The translations under genes were made by a program, and so were the position numbers. The notes under the pieces were generated by a model. That model made no database searches, was not told the DNA's origin, and was given only the letters and a program-made list of their open reading frames with translations. From Burkholderiales bacterium RIFOXYD12_FULL_59_19 (GTDB lineage Bacteria; Pseudomonadota; Gammaproteobacteria; Burkholderiales; Burkholderiaceae_C), in assembly GCA_001771065.1 (NCBI GenBank), contig MESQ01000038.1:1-64000 (forward strand): a stretch of 64,000 nt of DNA, in the 5' to 3' direction. Position 1 is the stretch's first letter. Every line of letters begins with the position of its first letter. Shown here in pieces: positions 1 through 64,000 of this stretch.

Positions 1-126
1 TCCAGCGGTGTTGCAGCCTGGGATGAGGCGGTGCTGCGAGCCATTGACAAAACCGCTGTCTTGCCGCGCGACACCGATGGCCGGGTACCCTCACCGCTGG
101 AGATCAGTTTCCGGCCCAAAGACTAG
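1..126 (+). CDS. TonB-type energy transducer, C-terminal end (partial)
   Basis: The window opens inside a plus-strand gene whose last 41 codons are visible before a TAG. The peptide reads AAWDEAVLRAIDKT then LPRDTDGRVPSPLEISF, which resembles the C-terminal domain of TonB/TolA-type proteins (a helix followed by a strand with a proline-containing turn). Such proteins carry proton-motive-force energy from the inner membrane to outer-membrane receptors. Only 3 bases separate its stop from the convergent dnaE stop. The TonB-dependent receptor further along the window could be a client, but that is inference. The 5' part lies outside the window. Confidence 0.6.
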   Translation, partial: SSGVAAWDEAVLRAIDKTAVLPRDTDGRVPSPLEISFRPKD

Positions 127-129
127 CGA

Positions 130-3100
130 TCACTCGTAAACAATCTCGGCAGTGCCGGGCGCCGCTTGCGCCCACCAACTGGCCAGCGCGGCGTTGCTCG
201 GGTAAAACCTGGCCTGCTCACCCAACTGCAACTCGGCCCGTGCAGCGCCCTCTTGACCCTGGCAGGTCAGTGCCAGCCGCACCGCCAGACCACGCCACAG
301 GTCGCCCTGCTCGGTCACCTCTTTTTGCACCGGAAAGTCTTTCAGCAAGCGCGCCATGTCGAGCTTGAGGCCCTGCGGACCGGTGCTGGCGCGCACCCGC
401 AGGTACTTGCCAAAACGGCAACGCGCCTGCTCCAGGTCCCAGATCTGCGTCACGGTAAGCTGCATGCCGCCGGAAAAACGGTCGGGCTGCTGCTTACCCA
501 TCACAATCACCAGTTCATCGTCCTTGAGCAGGTCTTTGTGCGCGTTGATCAGCGCTTCGTCGGCACGGGTTTCGATCATGCCGCTTTTGTCGTCAAGCTT
601 GAACAGCGCCAGCTTGCCGCGTTGACCGTTGATGACACGAAAGTCGGTGATGATGCCAGCCAGCAACTGCGGCTCGCGGGTGTCAATCAGGTCGGCAATC
701 GGGCGCTTGGCAAACCGGCGCACCTCGGCCACCACCTCGTCAAACAAATGACCGGATAAATAAAAACCAAGGGCCGTTTTTTCATACACCAGTCGCTCTT
801 TCACACCCCAGGGCGTGGCCTGCACCAGCTCGGGTTCCTGGGTGCTGGAGCCGTGCGCGTCGCCATCCATCATGTCAAACAGGCTGCACTGGTTGGCATT
901 GGCCAGCGCTGCGGCACCAAACTCAAACGCCAGGTCAACACTGGCCAGCAGGCTGGCGCGGTTGAGTTCAATGGCGTCAAAAGCCCCGGCCTTGATCAGC
1001 GCTTCGACCGTGCGTTTGTTGATACGACTGCGGTCAACCCGGGCACAAAAATCAAACAGGCTGCCAAAAGGCCCCACGGTGTCGCCATGCGGGCCAACGC
1101 CCCGACCCTCGCGCGCCGCCACAATGGCCTCAATGGCCTGCTGGCCGCTGCCTTTGACGGCGCTGAGACCGTAACGGATCACCTTGTCTGAAACCGGCTC
1201 AAAGCGGCTTTTGCCCCGGTTGACATCGGGTGGCTCAAACGTCAATCCCATCTTGAGCGCATCTTCAAGCAACACCTTGAGCTTGTCGGTGTCGTCCATT
1301 TCCACCGTCATGTTGGCGCAAAAAAACTCGGCTGTGTAATGCACCTTGAGCCAGGCCGTGTGGTAGGCCAGCAGGGAGTAAGCGGCCGCGTGCGACTTGT
1401 TGAAACCATAGCCGGCAAATTTTTCCATGAGGTCAAACACCTCATCGGCCTTGTCCTGCCCGATGTCGTTCTTTATCGCGCCATCGCGAAAAATCTGGCG
1501 ATGCCGTGCCATCTCGTCAGCATCTTTCTTGCCCATGGCGCGGCGCAGCATGTCGGCACCGCCCAGCGAGTAGCCGCCCAGGATCTGCGCAGTCTGCATC
1601 ACCTGCTCCTGGTAGACCATGATGCCGTAGGTCTCGGACAGCATATTGGCCACCAGCGGGTGTGGGTACTCCACCACCTCGCGGCCGTGTTTGCGCGCCA
1701 CAAAACTCGGGATCAGGTCCATGGGACCCGGCCGGTAAAGGGCGTTGAGCGCAATCAGGTCTTCCAGGCGCGTGGGTTTGGCGTCGCGCAACATGCCCTG
1801 CATACCGCGACTTTCAAACTGGAATACAGCCTCGGTCTTGCCGTCCTGGAACAGCTTGTAAACCGCCTTATCATCCAGCGGCAGGTTCTCAAAGGCGAAG
1901 TTTTCCTGACCCGGATGGCGCTGTATGATGAATTCGCGCGCGATCTCCAGAATGGTGAGCGTGGCCAGGCCCAAAAAGTCAAACTTGACCAGACCCACCG
2001 ATTCCACATCATTCTTGTCGTACTGGCTCACCGCCGAGTCACTGCCGGGCTGCTGGTACAGCGGACAAAAGTCGGTGAGTTTGCCCGGTGCAATCAACAC
2101 ACCGCCGGCGTGCATGCCAATGTTGCGCGTCATGCCCTCCAGTTTGCGCGCAAGTTCCAGCAGCGTGCGCACGTCCTCCTCTCGGGCTTCGCGTTCGGCC
2201 AAAATCGGCTCTGCCTCAACGGCATACACCAGTTTGTCGTCCTTCTTGCGGTCGGCTGGCGGCAATTGCAGCGTGACCGCCACGCCAGGTTTATTGGGAA
2301 TCAGCTTGCTGATACCGTCGCAAAAGGTGTAGCTCATGTCCAGCACCCGGCCCACGTCGCGGATCGCGGCACGGGCCGCCATGGTGCCAAAGGTGGCGAT
2401 CTGGCTAACGGCGTCCTTGCCGTATTTTTCTTTCACATAGTCGATCACGCGGTCACGGTTGCTCTGGCAAAAGTCGATGTCAAAGTCGGGCATCGAAACC
2501 CGTTCCGGGTTCAAGAAACGCTCGAACAGCAGGTTGTATTGCAGCGGGTCAAGGTCGGTGATCTTGAGCGCGTAGGCCACCAGTGAACCAGCACCCGAGC
2601 CACGTCCCGGCCCCACCGGGCAGCCGTTGTTTTTGGCCCAGTTGATGAAGTCACCCACAATCAAAAAGTAGCCCGGAAAGCCCATTTTGAGGATGGTGTT
2701 GAGCTCAAACTCGAGCCGTTCGACATAACGCGGCAACTCTTTTTCGCGCTGCATTACATTGGGGTACAAATGCGCCAGGCGCTCTTTCAGGCCTTCGTGG
2801 GAGGCGTAGCGAAAGTAGTCGTCGGCGGCCATGACCATGCCATTGACGGGTGGGATCGGAAAGTCAGGCAATTGCGGCTTGCCCAGCACCAGACTCAGAT
2901 TACAACGTTTGGCAATCTCAACGCTGTTGACCAGGCTGGAAGGCACATCGGCAAACAAGGCCTGCATCTCCGCCGTCGTTTTAAAGTACTGGTCACGGGT
3001 GAAGCGGCGCACTCGGCGCGGGTTGGCCAGCATTTCACCTTCGGCAATACAGACCCGCGCTTCATGCGCCTCAAAATCCTCAGGCGCCTGAAATTGCACC

Positions 3101-3693
3101 GGGTGTGTGGCCACCACCGGCAAACCCATACGGAACGCCAGCTGCACCGCAGCCGCAACCTGCAGCTCGTCTTCAGGGCGGCCGGCGCGCTGCAGTTCCA
3201 GATAAAAGCGGTGCGTGAACACCCCTGCCAACTGCAGCGCGGCGTCCAACGCTCGCGCTTCGTCGCCTTGCAGCAAGGCCTGGCCCACCGGCCCGGCTTG
3301 GGCACCCGACAGGCAAATGAGGCCGCCATTCAGCTCCTTGAGCCAGGCCAAGCTGACGCTGGCCTGCGTTTTGCCGCCGTTTTGGGTCCAGGCGCGCGCC
3401 AACAGTTCAGACAAATTGAGGTAGCCGGGGTGGTTTTGCACAAGTAGCAACACACGACTAAGCTGCCCGGTTTCCTTGCCCAGGCCTTCCAGCCACACCT
3501 CGGCGCCAATCAGGGGCTTAACGCCACGTTTGCGCCCTTCCTTGTAAAACTTGATGGCGCCGAAGAGGTTGCTCAGGTCAGTGATGGCCAAAGCGGGTTG
3601 GCCATCCACTGCGGCAGCCTTAACCACCTCGTCAATGCGGGTGGTGCCATCTATGACAGAAAATTCGGTATGCAGGCGTAAGTGAACAAACAT
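130..3693 (-). CDS. dnaE: DNA polymerase III alpha subunit
   Basis: Replicative polymerase catalytic subunit of 1187 residues, the usual length for DnaE1. The N-terminal PHP domain starts at residue 1 (FVHLRLHTEFSVIDG). The polymerase core contains PVGPGRGSGAGSLVAYAL and the acidic motif MPDFDIDFCQ around residue 400, whose aspartates bind the catalytic metals. FNKSHAAAYSLLAYHTAWLK lies near residue 770, and the tail holds the helix-hairpin-helix and OB-fold regions (an INKRTVEALIKAGAFD segment, then LLAGIITDFRVINGQRGK). The gene stands alone: its 3' end abuts the TonB gene and its 5' end faces the response regulator gene. No truncation or missing motif is seen. Confidence 0.98.
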   Translation of the reverse strand: MFVHLRLHTEFSVIDGTTRIDEVVKAAAVDGQPALAITDLSNLFGAIKFYKEGRKRGVKPLIGAEVWLEGLGKETGQLSRVLLLVQNHPGYLNLSELLARAWTQNGGKTQASVSLAWLKELNGGLICLSGAQAGPVGQALLQGDEARALDAALQLAGVFTHRFYLELQRAGRPEDELQVAAAVQLAFRMGLPVVATHPVQFQAPEDFEAHEARVCIAEGEMLANPRRVRRFTRDQYFKTTAEMQALFADVPSSLVNSVEIAKRCNLSLVLGKPQLPDFPIPPVNGMVMAADDYFRYASHEGLKERLAHLYPNVMQREKELPRYVERLEFELNTILKMGFPGYFLIVGDFINWAKNNGCPVGPGRGSGAGSLVAYALKITDLDPLQYNLLFERFLNPERVSMPDFDIDFCQSNRDRVIDYVKEKYGKDAVSQIATFGTMAARAAIRDVGRVLDMSYTFCDGISKLIPNKPGVAVTLQLPPADRKKDDKLVYAVEAEPILAEREAREEDVRTLLELARKLEGMTRNIGMHAGGVLIAPGKLTDFCPLYQQPGSDSAVSQYDKNDVESVGLVKFDFLGLATLTILEIAREFIIQRHPGQENFAFENLPLDDKAVYKLFQDGKTEAVFQFESRGMQGMLRDAKPTRLEDLIALNALYRPGPMDLIPSFVARKHGREVVEYPHPLVANMLSETYGIMVYQEQVMQTAQILGGYSLGGADMLRRAMGKKDADEMARHRQIFRDGAIKNDIGQDKADEVFDLMEKFAGYGFNKSHAAAYSLLAYHTAWLKVHYTAEFFCANMTVEMDDTDKLKVLLEDALKMGLTFEPPDVNRGKSRFEPVSDKVIRYGLSAVKGSGQQAIEAIVAAREGRGVGPHGDTVGPFGSLFDFCARVDRSRINKRTVEALIKAGAFDAIELNRASLLASVDLAFEFGAAALANANQCSLFDMMDGDAHGSSTQEPELVQATPWGVKERLVYEKTALGFYLSGHLFDEVVAEVRRFAKRPIADLIDTREPQLLAGIITDFRVINGQRGKLALFKLDDKSGMIETRADEALINAHKDLLKDDELVIVMGKQQPDRFSGGMQLTVTQIWDLEQARCRFGKYLRVRASTGPQGLKLDMARLLKDFPVQKEVTEQGDLWRGLAVRLALTCQGQEGAARAELQLGEQARFYPSNAALASWWAQAAPGTAEIVYE

Positions 3694-3725
3694 GGGTCTT
3701 CTAGTATGATGATTCCGCCATAACT

Positions 3726-3745
3726 GCCCCTCAAGGGGGCGTTTT
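3726..3745. terminator. GC-rich hairpin with short T run in divergent intergenic region
   Basis: GCCCC-TCAAG-GGGGC forms a 5-bp GC stem followed by GTTTT on the plus strand. It lies in the 94-bp gap between the divergent dnaE and response-regulator starts, so as a plus-strand terminator it would sit in the leader of the regulator gene. It could be an attenuator, or chance. The T run is only four bases long. Confidence 0.3.
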
Positions 3746-3787
3746 GCGATTTAAGTTGGATTGTAAGAAGACCCCAAGGCACCTATC

Positions 3788-4441
3788 TTGAAAATTCTCG
3801 TGGTTGATGATCATGCCCTGGTCCGTGAGGGCTTAAGTCTGGTGTTGCAAGGGCTGGTCCCCGATGAGCCCACCGAAGTGCTGCAGGCAGCCACCTGTGA
3901 GCGGGCGTTTGAGCTGGCCCATTTCAATGCGGACCTTGATCTGGTGTTGCTCGACTACCGGTTACCCGACATGAATGGCCTGGTGGCACTGGGTATTTTT
4001 GGTCAAAGGCATCCCGAGGTGCCGGTGGTTATTTTGTCGGGCTCGGCCAACCCCAGCGTGATGCAGCAGGCCATGGAACGCGGTGCCGCAGGTTTTGTGA
4101 CCAAGTCGGGCTTAAGCGAGACCCTGCTGATGGCCTTGCGCCAAATTCTGGCTGGCGGCATTTACCACCCGTCCGGTTTTAGCCTGCTGGACGGTGAGCC
4201 GGCGCCGGGCACCGACGTCACGCCACCGGTGCTGAGCCGACGCCAGCAGGATGTGCTGCAGCTGCTGATGAAGGGACTGACCAACCGGCAAATTTGTGAA
4301 CAGTTGTGTTTAGGCACCGAAACCGTCAAGTTTCACGTGAGCAATATTTTGCGGCTTCTGGGTGCCAGCAGCCGCACCCAGGCCGTGCTGGAGGCCAGAC
4401 GCTGGGGCTACGACCGGTCAACACCGTCGGGCACAGTTTGA
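3788..4441 (+). CDS. LuxR/NarL-type two-component response regulator
   Basis: A 217-residue regulator with an N-terminal receiver and a C-terminal LuxR-type helix-turn-helix. The receiver shows the acidic pair D7-D8 (ILVVDDHA), the likely phosphoacceptor D56 in LVLLDYRLPD and the conserved lysine K106 (GFVTKSG). The HTH region reads LSRRQQDVLQLLMKGLTNRQ and then ETVKFHVSNIL. The start is TTG and matches the usual MKILVVDDH beginning. The last 34 bp overlap the 3' end of the convergent hybrid kinase gene, which is the obvious cognate partner. Target genes are unknown; the receptor/binding-protein operon next door is a reasonable guess. Confidence 0.9.
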   Translation: MKILVVDDHALVREGLSLVLQGLVPDEPTEVLQAATCERAFELAHFNADLDLVLLDYRLPDMNGLVALGIFGQRHPEVPVVILSGSANPSVMQQAMERGAAGFVTKSGLSETLLMALRQILAGGIYHPSGFSLLDGEPAPGTDVTPPVLSRRQQDVLQLLMKGLTNRQICEQLCLGTETVKFHVSNILRLLGASSRTQAVLEARRWGYDRSTPSGTV

Positions 4442-6366
4442 GCGCGCATCAGGTGCCGCAATAAATTACGCAATTTGGCCGGCCGCACCGGTTTGTGCAA
4501 CAGGCTGAGTTGCGCCGTTTGCGCTGCCCGGATCAGCTCAGGATCGGTATCGCCACTGATCAAGCAGGACGGCACCGGATAAGCCAGACGTTGGCGCAAT
4601 TGGGCAATCACCATGATCCCGTTTGGTGCGTCGCTGAGACAGTAGTCACTGATGAGCAGATTGGGTCGTACCCCCTCCCCCAGTAGCTGGTTGGCACGGG
4701 CCAGGCTGCTGGCCTCGGCCACCGTCATGTCCCAACTTTCCAACAAACCAACCAGGGCCTGGCGCACCAGATCATCGTCTTCAATCACCAGTACCGTACA
4801 GTGCCGCCAATCCAGGGGTTCGGATGCATCTGCCACAGGCAGCACCGCAGACTGAGCCTGCGGTGCTGCCTGTGGCACAGTCAAGCGAAAGCGTGTGCCC
4901 ACCCCCTGGTGCGAAACCAGTTGCAAAGGGTGATTGAGCAGTTGACAACTGCGCTGCACAATATTAAGACCCAGACCCATGCCCTGGCTGCGCTGGCGGG
5001 CCGGATTGTCAACCTGATAAAACTCCTTGAAGACCGCTTCCTGATGTTCGGGAGCGATGCCCATGCCCGTGTCCCACACCTCAATGGCGACCTGATCAGC
5101 GCCACTGATGCGGCGACACGCCACCAATACCCCCCCGGTTTCGGTGTAACGCAGGGCATTGCCCACCAGATTGAGCAAGATCCGGTACAGCAAGGCCGGA
5201 TCGCTCTTGACCCATACCTGCGACGACCGAAAGCGCAACCGCAAACCTTTGTCCTGGGCCAGTGGCACCAAATCCAGCGCCAGGCGTTCAAACAGATCGG
5301 CCAAAGGCAATGACTCCAGCTTGATTTGAATTGCCTTGGCCTCCAGGCGCGAAATATCGAGCAAACCGTCCAGCAAATTTTGCATGGCGAGCACCGAGTC
5401 ATTCAACTTGTCAATCAGGTGGCGTGTTGTCGCGTCGTGCGACAGTTGGGCTAGGCGGGCAACAAACATGCCCAAGGCATGGACGGGTTGACGCAGATCG
5501 TGGCTGGCCGCCGCCAAAAATCTGGATTTGGCGTGTGTGGCCTGTTCGGCCTCTTCCTTTTTTTCGCGCAGGGCGTGTGTGACTGTGGCCACTTGCAGCT
5601 CCAGATCCCGTTGTACGTTGGCCAAACGATCGGCCATCTGAAATAGATTTTGCTGTAGATCACGCAGCGGATCGTTCAAATGCGTCTGCGCCTGGACCTG
5701 AGCTGCAGCGGCAAAATCGCCATGACCAATACGTTCAATCAAATGCGACACCCGCATCATGGGACGAATCACGCCAGCACTGAGTTTGACCGCCAGCACC
5801 GCCCCAAACAACAGCCCAAGGGCACTGATCAGGCCGCCCAGCAACAAGATGTCGCGCTTTTGTGCGTTCAGCGACTGACGCGAAAACTTGAGCACGACCA
5901 GACCCAGCGGCGCGGCGCGGCCAGCGTTGCCTTGCCTGGTGTCTTCGTACAAATCATCGAGCTTGAGGTCAGTGGCAAACACGGGTTGCGTCAGCACGTC
6001 GTGTAATTCCCGGTCCAGAAATGCCTGCTCTTGCAGCGTGGAAATGGGTGGCAGTGCGCCAGCCTGGACATCTCCGGCGCTGGCCAGCATCTGGCCTTGC
6101 TGGTCCAGAATGGCAACCCAGCGCACGTCCGGCTCACGCAGAGCGCCGCGGACCAGGGTTTGTAGCTGAATCCGGTTGGCAGCAAACAGACCGAACTCGC
6201 TGATCAGAGCCAACTGGCGTGCCACCGCACGGGTGCGTAACTGGTAGGCTTCGGTGATATCTTCAAAACGGGTCGCCAGAAATACGCTGGACAAGAGCAC
6301 ACTCAGCAGCAACACCGGCAACAGGGCAGCCAGCAACATGCGCAGACGAATATCGGGCGTTTTCAT
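4408..6366 (-). CDS. Hybrid sensor histidine kinase with C-terminal receiver
   Basis: A 652-residue inner-membrane sensor. A first membrane helix (about residues 10-33) and a second (about 175-198, LLLGGLISALGLLFGAVLAV) enclose a periplasmic domain of roughly 140 residues, followed by a HAMP-like linker and coiled coil. The dimerisation domain carries the phosphoacceptor histidine in FLAAASHDLRQPVHALG. The ATPase domain has the N box (LVGNALRYT), G1 (DTGMGIAPEH) and G2 (GMGLGLNIVQ). The final ~120 residues are a receiver (VLVIEDDD, LLISDYCLSD, HKPVRP). Its start overlaps the preceding binding-protein gene by 4 bp, implying co-translation and suggesting that protein presents the ligand. Confidence 0.93.
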   Translation of the reverse strand: MKTPDIRLRMLLAALLPVLLLSVLLSSVFLATRFEDITEAYQLRTRAVARQLALISEFGLFAANRIQLQTLVRGALREPDVRWVAILDQQGQMLASAGDVQAGALPPISTLQEQAFLDRELHDVLTQPVFATDLKLDDLYEDTRQGNAGRAAPLGLVVLKFSRQSLNAQKRDILLLGGLISALGLLFGAVLAVKLSAGVIRPMMRVSHLIERIGHGDFAAAAQVQAQTHLNDPLRDLQQNLFQMADRLANVQRDLELQVATVTHALREKKEEAEQATHAKSRFLAAASHDLRQPVHALGMFVARLAQLSHDATTRHLIDKLNDSVLAMQNLLDGLLDISRLEAKAIQIKLESLPLADLFERLALDLVPLAQDKGLRLRFRSSQVWVKSDPALLYRILLNLVGNALRYTETGGVLVACRRISGADQVAIEVWDTGMGIAPEHQEAVFKEFYQVDNPARQRSQGMGLGLNIVQRSCQLLNHPLQLVSHQGVGTRFRLTVPQAAPQAQSAVLPVADASEPLDWRHCTVLVIEDDDLVRQALVGLLESWDMTVAEASSLARANQLLGEGVRPNLLISDYCLSDAPNGIMVIAQLRQRLAYPVPSCLISGDTDPELIRAAQTAQLSLLHKPVRPAKLRNLLRHLMRAQTVPDGVDRS

Positions 6367-7307
6367 GGCTGCTCCAGGCGTTTGAGCGACAGCTGCAGCT
6401 GGCCTGCGTCCAGTGGCAAATTCAGAACTCTGGCGACTTCCAGATTGACGCTGATTTCAAAATCATCAGGCGCCATAGCCTGCTCTGGCAAGGTCCGCTG
6501 CGCAAGCACGTCGAGCACCCAGCGGGCGGCCTGGGTGCCGACCTGCGTCGGTGTGCTGTAGATCGCGAGCAAGGCACCCGCGCGCACATAAGCCGGGGAA
6601 AAAGCGACCAAGGGAACCTTGTCCCGGATCGAGGTCATGAGGATATTTTGAATGCTACTGCTGTTGAAAACCAGCGGGTCCGCCTGCGCCAGCAACACAT
6701 CACTGCCGTCAAGGACGGATTGCAAGGCGGCAAACAAATCGCTTTCGACCTTGAGTCGGGCATCCCGCAACACCAGGCCATGGGTGTTGGCCAGAGTGCG
6801 CAAGGTATCGGCCCTGTTCCAGGACTCAGGTCCCCACAGGACCGCCACCCGTTTGGCCCGAGGCAAGGCCAAACGAATCAGGACCAGCTGGCGCTGCAAG
6901 GGCTGGTCGAGGTAGATGGCATTAAACTGCGCTGAAGCCTGGCGCCCCGACTGGCGCAACACACGCTCAAAGCCGCTGCCCGGAATCAAGGCACTGAGCA
7001 CCGACGCACCACGCAGCTGGGCCTTGGCCAGCGCGGCTGCCGCTTGCGTACCCAGCGCCACCCAGACCTTGCCCGTTGGCAGCGCGACTGGCGACACATT
7101 GGAAAAATCAGCCAAACTCATAACCTGGATTTCGGAGCGGGCGACGCCATGGCTGGACAAGCCTTTGATCAAGGCCTGGGCGGCATCCAGGTAGGGCGCA
7201 CTGGCTTGACTACTGACAATGTGCACCTTGATGCCCTGCGCCTGCGTCTGCAGGCCCGACAAGCACAGGGCCAACCACACCAGGATTCCGTGCAGGCGCT
7301 GGATCAT
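6363..7307 (-). CDS. Periplasmic substrate-binding protein, ABC_sub_bind-like, linked to sensor kinase
   Basis: A 314-residue secreted protein with a signal peptide (MIQRLHGILVWLALCLSGLQTQAQ). The body resembles the ABC-transporter substrate-binding family that shares the LacI/XylF-type periplasmic fold: KVWVALGTQAAAAL, RAKRVAVLWGPES, DVLLAQADPLVFN and VPLVAFSPAYVRAGAL. No permease or ATPase of the matching transporter is adjacent. It sits between a TonB-dependent receptor (7 bp upstream) and a hybrid kinase (4-bp overlap downstream). I infer that it works as a ligand-binding accessory of the sensor rather than in uptake. The ligand cannot be read from the sequence. Confidence 0.8.
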   Translation of the reverse strand: MIQRLHGILVWLALCLSGLQTQAQGIKVHIVSSQASAPYLDAAQALIKGLSSHGVARSEIQVMSLADFSNVSPVALPTGKVWVALGTQAAAALAKAQLRGASVLSALIPGSGFERVLRQSGRQASAQFNAIYLDQPLQRQLVLIRLALPRAKRVAVLWGPESWNRADTLRTLANTHGLVLRDARLKVESDLFAALQSVLDGSDVLLAQADPLVFNSSSIQNILMTSIRDKVPLVAFSPAYVRAGALLAIYSTPTQVGTQAARWVLDVLAQRTLPEQAMAPDDFEISVNLEVARVLNLPLDAGQLQLSLKRLEQP

Positions 7308-7314
7308 GTCAAGC

Positions 7315-9222
7315 TCAGTTGTCGAGTTGCAAAGTCACAAAGGCGCGCCGTTGGAACACATAAGCTGGGTCGTAGTCCTGGTAGGGCTCGCCGAGGTTCT
7401 GCACGACCAAAGCCACTTCTCCATGGCGTGCACCCCAGCGCAACGGCCAAGCCAAACGCACATCGGTACGGGTCATGGCAACTGCACTGCCCATTCCTGA
7501 ACCGTGCAAGGTCGCCGTACCGCTGTCCTGGTGGGTCAGTGTCAGGTCCAACCCATTGGCAAATTTTTGCATCAGAACCAGTGAACTCGCCAGCTTGGGT
7601 GCCGCCAGTGGTGTGCCTGTTTTCTCACGCACCGAACTAATATCGATGTAGGCCTGGTTGAACAGTATCTGAGCCCCTGTCCATGGCCGCCATTTGATCT
7701 GGTATTCACCACCCGTGATGGCAAAGTCTTCGTCGTTGGCGTAGTCGCGCGGAAAAGATGCATTGAGCTGTCGGATGAAGCCTCCCAGCTCTTCCCTGAA
7801 TACCCTCACATCCCAACTTAAACCCGCATGGGGCAAGTCAGCAAAATAACCCAATTCCTGGGCCCGCAGACTCTCAGGCTGCACCTGGCCTGTCGAGTGA
7901 ATATAAGGCGTACCCAGCAAATCAATCCTGGCCGACTTCTCAAAGGTGCTCGGGGGGCGGAAAGCGCGCGACACACCCGCGCGCAGGGTATGGCCGGGAG
8001 CCACATGCCAGTTCAACATCAGTCGCGGCGCCACGCTCTCGCCGCTGACACTGTTGTGCTCGATCAGCCCGCCGGCGTTGAGCATCCAGGCCGGCGCCAG
8101 ACGCCACTCAAGATTGCCAAACAGGCGCGAAAAATCGGTATCAAGCGCTGCTTCCTGCTGGTAAAAAGACTTCGACATGATCGACTCACGACGCAGCTCC
8201 CCGCCCCAGACCACGCGGAGATCAGGCCCTTGACGAAAGGTATGTATCGCCGTCAGCGTGTTGTTTCTGGAAATGCCATCGTAATCAAATTGATAGCTGA
8301 GAAGTTTGTCAACATAGGACTCCCGGGAATGCGACACGCTCAAGGCCAGATCGCTGTCCGGACCCAAGTTACGCTGCCAGTCCAGTTGGACAAAACTGCT
8401 GTCAAGCTGGACAGGCCGCTCCTCGATCGTCCCCAGTTGACCCTTGCCAGAATTCAGCGATGTCAAACCAGCACGAATTTGCAACTCGGTACGAGCATCT
8501 GTGCGGTAATCTGCCCGCAAGTTCACCCGATTGAGCTGGTTGCGGCCATTGGCTCCCAGCAGTCCATCATCAGCGCGTTGGTCGACACCGATACGTGCTG
8601 AACCCCACTCAAAACCCCAACCCAAACTGGCTTGTGTGTCATGCACCCCGTTTTCACCCCGGGTCACGCTCAAACGCGGCCCCAGCGTGTCTTGTGTATG
8701 CCGGGTCACGATATTGATGACGCCGAGCATGGCGCGGGCGCCATAACTAGCAGAGTTGGAACCGCGCAACACCTCGATACTTTCAATGTCCTGCAGCGCA
8801 ACCGCCTGCAAGCCAAAACCCGTGCTGCCAATAAAGTAGGGCGAATAAACCGAACGACCATCCACCAGCACCTGCATGCGGGTGGCATAACGATCCAACG
8901 CACCGTGATAGCTGGCAAGCGGCGCCACCGACTCAAACGATTCCGTGGTCTGAAACCCCGGCACCAGGCGCAGCAGGTCGGCCACGTCACGGGCGCCTGA
9001 GCGCCGGATCATGTCGTGGTCGATCAGGGTGACCGCACCTGGCGTCTCATCGAGGCGCTGCGGCAAGCGCGACACGGACAACACGATCGGCATGTCGTCC
9101 AGAAAATCGTTTTCGGAAACCGCCAGCCTGGTCTGGGCTTGAGTGCCCTGACTCACCAACAGGCAGACCACGCCAAGCAAAGGCGTCAACCGGGTCTGGA
9201 CAGCAATTGAAATGTCTTTCAT
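7315..9222 (-). CDS. TonB-dependent outer-membrane receptor
   Basis: A 635-residue receptor with a signal peptide (about residues 1-29, ending in TQAQ), an N-terminal plug (RLPQRLDETPGAVTLIDHDM, DVADLLRLVPGF, MQVLVDGRSVY, IESIEVLRGSNSASYG, GVINIVTR) and a C-terminal 22-strand-type barrel ending in phenylalanine-rich FVTLQLDN. It transports an unidentified ligand through the outer membrane using TonB energy. It is the first gene of the minus-strand operon with a periplasmic binding protein and a hybrid kinase, so it may supply the signal molecule. Plug wording is closest to vitamin B12/siderophore-type receptors, but I cannot assign a substrate. Confidence 0.92.
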   Translation of the reverse strand: MKDISIAVQTRLTPLLGVVCLLVSQGTQAQTRLAVSENDFLDDMPIVLSVSRLPQRLDETPGAVTLIDHDMIRRSGARDVADLLRLVPGFQTTESFESVAPLASYHGALDRYATRMQVLVDGRSVYSPYFIGSTGFGLQAVALQDIESIEVLRGSNSASYGARAMLGVINIVTRHTQDTLGPRLSVTRGENGVHDTQASLGWGFEWGSARIGVDQRADDGLLGANGRNQLNRVNLRADYRTDARTELQIRAGLTSLNSGKGQLGTIEERPVQLDSSFVQLDWQRNLGPDSDLALSVSHSRESYVDKLLSYQFDYDGISRNNTLTAIHTFRQGPDLRVVWGGELRRESIMSKSFYQQEAALDTDFSRLFGNLEWRLAPAWMLNAGGLIEHNSVSGESVAPRLMLNWHVAPGHTLRAGVSRAFRPPSTFEKSARIDLLGTPYIHSTGQVQPESLRAQELGYFADLPHAGLSWDVRVFREELGGFIRQLNASFPRDYANDEDFAITGGEYQIKWRPWTGAQILFNQAYIDISSVREKTGTPLAAPKLASSLVLMQKFANGLDLTLTHQDSGTATLHGSGMGSAVAMTRTDVRLAWPLRWGARHGEVALVVQNLGEPYQDYDPAYVFQRRAFVTLQLDN

Positions 9223-9246
9223 GGGCCCCCATTGTGCCCTGCCGGT

Positions 9247-9931
<685 letters not shown>

Positions 9932-9933
<2 letters not shown>

Positions 9934-10612
9934 GAATTTTTCTTTGCAACAAATACCTTTGAACCGACGCCACTGTATCGTGTTGGCAGGAATCCTGGCT
10001 GCCAGCGGGATTTACGGCCCGACAGGGGCTGCCACCGTCCCGACCGAACCCACCACACCCAGCCTGTTGGTGCTGGGCGACTCCCTGAGTGCGGAGTACG
10101 GCCTCCGGCGCGGCACTGGCTGGGTGGCGCTGCTGGAGCGCCAGTTGGAGGCAGAAAAAATGAAGGTGACTGTGGTCAACGCCAGCATCAGCGGCGACAC
10201 CACCTCGGGCGGCCGGGCCCGTCTGCCCGCCCTGCTGGCGCAACACCGGCCGACCTTGGTGGTGATTGAACTCGGGGGCAACGATGCGCTGCGCGGTTTG
10301 CCACTCGACATGAGCCGGGACAACCTGCTGGCCATGACGCGACTGGCACAGCAAAACGGGGCCAAAGTGGCGCTGCTGGGCATGCAGGTACCTCCCAACT
10401 ACGGGCGTGATTACGCCCAGCGCTTTGCCCGCATCTATGTCGACGTGGCCAAGGCCACGCGGTCGGCGCTGGTACCATTTTTCCTCAAGGGGATTGCCGA
10501 TGTCCCCGACAGCATGGCCTGGTTTCAGGCCGACCGGATCCACCCCAAGGAGGAAGCCCATCCACGCCTGCTGGCCAACGTCTGGCCAACACTTAAAAAA
10601 GGATTGCAATGA
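9932..10612 (+). CDS. tesA: Arylesterase / lysophospholipase L1-like SGNH hydrolase
   Basis: A 226-residue secreted esterase. I chose the ATG at 9932, well inside the longer track ORF, because it gives a signal peptide (MNFSLQQIPLNRRHC, then a hydrophobic stretch to GAATVP). The four SGNH blocks are present: GDSLS (nucleophile Ser), GGDTTSGG-like oxyanion region, GGNDALRG, and the C-terminal DRIHPKEEAH catalytic Asp-His. It hydrolyses acyl-thioesters or lysophospholipids in the periplasm. The start codon shares the bases CATG with the divergent ABC gene, and the stop overlaps selU by 4 bp, so tesA-selU is probably one transcript. Confidence 0.9.
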
Positions 10613-11661
10613 GCCTGACTCCTCTCAGCGCGGCAGAAGTCATGGCACGACTGACCGACTTTGACGCCATCATTGATGCCCGCAGCGAAGACGAATACCA
10701 GGCCGACCATCTGCCCGGCGCCTTCAACTGGCCCACCCTGAACAACGCCGAACGCATCGAGATTGGCACCCTGTACAAGCAGGTCAACCCCTTTGAAGCC
10801 AGAAAGCGGGGTGCGGCAAAAGCTGCGCGCAACATTGCAGCACACATTGAACGAGAGGTGATCGACAAACCCCGCGACTGGCAGCCGCTGGTTTACTGCT
10901 GGCGCGGTGGGCAACGCAGCGGCTCACTCGCGTTAATACTGAGCCAGATCGGTTTTCGGGTAACGCTGGTGGAAGGCGGCTACAAGGCTTTTCGGGCGGC
11001 GCTGGTGCAAGACATCGTGGCACGTGTCCCCCGCCTGTCGTTCCGCGTGGTTTGCGGCCCGACCGGCAGCGGCAAAACCCGCTTGCTGCAGGCACTAGCA
11101 AAGCAAGGAGCCCAGGTGCTGGACCTGGAGGCGCTGGCCAACCACCGCAGTTCGGTACTGGGTGCCATGCCGGGGCTGGCGCAACCAACCCAAAAACGTT
11201 TTGAAACGCTGGTCTGGGACCAACTGAGCCACTTTGATCCGGCGGTACCCGTCTTTGTTGAAAGCGAGAGCAAAAAAGTGGGTAATTTGTCGGTGCCCTC
11301 GGCCCTGATGGACGCCATGCGTCACAGCCCTTGCCTGAACCTGCAACTGTCTGATGAAGAGCGCGTGGCACTGTTGCTGGAAGACTACGACTACCTGACG
11401 CGCGACGTGGACTATTTTTGTGAACGGCTGGAAAAGCTCACCGAGCTCAAGGGTCACGAGGTGGTGGAACGCTGGCAAACCATGGCGCGGGAGGGCAACT
11501 TTACCAGCGTGGTGATGGAGTTGCTGACCGAGCATTACGACCCGGCATATACACAATCAATGCAGCGCAATTTTGTGCAGTTTGCGCAAGCGGGTCAGCT
11601 AACCCCGACGGACCGGTCAACTGATGCCATGCTCACTCAGGCAAGCCAGTTGCTGGCTTGA
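10609..11661 (+). CDS. selU: tRNA 2-selenouridine synthase
   Basis: A 350-residue enzyme (also called MnmH/YbbB) that exchanges sulfur for selenium, via a geranylated intermediate, at the wobble uridine of certain tRNAs. The N-terminal rhodanese domain ends in the active-site loop YCWRGGQRSGS with the catalytic cysteine at about residue 97. A C-terminal P-loop domain begins with GPTGSGKTRLLQAL. The start overlaps tesA by 4 bp. No selD or selenophosphate pathway gene lies in the window, so the selenium donor must come from elsewhere or the protein performs only the geranylation step (inference). Confidence 0.92.
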   Translation: MSLTPLSAAEVMARLTDFDAIIDARSEDEYQADHLPGAFNWPTLNNAERIEIGTLYKQVNPFEARKRGAAKAARNIAAHIEREVIDKPRDWQPLVYCWRGGQRSGSLALILSQIGFRVTLVEGGYKAFRAALVQDIVARVPRLSFRVVCGPTGSGKTRLLQALAKQGAQVLDLEALANHRSSVLGAMPGLAQPTQKRFETLVWDQLSHFDPAVPVFVESESKKVGNLSVPSALMDAMRHSPCLNLQLSDEERVALLLEDYDYLTRDVDYFCERLEKLTELKGHEVVERWQTMAREGNFTSVVMELLTEHYDPAYTQSMQRNFVQFAQAGQLTPTDRSTDAMLTQASQLLA

Positions 11662-11688
11662 GGACAAAACCAGGGATGGTCAGGAAAA

Positions 11689-11856
11689 TCAGGTGGCAGG
11701 CGTGTCCTGGCTTGCCTGCTCGGGCGCGTCGTCTTGGCCCTCGGGACCACCCTCGCCCGCTTTACGCTGGGCTTTCTCTTTGAGTTTTTCTTCTTTTTTC
11801 TTCTTTTTCGCCAGTTCTTTCTGACGCTTTTCGTAGCCGTAATTAGGTGTTGCCAA
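11689..11856 (-). CDS. Small lysine-rich conserved-type hypothetical protein (55 aa)
   Basis: Too short for the ORF track. A TTG start gives MATPNYGYEKRQKELAKKKK, followed by a second Lys/Glu block and an acidic/Ala tail ending in QDTPAT and TGA. The upstream sequence TTGAAAGAAC offers a weak ribosome-binding site. The composition suggests a highly charged single helix, possibly RNA- or ribosome-associated. I recall similar N-termini (NYxxEKRQKELAKKKK) among small Burkholderiales proteins but cannot confirm this. It is convergent with selU, 27 bp away, and lies 76 bp downstream of the metC stop. Function unknown. Confidence 0.6.
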   Translation of the reverse strand: MATPNYGYEKRQKELAKKKKKEEKLKEKAQRKAGEGGPEGQDDAPEQASQDTPAT

Positions 11857-11932
11857 GTTGTTCTTTCAAGTTAATGATGAGATTTTAGCCGCCCGGCAGG
11901 GGTGACCCGCGCGGCCGGGCGCAAGCCTGCCT

Positions 11933-13138
11933 TCAGGCGCATTGCTGCAAGGCTTGCTGCAGGTCGGCCTGCAAGTCTGCAGCAGACTCCAGCCCCATGG
12001 AAAACCGCACCAGAATTCCCTGCTGCAGATACACCGGCCAACTTGAACGCATGGTCTCCAGCTGGTACGGCACGACCAAGCTCATGGGACCGCCCCAGCT
12101 GTAGCCAATCTTGAACAACTGCAGCGCGTCGCAAAAAGCATCGACCCGAACCTGGTTGACATCAGGTTGGAAGATCACGCTGAACAAACCGGCGGCGGTG
12201 CCCAGGACGTCACCGCACAACGCCTGCCAATGGGCATGGCCGGGTGACAGCGGCAAGGCGGGATGCAAAACCTGGGCAAATTCAGCACGCTGCAGGCACC
12301 ACTGTGCCACCGTGCGTGTGGTTTCATCGTGCTGGCGATAGCGCAACGGCAGGCTGGGCAAGGCCCGCAACACCGCCTCGGCATCGTTGGCGCCCACACC
12401 CAGTCCCAGGCGCATGTGACACAGCTTGAGCTGCATGTGCAGGCGTTCGCTGGTCGTGATGACGCTGCCCATCAGCACATCGCCGCCGCCGCTGGGGTAT
12501 TTGGTCAAGGCGTGGATAGAGATGTCCACTGCCAACGCCGGCAGATGGCCCGGTTTCAGGTCAAACGGCTTGAAGGCCAAACCCGCACCCCAGGTGTTGT
12601 CCAAGGCACAAAGCACCCCTGCTGCCCGGCACAGGCGAACCTGCTCACACAGGTCAGGGAATTCCAGCGTGACCGAGCCTGCGGCCTCAAGCCAGACCAG
12701 CCTGGTTTGCGGCGACAGTTTGGCCGCCAGATCGGCGGGATTCATGGGGTCAAAGTAACGGTGCGTGATACCCCAATGGCGCAATTCACCCTCAACCAGG
12801 GCTTTGGACGGGCCGTAAGCGTTGTCAGGAATCAGCACCTCGTCACCGATCTTGAGCAAGGCCAGGCACACGGTGGCAATGGCCGCCAGACCACTGGGCA
12901 CCAGCAGGCACTGGGCGCCGCCTTCGAGCGTGCAAAGCCGCTCTTCAAGGGTGTAGGTGGTGGGGGTGCCGTGCAAGCCGTAGGTGTAGGCGGACTTGTC
13001 TTTCCAGTCAAACTGGCGCATGGCGGCCACATTGGGGAAAAATACCGTCGAAGCCTTGAATACGCCAGGCTGCGGCGCAGCAAAACCTGACGGCGGCTGG
13101 TAGGGGTGGTGGATCAGGGTGGTGGTAAGTTCAGCCAT
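11933..13138 (-). CDS. metC: Cystathionine beta-lyase (PLP-dependent)
   Basis: A 401-residue fold-type I PLP enzyme of the Cys/Met metabolism family. Seen are the N-terminal PQPGVFKASTVFFP, the YGLHGTPTTYTLEERLCTLE block, the PLP-phosphate loop VPSGLAAIA, the cofactor aspartate region ALDNTWGAGL and the Schiff-base lysine in ALTKYPSGGGDVLMG. The C-terminal GYSWGGPMSLVVP and RFSMGLES fit cystathionine beta-lyase, which cleaves cystathionine to homocysteine, pyruvate and ammonia in methionine synthesis. Gamma-synthase or other members are less likely. The phosphoribosyltransferase gene lies 18 bp upstream on the same strand. Confidence 0.88.
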   Translation of the reverse strand: MAELTTTLIHHPYQPPSGFAAPQPGVFKASTVFFPNVAAMRQFDWKDKSAYTYGLHGTPTTYTLEERLCTLEGGAQCLLVPSGLAAIATVCLALLKIGDEVLIPDNAYGPSKALVEGELRHWGITHRYFDPMNPADLAAKLSPQTRLVWLEAAGSVTLEFPDLCEQVRLCRAAGVLCALDNTWGAGLAFKPFDLKPGHLPALAVDISIHALTKYPSGGGDVLMGSVITTSERLHMQLKLCHMRLGLGVGANDAEAVLRALPSLPLRYRQHDETTRTVAQWCLQRAEFAQVLHPALPLSPGHAHWQALCGDVLGTAAGLFSVIFQPDVNQVRVDAFCDALQLFKIGYSWGGPMSLVVPYQLETMRSSWPVYLQQGILVRFSMGLESAADLQADLQQALQQCA

Positions 13139-13156
13139 GGCAAGAACCGGTGTCGG

Positions 13157-13681
13157 TCAAACGCTCCACTTTTTGATCAGTTGCTCCGGACGCATACTGT
13201 CGTAACCCTCAAAGGGCTGGTGAATCCAGGGGTTGGTCGGCAAAAACTCGACCGAATAATCGGGCGTGAACCTGGACAGCGACTTGGTCCAGATCACGGC
13301 GCTTCGCAGTTCAGTGATCGGCTTGTAATTGTTTTTTAGCTGATTGATCACGGCATGCAGGGTAAGCCCTGAATCTGCCAGATCATCCACCAACAAGACC
13401 TTGCCGGCAATTTCGCCCTTGGGTGTGGTGATGTAGTGGGCAATGTCGAGGTTACCCTGCTGCGTACCCGACTCGGCGCGGTAGGAGCTGGTCGACATGA
13501 TGGCCAGCGGTTTGTCAAAGACCCGCGACAAGATGTCGCCGGGGCGCATGCCACCACGTGCCAGACACAAGATGGTGTCAAATTCCCAGCCCGACTGGAA
13601 AATTTTGATGGCCAGTTTTTCGATCAAACCATGGTATTCGTCGTAGCTCACATACAGGTGCTTGCCGTCTTCAGTCAACAT
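13157..13681 (-). CDS. Purine phosphoribosyltransferase (xanthine/hypoxanthine type)
   Basis: A 174-residue type I phosphoribosyltransferase. The PRPP-binding loop is KVLLVDDLADSGLTL, preceded by CLARGGMRPGD and MSTSSYRAESGTQQG, and followed by SAVIWTKSLSRFTPDYS. It should salvage a 6-oxopurine base with PRPP to the nucleotide. It follows purA by 59 bp on the same strand, which fits a purine-nucleotide transcription unit. It is shorter than typical HPRT and near XGPRT length; substrate preference (xanthine, guanine or hypoxanthine) cannot be decided from the sequence. Confidence 0.85.
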   Translation of the reverse strand: MLTEDGKHLYVSYDEYHGLIEKLAIKIFQSGWEFDTILCLARGGMRPGDILSRVFDKPLAIMSTSSYRAESGTQQGNLDIAHYITTPKGEIAGKVLLVDDLADSGLTLHAVINQLKNNYKPITELRSAVIWTKSLSRFTPDYSVEFLPTNPWIHQPFEGYDSMRPEQLIKKWSV

Positions 13682-13740
13682 AAATGCCCCTTAAATAATT
13701 ATTGCCAACGCGGATCGGATGTTAATCGGAAGCTGTCGGC

Positions 13741-16288
<2,548 letters not shown>

Positions 16289-16345
16289 GTGATTTTGAGA
16301 GGCTGTTAAATACGCGATTTTACCGGGCAAAAGTTCGCTATTCCG

Positions 16346-16534
16346 TTACGTCAGCCACCAAATCAGCGCTACCCCTAGCAACAAGCTGCACAAGCCAAAA
16401 AATCGCAACTGACCGTCGCTGAGCTTGAGAATCTGGACAAAGGTCTGGCGCCAAGTACCCGGCAACATAAAGGGCATAAAGCCCTCGATCACCAGCACCA
16501 GCGCCATCGCCAACCAAAAAGTGGTGCTGTCCAA
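16346..16534 (-). CDS. DUF2065 small membrane protein
   Basis: A 62-residue protein with two hydrophobic helices (WLAMALVLVIEGFMPFM and LFGLCSLLLGVALIWWL-like) separated by a short polar loop with PGTWRQTF. This matches the YjeT/DUF2065 family, which is regularly encoded just after hflC. It starts 14 bp after the hflC stop. Function is not established; by position it may accompany the HflKC-FtsH membrane complex. Confidence 0.85.
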   Translation of the reverse strand: MDSTTFWLAMALVLVIEGFMPFMLPGTWRQTFVQILKLSDGQLRFFGLCSLLLGVALIWWLT

Positions 16535-16548
16535 ACCAGCCCCCGGCT

Positions 16549-17445
16549 TTATTTCGTGGGGCTTGTCGTCAGACCACCACGCATGGCCCTGAAAAACTCG
16601 GAACTGGAGGGGTCAAGCACCATGACGTCGTTTTTGTTGGAAAACGAGGCCTTGTAGGCATCCAGACTGCGGTAGAACTGGGCAAACTGGGGGTCACGGC
16701 CAAACGCCTCGGCATACAGCCGTGCCGCCTCGGCATCGCCCTCACCCTTGATTTTCTGCGCATCACGGTAGGCGTTGGAGACGGCTACTTCACGTTGGCG
16801 GTCGGCATCGGCACGAATTTTTTCGCCTTCGGCAAAACCGGTGGAGCGCAGCTCGTTGGCGACGCGTTTGCGTTCGGCTTCCATACGGCGGTACACCGAT
16901 TCGGTGATGGCATCCACATAGTCAACCCGGGTAATACGCACGTCGATCACGTCCACACCCCAGGGTTTAGCACCACGCACCTGGCTCAAGACCTCGGCCT
17001 TGACGTCCTGCATCACTTCTTCACGCTTGGCAGACAGCAGTTCCTTGACCGTGCGCTTGTTGACTTCTTCCTGAAATGCATTACGCACCACCCGGTTGAG
17101 CTGACTGGCGCCAGCCGCTTCGGTGGTACCGACGTTGCGGATGTACTCGGTGGGCTCGGAAATGCGCCAGCGCACATACCAGTCGATCACCACCCGCTGT
17201 TTCTCGGCCGTCAGTACCGGCTCGTTGTCGGTGCTGTCGAGCGTCAGCAGGCGTTTGTCAATGTACGAAACATTTTGAAACGGAGGCGGCAACTTGAAGT
17301 TCAAACCCGGTTCGGTGATCACTTCCTTGATCTGCCCCAGGGCCAATACCACGCCAAACTGGCGCTGATCCACCACAAAGAGCATCGAGCTAAGAATAGC
17401 CAGCGCAAAAAGGACGCTTGAAAAAATAAATCCTACGCGGTTCAT
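16549..17445 (-). CDS. hflC: HflC, SPFH-domain regulator of FtsH
   Basis: A 298-residue inner-membrane protein with one N-terminal membrane helix (about residues 5-25, FIFSSVLFALAILSSMLFVV) followed by VDQRQFGVVLALGQI and an SPFH/stomatin-type domain. A long charged helix then runs RRMEAERKRVANELRSTGFAEGEKIRADADRQREV. With HflK it forms the periplasm-exposed cage around the FtsH protease and restrains its membrane-protein degradation. It lies 9 bp after hflK. Confidence 0.95.
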   Translation of the reverse strand: MNRVGFIFSSVLFALAILSSMLFVVDQRQFGVVLALGQIKEVITEPGLNFKLPPPFQNVSYIDKRLLTLDSTDNEPVLTAEKQRVVIDWYVRWRISEPTEYIRNVGTTEAAGASQLNRVVRNAFQEEVNKRTVKELLSAKREEVMQDVKAEVLSQVRGAKPWGVDVIDVRITRVDYVDAITESVYRRMEAERKRVANELRSTGFAEGEKIRADADRQREVAVSNAYRDAQKIKGEGDAEAARLYAEAFGRDPQFAQFYRSLDAYKASFSNKNDVMVLDPSSSEFFRAMRGGLTTSPTK

Positions 17446-17454
17446 GCCGGGCTC

Positions 17455-18858
17455 CTATCGGGTTTCACGGGTACGGTCACGCGCCGCGTCACGGGCACGT
17501 GCGTCCGTTATGGCGGCGGCATTGGCCGGACTGAGCGTTGACGGTACAGTCACTGCGGCGGTGTCCTGCGCCACCTGACCGGTCATCTGGATGAGTTTGT
17601 CCAGCGGCAGATACAGCAGGTTCGACCCTTGTTTGGAGTCGACCATGATTTTGGTCACGTTGCTGTAAATTTGCTGCATGGCATCGATGTACATGCGGTC
17701 ACGCGTGACCTGGGGCGCCTTCTGGTACTCGGCGAGCACCGACTTGAAACGCTGTGAATCACCCTGGGCCTGCGCCACAATGCGTGACTTGTAAGCGTCT
17801 GCCTCTTCCTTCAGGCGTGAAGCGGCACCGACAGCACGGGGAATCACGTCATTGGCATAGGCCTGGGCTTCGTTCTTGGCACGCTCGCGCTCCTGACCAG
17901 CCTTGAGCACATCGTCAAACGCGGCTTGCACTTGTTCTGGCGGGCGCACACCGCCTTGTTGCAGGTTAATGCCCACCACTTCGATACCCACTTTATAGCG
18001 GTCCAGAATGGTTTGCATCATGGCCCGCACGCGCGGCGCGATCTGGTCGCGTTCTTCAGACAATGCACTGTCCATCTTCATCTTCCCGACCACTTCGCGC
18101 ACCGCCGTTTCAGCGGCCTGCACCACGGCGTCGGCCGGGTTTTTGCTTTCAAACAAGAAGGCACGCGCATCATTGAGTCGGTATTGCACGGCAAACTTGA
18201 TCTCGACAATATTTTCGTCCTCGGTCAGCATGGCTGACTCGCGCAGCCCGGTGGCCTTGATGACCACGTCGCGTCCGACATCGACCGAGCGGATCTGGGT
18301 CACAAAAATGAGCTCATGACGCTGGATCGGGTACGGCAGGCGCCAGTTGAAACCAGCCCCCACGGTGGAGTGGTACTTACCAAATTGGGTGATGACGGCT
18401 TGCTGGCCCTCTTGCACAATGAAGAAGCCGGTGCCCAACCAGATCAGCAAAGCAACCACGGCCACCAGACCCACACCCAGGCCCGCGCTCTTCATGTCAG
18501 GCTGAAAACCACCGCCACCGCCCGAACCACCACCACGAATCGGGGTCGCGCCGCGGTTACCGCCTTTGCCAGGACCAAATAAGCCGCCCAGTTTGCGGTT
18601 GAAGTCACGCCACAGTTCATCCAGATCCGGCGGCCCCTGATTGGCGCCGCGCCGAGGGCCACGTTCCGGCGTATTGGGTGGCGGCACGCCCTGCGGGCCG
18701 GGTTCAGGCGGAGGTTCTGAACCCTGTGGCTCGGGCGGGTTGGGTTTGTCGTCCGAACGTCCCCAGCGTGGATCGTTCAGGTTGAACATGCCCCGAAGTC
18801 GGGAAGGCCAGAAAGCCAGGCTAAAAGTCGGTCGTTGAAGTTTCATCGGATCACTCAT
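17455..18858 (-). CDS. hflK: HflK, SPFH-domain regulator of FtsH
   Basis: A 467-residue partner of HflC. An N-terminal Pro/Gly-rich cytoplasmic segment (PPEPGPQGVPPPNTP, GGGSGGGGG) precedes a membrane helix (GLGVGLVAVVALLIWLGTGFFIV) and the SPFH domain beginning with QEGQQAVITQFGKY. A coiled-coil region follows (RERAKNEAQAYANDVIPRAV), then a Thr/Ala-rich tail. The start lies 2 bp after hflX; an internal ATG at 18789 (MFNLNDPRWGR) is a credible alternative because the family often begins there. Confidence 0.93.
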   Translation of the reverse strand: MSDPMKLQRPTFSLAFWPSRLRGMFNLNDPRWGRSDDKPNPPEPQGSEPPPEPGPQGVPPPNTPERGPRRGANQGPPDLDELWRDFNRKLGGLFGPGKGGNRGATPIRGGGSGGGGGFQPDMKSAGLGVGLVAVVALLIWLGTGFFIVQEGQQAVITQFGKYHSTVGAGFNWRLPYPIQRHELIFVTQIRSVDVGRDVVIKATGLRESAMLTEDENIVEIKFAVQYRLNDARAFLFESKNPADAVVQAAETAVREVVGKMKMDSALSEERDQIAPRVRAMMQTILDRYKVGIEVVGINLQQGGVRPPEQVQAAFDDVLKAGQERERAKNEAQAYANDVIPRAVGAASRLKEEADAYKSRIVAQAQGDSQRFKSVLAEYQKAPQVTRDRMYIDAMQQIYSNVTKIMVDSKQGSNLLYLPLDKLIQMTGQVAQDTAAVTVPSTLSPANAAAITDARARDAARDRTRETR

Positions 18859-18860
18859 AT

Positions 18861-20063
18861 TTATTTTGCCGCTATTGTGCCGAAATCGGGGTCATCCTCA
18901 TGGCTTGCATGGAAATCTGCCGGCAACACCGGCGCCGCAGCTGGCGCCTGAATGGTCTTGACCAGCATTTGACGCAGCGCTGGCACGCCGTCACCGGTCT
19001 GGGCGCTCAAAAAGATGCGCGGTGTAGGCAGCCCCGCCAGATCATAGGTATCTTGCACCACGTGGGGCCGCAACGTCGGCTCGACCTGGTCGAGCTTGTT
19101 GAACACCAGGATCTGCGGAATGTCACCCGCGCCAATTTCAGACAGCACGCGCTGCACTTCGACCATTTGCTCCAAGTGGTTGGGGCTGGAAAAATCGACC
19201 ACATGCAACAGCAGATCCGCATCCACGGCCTCCTGCAGGGTCGCCTGAAAGGCATCCACCAGCCCGTGCGGCAGATCGCGAATAAAACCCACGGTGTCCG
19301 ACAAAGAGATCACCCGCCTGAGCTCACCCAGGTACAACTGCCGGGTGGTGGTGTCGAGCGTGGCGAACAATTGGTCGGCGGCATAAACACGCGCCTTGAC
19401 CAGTGCGTTAAACAGCGTGGACTTGCCGGCGTTGGTATAACCCACCAGCGAAATGTTGAAAGCATCTCGCCGCTCACGCTGGCGACGCTGCGTTTGCCGC
19501 TGCCGCTTGACCTTGACGAGGCGTTCCTTGATGCGCTTGATGCTGTCGGCAATCATGCGCCGATCAAGCTCAATCTGGGATTCACCAGGCCCGCCCCGCA
19601 TGCCGATGCCGCCGCTTTGGCGTTCCAGGTGCGACCAGCGGCGTACCAGGCGCGTGCTTAAATACTGCAGCCTAGCCAGTTCGACTTGCAACTTGCCTTC
19701 ATGGCTACGCGCCCGTTGGGCAAAAATTTGCAAGATCAGCAGCGTGCGGTCATTGACAGGGAGTTCGAGGTGGCGCTCAAGATTGCGTTGCTGCGCCGGA
19801 CTCAGGCTTTGGTCAAACAACACCTCTTGCACACCCAGTTGAGTGGCAAGTTGCTTGATTTCATCGGCCTTGCCGCTGCCAATAAAAAGCGCCGCATCGG
19901 GGGCTTTGCGCTTGCAGGTCACACGCGCGACCGGCGTCAGACCAGCCGTCTGAGCGAGCAGACCAAGCTCTTCGAGTTCGGAGTCAAAAAAGGGGAGACC
20001 AAAATCAACCCCCACCAGCAAGGCGGGGGTGATGGGACGCTCAGGCTGCTGCAGGTTGTTCAC
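18861..20063 (-). CDS. hflX: Ribosome-splitting GTPase HflX
   Basis: GTPase that rescues stalled or heat-damaged ribosomes by splitting them. The N-terminal HflX domain contains [18 protein letters not shown] and the linker [13 protein letters not shown]. The G domain has [14 protein letters not shown] (G1), DTTTRQL (G2), [13 protein letters not shown] (G3) and VFNKLDQ (G4). I prefer the GTG at 20063 (reads [10 protein letters not shown]), which overlaps hfq by 23 bp and sits behind GCTGAGG; the track's upstream ATG would overlap hfq by 62 bp. Either way it is translationally coupled to hfq. Confidence 0.93.
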
Positions 20064-20289
20064 CCTCAGCCACTGAGAAATTGACGGCCCGACCGGGCAC
20101 AATGGTCGAAATGGCGTGTTTGTAAACCATTTGTGTCACGGTGTTACGCAACAACACCACGTACTGATCAAACGACTCAATCTGACCTTGAAGCTTGATG
20201 CCATTCACCAAATAAATTGACACCGGAACATGCTCCCGACGCAAGGTGTTCAGAAATGGATCTTGCAAGAGTTGGCCTTTGTTATTCAC
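20041..20289 (-). CDS. hfq: RNA chaperone Hfq
   Basis: An 82-residue Sm-like hexamer-forming RNA chaperone that pairs small RNAs with mRNAs. Sm1 is [28 protein letters not shown] and Sm2 contains [10 protein letters not shown], with the distal-site QLLQDPFLN near the N-terminus. A GTG start is used, with GGAGA 7 bases upstream. The short C-terminal tail ([10 protein letters not shown]) is betaproteobacterial in style. First gene of the hfq-hflX-hflK-hflC-DUF2065-hisZ-purA series. Confidence 0.97.
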
Positions 20290-20511
20290 GATATTCTCCG
20301 TGTTGTGAATTTTAAGAAGGGGCTACGATAACACAGTGCCATCGCGCATCCGGGTTGGGGGTGCGATTCAACCTAAATTCCGCAGTTGACCGCTTTGGAA
20401 TCTCAATCAGATCATGAAATGATTGAATTTTTTGGCTCCGATCAAGTTCACCCGTTGGGTGAGGGCGCGTCCAACTGTCGAATCTAGGCTCAAACTGAGT
20501 GTGGAGGGATT

Positions 20512-20611
20512 TTGTAGGACCGAATTTATTCGGGCCGGCGGCCATGGGCCACCCCAACGGGCGCCAACAAGACCAACTTGTTGGCCTGCCCGAATAAATT
20601 CGGCCCTACAA
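20512..20611. repeat. 100-bp inverted repeat with 24-nt arms
   Basis: The arms 20512-20535 and 20588-20611 are reverse complements with one mismatch. Each arm itself contains the small palindrome CCGAATTTATTCGG-like core. The 52-base interior includes GGCGGCCATGGGCC and a second small palindrome, CCAACTTGTTGG. No T run follows, so a simple terminator is unlikely. It resembles an intergenic palindromic (REP/BIME-like) unit. Confidence 0.75.
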
Positions 20612-20643
20612 GAGGCAAAGTTGGCCCCACTGTGCTGAATCCA

Positions 20644-20675
20644 CCCCGGATTGCGCTTCGCTTCATCCGGGCTAC
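20644..20675. repeat. REP-like palindrome
   Basis: The segment reads CCCCGGATTGCGCTTCG and then CTTCATCCGGGCTAC. Its ends CCGGAT/ATCCGG pair around GCGCTTCGC. The complementary motif GTAGCCCGGAT is a widespread type of short intergenic palindrome in Proteobacteria (from memory, not searched). It lies 7 bases from the left end of the 226-nt repeat. A matching CATCCGGGCTAC fragment lies near the other 226-nt copy, at about 44569-44580. Confidence 0.55.
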
Positions 20676-20682
20676 GGAATGC

Positions 20683-20908
20683 GATTCAAACGGCGTGCGA
20701 TCAAAAGACCTTGAGGCATGGTGATTGGGTCATGTGACCGGGCTTTGGAGCGACAGGTGCGCGCAGAAAGCGTGTGGCGTACTTATTGGCAGCATCGCGC
20801 GTGATTTCGCTCCAAAACCGCATGCGCATGACCCGGCCGCCGTGCCGTGCGTGTAAGGCGCCTGTTCACGCCTCGGAATCCGCCGCCGCCAACCCACCAC
20901 TTTGAATC
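20683..20908 (+). repeat. 226-nt structured repeat, copy A
   Basis: The unit begins with GATTCAAA and ends with TTTGAATC. A second copy of exactly the same length lies at 44331-44556 in the opposite orientation, with many substitutions but no indel. Internally it folds back on itself: GGCATGG (20715) with CCGTGCC (20840), GGGTCATGTG (20727) with CGCATGACCC (20825), and TTTGGAGCGA (20744) with TCGCTCCAAA (20807). The reading frame that is open in copy B contains a TGA here, and differences are not concentrated at third positions, so it is not a gene. It is either a structured RNA, a non-autonomous mobile element (MITE-like) or both. Confidence 0.8.
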
Positions 20909-20973
20909 GAACCCCCGTGCGGAAGGGGAGCGAATCCCGCAAGAACACCAGCAACACAAAAAAACAGGGCGGA

Positions 20974-22311
20974 TCAGGCAGCCTTGTCGGCAAACGGGTT
21001 GCTCGACGTCTTGAACTCAATACGCAGTGGCGTCCCCACCAGATCGAATTCCTTGCGGAAACGCCCTTCGAGAAAACGTTTGTAGGCATCGGTGACGTGT
21101 TCCAGCGAATTGCCGTGAACAACGATGACCGGCGGGTTCATGCCACCCTGATGCGCATAACGCAATTTGGGCCGGAACATGCCTGAACGTTGCGGACTTT
21201 GAAACTGCACCGCCTCCAGCAACAGCCTTGTCAGCACGGGGGTTGACATCTTGCAGTTGGCGGCCTTGTAGGCCTGCGCAATAGACGCCCACAAAGGCCC
21301 CAGACCCTGGCGCTTTTGCGCCGAAATAAAGTGCATGTTGGCAAACTTCAAAAATGGCAGTCGGGTCTCAACCGAGCGTTTGACCAGTTCGCGCTGGTAC
21401 TCATCCACCGCATCCCACTTATTGACAGCCAGCACCACGGCACGGCCGTTCTCAAGAATGTAACCGGCAATATGGGCATCCTGGTCGGTCACACCCTGGG
21501 TCGCATCAATCAGCAACAGCACCACATGGGCCGATTCAATCGCTTGCAAGGTTTTTACGACTGAAAACTTTTCGATCGCCTCGAACACTTTGCCCCGACG
21601 GCGCAAGCCAGCGGTGTCAATCAGTTCAAATTTTTGACCGTTGCGCTCGAACGGCACCGAGATAGCGTCGCGTGTGGTACCCGGCAGATCAAAGGCGACC
21701 AAGCGCTCTTCGCCCAGCCAAACATTGATCAGAGTGGATTTGCCGACATTAGGTCGCCCGGCCACTGCCAGTTTGATAACGCCGGGCTGCTCGGCTTCCT
21801 GGACTTCGTCTTCAGTTTGCAGCAATGGCAACAAGGCAAGATCCAGCAACTCGCGGATGCCCTGGCCGTGCGCCGCGGACACCGCAAGCACTTCACCAAA
21901 TCCGAGTTCATAGAACTCGACCAGTTGGCTACCGGCTAGCATGCCTTCGGCCTTGTTGGCGACCATCACACAGGGTTTTCCCAGACGGCGCAGGTAATTG
22001 GCAATGTCATGGTCCTGCGCCGACACGCCAGCACGGGCATCCACCACAAAAATCACCACATCGGCCTCAGCCACCGCCTGACGTGTTTGTTTGGCCATTT
22101 CCTTGTAGATACCGGCGCTGGCATCGGGCTCGAAACCGCCGGTGTCAATCACAATGTACTCATGCTTGCCCAGTTTGCCATTGCCGTAATGCCGATCGCG
22201 CGTCAAACCCGCAAAATCTGCCACGATGGCATCGCGCGATTTGGTGAGACGATTGAACAACGTCGACTTACCAACGTTGGGTCGCCCGACCAATGCCAAA
22301 ACAGGTTTCAT
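20974..22311 (-). CDS. der: Ribosome-assembly GTPase Der (EngA)
   Basis: A 445-residue protein with two tandem G domains, as is diagnostic. The first has [15 protein letters not shown] and ANKAEG; the second has [28 protein letters not shown] and [12 protein letters not shown]-like C-terminal domain ends in [18 protein letters not shown]. It acts in maturation of the 50S subunit. It lies 27 bp downstream of bamB, following the conserved bamB-der order; a long repeat-rich gap separates it from hfq. Confidence 0.97.
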
Positions 22312-22338
22312 GCCGTGATATCCGTGAAAGAGCGCGTG

Positions 22339-23475
22339 TTATTCAGGCTGAAAACCATAGACACCTCCTTGGGAGGTGACCACCACCAGGGTGTTGCCAG
22401 CCACCACGGGCGTTGCCACAATGGCTGAGCCGTCGGTCGCCATCTGGGCCAGTGGTGTGCCGTCCGCACGTGACAAGAAGTGCAGCCAACCCGTGGCGTC
22501 GCCCAGCACCACCGAGCGGCCCAATGCCAGTGGCGCGCTCAAAGCGCGGTAGCGCAGACGATCCGAACGCCAGACTGGTTCACCGTCAGTATGGCGCCAG
22601 GCCAGCACACGACCATCCGACTCGACGCCATAGAGCTGGCTATCGTCACCCTGCACACCTACCGCCCCGTCAGCGGCACGTTTCCAGGTGACGCGCGCGC
22701 GCAAGGTATCAACACAGGCCACGGCCGTCTGGAAGGCACGCACACAAACCTCGTTAGCTTGCCGACTGACACCACCCACCAGATCAACCAGGCGCTCAAT
22801 GTCGTTAGTACCACGTGTCTGGGCGACCGGCACGTCCCACAGGGTCGTTCCGTTCAGCGGGTTCATGCCCACCAGTTGACCCGACAGGCCCGCCACCAGC
22901 GTGTTGTCGATCGCCATCAGAATGCCTGACTGGCGCAAAACAAGCGCCTCCCCAGGGCGTTGTTGTTGCCACAGCTTGCGGCCCGTTTTGGCATCAAAAG
23001 CGGCCACACTGCGGTCAGCACCCAAGACAAAAATGCGCTCGCCAGCCACCAGTGGCGCGGTGAACACCTGCGCGGTCAAGCGTGACCGCCAGACCACTTG
23101 GCCGGCATCCAGCACCACCAGTTCGTTGTCACGGGTGACCACGGCGGCAAAGCGCCCGTCGCTGCCGACACCAGCGGCAATGGGTGCGCCAACCTGCGTG
23201 CGCCACAGGGGCGCGCCGCTGGCGGCATCGAAGGACAACACGGTGCCGTCAGAACCGGCCAGCACGACGTTGTTGCCCACCACCTTGACCTGCAAAGGGA
23301 AATGAACAGGTGCAATTTGTGCACGCCAGACCGATCGAACACCGAGCAGCGCCGGATTTGCGCCCAGGTCAGCAGGCTTGGGCTGGTCAGGGCCACTGGC
23401 ACAGGCTGACAGCGCAGCAACTAGCAACACCGCCAACCCACGGCGCACTGTCGTGAATGAATAAAAATTTGCCAT
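22339..23475 (-). CDS. bamB: Outer-membrane assembly lipoprotein BamB
   Basis: A 378-residue lipoprotein: the signal peptide ends at the lipobox LSAC (VLLVAALSACASGPDQ). The body is an eight-bladed beta-propeller of PQQ-like repeats, visible as recurring blocks such as VLSFDAASGAPLWRTQV, VAAFDAKTGRKLWQQ, GMNPLNGTTLWDVPV and WRHTDGEPVWRS. It supports BamA in folding outer-membrane barrels. It starts 6 bp after the YfgM-like gene, as in the common yfgM-bamB arrangement. Confidence 0.95.
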   Translation of the reverse strand: MANFYSFTTVRRGLAVLLVAALSACASGPDQPKPADLGANPALLGVRSVWRAQIAPVHFPLQVKVVGNNVVLAGSDGTVLSFDAASGAPLWRTQVGAPIAAGVGSDGRFAAVVTRDNELVVLDAGQVVWRSRLTAQVFTAPLVAGERIFVLGADRSVAAFDAKTGRKLWQQQRPGEALVLRQSGILMAIDNTLVAGLSGQLVGMNPLNGTTLWDVPVAQTRGTNDIERLVDLVGGVSRQANEVCVRAFQTAVACVDTLRARVTWKRAADGAVGVQGDDSQLYGVESDGRVLAWRHTDGEPVWRSDRLRYRALSAPLALGRSVVLGDATGWLHFLSRADGTPLAQMATDGSAIVATPVVAGNTLVVVTSQGGVYGFQPE

Positions 23476-23481
23476 GATGGA

Positions 23482-24159
23482 TTATTTCCCGGCCGCTGCG
23501 GCCACTTGCGCTGGCTGACCAATCTCAACGCCCAGGGCATTGAGCTTGACTTCAACCAAACGACGGTATTCGGTGCGCGCGTCAAACAGACGGTAGGCCT
23601 TTTCGTATTCGGCCAGCGCCCGTGTTTTGTCACCCTGCAATAACAACACATCGCCTTTGCGGTCAGCCGCCAGCGCGTCAAAGCTGACCGGGTAGGCCAT
23701 GTTCAGAAGTCGCAACGCTTCGTCATAATTTTTGGTTTCAGTGGCGAGGGCAGCCAGACGCAAGCGCGCCAGTGCCTGGTAACCAGCATCTGAAGACTGC
23801 TCAGCCACCCAGGCCAGCGTTGTTTTGGCCGCATCGGGCTTGCCAGTCGTCATCTGCTGTTTTGCCACCAGCAACCCGGCCTGCTGGGCATAGGCAGTGG
23901 CAGCAAACTTGTCTTTCATGTCGCTGAAAACACGGTCCATGCGGCTTGCATCTGAAGCTTGCACTGCGCGGTCAAGCTCATCAAATAGCGCTGCCGCCTG
24001 CTGAGCCTGGCTGCGTTGCCAATAATGGTAAAAGTTCCAACTGGCAAAAGCACCCAGGACAACAATCAGCACCCAGGTGATGGCATTGCCGTACTGCTTC
24101 CAGAAATGCTTGATCTGGTCAAGCTGTTCTTGTTCTTCAAGGTCTAATTGATTGGCCAT
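23482..24159 (-). CDS. YfgM-like TPR membrane protein
   Basis: A 225-residue protein with an N-terminal cytoplasmic start (ANQLDLEEQEQLDQIKHFWK), one membrane helix (ITWVLIVVLGAFASWNFYHYW) and a periplasmic tetratricopeptide-type domain with repeated helical pairs. This is the YfgM/ancillary SecYEG translocon subunit family (tetratricopeptide-like, DUF2133), thought to pass substrates to periplasmic chaperones. It sits between hisS (12 bp upstream) and bamB (6 bp downstream), the usual context. Confidence 0.88.
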   Translation of the reverse strand: MANQLDLEEQEQLDQIKHFWKQYGNAITWVLIVVLGAFASWNFYHYWQRSQAQQAAALFDELDRAVQASDASRMDRVFSDMKDKFAATAYAQQAGLLVAKQQMTTGKPDAAKTTLAWVAEQSSDAGYQALARLRLAALATETKNYDEALRLLNMAYPVSFDALAADRKGDVLLLQGDKTRALAEYEKAYRLFDARTEYRRLVEVKLNALGVEIGQPAQVAAAAGK

Positions 24160-24171
24160 AAGGGTATTTCG

Positions 24172-25482
24172 TTAAGCATGAGATTGTAGGGTGCCGGCCC
24201 AACTTGCCAGGTCGGCCAGTGCATGCTGTTGCTGGGACACGTTGGCGTCGCGCAAGGGTTTGACGGTAAGCTGCTGGGCTTTGATTTCGTCTGATCCAAA
24301 AATCAGGGCAAAACGGGCGCCACTGGCATCGGCGCGTTTGAATTGGCTCTTCATGCTGCCCATGACGTCGCCCGTGCTGGTGTGCATTTGCACACTGACA
24401 CCGGCCGCACGCAAGGCCTGCAGCGTTGACAAAACCAGTGGCAAGGCGGCAGCATCGGTGACGATGGCATAGGCGTCCAGGCCGGGGCCGACATCGGGCA
24501 AGCCCGCGCCGCGGGCCAGCGCCAGCACCCGGTCCACACCCAGCGCCCAGCCTACCGCCGGTGCAGGTTTGCCGCCCAGCTGTTCAAACAGATAGTCATA
24601 ACGCCCGCCCGCACACACCGTGCCCTGCGACCCCAGGCGGTCGGTGGTGAACTCGAACACGGTCAGGTTGTAGTAATCCATACCACGCACCAGCCGCGGG
24701 TTCACGGTGTAGGCCACGCCATTGGCCTTCAGTATCTCGGTCAAGGTGTTGAAGTGCGCCAGCGATTCAGCGCCCAAAAAATCAAGCAGCTTGGGTGCCG
24801 CCTCAACCAACGGCTGCATGGCAGGATTCTTGGTGTCAAGAATGCGCAGCGGGTTGCTGTGCAAACGCCGCCTGGCGTCTTCGTCGAGCAGCTCGGCGTG
24901 TTGCTCCAGATGGGCAATCAGCGCCTTGCGGTGCTCCAGGCGTTCATGCGCCTGGCCCAGGCTGTTGAGTTCCAGGCGCACATCAACTAGCCCGATTTCC
25001 TGCCACAGGGCATGCGCCATCAAAATCAGTTCAGCGTCGACCTCCGGACCAGCAAAACCCAGTGCTTCCGCGCCGATCTGGTCAAACTGGCGGTAGCGGC
25101 CTTTTTGCGGGCGTTCGTGGCGAAACATGGGACCCATGTAATACAGGCGTTTGCCGCCGTCGTACAGCAAGTTGTGCTCCAGCGCGGCGCGCACCACACC
25201 GGCAGTGGCTTCCGGGCGTAGCGTCAGTGGGTCACCATTGAGCCGATCCTCGAAACAGTACATTTCTTTTTCGACAATATCGGTGACTTCACCCAGACCC
25301 CGAACGAACAACGGGGTGCGCTCAACAATGGGCGTGCGGATGTTGCGGTAGGCGTAACGCGCCATCAGGGCCCGCACCTTGGCCTCGAGCCACTCCACGG
25401 CCGCCGAGTCTGGCGGCAACACGTCGTTCATGCCTTTGACGGCGGTCAATTTTTCAATTTTCGAAATGATGGGTTCGGTCAT
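24172..25482 (-). CDS. hisS: Histidyl-tRNA synthetase
   Basis: A 436-residue class II synthetase. Motif 1 region: [20 protein letters not shown]; motif 2: [22 protein letters not shown]; histidine-A and -B loops: [15 protein letters not shown] and [12 protein letters not shown]; motif 3: [14 protein letters not shown]-terminal anticodon-binding domain follows ([15 protein letters not shown] onwards). It charges tRNA-His. Located between ispG and yfgM as in many Proteobacteria. Confidence 0.97.
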
Positions 25483-25493
25483 GACAATTCAAA

Positions 25494-26765
25494 TCAAGGC
25501 GTGACGGCCGCTGGCGCACCAAAACGCTTTTCCACATAGTTTTCAACAATCACCTGAAACTCCTGGGCAATGGCGTCACCGCGCAGGGTCATGCGTTTTT
25601 CGCCGTCGATGAAGACCGGCGCGGCCGGCGCTTCACCCGTACCAGGCAAACTGATACCAATGTCAGCCTGTTTGCTCTCGCCGGGGCCGTTGACGATGCA
25701 ACCCATCACGGCCACTTTCATCTTTTCGACACCCGGATATTTGGTGCGCCAAACAGGCATCTGGGCACGCAGAAAACCTTCAATTTGCTGCGTCAGTTCC
25801 TGAAAGGTGGTGCTGGTGGTGCGGCCGCAGCCCGGGCAGGCGGTGACGCTGGGCACAAAAGAACGCAGTTCCAAGGCTTGCAGTATCTCCGAGGCAATCA
25901 CCACCTCCTGGGTACGCGACTCACCCGGCTGCGGCGTCAGCGATACGCGAATGGTGTCGCCAATGCCCTCCTGCAACAGAATAGACAAAGCTGCCGCTGA
26001 GGCCACCGCCCCTTTGGTGCCCATGCCAGCTTCGGTCAGTCCCAAGTGCAAGGCGTAGCTGCTGCGCCTGGCCAATTCACGGTAAACGGAGATCAGATCC
26101 TGCACCCCGCTGACTTTGCAGGACAAAATGATTTGATCAGGATTCAGGCCCAGGTCAACCGCCTGCTGCGCTGAATCCAAAGCCGATGTGATCAGGGCTT
26201 CGTACATCACCGGCTTGGCGCCCCAGGGCGGGTTGCGGCGGCTGTTTTGGTCCATCAGGTCGGCCAGCAACTCCTGGTCCAGGCTGCCCCAGTTGACCCC
26301 GATGCGCACCGCCTTATTCCAGCGAATGGCGGCTTCGATCATGATGCCAAATTGCCGGTCGTGCTTGTCACCTTTGCCCACGTTACCGGGATTGATGCGG
26401 TACTTGGACAGCGCTTGGGCACACTCCGGGTAATCGGTCAGCAAACGGTGGCCGTTGTAATGGAAGTCACCAATCAGCGGCACATCAATGCCCATGCGGT
26501 CGAGCTGCTCGCGAATCGGCGCTACCGCCTGGGCCGCCTCGGGCGTGTTGACCGTCAGGCGGACCAGCTCCGAACCCGCCAAGGCCAGTTCCTTGACCTG
26601 AATCGCCGTGCCGATCACGTCCACCGTGTCGGTATTGGTCATGGACTGCACCCGCACCGGCGCGTCGCCACCAACGGTCACACAACGGCTCCCCCAAACA
26701 ATTTGGGCTTGACGTGAACGCCTCGGCAGCGCGCTGGCCATGGCAATTGGCAGATCTTTTTGCAT
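25494..26765 (-). CDS. ispG: (E)-4-hydroxy-3-methylbut-2-enyl-diphosphate synthase
   Basis: A 423-residue [4Fe-4S] enzyme of the MEP isoprenoid pathway (GcpE). The N-terminal TIM-barrel has [14 protein letters not shown] and [13 protein letters not shown]. The cluster-binding region shows [16 protein letters not shown] and a later third cysteine in [14 protein letters not shown]. It acts in the cytoplasm with reduced flavodoxin or ferredoxin. The stop of rodZ and the ATG of ispG share one base (26765), so translation is coupled. Confidence 0.96.
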
Positions 26766-27637
26766 TACTTCACCTCAAATCGAGCCACATTGGTTTTGGT
26801 CACAGTGCTTAAATCCAGACGCTCACCACGCACGCTGACATCGACTTCATCGGCGCGCCCCAGCACCACCGACAAGGGCAAGGCACCCGCAAGCCGGACC
26901 TGCTCGCCGGGCGTGAGCGTTTTGCGCAAGTGCAACACACCCTGAGCATCCATGACTTCGACCCAGGAGCTGCCACGCGACTGCAACAGCAAAAGGGCGT
27001 GCCCGGAAGCGCCCGTTGCCGAAGCTGCGTTAGCTGGCATGGCAGCACCCATTTGAACTGGCGCGGGCAGGTGCTGCGAGTCCTGCAAAACGGTGGCACC
27101 AGCGCTTGATGCGGCCAAGGCAGGCGTCTCTGGGACCGGCTCGGTCTGCGCGCTTGACGCCGGATCTGGCACGACAAACGCCGGTTCCGGGCTGGCAGGC
27201 CACCAGAGCACCACAAAAATAGCCAGAATCAGGCCAATGACGGCCAGACTCAAAGGACTGACCAGGTTCATTTTTAGTTTTTGACCCAATTCGAAACGGT
27301 TTGACTTGAACGGGGCATTCAGACCGGATGGATCAGCCATGACCGAGCTAGGAGCAGATTGTGGCAAGGCTGCCAGCACCGGAACCGGATCAATTTTGAG
27401 TATCCGACAGACACTCGCCGCCAAGGCACGGACAAAAACCAGGTCGGGCAATTCGTCAAAATGGTCCGCTTCGAGCGCTTCGAGCTTGCGTACCGGCACC
27501 TTCAGCGTGACCGCCAGTGCCGCCACATGCAAACCCTGGCGCTGGCGCGCAGCTTTCAGCAAGGCACCTGCCGTGGGCCGGTCTGGTGCGACAAGCGCCT
27601 CTGGCGGAACCTGGTCCGTTGGCAACATATCACTCAT
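26765..27637 (-). CDS. rodZ: RodZ-like cell-shape protein with HTH domain
   Basis: A 290-residue protein from the ATG at 27637 (MSDMLPTDQ), which overlaps pilF by 8 bp; the track's 46 extra residues belong to the pilF frame shadow. A cytoplasmic Cro-type HTH ([43 protein letters not shown]) is followed by a membrane helix ([20 protein letters not shown]), an Ala/Pro-rich periplasmic linker and a DUF4115 domain ([19 protein letters not shown]). It links MreB to the envelope. Confidence 0.88.
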
Positions 27638-28454
27638 CGAATGCGCCGCGCCGATAAAAAGCTGCCTCTTTGGACTGCGCAAAGCGCTTTTCCAATTGAT
27701 TGGCCAATTGCAACATGGCCACGCGGTCAGCCATGCGGTGCTCGACCTTGATACCCAGCCAAAGTGACTCGGCATTGGCCCAGTCGCTGTTGTTGAGACG
27801 GCGGATATAAAACTGTGCTCTTGCCACCTCGCCGTTTTTAAACAGCAGGTTCGACAGGTTGTAGCCGGTCACAGGATTCGCGGCGTCATATTCATAGGAT
27901 TTAAGGAGGCTGTGCTCGGCTTCGCGCAACTGCCCTGCCCTGATCTGGCACAGACCCTGGGCCATATAGGTTTTGGCACGCTCGCCATAGGCAGGATTGG
28001 CCAAGGCTGCGGAAAAATCGGCGAAAGCCTCTGGATACCGGGACTGCTGACACTTTAACCACCCGAGGTTGTGCAAAATATTGGGGTCACCGGGGCGCAC
28101 AACAAGCGCTTGCAAAAAACTTTCCTGGGCCAGCACCGATTCATTGAGTCGCATGTAGATCAGCCCGCGCAAGCTGTAGGCATCGGCAAAACCGGGATCA
28201 GCGGCCAGCGCGAGCTTGACTTCGTCCAGCGCAATGGTGGTCTTGCCCTGTTCCAGATAACCCATCGCAAGTTCGACCCGGATACGGGCTCTTTTGCGGT
28301 CGCTGGATTCATCTGAATCAGTGACCAGGTCAGGGCGACTGGCCTGGGCCTGGCCAGTATTGGGGCCACTGGCACAAGCCGTAAAAAAGCCTGCACCAAG
28401 CAGCGTCAGGAGCAACCAGCCGCCGAGCTTGTGCCAAAGCCTCCAAGCGTTCAT
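27630..28454 (-). CDS. pilF: Type IV pilus biogenesis lipoprotein PilF/PilW
   Basis: A 274-residue lipoprotein with signal peptide and lipobox FTAC ([18 protein letters not shown]) followed by TPR units: [40 protein letters not shown] and [20 protein letters not shown]. It is the outer-membrane pilotin that promotes PilQ secretin assembly. The rlmN-pilF-rodZ-ispG order is conserved in Beta- and Gammaproteobacteria; it overlaps rlmN by 4 bp. Confidence 0.92.
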
Positions 28455-29599
28455 GCCGAAACCTCTTCAGCCTGGTTGCCCGAAGCCGCCAGCAAGGGCG
28501 CGTGCAAGTTTCGGTTGCGCTCCATACGCACCATCACCCGGGTGCGGTCCTTGACGTCACCCGCCAGTTGGCCACAGGCCGCGTCAATGTCGTCACCGCG
28601 GGTTTTGCGGATGGTGGTGATGACACCGGCGTCATTCAAAATTTTTGCAAAGGCCTGCACACGATCTGGTTTGGAGCGCAACAGGCCAGAAGCCGGAAAG
28701 GGGTTAAACGGTATCAAATTGAACTTGCACCACGCGCCCGGGTGGGCCTGGATGCGCGCCACCAATTGGCGTGCACAGGCGTCGGAATCATTGACGCCGT
28801 CGAGCATGCAGTACTCAAAGGTAATGAAATCGCGCGGCGCATGGGCCAGATAGCGGTGGCATGCCGCCACCAGTTGCGCCAGCGGGTATTTCAGGTTCAG
28901 CGGCACCAGGGTGTCGCGCAGCGCATCATTGGGTGCATGCAAAGACACCGCAAGCGCCACCGGGCAGTCTTGCGCCAGCCGGTCGATCATGGGAACAATG
29001 CCCGATGTGGACACGGTGACCCGGCGCCTGGACAAGCCGTAGGCATGGTCATCAAGCATCACCCGCAGCGCCGGAACCAGCGCGTTGTAATTCTGCAAGG
29101 GCTCACCCATGCCCATCATCACCACGTTGGAAATCACGCGCTCGTCACGTTTGAGGTGCTTGCGTAAAAAATGCTCGGCGAACCAGAGTTGCGCCACAAT
29201 TTCACCGGTAGTGAGGTTGCGGCTGAAGCCCTGATGGCCGGTAGAACAAAAGCGGCAGCCGACCGCACAGCCGGCCTGCGATGACACACACAGGGTGCCA
29301 CGATCGGCCTCGGGAATAAACACGGCCTCCACGGCATTACCATCACCCACGTCAAAAAGCCACTTGATGGTGCCATCGGCCGACATGTGTTGCGACACCA
29401 CCGGCATCGCCTGGATGCAGGCGATACCCTTAAGTTTTTCGCGCAGTGATTTGGCCAGGTCACTCATGTCATCAAACTGGCTGGCCCCTTTTTGATGAAT
29501 CCAACGAAACAGTTGCACTGCACGAAAGCGCTTTTCGCCCAGGCCGTCGCAAAAGACGGCCAGGCCCTCAAGGTCAAAGTCGAGCAGATTCACCGTCAT
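28451..29599 (-). CDS. rlmN: Dual-specificity 23S rRNA/tRNA A2503/A37 methyltransferase RlmN
   Basis: A 382-residue radical-SAM enzyme. The cluster motif is [19 protein letters not shown] (CxxxCxxC). Also visible are [29 protein letters not shown] and [11 protein letters not shown]. The C-terminal [20 protein letters not shown] contains a catalytic-type cysteine. It methylates C2 of adenine in 23S rRNA and some tRNAs. It sits 8 bp after ndk. Confidence 0.96.
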
Positions 29600-29607
29600 G
29601 GCGGGTA

Positions 29608-30033
29608 TTAACGCGAGTAAACGTTCATGCCGGCAAAGAAGAACGCAATTTCCACTGCGGCCGTCTCAGACGCATCAGAACCGTGCACCGCGTTGGCATC
29701 AATGCTGTCTGCGAAATCAGCGCGAATGGTGCCCGCAGCCGCTTTTTTCGGATCGGTCGCACCCATCAGGTCGCGGTGTTTCAACACGGCGTTTTCGCCT
29801 TCGAGGGCCTGGATCATGACCGGGCCGGACACCATGAAATCCACCAGGTCCTTGAAAAACGGACGGGCTTTGTGCACGGCATAAAAAGCCTCAGCCTCGC
29901 CACGCGACAAATGGGCCATTTTGGAAGCCACAATTTTCAGACCGGCAGCTTCAAAACGGGCGTAAATTTGGCCGATGACATTTTTTGCAACAGCGTCGGG
30001 TTTGATGATGGAAAGAGTGCGTTCGATAGTCAT
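29608..30033 (-). CDS. ndk: Nucleoside diphosphate kinase
   Basis: From the ATG at 30033 ([19 protein letters not shown]) the protein is 141 residues, the standard length; the track's extra 11 residues are not family-like. The active-site histidine is in the NAVHGSDAS block near residue 117, and KPDAV supplies the nucleotide-binding lysine. It equilibrates nucleoside triphosphate pools. It heads the ndk-rlmN-pilF-rodZ-ispG-hisS-yfgM-bamB-der run. Confidence 0.97.
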
Positions 30034-30148
30034 GGTTTTTCCTGATAAATGTAATTTTTGACCCACTTGTCAAAGCTTTGGATGTTAACCTGAACCCGCT
30101 GGGCGCCAGCACGTCGGCTTGACGCATCCATCGGGTGCATGGGCTCAT

Positions 30149-31309
30149 TCAACGGCTTTTGCCGATACGTCTGGCGCCGGAAGAGCCCGAACCCGCACCA
30201 CGTTTGCTACCCAGTTCCTGCCTTTGACGGTTGTAACTGTCAGCGCCGATGTAGCCAAAATTGGTTTTCAACGGGTCCGGCTGGGCGTTGTTGCCAGCAT
30301 TGGTGGTACCGCTATTGGGCTTGTTGGTGCGCCCACCCGGGCTTCGGGGTGCCGGGCGACGCCCGCGCAAGGGCGGACGCGGGGTGTGCTCGCGCGTCAT
30401 GCCGTCTTCGGCCAGCGCCACGGAGGCCTCACCAGCACCTGTTGCAGCGGAATTTCTGGCCTTTTGCGTCAAGGCATTGATGTCGCTGGCATCGAGCTCC
30501 ATCCAGGCGCCACGCTTGAGCCCCCGCGGTAACACCATGGCCCCGTAACGAATTCGTATCAAACGACTCACGGCATGACCGACGGCTTCGAACATGCGCC
30601 GAACTTCGCGGTTGCGACCTTCAGAGATGGTCACCCGATACCAGCAATTGGAGCCCTCACCCCCGCCCTCTTCGATGGAACCAAAGTTGGCAAGCCCGTC
30701 GTCGAGCTTGACGCCTTCGAGCAGGCGCTTCTTTTCTTCCTGATTCAGGGCGCCCAGCACCCGTACCGCGTATTCGCGCTCAAGACCAAAACGCGGGTGC
30801 ATCAGGTTGTTGGCCAGCTCGCCCGAACTGGTGAAAAGTAGCAAGCCTTCGGTATTGAGGTCGAGTCGGCCGACGGACTGCCACTTGCCCTGAAACAGCT
30901 TGGGCAATTTGCGAAAAACAGTGGGCCGATTTTGTGGATCGTCGTTAGACACAACTTCGCCTGCCGGCTTGTGGTAGGCAATGACGCGGGCCGGGGGTGG
31001 CTCGATCCGGAAGCGAATCGGCTTGCCGTTGACTTTGACATGGTCACCAAATTGAACCCGTTGACCAATATGGGCGGGTTCATTGTTGACGGTGATCCGA
31101 CCCTCCATGATCAGTTGCTCCATCTCCAGTCGCGACCCCATGCCGGCCTGGGCCAGCACCTTGTGCAGCTTGGGCGACTCGGGCAAGGGTGCCAGCACCC
31201 TTTTCAGAGGTGCAGAGGCCTGCGTGTCTTCGGCGTCAAATTGACCCGAGACCACGTCTTCAAACCGGATTGACGTCGACTGAGGGTTTAGCTCTTCTTG
31301 TTTCATCAT
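30149..31309 (-). CDS. rluB: 23S rRNA pseudouridine synthase RluB
   Basis: A 386-residue protein with an S4 RNA-binding domain ([21 protein letters not shown]), the RsuA/RluB catalytic motif ([21 protein letters not shown], catalytic Asp in GRLD) and [17 protein letters not shown] long C-terminal tail rich in Arg, Pro and Gly is typical of betaproteobacterial RluB and probably binds RNA. It modifies U2605 of 23S rRNA. It overlaps scpB by 4 bp, a conserved pairing. Confidence 0.93.
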
Positions 31310-31968
31310 GATTCCTTTGACTCCAAATTCGATGTCCCAGCGGCCATGTGCTCGGCAGCATGGACGTCTTCAGACCAGTTCAACTCCGCCGTAAAAGCCG
31401 TGACTTCACTCGCCTGACTTGACGCCAGCGCCCGCCCCAGGCCCTCAAAGGCCACACCGGTCGCATTCAGCACGGGCAATTGATCCAGCGAAGACAGCCC
31501 CAGGTCATCCAAAAACTGGCGTGTCGTGGCAAACAGGGCCGGCCGGCCGACCGTATCACGGTGCCCGATCACTTCGATCCAGCCCCGGTCTTCGAGTTGC
31601 TTGACCGTCAGCGAGTTGACGGTCACACCGCGGATATCTTCAATGTCACCACGAGTGACTGGTTGACGGTAAGCAATGATGGCCAAGGTCTCCAGTGTTG
31701 CCCGGGCGTAGCGGGGTGGCTTTTCCGGATACAGGCGATCCAGGTAAGGCCGCATTTCGGCACAACTCTGAAAACGCCAGCCACTGGCCAACTGAACCAG
31801 TTCAACCCCACGCGACGACCAATCCTGCTGCAATTCATTCAACAGTCCACGGATGTCGGTCAAACTCTGCGCTTGCCCCAAAAGAAGCTGCATGTCACGC
31901 AGGGACATGGGCTCTTGGGCGCAAACCAAAGCGGCTTCAAGAATGCACTTGGCATCCAGCGTTTTCAT
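31306..31968 (-). CDS. scpB: Chromosome segregation/condensation protein ScpB
   Basis: Kleisin-associated winged-helix protein of the SMC-ScpAB complex. I use the ATG at 31968 ([20 protein letters not shown]; 220 residues), which fits the family start; a start at 32004 is also possible. Two winged-helix domains are visible: [18 protein letters not shown] and then [28 protein letters not shown] with [18 protein letters not shown]. No scpA is adjacent; it may lie beyond the window. Confidence 0.92.
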
Positions 31969-32088
31969 GGTTTCGTCGTGTTGAAATAAGATGCCCGAAG
32001 ACATCAAGGCAAAGAATGGAAGGTGCGTCACAAGCCGAGCGAGCCATCGGAGACGCGGACGCTGCCTCAAAGAAACTGAAACAGACGC

Positions 32089-33105
32089 CTAAATATTGCC
32101 CGGATTGTACTTGAGACCCAGGCTGCTCAACGCCAGGGAAAAATCAGGCGGCACAGGCGCGGCAAAAGACAGCGCCTGCTGCGTCACCGGGTGCGAAAAA
32201 GCGAGTCGGTAGGCATGCAGCGCCTGCCTGGCCATGCCAAACGCAAGGCCCCCCCCATACAACGCATCACCCAGCAGCGGGTGCCTGAGTTGTGCCATGT
32301 GGACCCTGATCTGGTGGGTTCTACCGGTATGCAGGGTGCAGTGCACCAGACAGGCTTGGGCTGCATTCGCCAGTAATTCAAAATCGGTTCTGGCAAGCTT
32401 TCCCGGATGAAGGCTCAAGTCAACCGCCGCCATGCGCAAGCGATTGGCGGGGTCCCGGCCAATGGCGGCATCGACTTCCCGCCTGGACGCACCCAACCAG
32501 GCCCCTTGCCCAATCGCCAGGTACTGGCGCTTGACCTCCCGCGCAGCAATGGCTTTGACCAGCGCATCCATCACGGCCCGGGTACGCGCCACCACCATCA
32601 GACCACTGGTGTCCTTGTCCAGGCGATGCACAATGCCGGCACGCGGCAAATCAAAAGCTTGGGGGTCATGAGCCAGGAGTCCGTTCATCAAGGTGCCGGA
32701 CCAATTGCCGGGTGCCGGATGCACCACCAGGCCGGCGGGTTTGTTGATGACGAGCAAGTGCGCGTCCAGATAGACCACATCGAGCGCCATGGCTTCTGCC
32801 TTGAAAGCCTGGCTTTGCGGCGTCGGGCGCAGCTCAATCAGACCCGAATCCGAAGCCCTGACCTTGTGCGAGGCCTTGTACAGCACCTGACCGTTGACCA
32901 GAACACTACCGGCTTCGATGAGTTGTTGCAAATAGTTACGAGAAAACTCAGGCACTAGATCAACCAGAGCGCGATCCAATCGCATACCATGCTGGGCGCT
33001 GCCAAATGCCAGTAAGCGCTGCTCAACTTGCGGCTCGACCTGCGCGTCCTCGTCCAGCGCATCCAGGCTCAGAGGCCCCGATATAATCAATTCTGTTTTT
33101 TTCAA
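32089..33105 (-). CDS. rluD: 23S rRNA pseudouridine(1911/1915/1917) synthase RluD
   Basis: A 338-residue enzyme from the TTG at 33105, behind AAAGGC; the track start 38 codons upstream lies inside divergent bamD and is not credible. An S4 domain (MRLDRALVDLVPEFSRNYLQQLIEAGSVLVNG) precedes the catalytic domain with the aspartate in IVHRLDKDTSGLMVVAR and HTGRTHQIRVHMAQL. It modifies helix 69 of 23S rRNA. Only 14 bp separate it from divergent bamD. Confidence 0.94.
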   Translation of the reverse strand: MKKTELIISGPLSLDALDEDAQVEPQVEQRLLAFGSAQHGMRLDRALVDLVPEFSRNYLQQLIEAGSVLVNGQVLYKASHKVRASDSGLIELRPTPQSQAFKAEAMALDVVYLDAHLLVINKPAGLVVHPAPGNWSGTLMNGLLAHDPQAFDLPRAGIVHRLDKDTSGLMVVARTRAVMDALVKAIAAREVKRQYLAIGQGAWLGASRREVDAAIGRDPANRLRMAAVDLSLHPGKLARTDFELLANAAQACLVHCTLHTGRTHQIRVHMAQLRHPLLGDALYGGGLAFGMARQALHAYRLAFSHPVTQQALSFAAPVPPDFSLALSSLGLKYNPGNI

Positions 33106-33119
33106 GAAAGCCTTTCGCA

Positions 33120-33926
33120 ATGTTTCATGCCAAATTATCTGCCGTCTGCGCCTGGATTTTGGCGGCTGGCGTTTTGTTCCTGGGGGCCTGTTCGTCCGCC
33201 CCCACCGACCCAACGGCACAGTGGAGTCCCAACAAGATTTATGCCGAGGCCAAAGACGAGCTCAACAGTGGCGCCTATGACAAGGCCGTGCCCCTGCTGG
33301 AAAAACTTGAAGGCCGTGCAGCAGGAACGCCGTTGGCACAACAAGCCCAGCTTGACAAAGCGTATGCGCACTTCAAGGCCGGTGAGCCGGTGCTGGCCAC
33401 TGCCACACTGGACCGATTCATGAAATTGCACCCGGCCAGCCCGGCCATGGACTACGCGCTGTATCTCAAGGGCATCGTTAATTTCAATGACGACCTGGGC
33501 TTGTTTTCGGGGTTAACTCGCCAAGACTTGGCAGAGCGCGATCAAAAAGCGGCCAAAGATTCATTTGAATCGTTCAAGGAACTGGTGGCCCGCTTCCCTG
33601 ACTCGCGCTACGCGCCCGAGGCAAGCCAGCGCATGACTTACATCGTGAACTCGTTGGCGCAGTCCGAGGTGTATGTGGCGCGCTACTACTTTGCGCGCGG
33701 TGCCTATCTAGCGGCTATCAATCGGGCACAAATAGCCGTCTCGGACTACCAGGGGGTACCCGCCCTTGAGGAAGCTTTGTTCATCATGGTCAAGTCCTAC
33801 GATGCCCTGGGTATGACCAGCTTGCGTGACGACACCCAGCGTGTGCTCGAAAAGAATTTCCCGCAAACTCCCTATCTGACACAAGGTTTTAAAAACCCTA
33901 ACAGTCCTTGGTGGAAGATCTGGTAA
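33120..33926 (+). CDS. bamD: Outer-membrane assembly lipoprotein BamD
   Basis: A 268-residue lipoprotein (signal peptide with lipobox LGAC in VLFLGACSSAPTD). Five TPR-like repeats follow, e.g. AEAKDELNSGAYDKAVPLLE, FKAGEPVLATATLDRFMKLHP, and the conserved ALYLKGIVNFND and YYFARGAYLAAINRAQ. It is the essential partner of BamA. The divergent neighbour rluD is a common arrangement. The PP2C gene follows 4 bp downstream. Confidence 0.96.
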   Translation: MFHAKLSAVCAWILAAGVLFLGACSSAPTDPTAQWSPNKIYAEAKDELNSGAYDKAVPLLEKLEGRAAGTPLAQQAQLDKAYAHFKAGEPVLATATLDRFMKLHPASPAMDYALYLKGIVNFNDDLGLFSGLTRQDLAERDQKAAKDSFESFKELVARFPDSRYAPEASQRMTYIVNSLAQSEVYVARYYFARGAYLAAINRAQIAVSDYQGVPALEEALFIMVKSYDALGMTSLRDDTQRVLEKNFPQTPYLTQGFKNPNSPWWKIW

Positions 33927-33930
33927 CGGC

Positions 33931-34695
33931 ATGAAACCCAAAGCGTACCGAATTTCCGCTTCAACGGGTATTCACAAAGGCGATCGCGACTACCAGCAAG
34001 ACCAGGTCATCCTGATCAGCCAACCCAGAGTCAAGGGCTGTTTGCTGGCGGTGCTGGCCGACGGCATGGGCGGCCGCAGTGGTGGACGCAAGGCGTCAGA
34101 CCAGGTCATGCTGACCGCGCGTCAGCTGTTTGAACGTTATGACCCGGCCACGGACGACCCGCAAGCCACCCTGAAACAGCTGCTCAGCGAGGCCCACACA
34201 GTCATTCGCCTAACGGCTATTTCGGCGGAACAAGAACCCCACAGCACCATTGTTGCCTTTCTGGTCAACCCCGGCGGTGACTGCTACTGGATTCATGCAG
34301 GTGATTCACGCATTTACCATTTTCAGGGAACCAGGCTCATCAAGCGAACGCTGGACCACTCTTACGTTCAAATGTTGGTCGATCGGGGAGAAATCACCGA
34401 AGAGGAGGCCAACAAGCACCCGAAATCGAACATTTTGATGGGTTGCCTGGGCTCAGAAAATGCCCCCCCCATGACACTCCACTTCATCCCCAAGATGCGT
34501 GCCGGCGATACCTTGATGGCGTGCAGTGACGGGGTTTGGCACTATTTCACCGATGCCGAGTTGGGCAACGTACTGGCGGCGCTGGCGCCTCGAGAGGCCA
34601 CGGAATTTTTGATTGACAAGGCCAGGGAGCGGGCGCAGGGAGGCGGCGACAACCTGTCTCTGGTCATCGTCAAATTCGAAGCCATGGACACGTGA
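33931..34695 (+). CDS. PP2C-family serine/threonine phosphatase
   Basis: A 254-residue Mg/Mn-dependent phosphatase. The metal-binding aspartates are in GDRDYQQDQV, LADGMGGRSGG, HAGDSRIYHF, CSDGVWHYFTD and GGDNLSLVIV, so the set is complete. Relatives (PppA/Stp1 type) oppose Hanks-type kinases. No kinase lies in the window, so the partner is elsewhere. It starts 4 bp after bamD and is probably co-transcribed, which would tie it to envelope assembly (inference). Confidence 0.9.
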   Translation: MKPKAYRISASTGIHKGDRDYQQDQVILISQPRVKGCLLAVLADGMGGRSGGRKASDQVMLTARQLFERYDPATDDPQATLKQLLSEAHTVIRLTAISAEQEPHSTIVAFLVNPGGDCYWIHAGDSRIYHFQGTRLIKRTLDHSYVQMLVDRGEITEEEANKHPKSNILMGCLGSENAPPMTLHFIPKMRAGDTLMACSDGVWHYFTDAELGNVLAALAPREATEFLIDKARERAQGGGDNLSLVIVKFEAMDT

Positions 34696-34730
34696 GCCAG
34701 TCCCCGGACGCCAGAGTATGGCGCAGCAGG

Positions 34731-35102
34731 TCAAGGCTGAGCCGTTGACCGGCTGGCCTTCTCAAGGCCTTTTTGCTGAATTTTGTTCAAGGTGTTGATC
34801 GCCTTGGTTTGCCGCTCAAGGTCGTTGAGAATCACTTCTTGACGCCGCAGGTCGTCCAGCGCCAGGCGTTTTTGGGCGCGTACCTGGCGCAGACAGTCAG
34901 ATACCGCAAACTTTTGATAACAGTCGGTTTGTGCCCGTTGCGCAGTGGCCTCGTGTTGCAGTCGCAATTGCTGAATACGCAAGCGCTCTTGCGGGACTTG
35001 CAAGGGCACCGCTGGCGCCTCGTCTGGCGCAGCCAGCAGCTGCGGCGAGCCAACGATGCCCGCAACCAGAAAAACCAAAACAGGCAACAGAGCTGGCTTC
35101 AT
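34731..35102 (-). CDS. Secreted hypothetical protein with coiled coil
   Basis: A 123-residue protein; the start at 35102 makes an ATGA overlap with the zapE stop. A signal peptide (MKPALLPVLVFLVAGIVGSPQLLAAP) precedes a long charged alpha-helical region (RLRIQQLRLQHEATAQRAQ) with two cysteines (TDCYQKFAVSDCLRQ), probably a disulfide, and a second helix (NDLERQTKAINTLNKIQQK). I do not recognise a named family. Export to the periplasm and coupling to zapE are the only supported points. Confidence 0.75.
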   Translation of the reverse strand: MKPALLPVLVFLVAGIVGSPQLLAAPDEAPAVPLQVPQERLRIQQLRLQHEATAQRAQTDCYQKFAVSDCLRQVRAQKRLALDDLRRQEVILNDLERQTKAINTLNKIQQKGLEKASRSTAQP

Positions 35103-36196
35103 GTCAGGCACGTGTCCACATCACGGCGGCCCAGCGCAAGGAACTCAGCCGACTGCATCTCATGAAGACGCGATACGGTACGGGCAAATTCATTGGCCAT
35201 CAAACCTTCCGTGTACAACTGGGGTGCGGCTACTTCTGCCGAAATAATGAGCTTGACCCGCCGGTCATAGAGCACGTCCACCAACCAGGTAAAGCGACGC
35301 GCCTCGGATGACATACGCGGTGCCATTTGCGGCACATCACTGAGCAGCACCGTATGGAACTGCGTGGCAATTTCAAGGTAATCATTTTGCGAGCGCGGGC
35401 CGCCGCAAAGTGTTTTAAAGTCAAACCACACCAGACCACCCGCTTTGCGCCGTGCATAAATTTTACGCGCCTCGATCTGCAAGGTCGGGTCTTCGTCCTG
35501 GGTTTCTGCCAGGCGCTCGAAAGCGTTGCGCATGGCGTCGTCCACCACCACACCCAAGGGCGAATGGTACAGCGCCAGCTGCGCCAGGGTTTGCCCACGG
35601 TAGTCGGTCCCGTGGTCCACATTGACCACATGGAGTTGCGCCTTCAACAAGGCAATGGCGGGCAAAAAGCGGTCACGGTTCAAGCCGTGGAGGTACAAGT
35701 CATCGGGCTTGAAATTGGACGTCGTCACAAAACCCACGCCTTGTTCAAACAAGGCATTCAGCAGTCTGTGCAGGATCATGGCGTCGGTGATGTCCGACAC
35801 ATGAAACTCGTCAAAACAGATCAGGCGGTACTTCTCGGCCATCCGTTTGGCCAACAGATTCAACGGATTTGGCGTGCCCTGCATATTGGCCAGCTCCCGG
35901 TGCACCTCACGCATGAATTCATGAAAATGCAGCCGGGTCTTGCGTTTCAGGGGTACCGCGCTGTAAAAGCAATCCATCAAAAAGCTCTTGCCGCGACCGA
36001 CGCCGCCGTACATGTAAACACCACGCGGAATGGCAGGGCGATTGATCAGCTTTTTAAGCGCGTTGGAGCGCTGCTCCCGGTACTTGCCCCATTCACGTGA
36101 ACAGGCTTCAAGCACTTGCACGGCGCGCAGCTGTGCCGGGTCCGCGCTGTAACCACGCGCCAGTAGCTCGGCTTGGTAGATTTTTTTAACTGTCAC
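35099..36196 (-). CDS. zapE: Cell-division ATPase ZapE (AFG1 family)
   Basis: A 365-residue P-loop ATPase: Walker A GGVGRGKSFLMDCFY, Walker B with RLICFDEFHVSDITDAM, and downstream ATSNFKPDDLYLHGL. C-terminal ARRFTWLVDVLYDRRVKLIISAEV completes the AFG1 family pattern. It binds and destabilises FtsZ under stress conditions. In many Betaproteobacteria it follows the 2-oxoglutarate dehydrogenase genes, as here (72 bp after lpd). Confidence 0.93.
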   Translation of the reverse strand: MTVKKIYQAELLARGYSADPAQLRAVQVLEACSREWGKYREQRSNALKKLINRPAIPRGVYMYGGVGRGKSFLMDCFYSAVPLKRKTRLHFHEFMREVHRELANMQGTPNPLNLLAKRMAEKYRLICFDEFHVSDITDAMILHRLLNALFEQGVGFVTTSNFKPDDLYLHGLNRDRFLPAIALLKAQLHVVNVDHGTDYRGQTLAQLALYHSPLGVVVDDAMRNAFERLAETQDEDPTLQIEARKIYARRKAGGLVWFDFKTLCGGPRSQNDYLEIATQFHTVLLSDVPQMAPRMSSEARRFTWLVDVLYDRRVKLIISAEVAAPQLYTEGLMANEFARTVSRLHEMQSAEFLALGRRDVDTCLT

Positions 36197-36268
36197 TTGG
36201 GACCGATCGCAGAAAAAATGACAGCCTGAACTTGGGTCTCAAGCCCAGACCGCCATCTTCGTGCCAAT

Positions 36269-37696
36269 TCAGAAGTTCAGGGTACGCTTGTCAACCGCCA
36301 GCGCGGCTTCCTTGGTGGACTCGCTCAAGGAAGGATGAGCGTGGCAAACGCGGGCAATGTCTTCACTGCTGGCGCGGAATTCCATCGCCAACACACATTC
36401 GGCAATCAATTCGCTGGCCAAAGGGCCAACAATGTGCACGCCCAGAATCTCGTCCGTGACGGCATCGGCCAGCATCTTGACCATGCCGGTGGTGTCACCC
36501 AGCGCACGCGCGCGGCCGTTGGCCAGGAACGGGAAAGTACCGGCCTTGTAAGCCACGCCGTCAGCCTTGAGCTGTTGCTCGGTGCGGCCGACCCAGGCAA
36601 TTTCGGGGCTGGTGTAAATGACCCAGGGGACAGTGTTGAAATTGACATGGCCGTGTTGCCCGGCAATACGTTCGGCCACCGCCACGCCTTCTTCCTCAGC
36701 CTTGTGCGCCAGCATCGGGCCGCGCACCACATCACCCACCGCCCAGACGCCGGGCAGATTGGACTTGCAGTCAGCGTCAACCACAATCGCACCGCGCTCG
36801 TCGAGCTTCAGGCCCACCGCTTCGGCATTCAAACCGGTGGTGTTGGGCACCCGGCCAATCGACACGATCAGTTTGTCAACGTCGAGCGTCTGAGCTTCGC
36901 CCTTGGCATTGGTCCAGGCCACGCTGACACCTTTTTTGCCGACCTTGACGGCGCCTACCTTCACACCGAGTTCGATCTTGAGGCCTTGTTTGACAAAAGC
37001 TTTGTGCGCTTCCTTGGCAATTTGCTGGTCCACCGCGCCCAAAAAGTCTGGCAAACCTTCCAAAATAGTGACCTCGGCACCCAGACGGCGCCAGACCGAG
37101 CCCATTTCAAGGCCAATCACACCCGAGCCAATCAGACCCAATTTCTTAGGCACGTCGGTCAAAGCCAAAGCGCCTTCGTTCGACAGAACCATGGTTTCGT
37201 CAAAAGCCGCCCCGGGCAGCGCACGGGCATTGGAGCCGGTGGCCACAATGATCTGCTGACCCACCAGAGTTTCTTCAGCGGCACCGGCGACCTTAATTTC
37301 ATAACCACCCTCAACCGCTTTCACAAACGAGGCACGGCCGTGGAAAAAGCTGACCTTGTTCTTTTTGAACAGGTACAGGATGCCGTCGTTGTTTTGCTTG
37401 ACCACGGCGTCCTTGCGCGCCACCATTTTGGCGGCGTCCATGCTCAAACCCTTGACCGTGATGCCATGGTCGGCAAAGTGGTGGCTGGCCTGCTCAAAAT
37501 GCTCACTCGACTGCAACAGCGCCTTGCTCGGAATGCAACCCACATTGGTGCAGGTCCCGCCCGGCGCCGGGCCGCCCTTGGCGTTTTTCCACTCGTCCAC
37601 ACAGGCCACGTTTTTGCCCAACTGGGCAGCGCGAATGGCGGCAATGTAGCCACCCGGGCCGCCACCAATCACGATCACATCAAATTGTTTGCTCAT
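36269..37696 (-). CDS. lpdA: Dihydrolipoyl dehydrogenase (E3)
   Basis: A 475-residue flavoprotein with the FAD fold [17 protein letters not shown], the redox disulfide [15 protein letters not shown], the NAD fold [38 protein letters not shown] and the catalytic His-Glu in HAHPSLSE. It reoxidises lipoyl groups of the 2-oxoglutarate dehydrogenase complex and possibly others. Order sucA-sucB-lpd on one strand; lpd is set off from sucB by 227 bp containing a large hairpin. Confidence 0.96.
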
Positions 37697-37766
37697 TTTT
37701 TACTTTCTAACTACTATAACTTACTGCCATTCTGGTTCATGAAATGACTCCCGACAGCGCCTAGCG

Positions 37767-37882
37767 GCATGTGTTGGGTGTCTGACGCAGCGTGGACTTG
37801 GGGTTTTGCCAAATAAAGGAGGAGGATTGGGGCTGAGCCCCAATCCGGGGGACATTCGCGGAGTCAGATACCCAATACGCGC
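37767..37882. repeat. Long imperfect hairpin between sucB and lpd
   Basis: Outer arms 37767-37792 and 37857-37882 pair over 26 positions with six non-Watson-Crick positions, several of them G-U compatible. Nested inside is a perfect 11-bp stem GGATTGGGGCT-G-AGCCCCAATCC (37824-37846). There is no T run, so a rho-independent terminator is unlikely. Possible roles are an RNA-processing or stability element that sets lpd level against sucAB, or an intergenic palindromic repeat. Confidence 0.6.
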
Positions 37883-37923
37883 TGCGGCTTAAAGCGAACT
37901 GCTTGGCAATGATGAATTGATTT

Positions 37924-39198
37924 TCAAATGTCAAACAACAGGCGAGCCGGGTCTTCCAGCGCTTCTTTCATGGCCACCAGGCCCAGCACGGCTTCGCGGC
38001 CGTCGATGATGCGGTGGTCGTAGCTCATGGCAAAGTAGTTCATGGGGCGCACCACAACCTGGCCGTTTTCCACCATGGCGCGGTCTTTGGTGGCGTGCAC
38101 ACCCAGAATGGCGCTTTGCGGCGGGTTGATGATGGGGGTGGACATCATGGAACCAAAGGTGCCGCCATTGCTGATCGAGAAGGTGCCGCCGGTCATTTCT
38201 TCCATGCCGAGCTTGCCGTCACGTGCCTTGGTACCGAATTCGGCAATCTTCTTCTCGATGTCGGCAAAACTCATCTGGTCAGCGTTACGCAAAATCGGCA
38301 CCACCAAGCCGCGGGGTGAACCCACCGCGATACCGATGTCAAAAAAACCGTGGTAAACGATGTCGGTACCGTCCACCGACGCGTTGAGCACGGGGAATTT
38401 TTTGAGGGCATGCACCGCCGCCTTGACGAAGAAGCTCATGAAGCCCAGCTTGACGCCATGCTCTTTCTCAAACCGGTCCTGCATGCGCTTGCGCATGTCC
38501 ATCACCGGGGCCATGTTGATCTCGTTGAACGTGGTCAGGATGGCGTTGGTTGATTGCGACTGCAGCAGACGCTCGGCAACGCGGGCGCGCAGGCGGCTCA
38601 TGGGCACGCGCTGTTCCGGACGGCCTTCCAGTGAAGCCGCCAGGCTGCTGGTCGGCGCAGCCACCTGGGGCAGCAAGGGTGCGGCCGGTTTGGCCGCGGG
38701 CATGACCGGCGCTGCAGCAGCCTTGGGAGCGGCCACAGCAGCCAGCACGTCACCCTTGGTCACGCGGCCGTCCTTGCCGGTGCCTGCCACGGAACCCGCA
38801 GCCAGCTGGTTGTCAGCCATCAGCTTGGCGGCTGCCGGCATGGCGACACCCGCCATGGAGCCACTGACCGGAGCCGACGCAAGCGCTGCAGCAGGAGCTG
38901 CGGCCGCAGCCATCGCCGCCACTACCGGGGCGACTGGCGCGGAAGCTCCTGCGACAGCTTCGGTGTCGATACGGGCGATCAACTGGTCAGCGGCGACGGT
39001 TGTGCCATCGGGCTCAATGATCTCGACGATGACACCGGCAGAGGGCGCAGGAACTTCCAGCACGACCTTGTCGGTTTCGACATCAATCAGGATTTCATCC
39101 ACAGCGACAGCGTCGCCCACTTTTTTCTTCCACTGCAACAGGGTGGCTTCGGCCACGGATTCGGACAGTTGCGGGACTTTGACTTCTACGATTGCCAT
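37924..39198 (-). CDS. sucB: Dihydrolipoyl succinyltransferase (E2 of 2-oxoglutarate dehydrogenase)
   Basis: A 424-residue E2 from the ATG at 39198 ([20 protein letters not shown]). The lipoyl domain carries its lysine in [14 protein letters not shown]. An Ala/Pro linker leads to the E3-binding domain ([29 protein letters not shown]). The acyltransferase domain has [19 protein letters not shown] and the catalytic [17 protein letters not shown]. It transfers succinyl groups to CoA. sucA lies 80 bp upstream. Confidence 0.96.
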
Positions 39199-39278
39199 AA
39201 CAATTCTTTCAAAATAATCTTGAGGGTTTGGGCGGCGAACCATGCGCCCGCCCAAAACGGTTGGGGTCGGGGGCTGCC

Positions 39279-42149
39279 TTACTTGGACAGGATGAAGCCC
39301 TTGAGCTTGCCAAAGGCGCCTTCAACCAGCGCCTTTTGCTGCTCCTGGTGCAGGTGGGAATAACCCACGGCCGGTGACGCTGATGCCACCCGGCCGGAGT
39401 AACCCAGCTTTTGCCCCTCAAGCATGTTCTCGTGAATGTAGTGCTGCACAAAAAACCAGGCGCCCTGGTTTTGTGGTTCGTCTTGCGTCCACACCACCTC
39501 GGTCGCATTGGGGTACTTTTTCAGCTCGGTCGCAAATGCCTTGTGCGGGAACGGGTAGAGCTGCTCAACACGGATGATGGCAACGTCATCGCTGCCTTTT
39601 TCTTCACGCTTTTTGGCCAGGTCGTAATACACCTTGCCGGAGCAGGCCACCAGCCGCTTGACCTTGTCGCCCTTGAGCGCCTTTTGATCGGGGATGATGG
39701 TCTGGAAGCTGCCCTTGGTGAATTCAGCCAGCGGGGAAGCGGCATCCTTGTGACGCAAGAGCGACTTGGGCGTGAAGATCACCAGCGGTTTGCGCAGGTT
39801 GCGCACCATCTGGCGACGCAGTACGTGGAAGATCTGGCTGGCCGTGGTAGGTTGCACCAATTGCATATTGGTGTCTGCTGCCAGCTGCATAAAACGCTCG
39901 ACACGTGCCGAGGAGTGCTCCGGGCCCTGGCCCTCATAGCCGTGCGGCAACATCATGGTCAAGCCATTCACACGGCCCCACTTGACTTCGCCAGAGGCAA
40001 TAAACTGGTCGATCACCACCTGGGCACCGTTGGCAAAGTCGCCAAACTGGGCTTCCCAGATCACCAATGTGTTGGGGTCGTTGGACGCGTAACCGTACTC
40101 AAAACCCAGCACGGCTTCTTCTGACAAGATGGAGTCAATGACAACAAACGGGGCCTGATTTTCAGCCACATTCTGCAGCGGCACGTAGGTGCCCTCGTCC
40201 CACTTTTCACGGCTTTGGTCATGAATCACCGCGTGACGATGGGTAAAGGTGCCCCGGCCACAGTCTTCACCCGACAAACGCACCGGGTAGCCACTGGCCA
40301 CCAGCGACGCAAACGCCATGTGCTCACCCATACCCCAATCCACCGGAATATCACCCCGCCCCATGGCGGCGCGGTCGTCGTAGACCTTTTTCACCAGCGG
40401 ATGCGCGGTCAGGCTGCCAGGCAACGTGGTGATCTTTTCTGCCAGGCGTTTCCACTCGCTCATGGGAATCGCGGTGTCACCCGCGTCGGTCCACTTCTTG
40501 CCCAGGAAGGGCGTCCAATCCACGGCGTACTTGCTCTTGAAATTGGTCAATACCGGGTCGATCGTGTGTTTACCCGCGTCCATCGCGGCACGGAAGGCCT
40601 TGAACATGTCGTCGCCCAGCGTGACGCCCATACCTTGTGCCGCGAGCTTGTCGGCATACAGCTTGCGGGTACCGGGGTGGGCTGCGATTTTTTTGTACAT
40701 CAGCGGCTGAGTCAGCGCTGGCGTGTCCTGCTCGTTGTGGCCGAGTTTTCGGAAACAAATGATGTCAAGTACCACATCTTTGCGGAACTCCATGCGGTAT
40801 TCCAGAGCCCACTGCATGGCCATCACCACGGCTTCAGGATCATCACCATTGACGTGCATCACCGGCGCTTCGACGCCCTTGACGATGTCGGTGCAATACA
40901 GCGTGGAGCGGTAGTCGCGCGGGTCAGAGGTGGTGAAACCAATCTGATTGTTGATGATCAGGTGCACCGTGCCCGCTGTGCTGTAACCACGGGTTTGGGC
41001 CAGTGCCAGCGTTTCCTGGTTGACCCCTTGACCGGCGAACGCGGCATCACCGTGCACCAGTACCGGCAGCACCTGGCGGCCAGTCGGGTCGGCGCGGCGG
41101 TCCATACGGGCACGCACTGAACCTTCAACCACCGGGTTGACAATTTCAAGGTGCGACGGATTAAACGCCAGGCTCAGGTGCACCGGACCACCGGGGGTGG
41201 TCACGTCGGAGCTGAAGCCCTGGTGGTACTTCACGTCGCCAGCCGGCAGGTCTTCCGGGGCGGTGTGGTCAAACTCGGCAAACAAATCAGCGGGCATTTT
41301 GCCCAGGGTGTTCACCAGCACGTTCAGGCGGCCACGGTGGGCCATGCCGATCACGATCTCCTGCACGCCCAAACTGCCCGCCTGCTGAATCAGCTGGTCC
41401 ATGGCGGCAATAAAACTCTCGCCACCTTCCAGTGAAAAACGCTTCTGACCCACGTACTTGGTATGCAGGAAGCGCTCCAGGCCTTCAGCGGCTGTAAGGC
41501 GTCCAAGAATGTGCTTTTTCTGATCTGCCGTGAAATTGGGCTTGCTGCGCACGCTTTCCAGCTTTTGTTGCCACCAGCGCTTTTGCGTCTGGTCGGATAA
41601 ATACATGTATTCCGCGCCAATCGAGCCGCAATAGGTTTCGCGCAAGGCATTGAGCAAATCGCGCAGCGACATCACCTCTTTGCCGAAGAAAGTGTTGCTG
41701 GTATTGAACACGGTTTCCTGATCGGCATCGGAGAAACCATAAAAAGACGGCTCCAGTTCGGGAATTGGCTGGCGCTCGGTACGCTTCAGGGGATCGAGGT
41801 CAGCCCAGCCGGAACCAACATTACGGTAAGCCGCGATCAACTGCTGGACAAATACCCGCTTGCGCCCAAGATCAGAGTCGGCGCCGGCAGCTACCACAAC
41901 TCTGGTGCCGCCTTGTTTTGCACGTTCGGCAAAGGCGTTGATGACAGGCTGATGGGGGACGTCCCTGGCATTTGAGCCATCCACGGCAGGCACATTTTGC
42001 AGGGAATCAAAATAATCACGCCAGGTATCCGGCACACTGCCTGGATTGGCCAGGTAGTTTTCGTACATCTCTTCGACGTAGGGGGCGTTACCACCAAAAA
42101 GGTAGGTATTCGCCTGGTAGGCTTGGTAAACCGTGTTGGTCTCACTCAT
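39279..42149 (-). CDS. sucA: 2-oxoglutarate dehydrogenase E1
   Basis: A 956-residue thiamine-diphosphate enzyme, from the internal ATG at 42149 ([20 protein letters not shown]); the 25 upstream track residues are leader. Family blocks include [93 protein letters not shown] and the C-terminal [16 protein letters not shown]. It decarboxylates 2-oxoglutarate in the TCA cycle. Confidence 0.97.
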
Positions 42150-42235
42150 ATTTCGCTGACTTTCATTTCCCTTGAGGAAACTTTGGCTGGTTAAAGCTGA
42201 TGGTTGATTAACCTCCCGCGTCACGGCTTGACCGT
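42150..42235 (-). ncRNA. Candidate sucA leader RNA motif
   Basis: The transcript just ahead of the sucA ATG contains three small hairpin candidates in order: GGTT-AATC-AACC, CTTT...AAAG, and TTTCC-TCAAG-GGAAA, the last of which sequesters the purine-rich AAGGGAAA. Burkholderiales are known to carry a conserved sucA RNA motif in this 5' UTR position. Location and taxon fit, but I judged this by eye without a covariance model, so it is tentative. Confidence 0.4.
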
Positions 42236-42277
42236 TTGGCGGATGCGACAGTGGCGTTGGAAGGGCCTGATGCAGAA

Positions 42278-42311
42278 AAGGATTGTGCCACCGAAAAGCA
42301 GCACAATCCTT
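42278..42311 (-). terminator. Hairpin terminator downstream of prpE
   Basis: AAGGATTGTGC and GCACAATCCTT form a perfect 11-bp stem with a 12-base loop, 22 bases beyond the prpE stop in its direction of transcription. On the minus strand it ends in CCTTTTCTG, a weak U run. It probably ends prpE transcription ahead of the sucA promoter. Confidence 0.55.
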
Positions 42312-42332
42312 ACAGGCAAAGATTGACCCTAA

Positions 42333-44228
42333 TCAAGAATTGATCAAATCCTTGATCTGCTGCAAGGCAGCCGGGTCGTCCATGGTGGTCAGGTCGCCGG
42401 GATCGCGGCCTTCACACACTGCCGTGATGGCGCGGCGCAGGCACTTGCCGCTGCGCGTCTTGGGCAGCACGGTGACAAAGCGCACGCGGGCTGGCCGCGC
42501 CACTGCGCCCAGGTCCTTGTCCACGATTTTCATGATTTCGCCCTCCATCTTGAGGGCGCTGGCCTCATCGGCAATCAGGCTGGCGTCCTTGACCACGGCA
42601 AATGCCATGGCGACCTGGCCCTTGAGCTGGTCGGCCACACCCACCACCGCGACCTCGGCCACGTTGGGATGCGCCGAGATACTTTCTTCGATTTCGCGGG
42701 TGCCCAGTCGGTGGCCGGCCACATTGATCACGTCATCGGTGCGCCCCAGGATAAAGTAGTAGCCTTCTTCATCACGGATGCCCCAGTCGAAGGTACTGTA
42801 GATCATGCGCCCGGGAATGGTCGTCCAGTAGGTGCGGACAAAGCGCGCGTCATCGCCCCACACCGTTTGCAGGCAGCCGGGCGGCAGCGGGCCTTCGATG
42901 GCAACCACGCCCTTCTGGTTGGCGCCCTTGAGCTCTTCACCGGTCGCTTCATCAAGCAGTTTGACGTCGTAGCCATAGACCGCCTTGCCAGGTGAGCCGA
43001 ACTTGGTGGGCGCATCGTCCACCCCTTTGCAAATGCTCAGGATCGGCCAGCCCGTCTCGGTCTGCCAATAGTTGTCGACAATCGGTCGGCCCAGGCCTTC
43101 ACTGATCCACTGCGCAGTGGGCTGGTCGAGCGGTTCGCCCGCCAGGAACAAGGCTTTGAGCGTTGACAGGTCGTATTTTTTAAGCAGCGCCGGATCCTGC
43201 TTTTTCAGCACGCGAATGGCGGTGGGCGCGCTGAACATCACTGTGACCTTGTACTTTTCAACCAGGCTCCACCAGATGCCGCCATCGGGGCGGATTGGCA
43301 AACCTTCGTACATGATCGTCGCCATGCCCGCGATCAGCGGCCCGTAAATGATGTAGCTGTGGCCCACCACCCAGCCAATGTCACTGGTCGAGAAATAGGT
43401 TTCGCCCGCTTCGCCGCAGTAAATATGCTTCATGCTGGCAGCCAGCGCCACGGCGTACCCCCCGGTGTCACGCTGCACGCCCTTGGGCTTGCCGGTGGTA
43501 CCGCTGGTGTACAGCGTGTAGCTGGGGTGGGTGGCATCGACCCACTCACATTCGACCACGGCGTCCATGTGTTTTTCACGCAGGTCGGCCCACAGCTTGT
43601 CGCGCCCCGCGACCAATGCCATCGGCACCAGACCGCGATCGACCAACAACACCGATTCGGGCTTGTAGCTCGACAGACTGATGGCTTCGTCGAGCAGCGG
43701 TTTGTAAGCCACCGCCTTGCCGCCGCGTGACCCTGAATCTGCGCTGATAATGACTTTGGGCGCGGCATCTTCAATACGTGTCGCCAACGAGCCGGAAGCA
43801 AAACCGCCAAACACCACCGAGTGGATGGCGCCAATACGCGCACACGCCAGCATGGCAAACGCCGCCTGGGCGATCATGGGCATGTAGATCAAAACCCGGT
43901 CGCCCTTGGCCACGCCCAAGTCCTTGAGGATGGCGGCCATGCGCTGCACTTCGGCGTGTAATTCACGAAACGAATACACCTTTTCCTGATTGGTCTCGGT
44001 CGAGACAAAAATCAGCGCCGCCTGGTCGGCACGGTCTTTCAGATGACGGTCCACCGCGTTGTGGCACAGGTTGGTCACGCCGCCCACAAACCACTTGGCA
44101 AACGGCGGTTTGCTGTAGTCGCAAATCTGGGTCGGCTGAACTTTCCAGTCGATCAACTGGGCTTGTTCGCCCCAGAAACCGTCGCGGTCAGAGAGAGATC
44201 GTTGGTGAAATTCGGCGTATGTGGTCAT
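42333..44228 (-). CDS. prpE: Propionyl-CoA synthetase PrpE
   Basis: A 631-residue AMP-forming acyl-CoA synthetase. The PrpE-type N-terminus is MTTYAEFHQRSLSDRDGFWG. Core motifs: YTSGTTGKPKGVQRDTGGYA (A3), YWQTETGWPI (A5), FDWGIRDEEGYYFILGRTDDVINVAGHRLGT (A7/A8) and the C-terminal lysine region TRSGKCLRRAI. It activates propionate for the methylcitrate or related pathways. AGGAGA lies just before the ATG. It stands as a single gene between sucA and the repeat-bearing gap. Confidence 0.93.
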   Translation of the reverse strand: MTTYAEFHQRSLSDRDGFWGEQAQLIDWKVQPTQICDYSKPPFAKWFVGGVTNLCHNAVDRHLKDRADQAALIFVSTETNQEKVYSFRELHAEVQRMAAILKDLGVAKGDRVLIYMPMIAQAAFAMLACARIGAIHSVVFGGFASGSLATRIEDAAPKVIISADSGSRGGKAVAYKPLLDEAISLSSYKPESVLLVDRGLVPMALVAGRDKLWADLREKHMDAVVECEWVDATHPSYTLYTSGTTGKPKGVQRDTGGYAVALAASMKHIYCGEAGETYFSTSDIGWVVGHSYIIYGPLIAGMATIMYEGLPIRPDGGIWWSLVEKYKVTVMFSAPTAIRVLKKQDPALLKKYDLSTLKALFLAGEPLDQPTAQWISEGLGRPIVDNYWQTETGWPILSICKGVDDAPTKFGSPGKAVYGYDVKLLDEATGEELKGANQKGVVAIEGPLPPGCLQTVWGDDARFVRTYWTTIPGRMIYSTFDWGIRDEEGYYFILGRTDDVINVAGHRLGTREIEESISAHPNVAEVAVVGVADQLKGQVAMAFAVVKDASLIADEASALKMEGEIMKIVDKDLGAVARPARVRFVTVLPKTRSGKCLRRAITAVCEGRDPGDLTTMDDPAALQQIKDLINS

Positions 44229-44620
44229 GGGCTGTCTCCTGTGTTTATAAAACTGAATTCATAATTATGAGCCTTGAGCTTGCATGGTCCTGACGCAGGC
44301 TACCCCAATTGCCAAGCGCTTTATGGATGCGATTCAAAGTTGTGGGCTGGCCGTGGTCGATTCCAGGGCGTTGACTGGCGGCTTTCACGCACGGCACGGC
44401 GACTGGGCCATGCGCGTGCGGTTTTGGCGCGAAATCACGCGCGCCATTGCTGAAAAGTGTGCAGAATGCTTTCTGCGCGCGCCTTTCGCACCAAAGCCCG
44501 GTCACATGACCCAATCACCATGCCTCAAGGTAGTGCGACCCCACACAATTTGAATCACACGCGCGCACCATCCGGGCTACCTATTGCTGTCAAAATAAGA
44601 ATTGCCGTCATTGAAATTGG
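44229..44620. other. prpE upstream region with repeat, no gene
   Basis: A 392-bp gap. It contains the prpE leader with AGGAGA next to the ATG, the second copy of the 226-nt repeat (44331-44556) and a CATCCGGGCTAC fragment (44569-44580). The 89-residue ORF across the repeat is not supported as a gene because the other copy carries a stop in that frame and differences show no codon-position bias. Confidence 0.75.
44331..44556 (-). repeat. 226-nt structured repeat, copy B (inverted relative to A)
   Basis: Ends GATTCAAA and TTTGAATC and length 226 match copy A exactly, in reverse orientation. The longest conserved tract includes the complement of CCTTGAGGCATGGTGATTGG. The main stem reads TTTGGTGCGAAA with TTTCGCGCCAAA in the A orientation: relative to copy A the central A-U pair has become U-G with both bases changed, preserving pairing. 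In the second stem GGGTCATG now faces CATGGCCC, again compatible through a G-U pair. Confidence 0.8.
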
Positions 44621-45904
44621 CTATTTGATTTTCAGGTAGGACAAAACCCCCTGCCCAGCGCACACGCCGCTCGCCAGGCACGCGGTGAGTAAATATCCCC
44701 CCGTCGGCGCCTCCCAATCCAGCATCTCACCGGCGCAAAACACGCCCGGCAAAGACTCCAACATCAGCTGCTCGGTCATGGCTTCAAACAGCACACCCCC
44801 CGCACTGCTGATGGCTTCGTCGATGGGACGGGCTGCTGCCACCGTGATAGGCAAGGCCTTGATGGCCTGGGCCAGTTGCACCGGATCAGCCATTTGTGCC
44901 TTGCTCAACAGCTCATACAGAATGGCCGCCTTGATGCCTTCGATGTGCAGGCGGCTCTTGAGGTGGCTCGACAGCGAACGCGAACCGCGCGGGTGCTTCA
45001 CCTCGGCCAACACCCTCTCGTAAGGCATGTCAGGCAATAAATCCAGATGAAACGTGGCTGAACCACGGGCCAAAACTTCATCACGCAGCAAACCCGATAC
45101 GGCGTAAATCAAACTGCCCTCAAGCCCGGTAGCGGTCGCCACAAACTCCCCCTTGCGGGCAAACTCAAACCCTTGCGTGTTGCGGAAGGTAAGGGCCACG
45201 GACTTGAACGGAAGACCCGCAAAATGGTTGGAAAAATGCGCGCTCCAGCCATTTTGCACATCAAAACCACAATTGGCCGGCAGCAGTGGCGCCACCGCCA
45301 CACCTTTGGCTTGCAGCCAGGGCACCCAGGCACCGTTCGAGCCCAGACGGGCCCAGCTGCCACCACCGAGCGCCAGCACAACCGCATCCGCTTGCAGCTG
45401 GATCAGCCCCTGCACAGTGTCAAAGTCCAGCCAGGTGGCGTCTAGCGTGGTGTCAGTCCGGGTGGCAGAGGGTGCCGCTTGATGCCAGCCGGTCCAGCGG
45501 TGTCGCATCAAAAACGTCACAGGAAGGCCATTTTTAGGGTGACGCAGACGCGTCAACCAGGCCCGCAGCAGGGGTGCTGCCTTCATGTCAGCGGGGAAAA
45601 CCCGCCCGGAGCTACCGACAAAAGTCTCGATGCCGAGCGAGGCCGCCCAGGAACGCACGCAAGACGCGTCAAAGGTTTTAAAAATCGTCTCAATCTGCTG
45701 ACGGCGTTGGCCGTAACGGACGGCAAACAGGTCAGCAGGTTCAGAGTGGGTCAAATTCAAACCGCCTTTGCCTGCTAACAAAAATTTTCTGCCAATACTG
45801 GGCATGGCATCCAACAAGAGCACCTGCACACCCGCGCCCGACAACACCTCGGCCGCCATCAACCCGGCCGGACCGGCACCTACAACCATTACTGTTTTCA
45901 TCAT
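44621..45904 (-). CDS. FAD-dependent flavoprotein (HI0933/BaiN-like, PP_4765 type)
   Basis: A 427-residue oxidoreductase with an N-terminal dinucleotide fold (VMVVGAGPAGLMAAEVLSGAG), the family signature KGGLNLTHSEP, VFPADMKAAPLLRAWL, the internal DAVVLALGGGSWARLGSNG and C-terminal GVFCAGEMLDWEAPTGGYLLTACLASG. This is the TIGR03862-like branch of HI0933 flavoproteins; substrate is unknown. Two consecutive ATGs make the start ambiguous by one codon. Divergent from trxA across about 170 bp. Confidence 0.85.
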   Translation of the reverse strand: MMKTVMVVGAGPAGLMAAEVLSGAGVQVLLLDAMPSIGRKFLLAGKGGLNLTHSEPADLFAVRYGQRRQQIETIFKTFDASCVRSWAASLGIETFVGSSGRVFPADMKAAPLLRAWLTRLRHPKNGLPVTFLMRHRWTGWHQAAPSATRTDTTLDATWLDFDTVQGLIQLQADAVVLALGGGSWARLGSNGAWVPWLQAKGVAVAPLLPANCGFDVQNGWSAHFSNHFAGLPFKSVALTFRNTQGFEFARKGEFVATATGLEGSLIYAVSGLLRDEVLARGSATFHLDLLPDMPYERVLAEVKHPRGSRSLSSHLKSRLHIEGIKAAILYELLSKAQMADPVQLAQAIKALPITVAAARPIDEAISSAGGVLFEAMTEQLMLESLPGVFCAGEMLDWEAPTGGYLLTACLASGVCAGQGVLSYLKIK

Positions 45905-46074
45905 GACCTTGTATTTTTTGAGATCTGTCCATTAGAACCGCTCCAACAACTCGGAAATACCGTATGCAAACCCGAAGCAAGGACCTCAAAAAGCCCGGAA
46001 CATGCGACACGGTTTCGGTTTCTGTCACAATTTCGCCACTGTATGCTTTTCAAACTTTCAATTTAGGAAAAACC

Positions 46075-46407
46075 ATGGCGAGTGAACTGATCAAACATGT
46101 GTCCGATGCATCGTTCGAAGCCGACGTACTGCAATCCGATGTCCCCGTGCTGGTGGACTACTGGGCTGAATGGTGCGGCCCGTGCAAAATGATCGCACCG
46201 ATTCTTGACGAAGTGTCGACCGCCTACGAAGGCAAATTGCAAATTGCCAAAATGAATGTGGATGAAAATCGCGATATTCCGGCCAAGTTTGGCATTCGCG
46301 GCATCCCCACCCTCATGATCTTCAAAAGTGGCCAATTGGCAGCCACCAAAGTTGGCGCCATGAGCAAGGCCCAACTCACCACATTCATTGATCAGCAACT
46401 GGCATAA
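46075..46407 (+). CDS. trxA: Thioredoxin 1
   Basis: From the ATG at 46075 ([20 protein letters not shown]) it is 110 residues, with AGGAAAAACC upstream as ribosome-binding site; the track's 37 extra residues are leader. The redox motif is [16 protein letters not shown] and the cis-proline is in [13 protein letters not shown]. It is the general cytoplasmic protein-disulfide reductant. The trxA-rho order is common in Proteobacteria. Confidence 0.97.
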
Positions 46408-46443
46408 GCCTGCTTTTTTACCGAAACCCCGCGTACGTTTCGC

Positions 46444-46470
46444 GCCCGGTCATTCTGGCTGGGCTTTTTT
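46444..46470 (+). terminator. Rho-independent terminator after trxA
   Basis: GCCCGG and CTGGGC pair (with one G-U) around a 9-base loop, followed directly by TTTTTT. It lies 37 bases past the trxA stop and separates trxA from the rho leader. Confidence 0.7.
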
Positions 46471-46617
46471 CCTGTCATAATTCAAAGCACTCGCTGACCC
46501 CCATCCAGGGCCAGCTTGAGTCAGGGGCGCCAAGCCAATGCGACTTGAACCAGCACAAGTCCGTCGCGTCACAAAAATTCCCTCCCTGCAAAGACCACAC
46601 ATTCACCGGGCTACTCC

Positions 46618-47880
46618 ATGCATTTAAATGAACTCAAGGCACTGCACGTGTCAGAAGTCCTCAAACAAGCCGAAGATCTTGAGATCGAAAACACCGGCCG
46701 CATGCGCAAGCAGGAGTTGATGTTTGCCATCATTAAAAAGCGTGCCCGTGCCGGTGAGCAGATTTTTGCCGATGGTGTGCTGGAAATTTTGCCCGACGGT
46801 TTTGGTTTTTTGCGCAGCCCCGACACCAGCTACACCGCCAGCACCGACGACATCTACATCAGCCCCAGCCAGGTACGCCGCTTCAATCTGCACACCGGTG
46901 ACATGATCGAAGGCGAGGTACGCACCCCCAAGGACGGTGAGCGTTACTTTGCCTTGAACAAGCTCGAAAAGGTCAATGACGGCGGCCCCGAGGAAAACAA
47001 ACACAAGGTGATGTTTGAGAACCTGACACCGCTGTTCCCCAACGTGCAAATGCGCCTGGAACGCGACATCAAAGGCGAAGAAAACATCACCGGGCGCATC
47101 ATTGACATCATTGCACCCATCGGAAAAGGTCAGCGCGCACTGTTGGTAGCGCCACCCAAGAGCGGTAAAACGGTGATGATGCAGCACATCGCGCACGCCA
47201 TTTCTGCCAATTACCCTGACAGCCACATGATGGTGTTGCTGGTTGACGAGCGCCCGGAAGAAGTGACCGAAATGCAGCGCACCGTCAAGGGTGAGGTGAT
47301 TGCCTCCACCTTCGACGAACCCGCTGCCCGCCACGTGCACGTGGCTGAAATGGTGATCGAACGCGCCAAACGCCTGGTGGAACTGAAAAAAGACGTAGTC
47401 ATTTTGCTTGACTCGATCACCCGTCTGGCGCGTGCCTACAACAACGTGGTGCCGTCCTCCGGCAAGGTGTTGACCGGCGGTGTCGACTCCAACGCGCTGC
47501 AGCGCCCGAAACGCTTTTTGGGTGCCGCGCGTAATGTGGAAGAGGGCGGGTCCCTGACCATCATCGCCACGGCCCTGGTCGACACCGGCAGCCGCATGGA
47601 CGAGGTGATCTTTGAAGAGTTCAAGGGCACCGGCAACAGCGAAATTCACCTGGACCGGCGCCTGTACGAAAAGCGTGTGTTCCCGTCCATTCAACTCAAC
47701 CGCAGCGGCACCCGCCGCGAAGAGCTGTTGCTGGCCCCCGACATTCTGCAAAAAACACGCATCCTGCGCCAGTTTCTGTACAACATGGACGAAGTTGAAT
47801 CCATGGAAATGGTTCTCAAACAAATGCGTGCCACCAAAACCAACAGCGAGTTCTTCGACATGATGCGTCGGGGTGGCTGA
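46618..47880 (+). CDS. rho: Transcription termination factor Rho
   Basis: A 420-residue hexameric RNA helicase. N-terminal HTH-like [19 protein letters not shown], the cold-shock RNA-binding fold ([38 protein letters not shown]), Walker [13 protein letters not shown], Walker [18 protein letters not shown] loop and the R loop [14 protein letters not shown]. The 210-bp upstream region beyond the trxA terminator is long enough for the autoregulated leader known in other bacteria. Confidence 0.98.
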
Positions 47881-47978
47881 TCTATAATCTAACGTTTTAG
47901 CGAAAAGTACGAACGGCTTTGAATTGCGCAATGGGTTGCGCAAGGGCTGGCGCGGCTAACGCAACTGATGGAGAAATC

Positions 47979-48236
47979 ATGAAAGACGGCATTCACCCCA
48001 ACTACCGCGAAATTTGTTTCCTGGACTCGTCCAATGGCTTCAAGTTCGTGACCCGCTCTTGCGCCAACGCCAAAGAAATGATCAAAATGGAAGACGGCCG
48101 TGAACTGCCGCTGTTCAAGCTCGATACCTCCAGCGAGTCGCACCCCTTCTATACCGGCACACAAAAATCCGTGGACAACATGGGTGGCCGCGTGGAACGC
48201 TTCCGCAACCGCTTCGGCAAAACTGCTGCCAAGTAA
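47979..48236 (+). CDS. rpmE2: 50S ribosomal protein L31 type B
   Basis: An 85-residue L31 from the ATG at 47979 (MKDGIHPNYREICFLDSSNG); the track's 20 extra residues are removed. It lacks the zinc-binding CxxC of type A L31, and ends in NMGGRVERFRNRFGK, so it is the zinc-independent type B. In many bacteria the type B paralog substitutes when zinc is scarce, but here no zinc-type copy is in view. GGAGAAATC precedes the start. Confidence 0.95.
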   Translation: MKDGIHPNYREICFLDSSNGFKFVTRSCANAKEMIKMEDGRELPLFKLDTSSESHPFYTGTQKSVDNMGGRVERFRNRFGKTAAK

Positions 48237-48256
48237 GCAGAACTTAGCGCTTTGCC

Positions 48257-48290
48257 AAAGGCAGCCGGGTTATTCCGCGCTGCCTTTTTC
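48257..48290 (+). terminator. Rho-independent terminator after rpmE2
   Basis: AAAGGCAGC and GCTGCCTTT form a perfect 9-bp stem with a 13-base loop, continued by TTC and a T-rich tract. It lies 20 bases after the rpmE2 stop. Confidence 0.85.
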
Positions 48291-48325
48291 TTTGCGTTAA
48301 CCGTCATCGTTTTTCATCACACCCC

Positions 48326-50062
48326 GTGAATCAGCCCACGCCTGCCATCGTCGCGCAAGCCGGCGTCAAGCGCTTGCCGCGCCTTGCGCTGCTGCTGTTT
48401 TGCCTGGCTTATGTGTTGCCTGGTTTCCTGGGGCGTGCACCCTGGAAGCGCGATGACATCAGCACCTTTGGCTACATGGCCGAACTGGCCCGTGGTGCTG
48501 CGCACTGGTGGCAGCCCACGCTGGCTGGTATGGTGCCGGAAGTCGATGCCTTGCTGCCCTATTGGCTGGGCGCCTGGGCGATTCAACTGGCCCCCGCCTG
48601 GCTAACACCGGAACTGGCGGCGCGCCTGCCCTTTGTGCTGCTGCTGGTGCTGGCGCTGGTCGCCACATGGTATGGCACCTACTACCTGGCGCGCAGCCCG
48701 ATGGCGCAGCCGGTGGCTTTTGCCTTTGGTGGCGAGGCGCAGCCCACCGATTACGCGCGCGCCATTGCCGACGGCGGTTTGCTCGCCTTCATCGCCTGCC
48801 TGGGATTGGCCCAACTGGCCCATGAGACCACGCCGGCACTGACACAACTGTGTTTTACCGCCCTGCTGTTTTACGCCACCGCTGCTTTACCCTACCGTCC
48901 GCTGGCCCCGGGCTTTAGCGCCGGTGTGGCGCTGCTTGGGCTCACGCTGTCCGGGGCACCCTCACTCGCGCTGGCTTTGGGCCTGGGCTGCGCCATCCTC
49001 TACCTGCTGGCACCGCCGTCAGGCCATCTGAATGCACAGCACAAGAAGATCAGGGCAGCGGGCTTGGTGCTGCTGACACTGGCTTCTGCGGCTTTGGCTA
49101 CCGCGCTCAATTTGTGGCGCTGGCGCATTGAACTGCCCCGGGCAGATGCGGCGCAATGGCAAGCCTTGGGCCAGCTTTTTTTGTGGTTCACCTGGCCAGC
49201 CTGGCCACTTGCCCTCTGGACGCTGTGGCGCTGGCGCCGACAGCTTTTGCGGGCGCATTTCACCGGCTTGCATCTGTGGTTACCGGTCTGGTTTGTGGCG
49301 GTAGCCAGCGCAGCCACCTTGACCACCGCTGCGGCCGACCGCTCACTGCTGCTGGCCTTGCCTGCCCTGGCTGCCTTGGCCGCCTTTGCCTTGCCTACGC
49401 TGAGTCGCAGTGTGGGCGCGCTGATTGACTGGTTCACCCTGATTTTTTTCACCGGCTGTGCCCTGGTGATCTGGGTGGTATGGATTTCAATGCAAACGGG
49501 TTACCCGGCACAACCGGCTGCCAACGTGGCGCGGCTGGTGCCGGGCTTTGCGCACAGCTTTTCGCTGGCACCATTTTTGATGGCAGTAGCCGCCAGCATG
49601 GTATGGACCTGGCTGGTCAAATGGCGTGTCGGACGACATCAGGCAGCGATCTGGAAAAGCGTGGTGTTACCGGCCGGTGGCGCTGCCCTGAGCTGGCTGT
49701 TGCTCATGACCCTCTGGTTGCCACTGCTGGACTTTGCCCGCAGCTACACCCCGATGGTGCAATTGGTCACCGCCGCCATGCCGCCGTCACCCGGCTGCGT
49801 GGCAAGCTTGGGTTTGAACCGCGGTCAAATTACCGCCTTTCGGTTCCACGGACGGCTTGAACTCCAGGCGCTCGCTTCCAACAGCACCTGCCAATGGCTG
49901 ATCGCAGACATCGACACGGCACGCCAACACCCGGAAATCATTCCCGATACGATGTGGCAACTGCGTCGCTCAATGGGTCATCCGGCCGAACGGAAAGACT
50001 CACTGTGGCTGTATCAGCGCCAGCTGGCGGCACCACCCGCTGCGACGGAAAAACAAGGCTGA
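48326..50062 (+). CDS. Polytopic membrane glycosyltransferase-like protein
   Basis: A 578-residue protein with about ten or more hydrophobic segments and the early motif GRAPWKRDDISTFGYMAELA, which resembles the N-terminal catalytic-loop region of GT39/ArnT-like (PMT) glycosyltransferases, with acidic residues in the first periplasmic loop (RDD). Further segments include LALLLFCLAYVLPGFL, FVLLLVLALVATWYG and LLLALPALAALAAFAL. A GTG start is used. Acceptor and donor are unknown. Its last 125 bp overlap the convergent phoR tail. Confidence 0.75.
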   Translation: MNQPTPAIVAQAGVKRLPRLALLLFCLAYVLPGFLGRAPWKRDDISTFGYMAELARGAAHWWQPTLAGMVPEVDALLPYWLGAWAIQLAPAWLTPELAARLPFVLLLVLALVATWYGTYYLARSPMAQPVAFAFGGEAQPTDYARAIADGGLLAFIACLGLAQLAHETTPALTQLCFTALLFYATAALPYRPLAPGFSAGVALLGLTLSGAPSLALALGLGCAILYLLAPPSGHLNAQHKKIRAAGLVLLTLASAALATALNLWRWRIELPRADAAQWQALGQLFLWFTWPAWPLALWTLWRWRRQLLRAHFTGLHLWLPVWFVAVASAATLTTAAADRSLLLALPALAALAAFALPTLSRSVGALIDWFTLIFFTGCALVIWVVWISMQTGYPAQPAANVARLVPGFAHSFSLAPFLMAVAASMVWTWLVKWRVGRHQAAIWKSVVLPAGGAALSWLLLMTLWLPLLDFARSYTPMVQLVTAAMPPSPGCVASLGLNRGQITAFRFHGRLELQALASNSTCQWLIADIDTARQHPEIIPDTMWQLRRSMGHPAERKDSLWLYQRQLAAPPAATEKQG

Positions 50063-51353
50063 ATACAGAACCCTGACCCAGCCTGCTCTCAATCGACAAG
50101 TTGGCCCCATGGCGCTGCGCCACATGTTTGACGATGGCCAAACCCAGGCCGGTACCGCCGGTTTCACGCGAACGGCTGCGGTCCACGCGGTAAAAACGCT
50201 CCGTCAGGCGACCCAGGTGTTCAGCGGCAATACCTGGCCCGGTGTCGGTCACCGAAAAGACCAGGCCATCGTCCGCGCATGGCCGAACACTCACGATGAT
50301 GTGCCCGCCTGGCGGGGTGTAGCGCACGGCGTTGCTGACCAAATTGCCCATCGCACTGAGCAACTCGCTGGCCGTGCCTGCCAAAAACCCGTCAAAAGCA
50401 CAGTCAAAGACAAACTGATGGTCGGTCTTGTCGACCTCCCCCAACACCTGAGACAGCGACCTTGCATCATTTTCAAGCTGGCGCATCACGGTCGGCACGG
50501 ACACCCGTGCGTCGGTCCCCGGCGGGGCGCTGCCTTCGAGTTTTGACAACGTCAGCAAATCACTCACCAGGGTCTGCATGCGGTCGGCCTGCTGCGCCAT
50601 CAGCGCCAGATACTGTTGCCGTTCGGACTCTTCCAGGTGCAGCGTTTGCAAGGTTTCCACAAAACCGGCCAGCACCGTCAGCGGGGTCCGAATTTCGTGC
50701 GACACATTGGCCACAAAATCGCGCCGCATGGCCTCCGCCTGCTCCAGCACGGTAATGTCGCGCGACAACAGCAACTTACGCCCGTCACCATAAGGATGGA
50801 TCTGGACCGACAAGGTGACCGGCCTTGTGGGGCTACTTTCACGCCCCGGCATGGTCATACTGCTGCCGAAGTCGCCACTTGCCAGGTAACTGGCAAAAGC
50901 CGGATCACGCACCAGATTGCCAATGGTCTGCATCAGGTCACGCTGAAGATCGAGGCCAAAATGTGCGGCCGAAGTCTGGTTGCACCACTCAATGCGCGCC
51001 TCGCCGTCGAGCAACATGACGCCGTTGGGCGACACCTGCAATGCCGATAGAAAGTCATTCAGTCTGGCCTGGCTTTCAAGGGTCTGGCGTTCCCGATCAC
51101 GCAGCATGCGCCTTACCCGAGTCGTGATGTCACCCCAAACGCCAGCGACCGGACCGCTCTCTGCACCGCCGCCCAAACGCAGCCAGCTGAGAAATTGTCC
51201 GGCACGCGCACTGTCAAACAACATCCAGGACGATGCGGCAATGACCAGACCGATCGACATGGCATGGCTTTTGGGCCACAGCGTATCGACCCAGACACCC
51301 AACAGCGCACTGATCGACAAGTAGCCCAAAAAAAGAAAAAACCGGCCCAGCAT
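49938..51353 (-). CDS. phoR: Phosphate regulon sensor histidine kinase PhoR
   Basis: A 471-residue kinase with two short N-terminal membrane helices (FFLFLGYLSISALLGVWV; MSIGLVIAASSWMLF), a PAS domain (LSALQVSPNGVMLLDGEARIEWCNQTSA), the phosphoacceptor motif FVANVSHEIRTPLTVLAGFV, N box LVSNAVRYTPPGG and G boxes DTGPGIAAEH and GGTGLGLAIVKH. It controls PhoB according to phosphate flux through Pst/PhoU. A 30-residue tail beyond the ATPase domain runs into the convergent glycosyltransferase-like gene. phoB lies 13 bp upstream. Confidence 0.93.
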   Translation of the reverse strand: MLGRFFLFLGYLSISALLGVWVDTLWPKSHAMSIGLVIAASSWMLFDSARAGQFLSWLRLGGGAESGPVAGVWGDITTRVRRMLRDRERQTLESQARLNDFLSALQVSPNGVMLLDGEARIEWCNQTSAAHFGLDLQRDLMQTIGNLVRDPAFASYLASGDFGSSMTMPGRESSPTRPVTLSVQIHPYGDGRKLLLSRDITVLEQAEAMRRDFVANVSHEIRTPLTVLAGFVETLQTLHLEESERQQYLALMAQQADRMQTLVSDLLTLSKLEGSAPPGTDARVSVPTVMRQLENDARSLSQVLGEVDKTDHQFVFDCAFDGFLAGTASELLSAMGNLVSNAVRYTPPGGHIIVSVRPCADDGLVFSVTDTGPGIAAEHLGRLTERFYRVDRSRSRETGGTGLGLAIVKHVAQRHGANLSIESRLGQGSVFSLVFPSQRVVPPAGADTATVSLSVRPDDPLSDAVATSYRE

Positions 51354-51366
51354 GAACGCGCCAGAC

Positions 51367-52074
51367 TCAGGCCGGCTTTGCCAGCGCGGCGGCCACGGTC
51401 AAGCGATAACCGGCACCACGCACGGTTTCAATCATCTGTGCGGCCACACCCAGCGCTTCACGCAAACGCTTCACATGCACATCGACCGTGCGTTCTTCAA
51501 TGAAAACATGGTCGCCCCAGACCTTGTCAAGCAATTGTGAGCGGCTGTGAACACGCTCGGCATGGGTCATCAGGTAATGCAACAGCTTGAACTCAGTCGG
51601 CCCCAGTTTCAGCATTTGATCCTGAAACACCACGCGGTAGGTGGCGGCATCCAGACTCAGTTCACCAAGCACCACCAGCCCCTCATCCCGTTCCGGCGCG
51701 CGTCGGCGCAGCACGGCACGAATACGCGCCAGCAATTCCTTGGTGGAAAATGGTTTGGCAATGTAGTCATCGGCACCCGCATCCAGACCCGCCACCCGAT
51801 CCACCTCGTCGCCACGCGCAGTCAACATGATGATCGGAATCGCCTTGGTACGGGGGCGACCACGCCAACGCCGGGCCAAGGTCAAACCACTCTCACCGGG
51901 CAACATCCAGTCGAGCAAAATCACATCGGGCAAGACCGCATCCAGCTCGGCCTGCGCCGTGGCACTGTCCATGGCCCAGATCGGGCGAAAGCCGTTGTGC
52001 CGCAGGTTGACTGAAATCAGCTCGGCAATGGCGGGCTCATCTTCAACAATCAGCACACCTGGCAAACGTCTCAT
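51367..52074 (-). CDS. phoB: Phosphate regulon response regulator PhoB
   Basis: A 235-residue OmpR-type regulator. The receiver shows IVEDEPAIAELISVNL, the phosphoacceptor in VILLDWMLPGESG and the lysine in DDYIAKPFSTKEL. The winged-helix domain has LGPTEFKLLHYLMTHAERV and ERTVDVHVKRLREALG. It binds PHO boxes, three of which I find downstream in this window. Its start overlaps phoU by 4 bp. Confidence 0.95.
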   Translation of the reverse strand: MRRLPGVLIVEDEPAIAELISVNLRHNGFRPIWAMDSATAQAELDAVLPDVILLDWMLPGESGLTLARRWRGRPRTKAIPIIMLTARGDEVDRVAGLDAGADDYIAKPFSTKELLARIRAVLRRRAPERDEGLVVLGELSLDAATYRVVFQDQMLKLGPTEFKLLHYLMTHAERVHSRSQLLDKVWGDHVFIEERTVDVHVKRLREALGVAAQMIETVRGAGYRLTVAAALAKPA

Positions 52075-52772
52075 TTCACCACCGACTCAATGTGTGCCAT
52101 CGGCGCATGCCGCACATCGGCCCCTTTGACAATGTAGATAATCAATTCGGCAATATTTTTGGCGTGATCCCCAATACGCTCAATCGCTTTCGCCAAAAAC
52201 AGCAAGTCAAGGCTGGGCGAGATCATGCGCGGGTCTTCCATCATGTAGGTGATGAGCTTGCGAACAAAGCCGTCAAACTCCTGGTCAATCAGGTTGTCTT
52301 CCTTGAGGATCGCCAGCGCCGCGGTGGTGTCAAGACGGGCAAAGGCATCAAGTGCTTTGCGCAACAGGCCCGAAGCCATGTCGGATGCCACGCGCAACTC
52401 CAGCGACGGCAGAGAACGCGGGGCGCCGCTTTGAATGATGGAGCGCACCATGCGGGCAATTTTTTCGGCCTCATCACCCACCCGCTCTAGGTTGGCGGTG
52501 GCTTTGGAGATCGCAATCAAGAGGCGTAAATCACGCGCCGTGGGCTGGCGCCGGGCAATGATGCTGGAGAGCTCCCGGTCAATGTCCACCTCCATCGCGT
52601 TCACCCGGGCCTCGGCTGCCGTGACCTGGTCTGCCACCTCCACACTGAACTGCGACAAGGCGTAAATAGCTTGCCGAATCTGCGACTCGACCAGTCCGCC
52701 GAGTTCCATCACACGGGTCGACACCGCATTGAGTTCGCTGTCAAACTGGCTTGATAAATGTTTATCGCTCAT
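52071..52772 (-). CDS. phoU: Phosphate signalling protein PhoU (copy 1)
   Basis: A 233-residue all-helical protein with two PhoU repeats: ELSSIIARRQPTARDLRLLIAISKATANLERVGDEAEKIARM and LITYMMEDPRMISPSLDLLFLAKAIERIGDHAKNIAE, each bearing the E-x-x-x-D metal/phosphate contact pattern. It links Pst transport state to PhoR. It heads phoU-phoB-phoR and is a close paralog of the copy at the end of pstSCAB. Confidence 0.95.
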   Translation of the reverse strand: MSDKHLSSQFDSELNAVSTRVMELGGLVESQIRQAIYALSQFSVEVADQVTAAEARVNAMEVDIDRELSSIIARRQPTARDLRLLIAISKATANLERVGDEAEKIARMVRSIIQSGAPRSLPSLELRVASDMASGLLRKALDAFARLDTTAALAILKEDNLIDQEFDGFVRKLITYMMEDPRMISPSLDLLFLAKAIERIGDHAKNIAELIIYIVKGADVRHAPMAHIESVVK

Positions 52773-53257
52773 GTAAATTCCTTGTTGTCCTTGTTGCTAA
52801 ACCGAAACATGCCGGTCACGTCGTCTGCTGTTTCCTGAAGCGTGGGCTTCAGGAAAATATTGCCGGTTTACTCATACATGGCGAGTTCACCCAAAAAAAC
52901 TGCTGGCGAAAAAATCGACATCACCCTTCGACTGCTGGACCTTGTGTTTGGCTGCCGGAATAAAAAAACTGATTGAAATCACGTCACCTGCGACACCCAG
53001 CACCAGCACCGGCACCAGCACATTGTCATCTTTTACTTGTGTCCTGACTGCAAAGAAAATGGTACCCATCACTTAAGCCCAGTGGCGGCCAATCCAAGCC
53101 TGATCAAACTATTTTTAATGAGGAATCCTCGGGTTGAATGGAACAACTGATGAACCATATTTGAGTCGATAGCCGGTAATTTACGACCAAAATAAGTCAA
53201 CTTTGTGACAAGTCCGCCATTTTTTTGGTGCATCGAAACGAATCCATCATCATTTAA
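52773..53257. other. phoU leader and divergent intergenic region, no convincing gene
   Basis: A gap of about 630 bp to the next start. It contains a perfect 11-bp hairpin, TTTCCTGAAGC-GTGG-GCTTCAGGAAA (52831-52856), without a T run. A 61-residue minus-strand ORF (52887-53072) lacks a ribosome-binding site and recognisable family. The AT-rich part from about 53100 leads to a PHO box at 53258. Promoters for phoU (minus) and the ppk2 operon (plus) should lie here. Confidence 0.6.
52831..52856. other. Perfect hairpin in phoU upstream region
   Basis: An 11-bp stem (TTTCCTGAAGC / GCTTCAGGAAA) with a 4-base loop. It lies 59 bases upstream of the phoU start and would be in its 5' UTR if transcription begins further out. 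No poly-T follows on either strand, so it may be a regulatory or stability hairpin rather than a terminator. Confidence 0.5.
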
Positions 53258-53276
53258 TTGTCATTGAACTGTCATC
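53258..53276 (+). promoter_or_regulatory. PHO box upstream of the ppk2 operon
   Basis: TTGTCATTGAACTGTCATC contains two TGTCA half-sites 11 bp apart, the canonical PhoB-binding direct repeat. It lies 127 bases before the 94-residue ORF that precedes ppk2. A possible -10 element TATGCT follows at 53297. Confidence 0.8.
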
Positions 53277-53403
53277 AAAACAGGTTCTGCGTCGGCTATG
53301 CTTGACAAGCCGAGAATATCCACGGTTCCCAGCTCTGCCATGCTTTTGATCGATCGCCCGCAATGTCTGGACCATCTGTAACCATATCGAATGGAATTGA
53401 ACC

Positions 53404-53688
53404 ATGCTTGCCATCAAAAAAGCCCGCAATCTGATCGAAAACAACCCCAACGACGACGCCGCGAAAATCATCTCGGCGCTGGTGCTGGCACTTGAAAGTG
53501 GAACCACCATTTCGGTCGAACAACTTTATTCGTTGGATGACAAACGCTTTGAGCTGGCACTTGAAATACTGAACGAGTGGCGACTCGACCGGCACTACGC
53601 CAGCAAACTGCGCCTGCTCGACTCCAGCGTCGTGGCACAGGGTTTGGTCAACGCTGCCCCGGCTGGGTCAGCCCCAAAGTCCGTCTGA
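53404..53688 (+). CDS. Hypothetical protein ahead of ppk2 (94 aa)
   Basis: A 94-residue, mostly helical protein (MLAIKKARNLIENNPNDDAA; AKIISALVLALESGTTISVE; SLDDKRFELALEILNEWRLD). The codon pattern and spacing fit a real gene and it directly follows the PHO box. No family is recognised. It ends 33 bp before the ppk2 start I favour, so it is the first gene of the likely PHO-controlled ppk2 transcript. Confidence 0.7.
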   Translation: MLAIKKARNLIENNPNDDAAKIISALVLALESGTTISVEQLYSLDDKRFELALEILNEWRLDRHYASKLRLLDSSVVAQGLVNAAPAGSAPKSV

Positions 53689-53721
53689 GCTTAAACAGTG
53701 CAAAACACGCGGGAGTCAAAT

Positions 53722-54639
53722 TTGGATTTGAACGAAGAAAAACTGGTCCAACGCATTCGCCGCGACCTGGCAGACAGTAACGACGAAGAGTTTGAACTCG
53801 AACTCGAAGACCGCAACCTCGATGAGCTGGGCGAGAGTACGCTGGACGTGGAGTCCGAGGAATACAGAAACAGCAGAAAACTTTATTTTCGCGAGCTGTT
53901 CCGGCTCCAGGGTGAGTTGGTCAAGCTGCAGGACTGGGTGGTCAAGACCGGCCAGAAAATTGTGATCTTGTTCGAGGGCCGCGACGCCGCCGGTAAGGGC
54001 GGCACCATCAAGCGCATCACGCAGCGGCTTAACCCCCGGGTCTGCCGCGTCGCGGCACTGCCCGCACCCAACGCCCGCGAGCAAACCCAGTGGTATTTCC
54101 AGCGCTATGTGGCGCACCTTCCTGGTGCCGGTGAAATGGTGTTGTTTGACCGCAGCTGGTACAACCGGGCGGGTGTGGAGCGGGTCATGGGGTTTTGCTC
54201 GGACGAGCAGTACGAGGAATTTTTTCGCTCGGTGCCCGAGTTTGAAAAAATGCTGTTGCGCTCTGGCATCAAACTGATCAAGTACTGGTTTTCAATTTCT
54301 GATGAAGAGCAGCAGATCCGGTTTTTGGGGCGCATTCATGACCCGCTGAAACAATGGAAACTAAGCCCGATGGACATGGAGTCGCGCCGCCGCTGGGAGG
54401 AATACACCAAGGCCAAGGAAGTCATGTTCGCGCGCACCCACATTCCGGAATCGCCCTGGTGGGTGGTGCAGGCGGATGACAAGAAAAAAGCGCGTCTCAA
54501 TTGCATTCACCACTTGCTGAACCAGTTCGAATACCACGAAATTTCCCATCCGCCCATCATGTTGCCGCCGCGCGAGCGCAACGACGATTACGTGCGCCTG
54601 CCTGTACCCAATGAAATTCTGGTGCCGGAAGTCTATTAA
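53722..54639 (+). CDS. ppk2: Polyphosphate kinase 2 (PPK2 family)
   Basis: A 305-residue PPK2 with Walker A GRDAAGKGGTIKRITQRLNP, lid region PAPNAREQTQWYFQRYVAHLP and Walker B FDRSWYNRAGVERVMGF. It interconverts polyphosphate and nucleoside phosphates. The TTG at 53722 has GGGAG six bases upstream; the track's GTG at 53698 has no ribosome-binding site. A PHO box upstream of the operon places it in the phosphate regulon, and the small DNA-binding-like gene follows 11 bp later. Confidence 0.94.
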   Translation: MDLNEEKLVQRIRRDLADSNDEEFELELEDRNLDELGESTLDVESEEYRNSRKLYFRELFRLQGELVKLQDWVVKTGQKIVILFEGRDAAGKGGTIKRITQRLNPRVCRVAALPAPNAREQTQWYFQRYVAHLPGAGEMVLFDRSWYNRAGVERVMGFCSDEQYEEFFRSVPEFEKMLLRSGIKLIKYWFSISDEEQQIRFLGRIHDPLKQWKLSPMDMESRRRWEEYTKAKEVMFARTHIPESPWWVVQADDKKKARLNCIHHLLNQFEYHEISHPPIMLPPRERNDDYVRLPVPNEILVPEVY

Positions 54640-54650
54640 GGAACGATCAC

Positions 54651-54956
54651 ATGACCAACACTGACCCCATCACGTCTGGGGCCGGACCTGACGCGGTGGT
54701 CTCTACGCCATCAAACACCCGGTTAAAACCCAGGAAATCAAAAAAGGTGCGCGAAAGCTTTACCCTGCCCATGTTGGAATTCCTGATGCTGAAAACACTC
54801 AAGCTGCGCAGCAGCAAGCTTGGCAGTCCGGTGAAAAAAAAAAATGTGCTGGTGCGCGCCGGCATCCATGCGCTGGCGGCCATGTCCGATACCCGCTTTC
54901 TGGCGGTGCTCAACACCGTGTCATCCAGCAAAAATACACGCGCATCGAAAGACTGA
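54651..54956 (+). CDS. Small putative ribbon-helix-helix protein (101 aa)
   Basis: A basic Lys/Ser-rich N-terminus is followed by RESFTLPMLEFLMLKTLKLR and KKKNVLVRAGIHALAAMSDT, a strand followed by two helices, as in ribbon-helix-helix (Arc/MetJ-like) dimers. The same domain occurs in the last gene of the window. AAGGA precedes the start and ppk2 is 11 bp upstream. Function is unknown; I infer DNA binding, perhaps to polyphosphate-related genes or nucleoid sites. Confidence 0.75.
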   Translation: MTNTDPITSGAGPDAVVSTPSNTRLKPRKSKKVRESFTLPMLEFLMLKTLKLRSSKLGSPVKKKNVLVRAGIHALAAMSDTRFLAVLNTVSSSKNTRASKD

Positions 54957-54971
54957 GTGCCAGCACCTGAC

Positions 54972-55160
54972 TCAGGCTTTCTTCAGTAACCCGATCACTT
55001 CGGCATCTTCAAACTGATCGAAGTATTGGTAACACTGCCCCTGCGCACGGGAGTACGCGGGCGCTTCCAGCAAATCCTCTCGGCGACCAATTGGGCTACC
55101 CGGGCCATTGTGTCGGGCGCATGCCCGCCAGCGCTTGAGCCGGTCAGCCCTCGATTGTTC
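54972..55160 (-). pseudogene. Phosphoribosyltransferase fragment (frameshifted)
   Basis: The C-terminal part, EAPAYSRAQGQCYQYFDQ then EDAEVIGLLKKA, matches the end of the intact gene at 59808-60449 (VPPFFQAVGQFYQHFDQ, DDDEVIEILKKS). Immediately upstream the match continues in another frame (APDTMARVAQLVAERIC versus APADTLAVVTELADEVVC), implying one lost base near TTTGCTGG. The N-terminal two thirds, including the PRPP loop, are absent. The remnant stops where the pstS promoter and PHO box begin. Confidence 0.75.
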
Positions 55161-55173
55161 AAAACTTGCGAAA

Positions 55174-55192
55174 ATGTCACGCAATTGTCACA
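55174..55192 (+). promoter_or_regulatory. PHO box of the pst operon
   Basis: ATGTCACGCAATTGTCACA has two TGTCA half-sites 11 bp apart. A -10-like CATACACT begins 8 bp downstream, where PhoB-activated promoters place it. The pstS ATG is 55 bp further on. Confidence 0.85.
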
Positions 55193-55246
55193 CTCGCTTC
55201 ATACACTTCCCATTGTGGATTTGAATCAACAACCGAAAGGACTCAC

Positions 55247-56278
55247 ATGAACCTGAAACGTACCCTGCTCAAGACCGTGGCCGCTGCCGCATTTGCCTCC
55301 ATGGCCATGGGCTCTGCCCTGGCTGCTGACATCACCGGCGCTGGCGCAACCTTCCCGTTTCCGGTCTACGCCAAGTGGGCCGAGGCTTACAAGAACGAAA
55401 CCGGTACCGGCCTGAACTACCAGTCGATCGGTTCGTCGGGCGGTCTGAAGCAGATCCGCGCCAAGACCGTGACCTTCGGTGCCTCCGATGCACCGGTCAA
55501 GGGCGAAGACCTGGACAAGGACGGCATGGTCCAGTTCCCAGCCATCATCGGCGGCACTGTGCCTGTGATCAACCTCGAAGGCTTCAAGCCGGGTGAACTG
55601 CGTGTGACCGGCCCCGTGCTGGCCGACATGTTCCTGGGCAACATCACCAAGTGGAACGACGCCAAGCTGGCCGCCCTGAACCCTGGCAAGAAACTGCCTG
55701 ACGATTCAATCACCATCGTGCACCGCGCCGACGGTTCGGGCACCACCTTCAACTGGACCGACTACCTGACCGCCGTGAGCAAGGACTGGGCCGACAAGGT
55801 GGGCAAGGGCGCCGCCGTCAAATGGCCTGCCGCTTCGTCCGTGGGTGGCAAGGGCAACGAAGGCGTGGCCGCCAACGTGAACCGCGTCAAGGGTGCACTC
55901 GGTTACGTGGAATACGCCTATGTGAAGAAGAACAAGATGAACTTCATGCAGTTGCAGAACGCTGATGGCAAGTACGTCAGCCCCGACGACAAGGCCTTCG
56001 CCGCAGCCGCTGCCAGCGCCGACTGGTTCAGCGTACCCGGCATGGGAATCTCCATGGTGAATGCCAAGGGTGCCGACAGCTGGCCCGTGAGCACTGCTTC
56101 GTTCATCCTGATGTACAAGCAACCCGCAGACAAGGCGGCTTCGGCTGAAGCGCTCAAGTTCTTCGACTGGGCCTTCAAGAGTGGCAAGCAGATGGCTGCC
56201 GACCTTGACTACGTGGCGTTGCCAGACAGCCTGACGAACCAGATCCGCTCCAAGGTCTGGTCGCAGATCGCCAAGTAA
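55247..56278 (+). CDS. pstS: Phosphate ABC transporter substrate-binding protein PstS
   Basis: A 343-residue periplasmic protein from the ATG at 55247, with GAAAGGA just upstream; the longer track start is inside the promoter. The signal peptide is MNLKRTLLKTVAAAAFASMA, cut near ALA-ADI. Phosphate-binding signatures: GAGATFPFPVYAKWAEAY, GSSGGLKQI, FGASDAPVKGEDL and VHRADGSGTTFNWTDYL. First gene of pstSCAB-phoU. Codon use is strongly biased (GCC, AAG, CTG), suggesting high expression. Confidence 0.97.
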   Translation: MNLKRTLLKTVAAAAFASMAMGSALAADITGAGATFPFPVYAKWAEAYKNETGTGLNYQSIGSSGGLKQIRAKTVTFGASDAPVKGEDLDKDGMVQFPAIIGGTVPVINLEGFKPGELRVTGPVLADMFLGNITKWNDAKLAALNPGKKLPDDSITIVHRADGSGTTFNWTDYLTAVSKDWADKVGKGAAVKWPAASSVGGKGNEGVAANVNRVKGALGYVEYAYVKKNKMNFMQLQNADGKYVSPDDKAFAAAAASADWFSVPGMGISMVNAKGADSWPVSTASFILMYKQPADKAASAEALKFFDWAFKSGKQMAADLDYVALPDSLTNQIRSKVWSQIAK

Positions 56279-56294
56279 CCGCTTTTGACTCGCG

Positions 56295-56331
56295 ACATTC
56301 GCCGGTTGGCATGGTGCCAACCGGCGAATGT
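56295..56331 (+). promoter_or_regulatory. Perfect 16-bp intercistronic hairpin after pstS
   Basis: ACATTCGCCGGTTGGC and its exact complement GCCAACCGGCGAATGT surround the loop ATGGT, 16 bases past the pstS stop and 39 before pstC. Only TTGT follows, so it is more likely a 3' stabiliser or partial attenuator that raises PstS above PstCAB than a full terminator. Confidence 0.8.
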
Positions 56332-56370
56332 TGTATTGAAGGTGTCCGGAGTATCCTAACGGAAGTCAAC

Positions 56371-57369
56371 ATGAGCGAGGGAACTACCATGAGTCCGCAA
56401 CCAATGTCCCATAAAACGGGCAGTGCCAGCATGGTGTCGATTGCCCGGCGGCAACGGCTCCAGGACGTCTTTTTTCATCGCATCACGCAGTCGTTTTCGC
56501 TGCTGGTGCTGATCGCCCTGATGGGCATCATTGTTTCCCTGTTCATCAATGCCTGGCCTGCGTTCCAGAAGTTCGGTGTGAGCTTCATCTGGTACGTTGA
56601 ATGGGACATCATCAATGAAGAATTTGGTGCCGCGATCGCGATCGTCGGCACTCTGGCCAGCGCAATCATTGCCATGCTGATCGCCGTGCCGCTGTCCTTT
56701 GGCATCGCGCTGTTCCTCACCGAAACCTGTCCCACCTGGCTGCGTCGCCCGCTGGGCACGGCGGTGGAGCTGCTGGCGGCCGTGCCTTCCATCATCTATG
56801 GCATGTTTGGCCTGTTCGTGTTTGCACCGCTGTTCGCCGACTACGCCCAGATGCCGCTGCAGAAGGTGCTGGGCGGCATGCCCCTGATCGGGTTCCTGTT
56901 TGGCGGTAGCACCAACGGCTTCGGCATCCTGGCCGCAGGCATCGTGCTCGCCTTCATGGTGCTGCCCTTCGTGGCCGCAGTGATCCGCGACGTGTTCGAG
57001 ATCGTTCCCCCCATCCTGCGTGAGTCGGCCTACGGGCTGGGTTGCACCACCTGGGAAGTGGTGCGCAAGGTGGTGCTGCCATACACGCAAAAAGGTGTGA
57101 TGGGCGGTGTGATGCTGGGCTTGGGCCGTGCGCTGGGCGAAACGATGGCCGTCACCTTCGTGATCGGCAACGCCAACCGCATGCCCACCTCGCTCTTCTC
57201 GCCCGGCACCTCGATCGCCTCGACGCTGGCCAACGAGTTCGGCGAGGCCGCCGACTTCCATATCTCTGCGCTGTTCGCGCTGGGTTTCCTGCTGTTCGTC
57301 ATCACCTTCATCGTGCTCGGTCTGGCCAAGTGGATGCTGGTGCGGACTGAAAAGGCCAAAGGCCTCTGA
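56371..57369 (+). CDS. pstC: Phosphate transporter permease PstC
   Basis: A 332-residue permease from the ATG at 56371 (MSEGTTMSPQPMSHKT) behind GGAAG. Six membrane helices are visible, beginning with FSLLVLIALMGIIVSLFINAW; the EAA loop is LRESAYGLGCTTWEVVRKVVLP and GVMLGLGRALGETMAVTFV. It forms the inner-membrane channel with PstA. pstA starts 23 bp downstream. Confidence 0.95.
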   Translation: MSEGTTMSPQPMSHKTGSASMVSIARRQRLQDVFFHRITQSFSLLVLIALMGIIVSLFINAWPAFQKFGVSFIWYVEWDIINEEFGAAIAIVGTLASAIIAMLIAVPLSFGIALFLTETCPTWLRRPLGTAVELLAAVPSIIYGMFGLFVFAPLFADYAQMPLQKVLGGMPLIGFLFGGSTNGFGILAAGIVLAFMVLPFVAAVIRDVFEIVPPILRESAYGLGCTTWEVVRKVVLPYTQKGVMGGVMLGLGRALGETMAVTFVIGNANRMPTSLFSPGTSIASTLANEFGEAADFHISALFALGFLLFVITFIVLGLAKWMLVRTEKAKGL

Positions 57370-57392
57370 ATCCCACACCCAAAGGCACAACC

Positions 57393-58247
57393 ATGGACTT
57401 CAATCAATCACTTTACCGCCAGCGTCGCTGGGCCAACACCATCGGCCTGACCCTCTCGATGGGCTCGATGGCGCTGGGTCTGACCGTGCTGCTATGGATT
57501 CTGTTCGTGCTGTTCAGCAACGGCTTTGCCGCGCTGGACTGGAATATGTTCACCCATTCCACCCCCGCGCCCGGCACGGAAGGCGGTGGCTTGGCTAACG
57601 CCATCGTGGGCAGCCTGCTGATGGTAGGCTTCACTGTGCTGGTGTCCACACCGATCGGCATCTTTTCCGGTGTGTACCTGGCCGAATACGGCGACCAGAG
57701 CAAGACCGCCGAAGTGACCCGCTTCGTGACCGACATCATGCTGTCGGCACCCTCCATCGTGCTGGGCCTGTTCGTCTACGCCATCGCGGTGGCCACGATG
57801 GGCACGTTCTCGGGCTGGGCCGGCACGCTGGCGCTGTCGCTGATTGCGGTGCCGGTGGTCGTCCGCACGACTGAGAACATGCTACGTCTGGTGCCCGGCA
57901 GCCTGCGCGAAGCGGCCTTTGCCCTGGGTGCGCCGCGCTGGAAAGTGGCGACCCTGGTCACGTTGCGCGCGGCCAAGAGCGGTGTCATGACCGGTCTGCT
58001 GCTGGCCGTGGCCCGCATCAGCGGTGAGACCGCACCGCTGCTGTTCACCGCGCTGAATAACCAGTTCTTCAGCACCGACATGGGGCGGCCCATGGCCAAT
58101 CTGCCGGTGGTGATTTTTCAATTCGCCATGAGCCCCTATGAGAACTGGATACGCCTGGCCTGGGGTGGGGCACTGCTGATCACCCTGGCCGTACTGGCGC
58201 TCAACATCCTGGCCCGCATTTTCTTCCGAGAAAAAGTTCGCGCCTGA
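57393..58247 (+). CDS. pstA: Phosphate transporter permease PstA
   Basis: A 284-residue permease with six predicted helices (e.g. IGLTLSMGSMALGLTVLLWILFVLF) and the EAA loop LREAAFALGAPRWKVATLVTLR, followed by GVMTGLLLAVARISGETAPLLF. It pairs with PstC. The pstB start is 27 bp downstream. Confidence 0.95.
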   Translation: MDFNQSLYRQRRWANTIGLTLSMGSMALGLTVLLWILFVLFSNGFAALDWNMFTHSTPAPGTEGGGLANAIVGSLLMVGFTVLVSTPIGIFSGVYLAEYGDQSKTAEVTRFVTDIMLSAPSIVLGLFVYAIAVATMGTFSGWAGTLALSLIAVPVVVRTTENMLRLVPGSLREAAFALGAPRWKVATLVTLRAAKSGVMTGLLLAVARISGETAPLLFTALNNQFFSTDMGRPMANLPVVIFQFAMSPYENWIRLAWGGALLITLAVLALNILARIFFREKVRA

Positions 58248-58274
58248 CATCCCTATTCGACTTTGGACATCACC

Positions 58275-59081
58275 ATGACCGCTACTGCTCCTGCACAAGC
58301 CCCTTCCCCAACGACAGACGCGCCGAAGAAAAATGCGCTTGAAGTGCGCAACCTCGATTTTTTCTACGGCAAATTCCAAGGCCTCAGAGGCGTCAATCTG
58401 AACATTGAAGAGCACAAGGTAACTGCCTTCATTGGCCCTTCGGGCTGTGGCAAGTCAACGCTGCTGCGCACCTTGAATCGCATGTACAGCCTTTACCCCG
58501 GCCAGCGGGCCGTGGGCGAGATTAACTTCTACGGTCAGAACATCCTGGAACCCAAGCAGGACCTGAACCTGCTGCGTGCCCGCATTGGCATGGTGTTTCA
58601 GAAACCCACGCCGTTTCCCATGACGATCTACGACAACATCGCCTTTGGCATCAAGCTCTATGAGAACCTGAGCAAGGACGACATGGACGAGCGTGTGGAA
58701 TGGGCGCTGACCAAGTCCGCGTTATGGAACGAGGTCAAGGACAAGCTCAGCCAGAGCGGCCTGTCTCTTTCGGGCGGACAGCAGCAGCGTCTATGCATTG
58801 CGCGCAGCGTGGCGGTGAAGCCTTCGGTGTTACTGTTGGACGAACCCACTTCGGCGCTGGACCCGATTTCCACCGGCAAGGTAGAGGAGCTGGTGCACGA
58901 GCTCAAAAACGAGTACACCATTGCCATCGTCACGCACAACATGCAGCAGGCTGCCCGCTGCAGCGACTACACCGCCTACATGTACCTGGGCGAATTGATC
59001 GAATTCGGTTCCACTGATCAGATATTCTTGAAACCCAACCGTCAGGAGACTGAAGACTACATCACCGGCCGTTTCGGCTGA
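58275..59081 (+). CDS. pstB: Phosphate transporter ATP-binding protein PstB
   Basis: A 268-residue ATPase from the ATG at 58275 ([20 protein letters not shown]). Walker [19 protein letters not shown] loop [20 protein letters not shown], signature [14 protein letters not shown], Walker [16 protein letters not shown], and [18 protein letters not shown]. It powers high-affinity phosphate import. phoU copy 2 starts 15 bp later. Confidence 0.97.
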
Positions 59082-59096
59082 TCTGGAGGAAGAAAC

Positions 59097-59798
59097 ATGT
59101 CCGAAAAACATTTGTCCTCACAATTCGACGCCGAACTCACGTCCGTTTCTGCGCAAGTCATGGCGCTGGGCGGTCTGGTGGAATCACAAGTCCGGCAAGC
59201 TATTTATGCCCTGTCTCAGTTCAACGTGGAAGCCGCCAGCCAAGTGATGGCAACCGAGGCCCAGGTCAATGCGATGGAAGTGAACATTGACCGTGACATA
59301 TCCAGCATCATGGCCTTGCGTCAGCCTGCGGCGCGTGACTTGCGTTTGCTGATTGCCCTCTCCAAAACCACGGCCAACCTGGAGCGTGTCGGTGATGAGG
59401 CTGAGAAAATTGGCCGCATGGTGCAGTCCATCATCAGCAGCGGCGCACCACGGTCCTTGCCGTCACTGGAGCTGCGGGTGGCAGCCGACCTGGCTTCCGG
59501 CTTGTTGAGAAAAGCGCTGGATGCTTTTGCCCGGCTTGACACCACCGCGGCACTGGCCATCCTCAAAGAGGACGATCAGATTGACCAGGAGTTTGACGGC
59601 TTTGTGCGCAAACTCATCACTTACATGATGGAAGATCCAAGGATGATTTCCCCCAGCCTGGATTTGCTGTTTGTCGCCAAGGCGATTGAGCGTGTTGGCG
59701 ATCATGCAAAAAACATTGCGGAGTTTGTCATCTATGTGGCCAAGGGTGAGGACATCCGCCACGCCGGCCGGGAAAAGATTGAATCAGGCGACCACTGA
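59097..59798 (+). CDS. phoU: Phosphate signalling protein PhoU (copy 2)
   Basis: A 233-residue PhoU, clearly a close paralog of copy 1 (52071): SEKHLSSQFDAELTSVSAQV versus SDKHLSSQFDSELNAVSTRV, and near-identical central and C-terminal blocks. It closes the pstSCAB operon in the canonical position. Two PhoU proteins allow one to serve the pst operon and one to serve phoB-phoR, but the division of labour is inference. Confidence 0.95.
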   Translation: MSEKHLSSQFDAELTSVSAQVMALGGLVESQVRQAIYALSQFNVEAASQVMATEAQVNAMEVNIDRDISSIMALRQPAARDLRLLIALSKTTANLERVGDEAEKIGRMVQSIISSGAPRSLPSLELRVAADLASGLLRKALDAFARLDTTAALAILKEDDQIDQEFDGFVRKLITYMMEDPRMISPSLDLLFVAKAIERVGDHAKNIAEFVIYVAKGEDIRHAGREKIESGDH

Positions 59799-59807
59799 GG
59801 AACACGC

Positions 59808-60449
59808 TCAGGATTTTTTCAGGATTTCGATGACTTCGTCATCGTCAACCTGATCAAAGTGCTGGTAAAACTGCCCTACGGCCTGGAAAAACGGCGGTAC
59901 CTCCAGACACACCACCTCATCTGCCAGTTCGGTCACAACAGCCAGTGTGTCCGCCGGCGCCACCGGCACTGCACAGATCAATTTGGCGGGCTTGCTGGCG
60001 CGCAAACCATGCAGCGCAGCAATCATGGTAGCGCCAGTGGCCAACCCATCGTCGACCACAATCACCAGGCGCCCGTCCGGACTGATGGCCGGACGAATCG
60101 GCGTGTACTGCGCGCGGCGCCGGCCAATGATGTCCAGCTGGCGCTGCTTTTCAGCTTTCAGGTAAGCGGCATTGCCGCCATCGATTTGCGCGTAGTCAGA
60201 CAGGTAAGTCCAGCCGCTTTCATCCACCGACCCAATCGCCACCTCAGGTTCGTAAGGGGCGCGCAACTTGCGCACCAGCACCACGTCAAGTTCACCCTCA
60301 AGCTGGCTGGCGATGAGTTTTCCCATGGGCACGGCTCCACGCGGAATCGCCAAAATCAGCGGATGCTTTCCCCGGTAAATAGTCAGTCTGTCGGCCAGTT
60401 GCCGGGCCGCATCAAGGCGATCACGAAACATGATTGAATTCCTGGTCAA
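59808..60449 (-). CDS. Phosphoribosyltransferase-domain protein
   Basis: A 213-residue protein with N-terminal MFRDRLDAARQLADRLTIYR (after a short leader), IPRGAVPMGKLIASQLEGEL and the PRPP loop RLVIVVDDGLATGATMIAAL. C-terminal PPFFQAVGQFYQHFDQ continues the family pattern seen in predicted phosphoribosyltransferases near phosphate genes. Substrate is unknown. It converges on phoU copy 2 (9 bp). A degraded relative lies upstream of pstS. Confidence 0.85.
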   Translation of the reverse strand: MTRNSIMFRDRLDAARQLADRLTIYRGKHPLILAIPRGAVPMGKLIASQLEGELDVVLVRKLRAPYEPEVAIGSVDESGWTYLSDYAQIDGGNAAYLKAEKQRQLDIIGRRRAQYTPIRPAISPDGRLVIVVDDGLATGATMIAALHGLRASKPAKLICAVPVAPADTLAVVTELADEVVCLEVPPFFQAVGQFYQHFDQVDDDEVIEILKKS

Positions 60450-60549
60450 CTGTAAATATCTGAAATACCAGGTTCAAGTTTCTCAATCTGAAAAAATCCG
60501 GCTTTGACAATTCGCAATTGTGGCCAGCCACGCCGCAGGACACTTGCCT

Positions 60550-60768
60550 TCACTGCACCTTTTTGACGGGGCGACAGTCGAAGCAAAAAAACATCAAGGC
60601 ATTCAGATACCGTTGAATTCTGCCCATGCTACGCGCCTTGTGTTTACCGCATTTGATGCAACTCCGTGTTTCACCCGGCGCCCCCATGGCCTGAAATGGT
60701 GAGCCCTTTTCTTTGGTCAGATAACGAAGACCAGAGGCAGAGATTTGTGTCGATTCGTCGTTGTACAT
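60550..60768 (-). CDS. Small zinc-ribbon-like hypothetical protein (72 aa)
   Basis: A 72-residue ORF with four cysteines in two CxxC pairs, RSCIKCGKHK (C37, C40) and FFCFDCRP (C62, C65), spaced 21 residues apart, as in small zinc ribbons. Between them is a basic, helical stretch (ARSMGRIQRYLNAL). No clear ribosome-binding site is seen. Nothing in the neighbourhood gives a role. The next 259 bp to the metallophosphoesterase start hold no convincing gene. Confidence 0.55.
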   Translation of the reverse strand: MYNDESTQISASGLRYLTKEKGSPFQAMGAPGETRSCIKCGKHKARSMGRIQRYLNALMFFCFDCRPVKKVQ

Positions 60769-61027
60769 GAGACTTGAATGGGTTTCTTGACGTTGATGGG
60801 ATCAGCCATTGTGCTCGACGGCAGTTTCAGTGATGTGACAAGCTTGGGCCCAAAAAGCTCCGTATTGCCACCACCAGGTGGAGCGGCACTTTTAACCAAA
60901 CCGCCAAATAAGCTTAATAAAAATGACTTATTGCCATGCGAAGCTGTGCGCATGGAAAAAACAGAAAAGCTTGCAATTCGCATTGAGTTCAAAAGCTGTG
61001 TGTCTGCTGTGCGGGGAATGCAGCAAC

Positions 61028-61807
61028 ATGACAGCGCTGCAAGTCCGCTCGATCTTCCTGTCTGACATCCATCTCGGCACCAAGGCTTGCCAGGCCCATC
61101 ACCTGCTTGAGTTTCTGAAGGAATATTCTTCAGAGCATGTCTTTTTGCTCGGCGACATCATCGACTTGTGGGCCATGAATCGCGGTGGTGTGCATTGGTC
61201 GCCTGCACAAAATACTTTCATGCAGAAAATGCTTCGCCGTGCGCGTCATGGCCAGAAGGTCATTTTCATTCCAGGCAACCACGACGAAGCAATCCGTGAA
61301 TACGTCGGTGTGTCATTCGGCGACATCATGGTGCAGCATGACTACATTCATACGGCTGCAGATGGCCGACGTTATTTGTTGTTGCACGGCGATGAGTTCG
61401 ACCAGGTAACACGCCATCACAGATGGATCGCGCTCCTGGGCGACAAAGCTTACGATTTCCTGGTCCGCCTGAATATTCATCTATCTTGGCTGCGGCGAAC
61501 ACTCAAAATCCCTGGCTATTGGTCCCTGGCGGGGTACGCCAAACGAAAAGTGAAGACTGCTGTCAGCTTCATTTTCAACTTTGAAGAATCTGTGATCCAC
61601 CATGCGCGCGACCTCGGCTTGGATGGTGCCATTTGCGGTCATATTCATTGGCCAATGATCAAGCAAATTGATGGGCTGCAATACCTCAATTGTGGTGACT
61701 GGGTGAACAGCTGCACGGCCATCGTCGAACACCTGGATGGCCGCATGGAGTTGGTTTTAAGGACTACAACTCCCAAAGCCAGCGCAGCGCCAATGACCAA
61801 CATTTGA
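61028..61807 (+). CDS. PlcP-like calcineurin-type metallophosphoesterase (LpxH-related)
   Basis: A 259-residue phosphoesterase from the ATG at 61028 behind GGGGAA. Metal ligands: FLSDIHLGT, LLGDIIDLW, PGNHDEA, LLHGDEFD and CGHIHWP. The segment VKTAVSFIFNFEESVIHHA and the end CGDWVNSCTAIVEH match the PlcP-type phospholipase C used for lipid remodelling in phosphate-starved Proteobacteria, better than LpxH. Its setting (Pho island; dgkA and glycosyltransferase next) supports PlcP. Generic LpxH annotation is the alternative. Confidence 0.8.
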   Translation: MTALQVRSIFLSDIHLGTKACQAHHLLEFLKEYSSEHVFLLGDIIDLWAMNRGGVHWSPAQNTFMQKMLRRARHGQKVIFIPGNHDEAIREYVGVSFGDIMVQHDYIHTAADGRRYLLLHGDEFDQVTRHHRWIALLGDKAYDFLVRLNIHLSWLRRTLKIPGYWSLAGYAKRKVKTAVSFIFNFEESVIHHARDLGLDGAICGHIHWPMIKQIDGLQYLNCGDWVNSCTAIVEHLDGRMELVLRTTTPKASAAPMTNI

Positions 61808-61816
61808 GAAACAAGC

Positions 61817-62254
61817 ATGGAAAGTCCCTACAAAGGAAAGACTGGCATAAAACGCCTGGTCAATGCATTCAACTACTCCTGTGCCGACTTGCGCGCAGCA
61901 TTTCGTCATGAAGATGCCTTCCGCCAGGAGGGGCTACTGGCCATGGTTCTGATACCGCTTGCGTTCTGACTCGAAAGTCAATTGCTGGGTCGCGTGCTGA
62001 TGATTTCCTGTGTATTTTTGGTTCTCATCGTTGAGTTGATCAATTCAGCCATCGAGGCCACCGTCGACCGCATTTCCCTCGACGATCACCGGCTTGTCAA
62101 GCGCGCCAAAAACATTGGCAGCGCATCGGTCCTGATCGGTCTGCTGAACCTCGTTACCAGTTTGGGCACTGGTCCTACTGAACTGACTTCATGGAAATTC
62201 TATTTATTTCCGATGTCTATTTTCCGCGGATCAATGGCGTTTCAACGTCAATGA
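61817..62254 (+). pseudogene. dgkA: Diacylglycerol kinase dgkA with an in-frame nonsense codon
   Basis: The frame reads MESPYKGKTGIKRLVNAFNY and then IPLAF, TGA at codon 51 (61967), then LESQLLGRVLMISCVFLVLI and ELINSAIEATVDRISLDDH, then RAKNIGSASVLIGLLNLV. The whole DgkA family pattern is in one frame apart from the stop, which sits where E. coli DgkA has Trp (ACWLD). A TGG-to-TGA change accounts for it. The C-terminus also reads past the usual end into the next gene. DgkA would phosphorylate diacylglycerol. A sequencing error is not excluded. Confidence 0.8.
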
Positions 62255-62415
62255 AAACCTACCACCGGAACCTGCGCTTGCTCGACCACGTCGTTCATGT
62301 GCTTGCACCTGACTATGGGGTGCCAAGTTTTGATGAAACGGACATCACGCCCGTGCCGTCGCGCCGGATCCCTTTCGATCCTGAAGACAGGTTGATGAGT
62401 TTCAAGTGGGTGATG
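62191..62415 (+). pseudogene. Truncated family-1/4 glycosyltransferase
   Basis: The first ~75 codons ([51 protein letters not shown]) match the N-terminus of GT4-type lipid or sugar glycosyltransferases. The rest of the gene is missing: the sequence continues straight into the antisense of glgC near 62415-62430. The 186-residue track ORF is therefore a chimera. In remodelling clusters such an enzyme (Agt-like) glycosylates diacylglycerol; that role is inference. Confidence 0.75.
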
Positions 62416-62424
62416 AGCCACGTC

Positions 62425-63225
62425 GGCAAAGTTATGGGCGTGACTACGGTGGTGCTCGACACAGTATGGAATCACGTCCTTACCAAAATCACGGCTGGAA
62501 TTCGGATCATCGGCATCACGTTGCAATTGCTCAAACAAAAATCGCGTGTTGGACACATACACCCCCATGCTGGCCAGCGCCACGTCGGGATGGCCCGGCA
62601 TCGGTTGCGGATGCGCGGGTTTCTCAGCGAAAGCTTGAATGCGGTGATCCACATCGACCGACATCACGCCAAAGCTACCGGCTTCATGCAACGGCACCTG
62701 GACACACGCCACCGTCAGGTCGGCCTCGCGCTCGACATTCGCCGCCAGTAGATGCCCATAATCCATTCGATAAATATGATCACCCGACAGCACCAGAACA
62801 TAGTCCGGTTTGGCGTGGCTGATTTCGCGCAGATTCTGGTAGACCGCGTCGGCGCTACCCCGGTACCAGAAGGACTCGTCGACCTGCTGCTGGGCCGACA
62901 TGATTTCGATGAATTCACCCATGCGACCATCCAGAAAGCGCCAGGCCAGGTGCAGGTGCCGAATCAGGCTTTGGGATTTGTATTGCGTTGCCACACCAAT
63001 GCGCCGCACACCCGAGTTGACACAGTTTGACAGTGTGAAATCAATAATGCGAAATTTGCCACCGAAGGGCACCGCCGGCTTGGCACGCCAGTCGGTCAGA
63101 GCCGCCAAACGGCTGCCACGCCCGCCAGCCAAAACCATGGCAAAGGTATTGCGCGTCAATTAACTGACATAACGCGGATTGCGATGTGAATCGGCGCTGC
63201 CGTCCAGCGCTTGCTTGAGGGTCAT
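62425..63225 (-). pseudogene. glgC: Truncated, nonsense-bearing glucose-1-phosphate adenylyltransferase glgC
   Basis: From the ATG at 63225, behind GAGGAGAGC, it reads MTLKQALDGSADSHRNPRYVS, TAA at codon 22 (63160-63162), then [49 protein letters not shown]-type [25 protein letters not shown] and [15 protein letters not shown]. The usual residue there is Gln, so CAA-to-TAA explains it. Past HAHNFAD the sequence turns into antisense glycosyltransferase; the C-terminal domain is absent. A TTG at 63159 could restart translation after the stop. Glycogen synthesis from this copy should be lost. Confidence 0.8.
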
Positions 63226-63308
63226 TGTTGCGCTCTCCTCGGGTTGTCATGCTGACCCTTGCTGCCAGTACTGGTGCCACCATGGTCAATTTCAGTATGA
63301 CGCAAGGT

Positions 63309-63327
63309 CATGACAAGTGCGTGACGC
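63309..63327 (-). promoter_or_regulatory. PHO-box-like site upstream of glgC
   Basis: On the minus strand the site reads GCGTCACGCACTTGTCATG: half-sites CGTCA and TGTCA, 11 bp apart, and very like the pstS box (TGTCACGCAATTGTCAC). It lies 84 bp before the glgC ATG. One half-site has a mismatch, so PhoB control of glgC is plausible but unproven. Confidence 0.5.
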
Positions 63328-63375
63328 TCTGTCACCCAGGGTCTTGATCATCACATCATGCTGACCCCTGGGGTC

Positions 63376-63403
63376 TTGACCAAATCCATTAATACGATAT
63401 AAA
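63376..63403 (+). promoter_or_regulatory. Sigma-70-type promoter of the H1-like gene
   Basis: TTGACC and TATAAA are separated by 16 bp, 34 bp before the ATG at 63438, in an AT-rich tract with TATATA just behind. A direct repeat GGGTCTTGA (63339 and 63371, 32 bp apart) flanks and overlaps the -35, a possible operator. Confidence 0.65.
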
Positions 63404-63437
63404 CTATATACCCTGTTTAATTTAAGGAAAATCCACC

Positions 63438-64000
63438 ATGACATCAACAATCCAGGCAGAAGTTGCGACTGTGCCCACAACAACCGAGGCCGATCAGCCA
63501 AGCATCAGCAGCACAGTGTCGGCACCTTCGCCCTCCCCGGTTGCAGTCAAGGCCGTGGCAAAAAGAGCAGTTAAAACAAGTGCCAAAAAAGCAACTGCCC
63601 CGGCCAAGCCAGCAGCCAAGGTCGCGCTCAAACCAGTCGCCAAGACGGCCACACCCAAGGCTGCCGTCAAATCGGTGGTCAGCACAACGCCAATGGTTGC
63701 GCCCAAGGCCACCGCTAAAGCACCTGCGAAAGTTGCGCCCAAGGCCATGATCGCACCCACCGCAAATCTGACTGAAGGCAAACTGCTAAAAGCCAAAAAG
63801 CCCAAGCTGGTGCGCGACAGTTTCACCATCCCCAAGCTTGAATACCTCAAGCTGGAGGAGCTGAAGCACCGCGGTGTCAAGCTGGGCGCGTTGGTCAAGA
63901 AGAGCGAACTGATCCGCGCTGGCATCATGGCCTTGGCCGCCATGTCGGATTCCAATTTCCTGAAGACCACAAAAGCCGTTCCGGCCATCAAGACCGGCCG
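63438..64000 (+). CDS. Histone H1-like protein with C-terminal ribbon-helix-helix-type domain (partial)
   Basis: Not in the ORF track because it runs off the window. At least 187 codons from the ATG at 63438, behind AAGGAAAATC. An acidic/Ser N-terminus (MTSTIQAEVATVPTTTEADQ) leads into a Lys/Ala/Pro-rich tail (VAKRAVKTSAKKATAPAKPA, VAPKATAKAPAKVAPKA). The C-terminal domain (RDSFTIPKLEYLKLEELKHR, VKKSELIRAGIMALAAMSDS) is homologous to that of the 101-residue protein after ppk2. AlgP/PhaF-type proteins have similar tails and organise polyphosphate or PHA granules with the nucleoid. The granule role here is inference. Confidence 0.75.
   Translation, partial: MTSTIQAEVATVPTTTEADQPSISSTVSAPSPSPVAVKAVAKRAVKTSAKKATAPAKPAAKVALKPVAKTATPKAAVKSVVSTTPMVAPKATAKAPAKVAPKAMIAPTANLTEGKLLKAKKPKLVRDSFTIPKLEYLKLEELKHRGVKLGALVKKSELIRAGIMALAAMSDSNFLKTTKAVPAIKTG

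Follow-up and report, generated by a model that had tools for sequence, protein, structure and literature searches.

A probable MITE-like repeat of Rhodoferax with ISKra4-type ends carries a covarying hairpin of about 136 nucleotides

The structured repeat that occurs twice in the window (the whole 64,000-nucleotide stretch of DNA analyzed) is very probably a non-autonomous, MITE-like Rhodoferax transposon with ISKra4-type ends, most likely moved in trans by an ISKra4-type transposase, and its hairpin appears to be kept folded by selection on the outward-reading single strand. The initial annotation had concluded that no known feature type explained the repeat. This was wrong for the whole element: the inverted-repeat ends, the 9-bp target duplications, the empty sites, and a matching insertion sequence (IS) of the ISKra4 family indicate that it is a MITE, unlike the hairpin cargo itself, which is still unexplained. 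The overall interpretation given in that annotation was partly supported.

Terminal inverted repeats and target duplications

The elements end in terminal inverted repeats, GGGTGCGATTCAAA, which extend up to approximately 23 bp in well-kept copies. Similarity among copies continued outside GATTCAAA as far as GGGTGCGATTCAAA. A search with the 14-mer GGGTGCGATTCAAA, allowing at most 1 mismatch, gave 31 hits in the host genome versus 0 for a reversed control. The 9-bp flanks of 31 elements were 57.7% identical, compared with 27.3% when the flanks were shuffled among elements, and the observed value was never reached in 20,000 flank shuffles (maximum, 40.1%). At most 2 flank mismatches were found in 11 of the 31 elements (shuffled mean, 0.49). 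Flank identity peaked at 9 bp alone, with no signal at other lengths. Well-kept duplications flank L004 (GAGTTTGAG twice) and L074, a 565-bp element with two hairpins (GTCCGACTG twice). The elements bounded by terminal inverted repeats span 127 to 742 bp and contain no transposase gene. The repeats thus have the features of MITEs: they are short and multicopy, with terminal inverted repeats, a 9-bp target duplication, and empty-site spacing (copy A, ten relatives).

The same ends were also seen around other sequences. In genome G024, exact pairs of GGGTGCGATTCAAA ends lie 82 to 187 bp apart on contigs C70, C92, C182, and C206; these very small MITEs share the ends, but most lack the length for a full hairpin. 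At L141, a different long inverted repeat (ATGCATCACGGTGCTTACCCAATCAGCCGGGCGATGCGCTTTG..., positions ~2457 to 2625) adjoins a GGGTGCGACTCAAA end and may be a further cargo carried by these MITE ends.

Copies in the window

The two copies described in the initial annotation, at 20683-20908 (+; copy A) and 44331-44556 (-; copy B), were recovered as 226 nt each, with 183/226 positions identical, no indels, and the ends GATTCAAA/TTTGAATC. Their location stood but their extent did not, as the true ends lie further out and the conserved structured core is only about 136 nt.

Between der (20974-22311, -) and hfq (20041-20289, -) lies a 556-bp insertion with an inverted repeat at each end (20359..20914, +), and copy A occupies its right part. 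The left terminal inverted repeat, GGGTGCGATTCAAC (20359..20372, +), and the right one, GGGTTCGATTCAAA (20901..20914, -), each have 1 mismatch to GGGTGCGATTCAAA. A second left-type end, GAATGCGATTCAAA (20677..20690, +; 2 mismatches), is internal and adjoins the hairpin. Together with the end at 20914 it bounds a 238-bp single-hairpin unit, and no target duplication was found at this internal end. The hairpin core (20713..20848, +) was placed by covariance model R1 (131.2 bits) and by its fold. It is followed by a tail reaching the right inverted repeat (20849..20900, +), which is common to other single-hairpin copies in the host genome.

The der-hfq gap is 684 bp in the host and 93 to 123 bp in the 10 relatives in which both gene ends could be called; empty sites in relatives, envisaged in the initial annotation, were thus found for copy A. 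Removal of the insertion and its duplication leaves 119 bp (684 - 556 - 9), indicating that the inserted piece is most likely 20359-20914 with copy A as its right part. Two separate insertions would be an alternative history.

Copy B is a complete 238-bp single-hairpin element (44325..44562, -) upstream of an AMP-binding/ACAS_N acyl-CoA synthetase gene (42333-44228, -). Its terminal inverted repeats, GGATGCGATTCAAA (44325..44338, +) and GCGTGTGATTCAAA (44549..44562, -), have 1 and 2 mismatches, and its hairpin core lies at 44391..44526 (-; 137.9 bits with model R1, and fold). The flanks at 44316-44324 (GCGCTTTAT) and 44563-44571 (GCGCACCAT) are identical at 6/9 positions. The target duplications at the window's own two copies are decayed (5/9 and 6/9).

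The middle of the der-hfq insertion contains a 28-nt near-perfect inverted repeat (TTGTAGGACCGAATTTATTCGGGCC..., 20512-20611), probably another small repeat nested in the insertion, and also a 'CCGGATTGCGC...CCGGGCTACG' stretch; both are taken to be nested or recombined repeats. Similar pieces (GTAGGGTCGAC...) adjoin hairpins in L015 and L017. A REP-like sequence, CCGGATTGCGCTTCGCTTCATCCGGGCTACG (20647-20676), directly adjoins the inner end, and variants of it occur near other elements (L025, L141).

Relationship to the ISKra4 family

The 9-bp duplication combined with GGG ends, a pattern of the ISKra4 family in ISfinder, suggested this family before the enzyme was searched for. Among 61 genomes, the ISKra4 family model gave 1 match above the cut-off (L160; 209.9 versus 205 for NF033572), with an exact 14-mer end just downstream of the match. 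The L160 IS is 1,421 bp long, and its ends of approximately 23 bp, GGGTGTGATTCAAACTGATGTGG and GGGTGCGATTCAAACTGATGTAG, are like those of the repeats; its flanks, GCACAAGGC/GCACAAGGA, form an 8/9 duplication. In a second genome (G106), fragments of several near-identical IS copies were found at contig ends, along with 18 hairpins. Ends matching those of an ISKra4-family IS were thus found in two genomes, both of which also carry hairpins.

The L160 transposase is encoded in two frames with a -1 shift and an A8 run in the overlap. A transposase spread across two frames with a -1 shift is known from the ISMich2 group of the ISKra4 family, whose transposase superfamily has inverted repeats of 18 to 39 bp and duplications of 8 to 9 bp (PMC3942029). 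The likeness to this family (prokaryotic Mutator-like, p-MULT 4, with the two-ORF ISMich2-type layout) therefore covers the GGG ends, the inverted repeats of about 20 bp, the 9-bp duplications, and the frame arrangement of the L160 enzyme. Unlike ISKra4 insertion sequences, the repeats lack a transposase, and the hairpins that they contain are absent from the IS.

An ISKra4-type transposase most likely did the moving, judging from the sequences of the ends. Acting in trans, such an enzyme would mobilize the repeat and leave 9-bp target duplications. Some ISKra4 elements prefer insertion upstream of promoters. No ISKra4 transposase was detected in the host genome, so the copies in the window resemble fossils or rely on an enzyme since lost, and we infer mobilization by an ISKra4 enzyme from the shared ends. 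The L160 IS carries no hairpin, indicating that the hairpin is not needed for the movement of that element.

Structure and covariation of the hairpin

The core of the family is a hairpin of about 136 nt. Both window copies folded better than dinucleotide-shuffled sequences (z = -3.1 for copy A and -5.9 for copy B). The paired changes reported in the initial annotation were borne out, both in the main stem (GGAGC/GCTCC in copy A, GGTGC/GCGCC in copy B) and in the second stem (GGGTCATG/CATGACCC to GGGTCATG/CATGGCCC). RNAalifold analysis of 57 hairpins (alignment A1) gave 42 pairs, 17 of which had compensatory double changes. Pairing was retained in 97.6% of the 2,392 pair cells in these 57 diverse copies, compared with 90.3 ± 0.3% after shuffling, and both sides had changed in 182 cells, compared with 55 ± 7. 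When the partner was slid by 1 to 3 columns, pairing fell to 31 to 48% (at most 47.8%). The segments ACCGGGCTTTGG and CCAAAACCGCATGC were nearly invariant, although they are partly unpaired. Hairpin-centred segments looked non-coding in 94% of cases, versus 29% of random segments.

At pairs with a Watson-Crick consensus, departures were G-U in 233 cells versus A-C in 32 (107 hairpins below 90% identity), a ratio of about 7:1 that is descriptive, as the cells are sequences and not events. The same bias was found in left and right hairpins taken separately. A cruciform would lack this bias, since each G-T mismatch in one strand corresponds to A-C in its complement. The excess of G-U over A-C indicates that the selected strand is the one reading 5' to 3' outward from the element, and it fits a folded single strand under selection, RNA and single-stranded DNA (ssDNA) equally well. 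The covariation over 57 distinct copies and the G-U bias strongly support the earlier view that selection acts on nucleic-acid structure and not on protein. The outcome that the initial annotation had named as refuting its reading did not occur: further copies exist, and covariation became stronger with more homologues.

Possible role as RNA

Our preferred reading of the hairpin is that it functions as a folded RNA in outward transcripts. The 136-nt hairpin with its fixed internal loops may stabilize, process, or insulate RNA around the insertion, or may be bound by protein. This reading is modelled on ERIC and NEMIS, since their stem-loops act on neighbouring mRNAs (PMC2229807). Correia/NEMIS and ERIC/IRU elements (PMC2229807) are, like the present repeats, small and intergenic, with inverted repeats, many copies, and a long stem-loop able to act in RNA. 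Compared by description, the present repeats differ in their usually two outward hairpins, covariation at 17/42 pairs, fixed internal loops, and gene-flanking forms. The many natural variants of the family form a large covariation data set for a conserved hairpin without an Rfam match, and a probable transposase family can be assigned to the mobile element that carries it. The main rival to a role in RNA is a role as the end of a gene cassette, considered below.

Paired hairpins

The common Rhodoferax form is 500 to 700 bp long and has two outward-facing hairpins. At other Rhodoferax loci, the outward-facing order was found in 50 of 52 neighbouring hairpins, with a spacer that was nearly always 98 to 249 bp. 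When 31 pairs were oriented by their spacers, left hairpins best matched left hairpins in 31/31 cases and right best matched right in 30/31, indicating that the pair spread as one unit. The single-hairpin form of the window is therefore best read as a reduced form of the paired element; the two-hairpin element of 500 to 700 bp would have been reduced to the forms seen there. Some copies (L145, L147) are without the hairpin centre.

The spacers between paired hairpins showed no excess of sigma-70-like promoters, and divergent small RNA promoters in the spacer were rejected on this basis. The sequence 'CATAGCT...GGGCTACAGCCTGTTTT' recurs in many spacers of paired elements (e.g., L074, 6630-6764) and is presumably a dispersed Comamonadaceae repeat. 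An AEC-type transporter gene between two hairpins of the host genome was considered as a cassette and dropped. The left hairpin there has its own end pair and the right one its own left-type end, suggesting two separate insertions around the gene.

Gene-flanking pairs in sister genera

Hairpin pairs that enclose genes were found in two other genera, g152 and g155. In g152, four hairpin pairs 0.9 to 1.7 kb apart each enclose one main ORF, and these ORFs are unrelated (211, 242, 184, and 352 aa). In g155, the gene between the paired hairpins encodes a 132-aa SseB-like protein; the g155 hairpin shares the architecture, although its stems are quite different (z = -8.9). Two g152 units, L249 and L250, have the same ends around different genes: their left ends are 82.8% and their right ends 90.5% alike, and their cargo is unrelated, whereas left and right ends within one g152 unit are 57% alike. 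On both sides, similarity between the g152 units ends at the hairpin base or close to it, and cargo similarity is limited to a 37-bp match between L249 and L253. No close match to ISKra4-type ends was found on both sides of the g152 and g155 gene-flanking pairs. The hairpin occurs without ISKra4-type inverted repeats in two other genera, so an origin within the MITE is not evident.

The hairpins could instead be the termini of an older mobile cassette, in which two outward hairpins enclose one gene and which is moved by an enzyme reading the folded single strand, with an emptied Rhodoferax cassette later wrapped in ISKra4 ends. This origin is possible but doubtful. Besides the shared ends around unrelated cargo in g152, their limit at or close to the hairpin base, and the SseB-like gene in g155, it is favoured by a GNAT gene and a nucleotidyltransferase-like gene that lie between such hairpins in Rhodoferax. 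However, the gene-bearing pairs are few and several are near contig ends, they have no shown empty site or target duplication, no enzyme was found, and repeats inserted on either side of a host gene would look alike, as at the AEC-type transporter gene. The two partner hairpins expected past locus edges were not found. Somewhat more speculative is the broader proposal that the outward pair bounds a mobile gene cassette of a new kind, present in Comamonadaceae and read by an enzyme as folded single-stranded RNA or ssDNA. On this view, ISKra4 ends would have captured cassettes that had lost their gene, giving rise to the Rhodoferax repeats, including the window's two.

No clear precedent was found for the pattern of gene-flanking hairpin pairs in the sister genera. 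Integron gene cassettes (attC) likewise link a folded, strand-specific hairpin to individual accessory genes. In the present pairs, by contrast, the gene has an inverted hairpin on each side, arrays were not seen, and no attC core motifs (R'/R'') were noted in alignments A1 and A2. Mobile insertion cassettes, with passenger genes between IS ends, are alike in having a transposase-less gene between inverted ends, but in g152 and g155 hairpins form the ends, and the pairs with a gene inside showed no ISKra4-type ends around them. The hairpin is tied to single-gene units in the sister genera and may represent a new route for moving accessory genes. The accessory genes in hairpin units include one candidate defence gene: at L073 (2202-2807, -), a winged helix-turn-helix (wHTH)-nucleotidyltransferase protein between two hairpins strongly matches the PADLOC candidate PDC-M05A (3e-74). 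At L258 (1625-3154, -), a 509-aa protein with a weak CoiA_N match adjoins a g152-type hairpin, whose partner was not found within the next 5 kb.

REPIN-like transfer and template switching

Far less probable than either cassette proposal is that the repeats are giant REPINs, with a RAYT (TnpA_REP) transposase mobilizing the inverted hairpin pairs in ssDNA form. The inverted pairs, short spacer, compensatory changes, and strand-specific fold are as in REPINs (PMC3116915), and a Y1 transposase was present in 12/12 carrier genomes tested. However, the hairpin was absent from all 30 of 30 loci around Y1 transposase matches, it is far longer than a REP, and a DDE enzyme is suggested by the 9-bp duplications together with the long inverted repeats. 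A GTAG/CGTC tetranucleotide at the hairpin foot was found at no fixed place when alignment A1 was inspected by eye. The repeats resemble REPINs/RAYT systems (PMC3116915) as inverted structured-repeat pairs around a short spacer that spread as a unit, but each hairpin here is about 136 nt, with inverted-repeat ends and 9-bp duplications, and none was found beside a RAYT. A RAYT/REPIN link was rejected, since the transposases are present in carriers with no hairpin nearby.

About as improbable is maintenance of pairing by template switching within an imperfect palindrome instead of selection: one arm of a palindrome can serve to correct the other and some copies lack the hairpin centre, but arm correction should remove G-U and A-C equally, yet their ratio is 7:1, the unpaired internal-loop segments are nearly invariant, and left and right hairpins remain distinct.

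Distribution of the family

The search of the host Rhodoferax genome for more copies proposed with the initial annotation gave 40 matches, or 33 with covariance model R1, which was built from 57 diverse hairpins (approximately 35 to 40 overall). The two copies described at first are therefore not a chance likeness but a sample of a family. With model R1, hairpin copies were found in 34 of 90 Rhodoferax genomes; the largest count was at least 36 in one genome, as 36 candidates were scored in each. In named records, an exact 29-base core pattern was found in Rhodoferax, unnamed Comamonadaceae, and uncultured beta-proteobacterial MAGs, and also in Rhodoferax sp. U2-2l, whose record is not marked as a MAG. 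Among 251 genomes of the family (141 genera), good matches were found only in Rhodoferax and g152, with a weak match in g155. When 399 genomes from across the order were searched with R2, a broader model, the host genome alone was returned, under strict filters that lost weak matches.

Plasmids searched with three hairpin types and phages searched with the g152-type hairpin gave zero matches, and the conserved hairpin segment had no exact match in IMG/VR, which argues against a plasmid or phage origin. A known RNA family was rejected after an Rfam search of the window, in which relaxed E-values gave nothing meaningful at the repeat and the sole hit above the gathering score lay elsewhere. This hit is a SucA RNA motif (RF01070, 69.4 bits) at 42154-42248 (-), immediately upstream of the gene for 2-oxoglutarate dehydrogenase E1.
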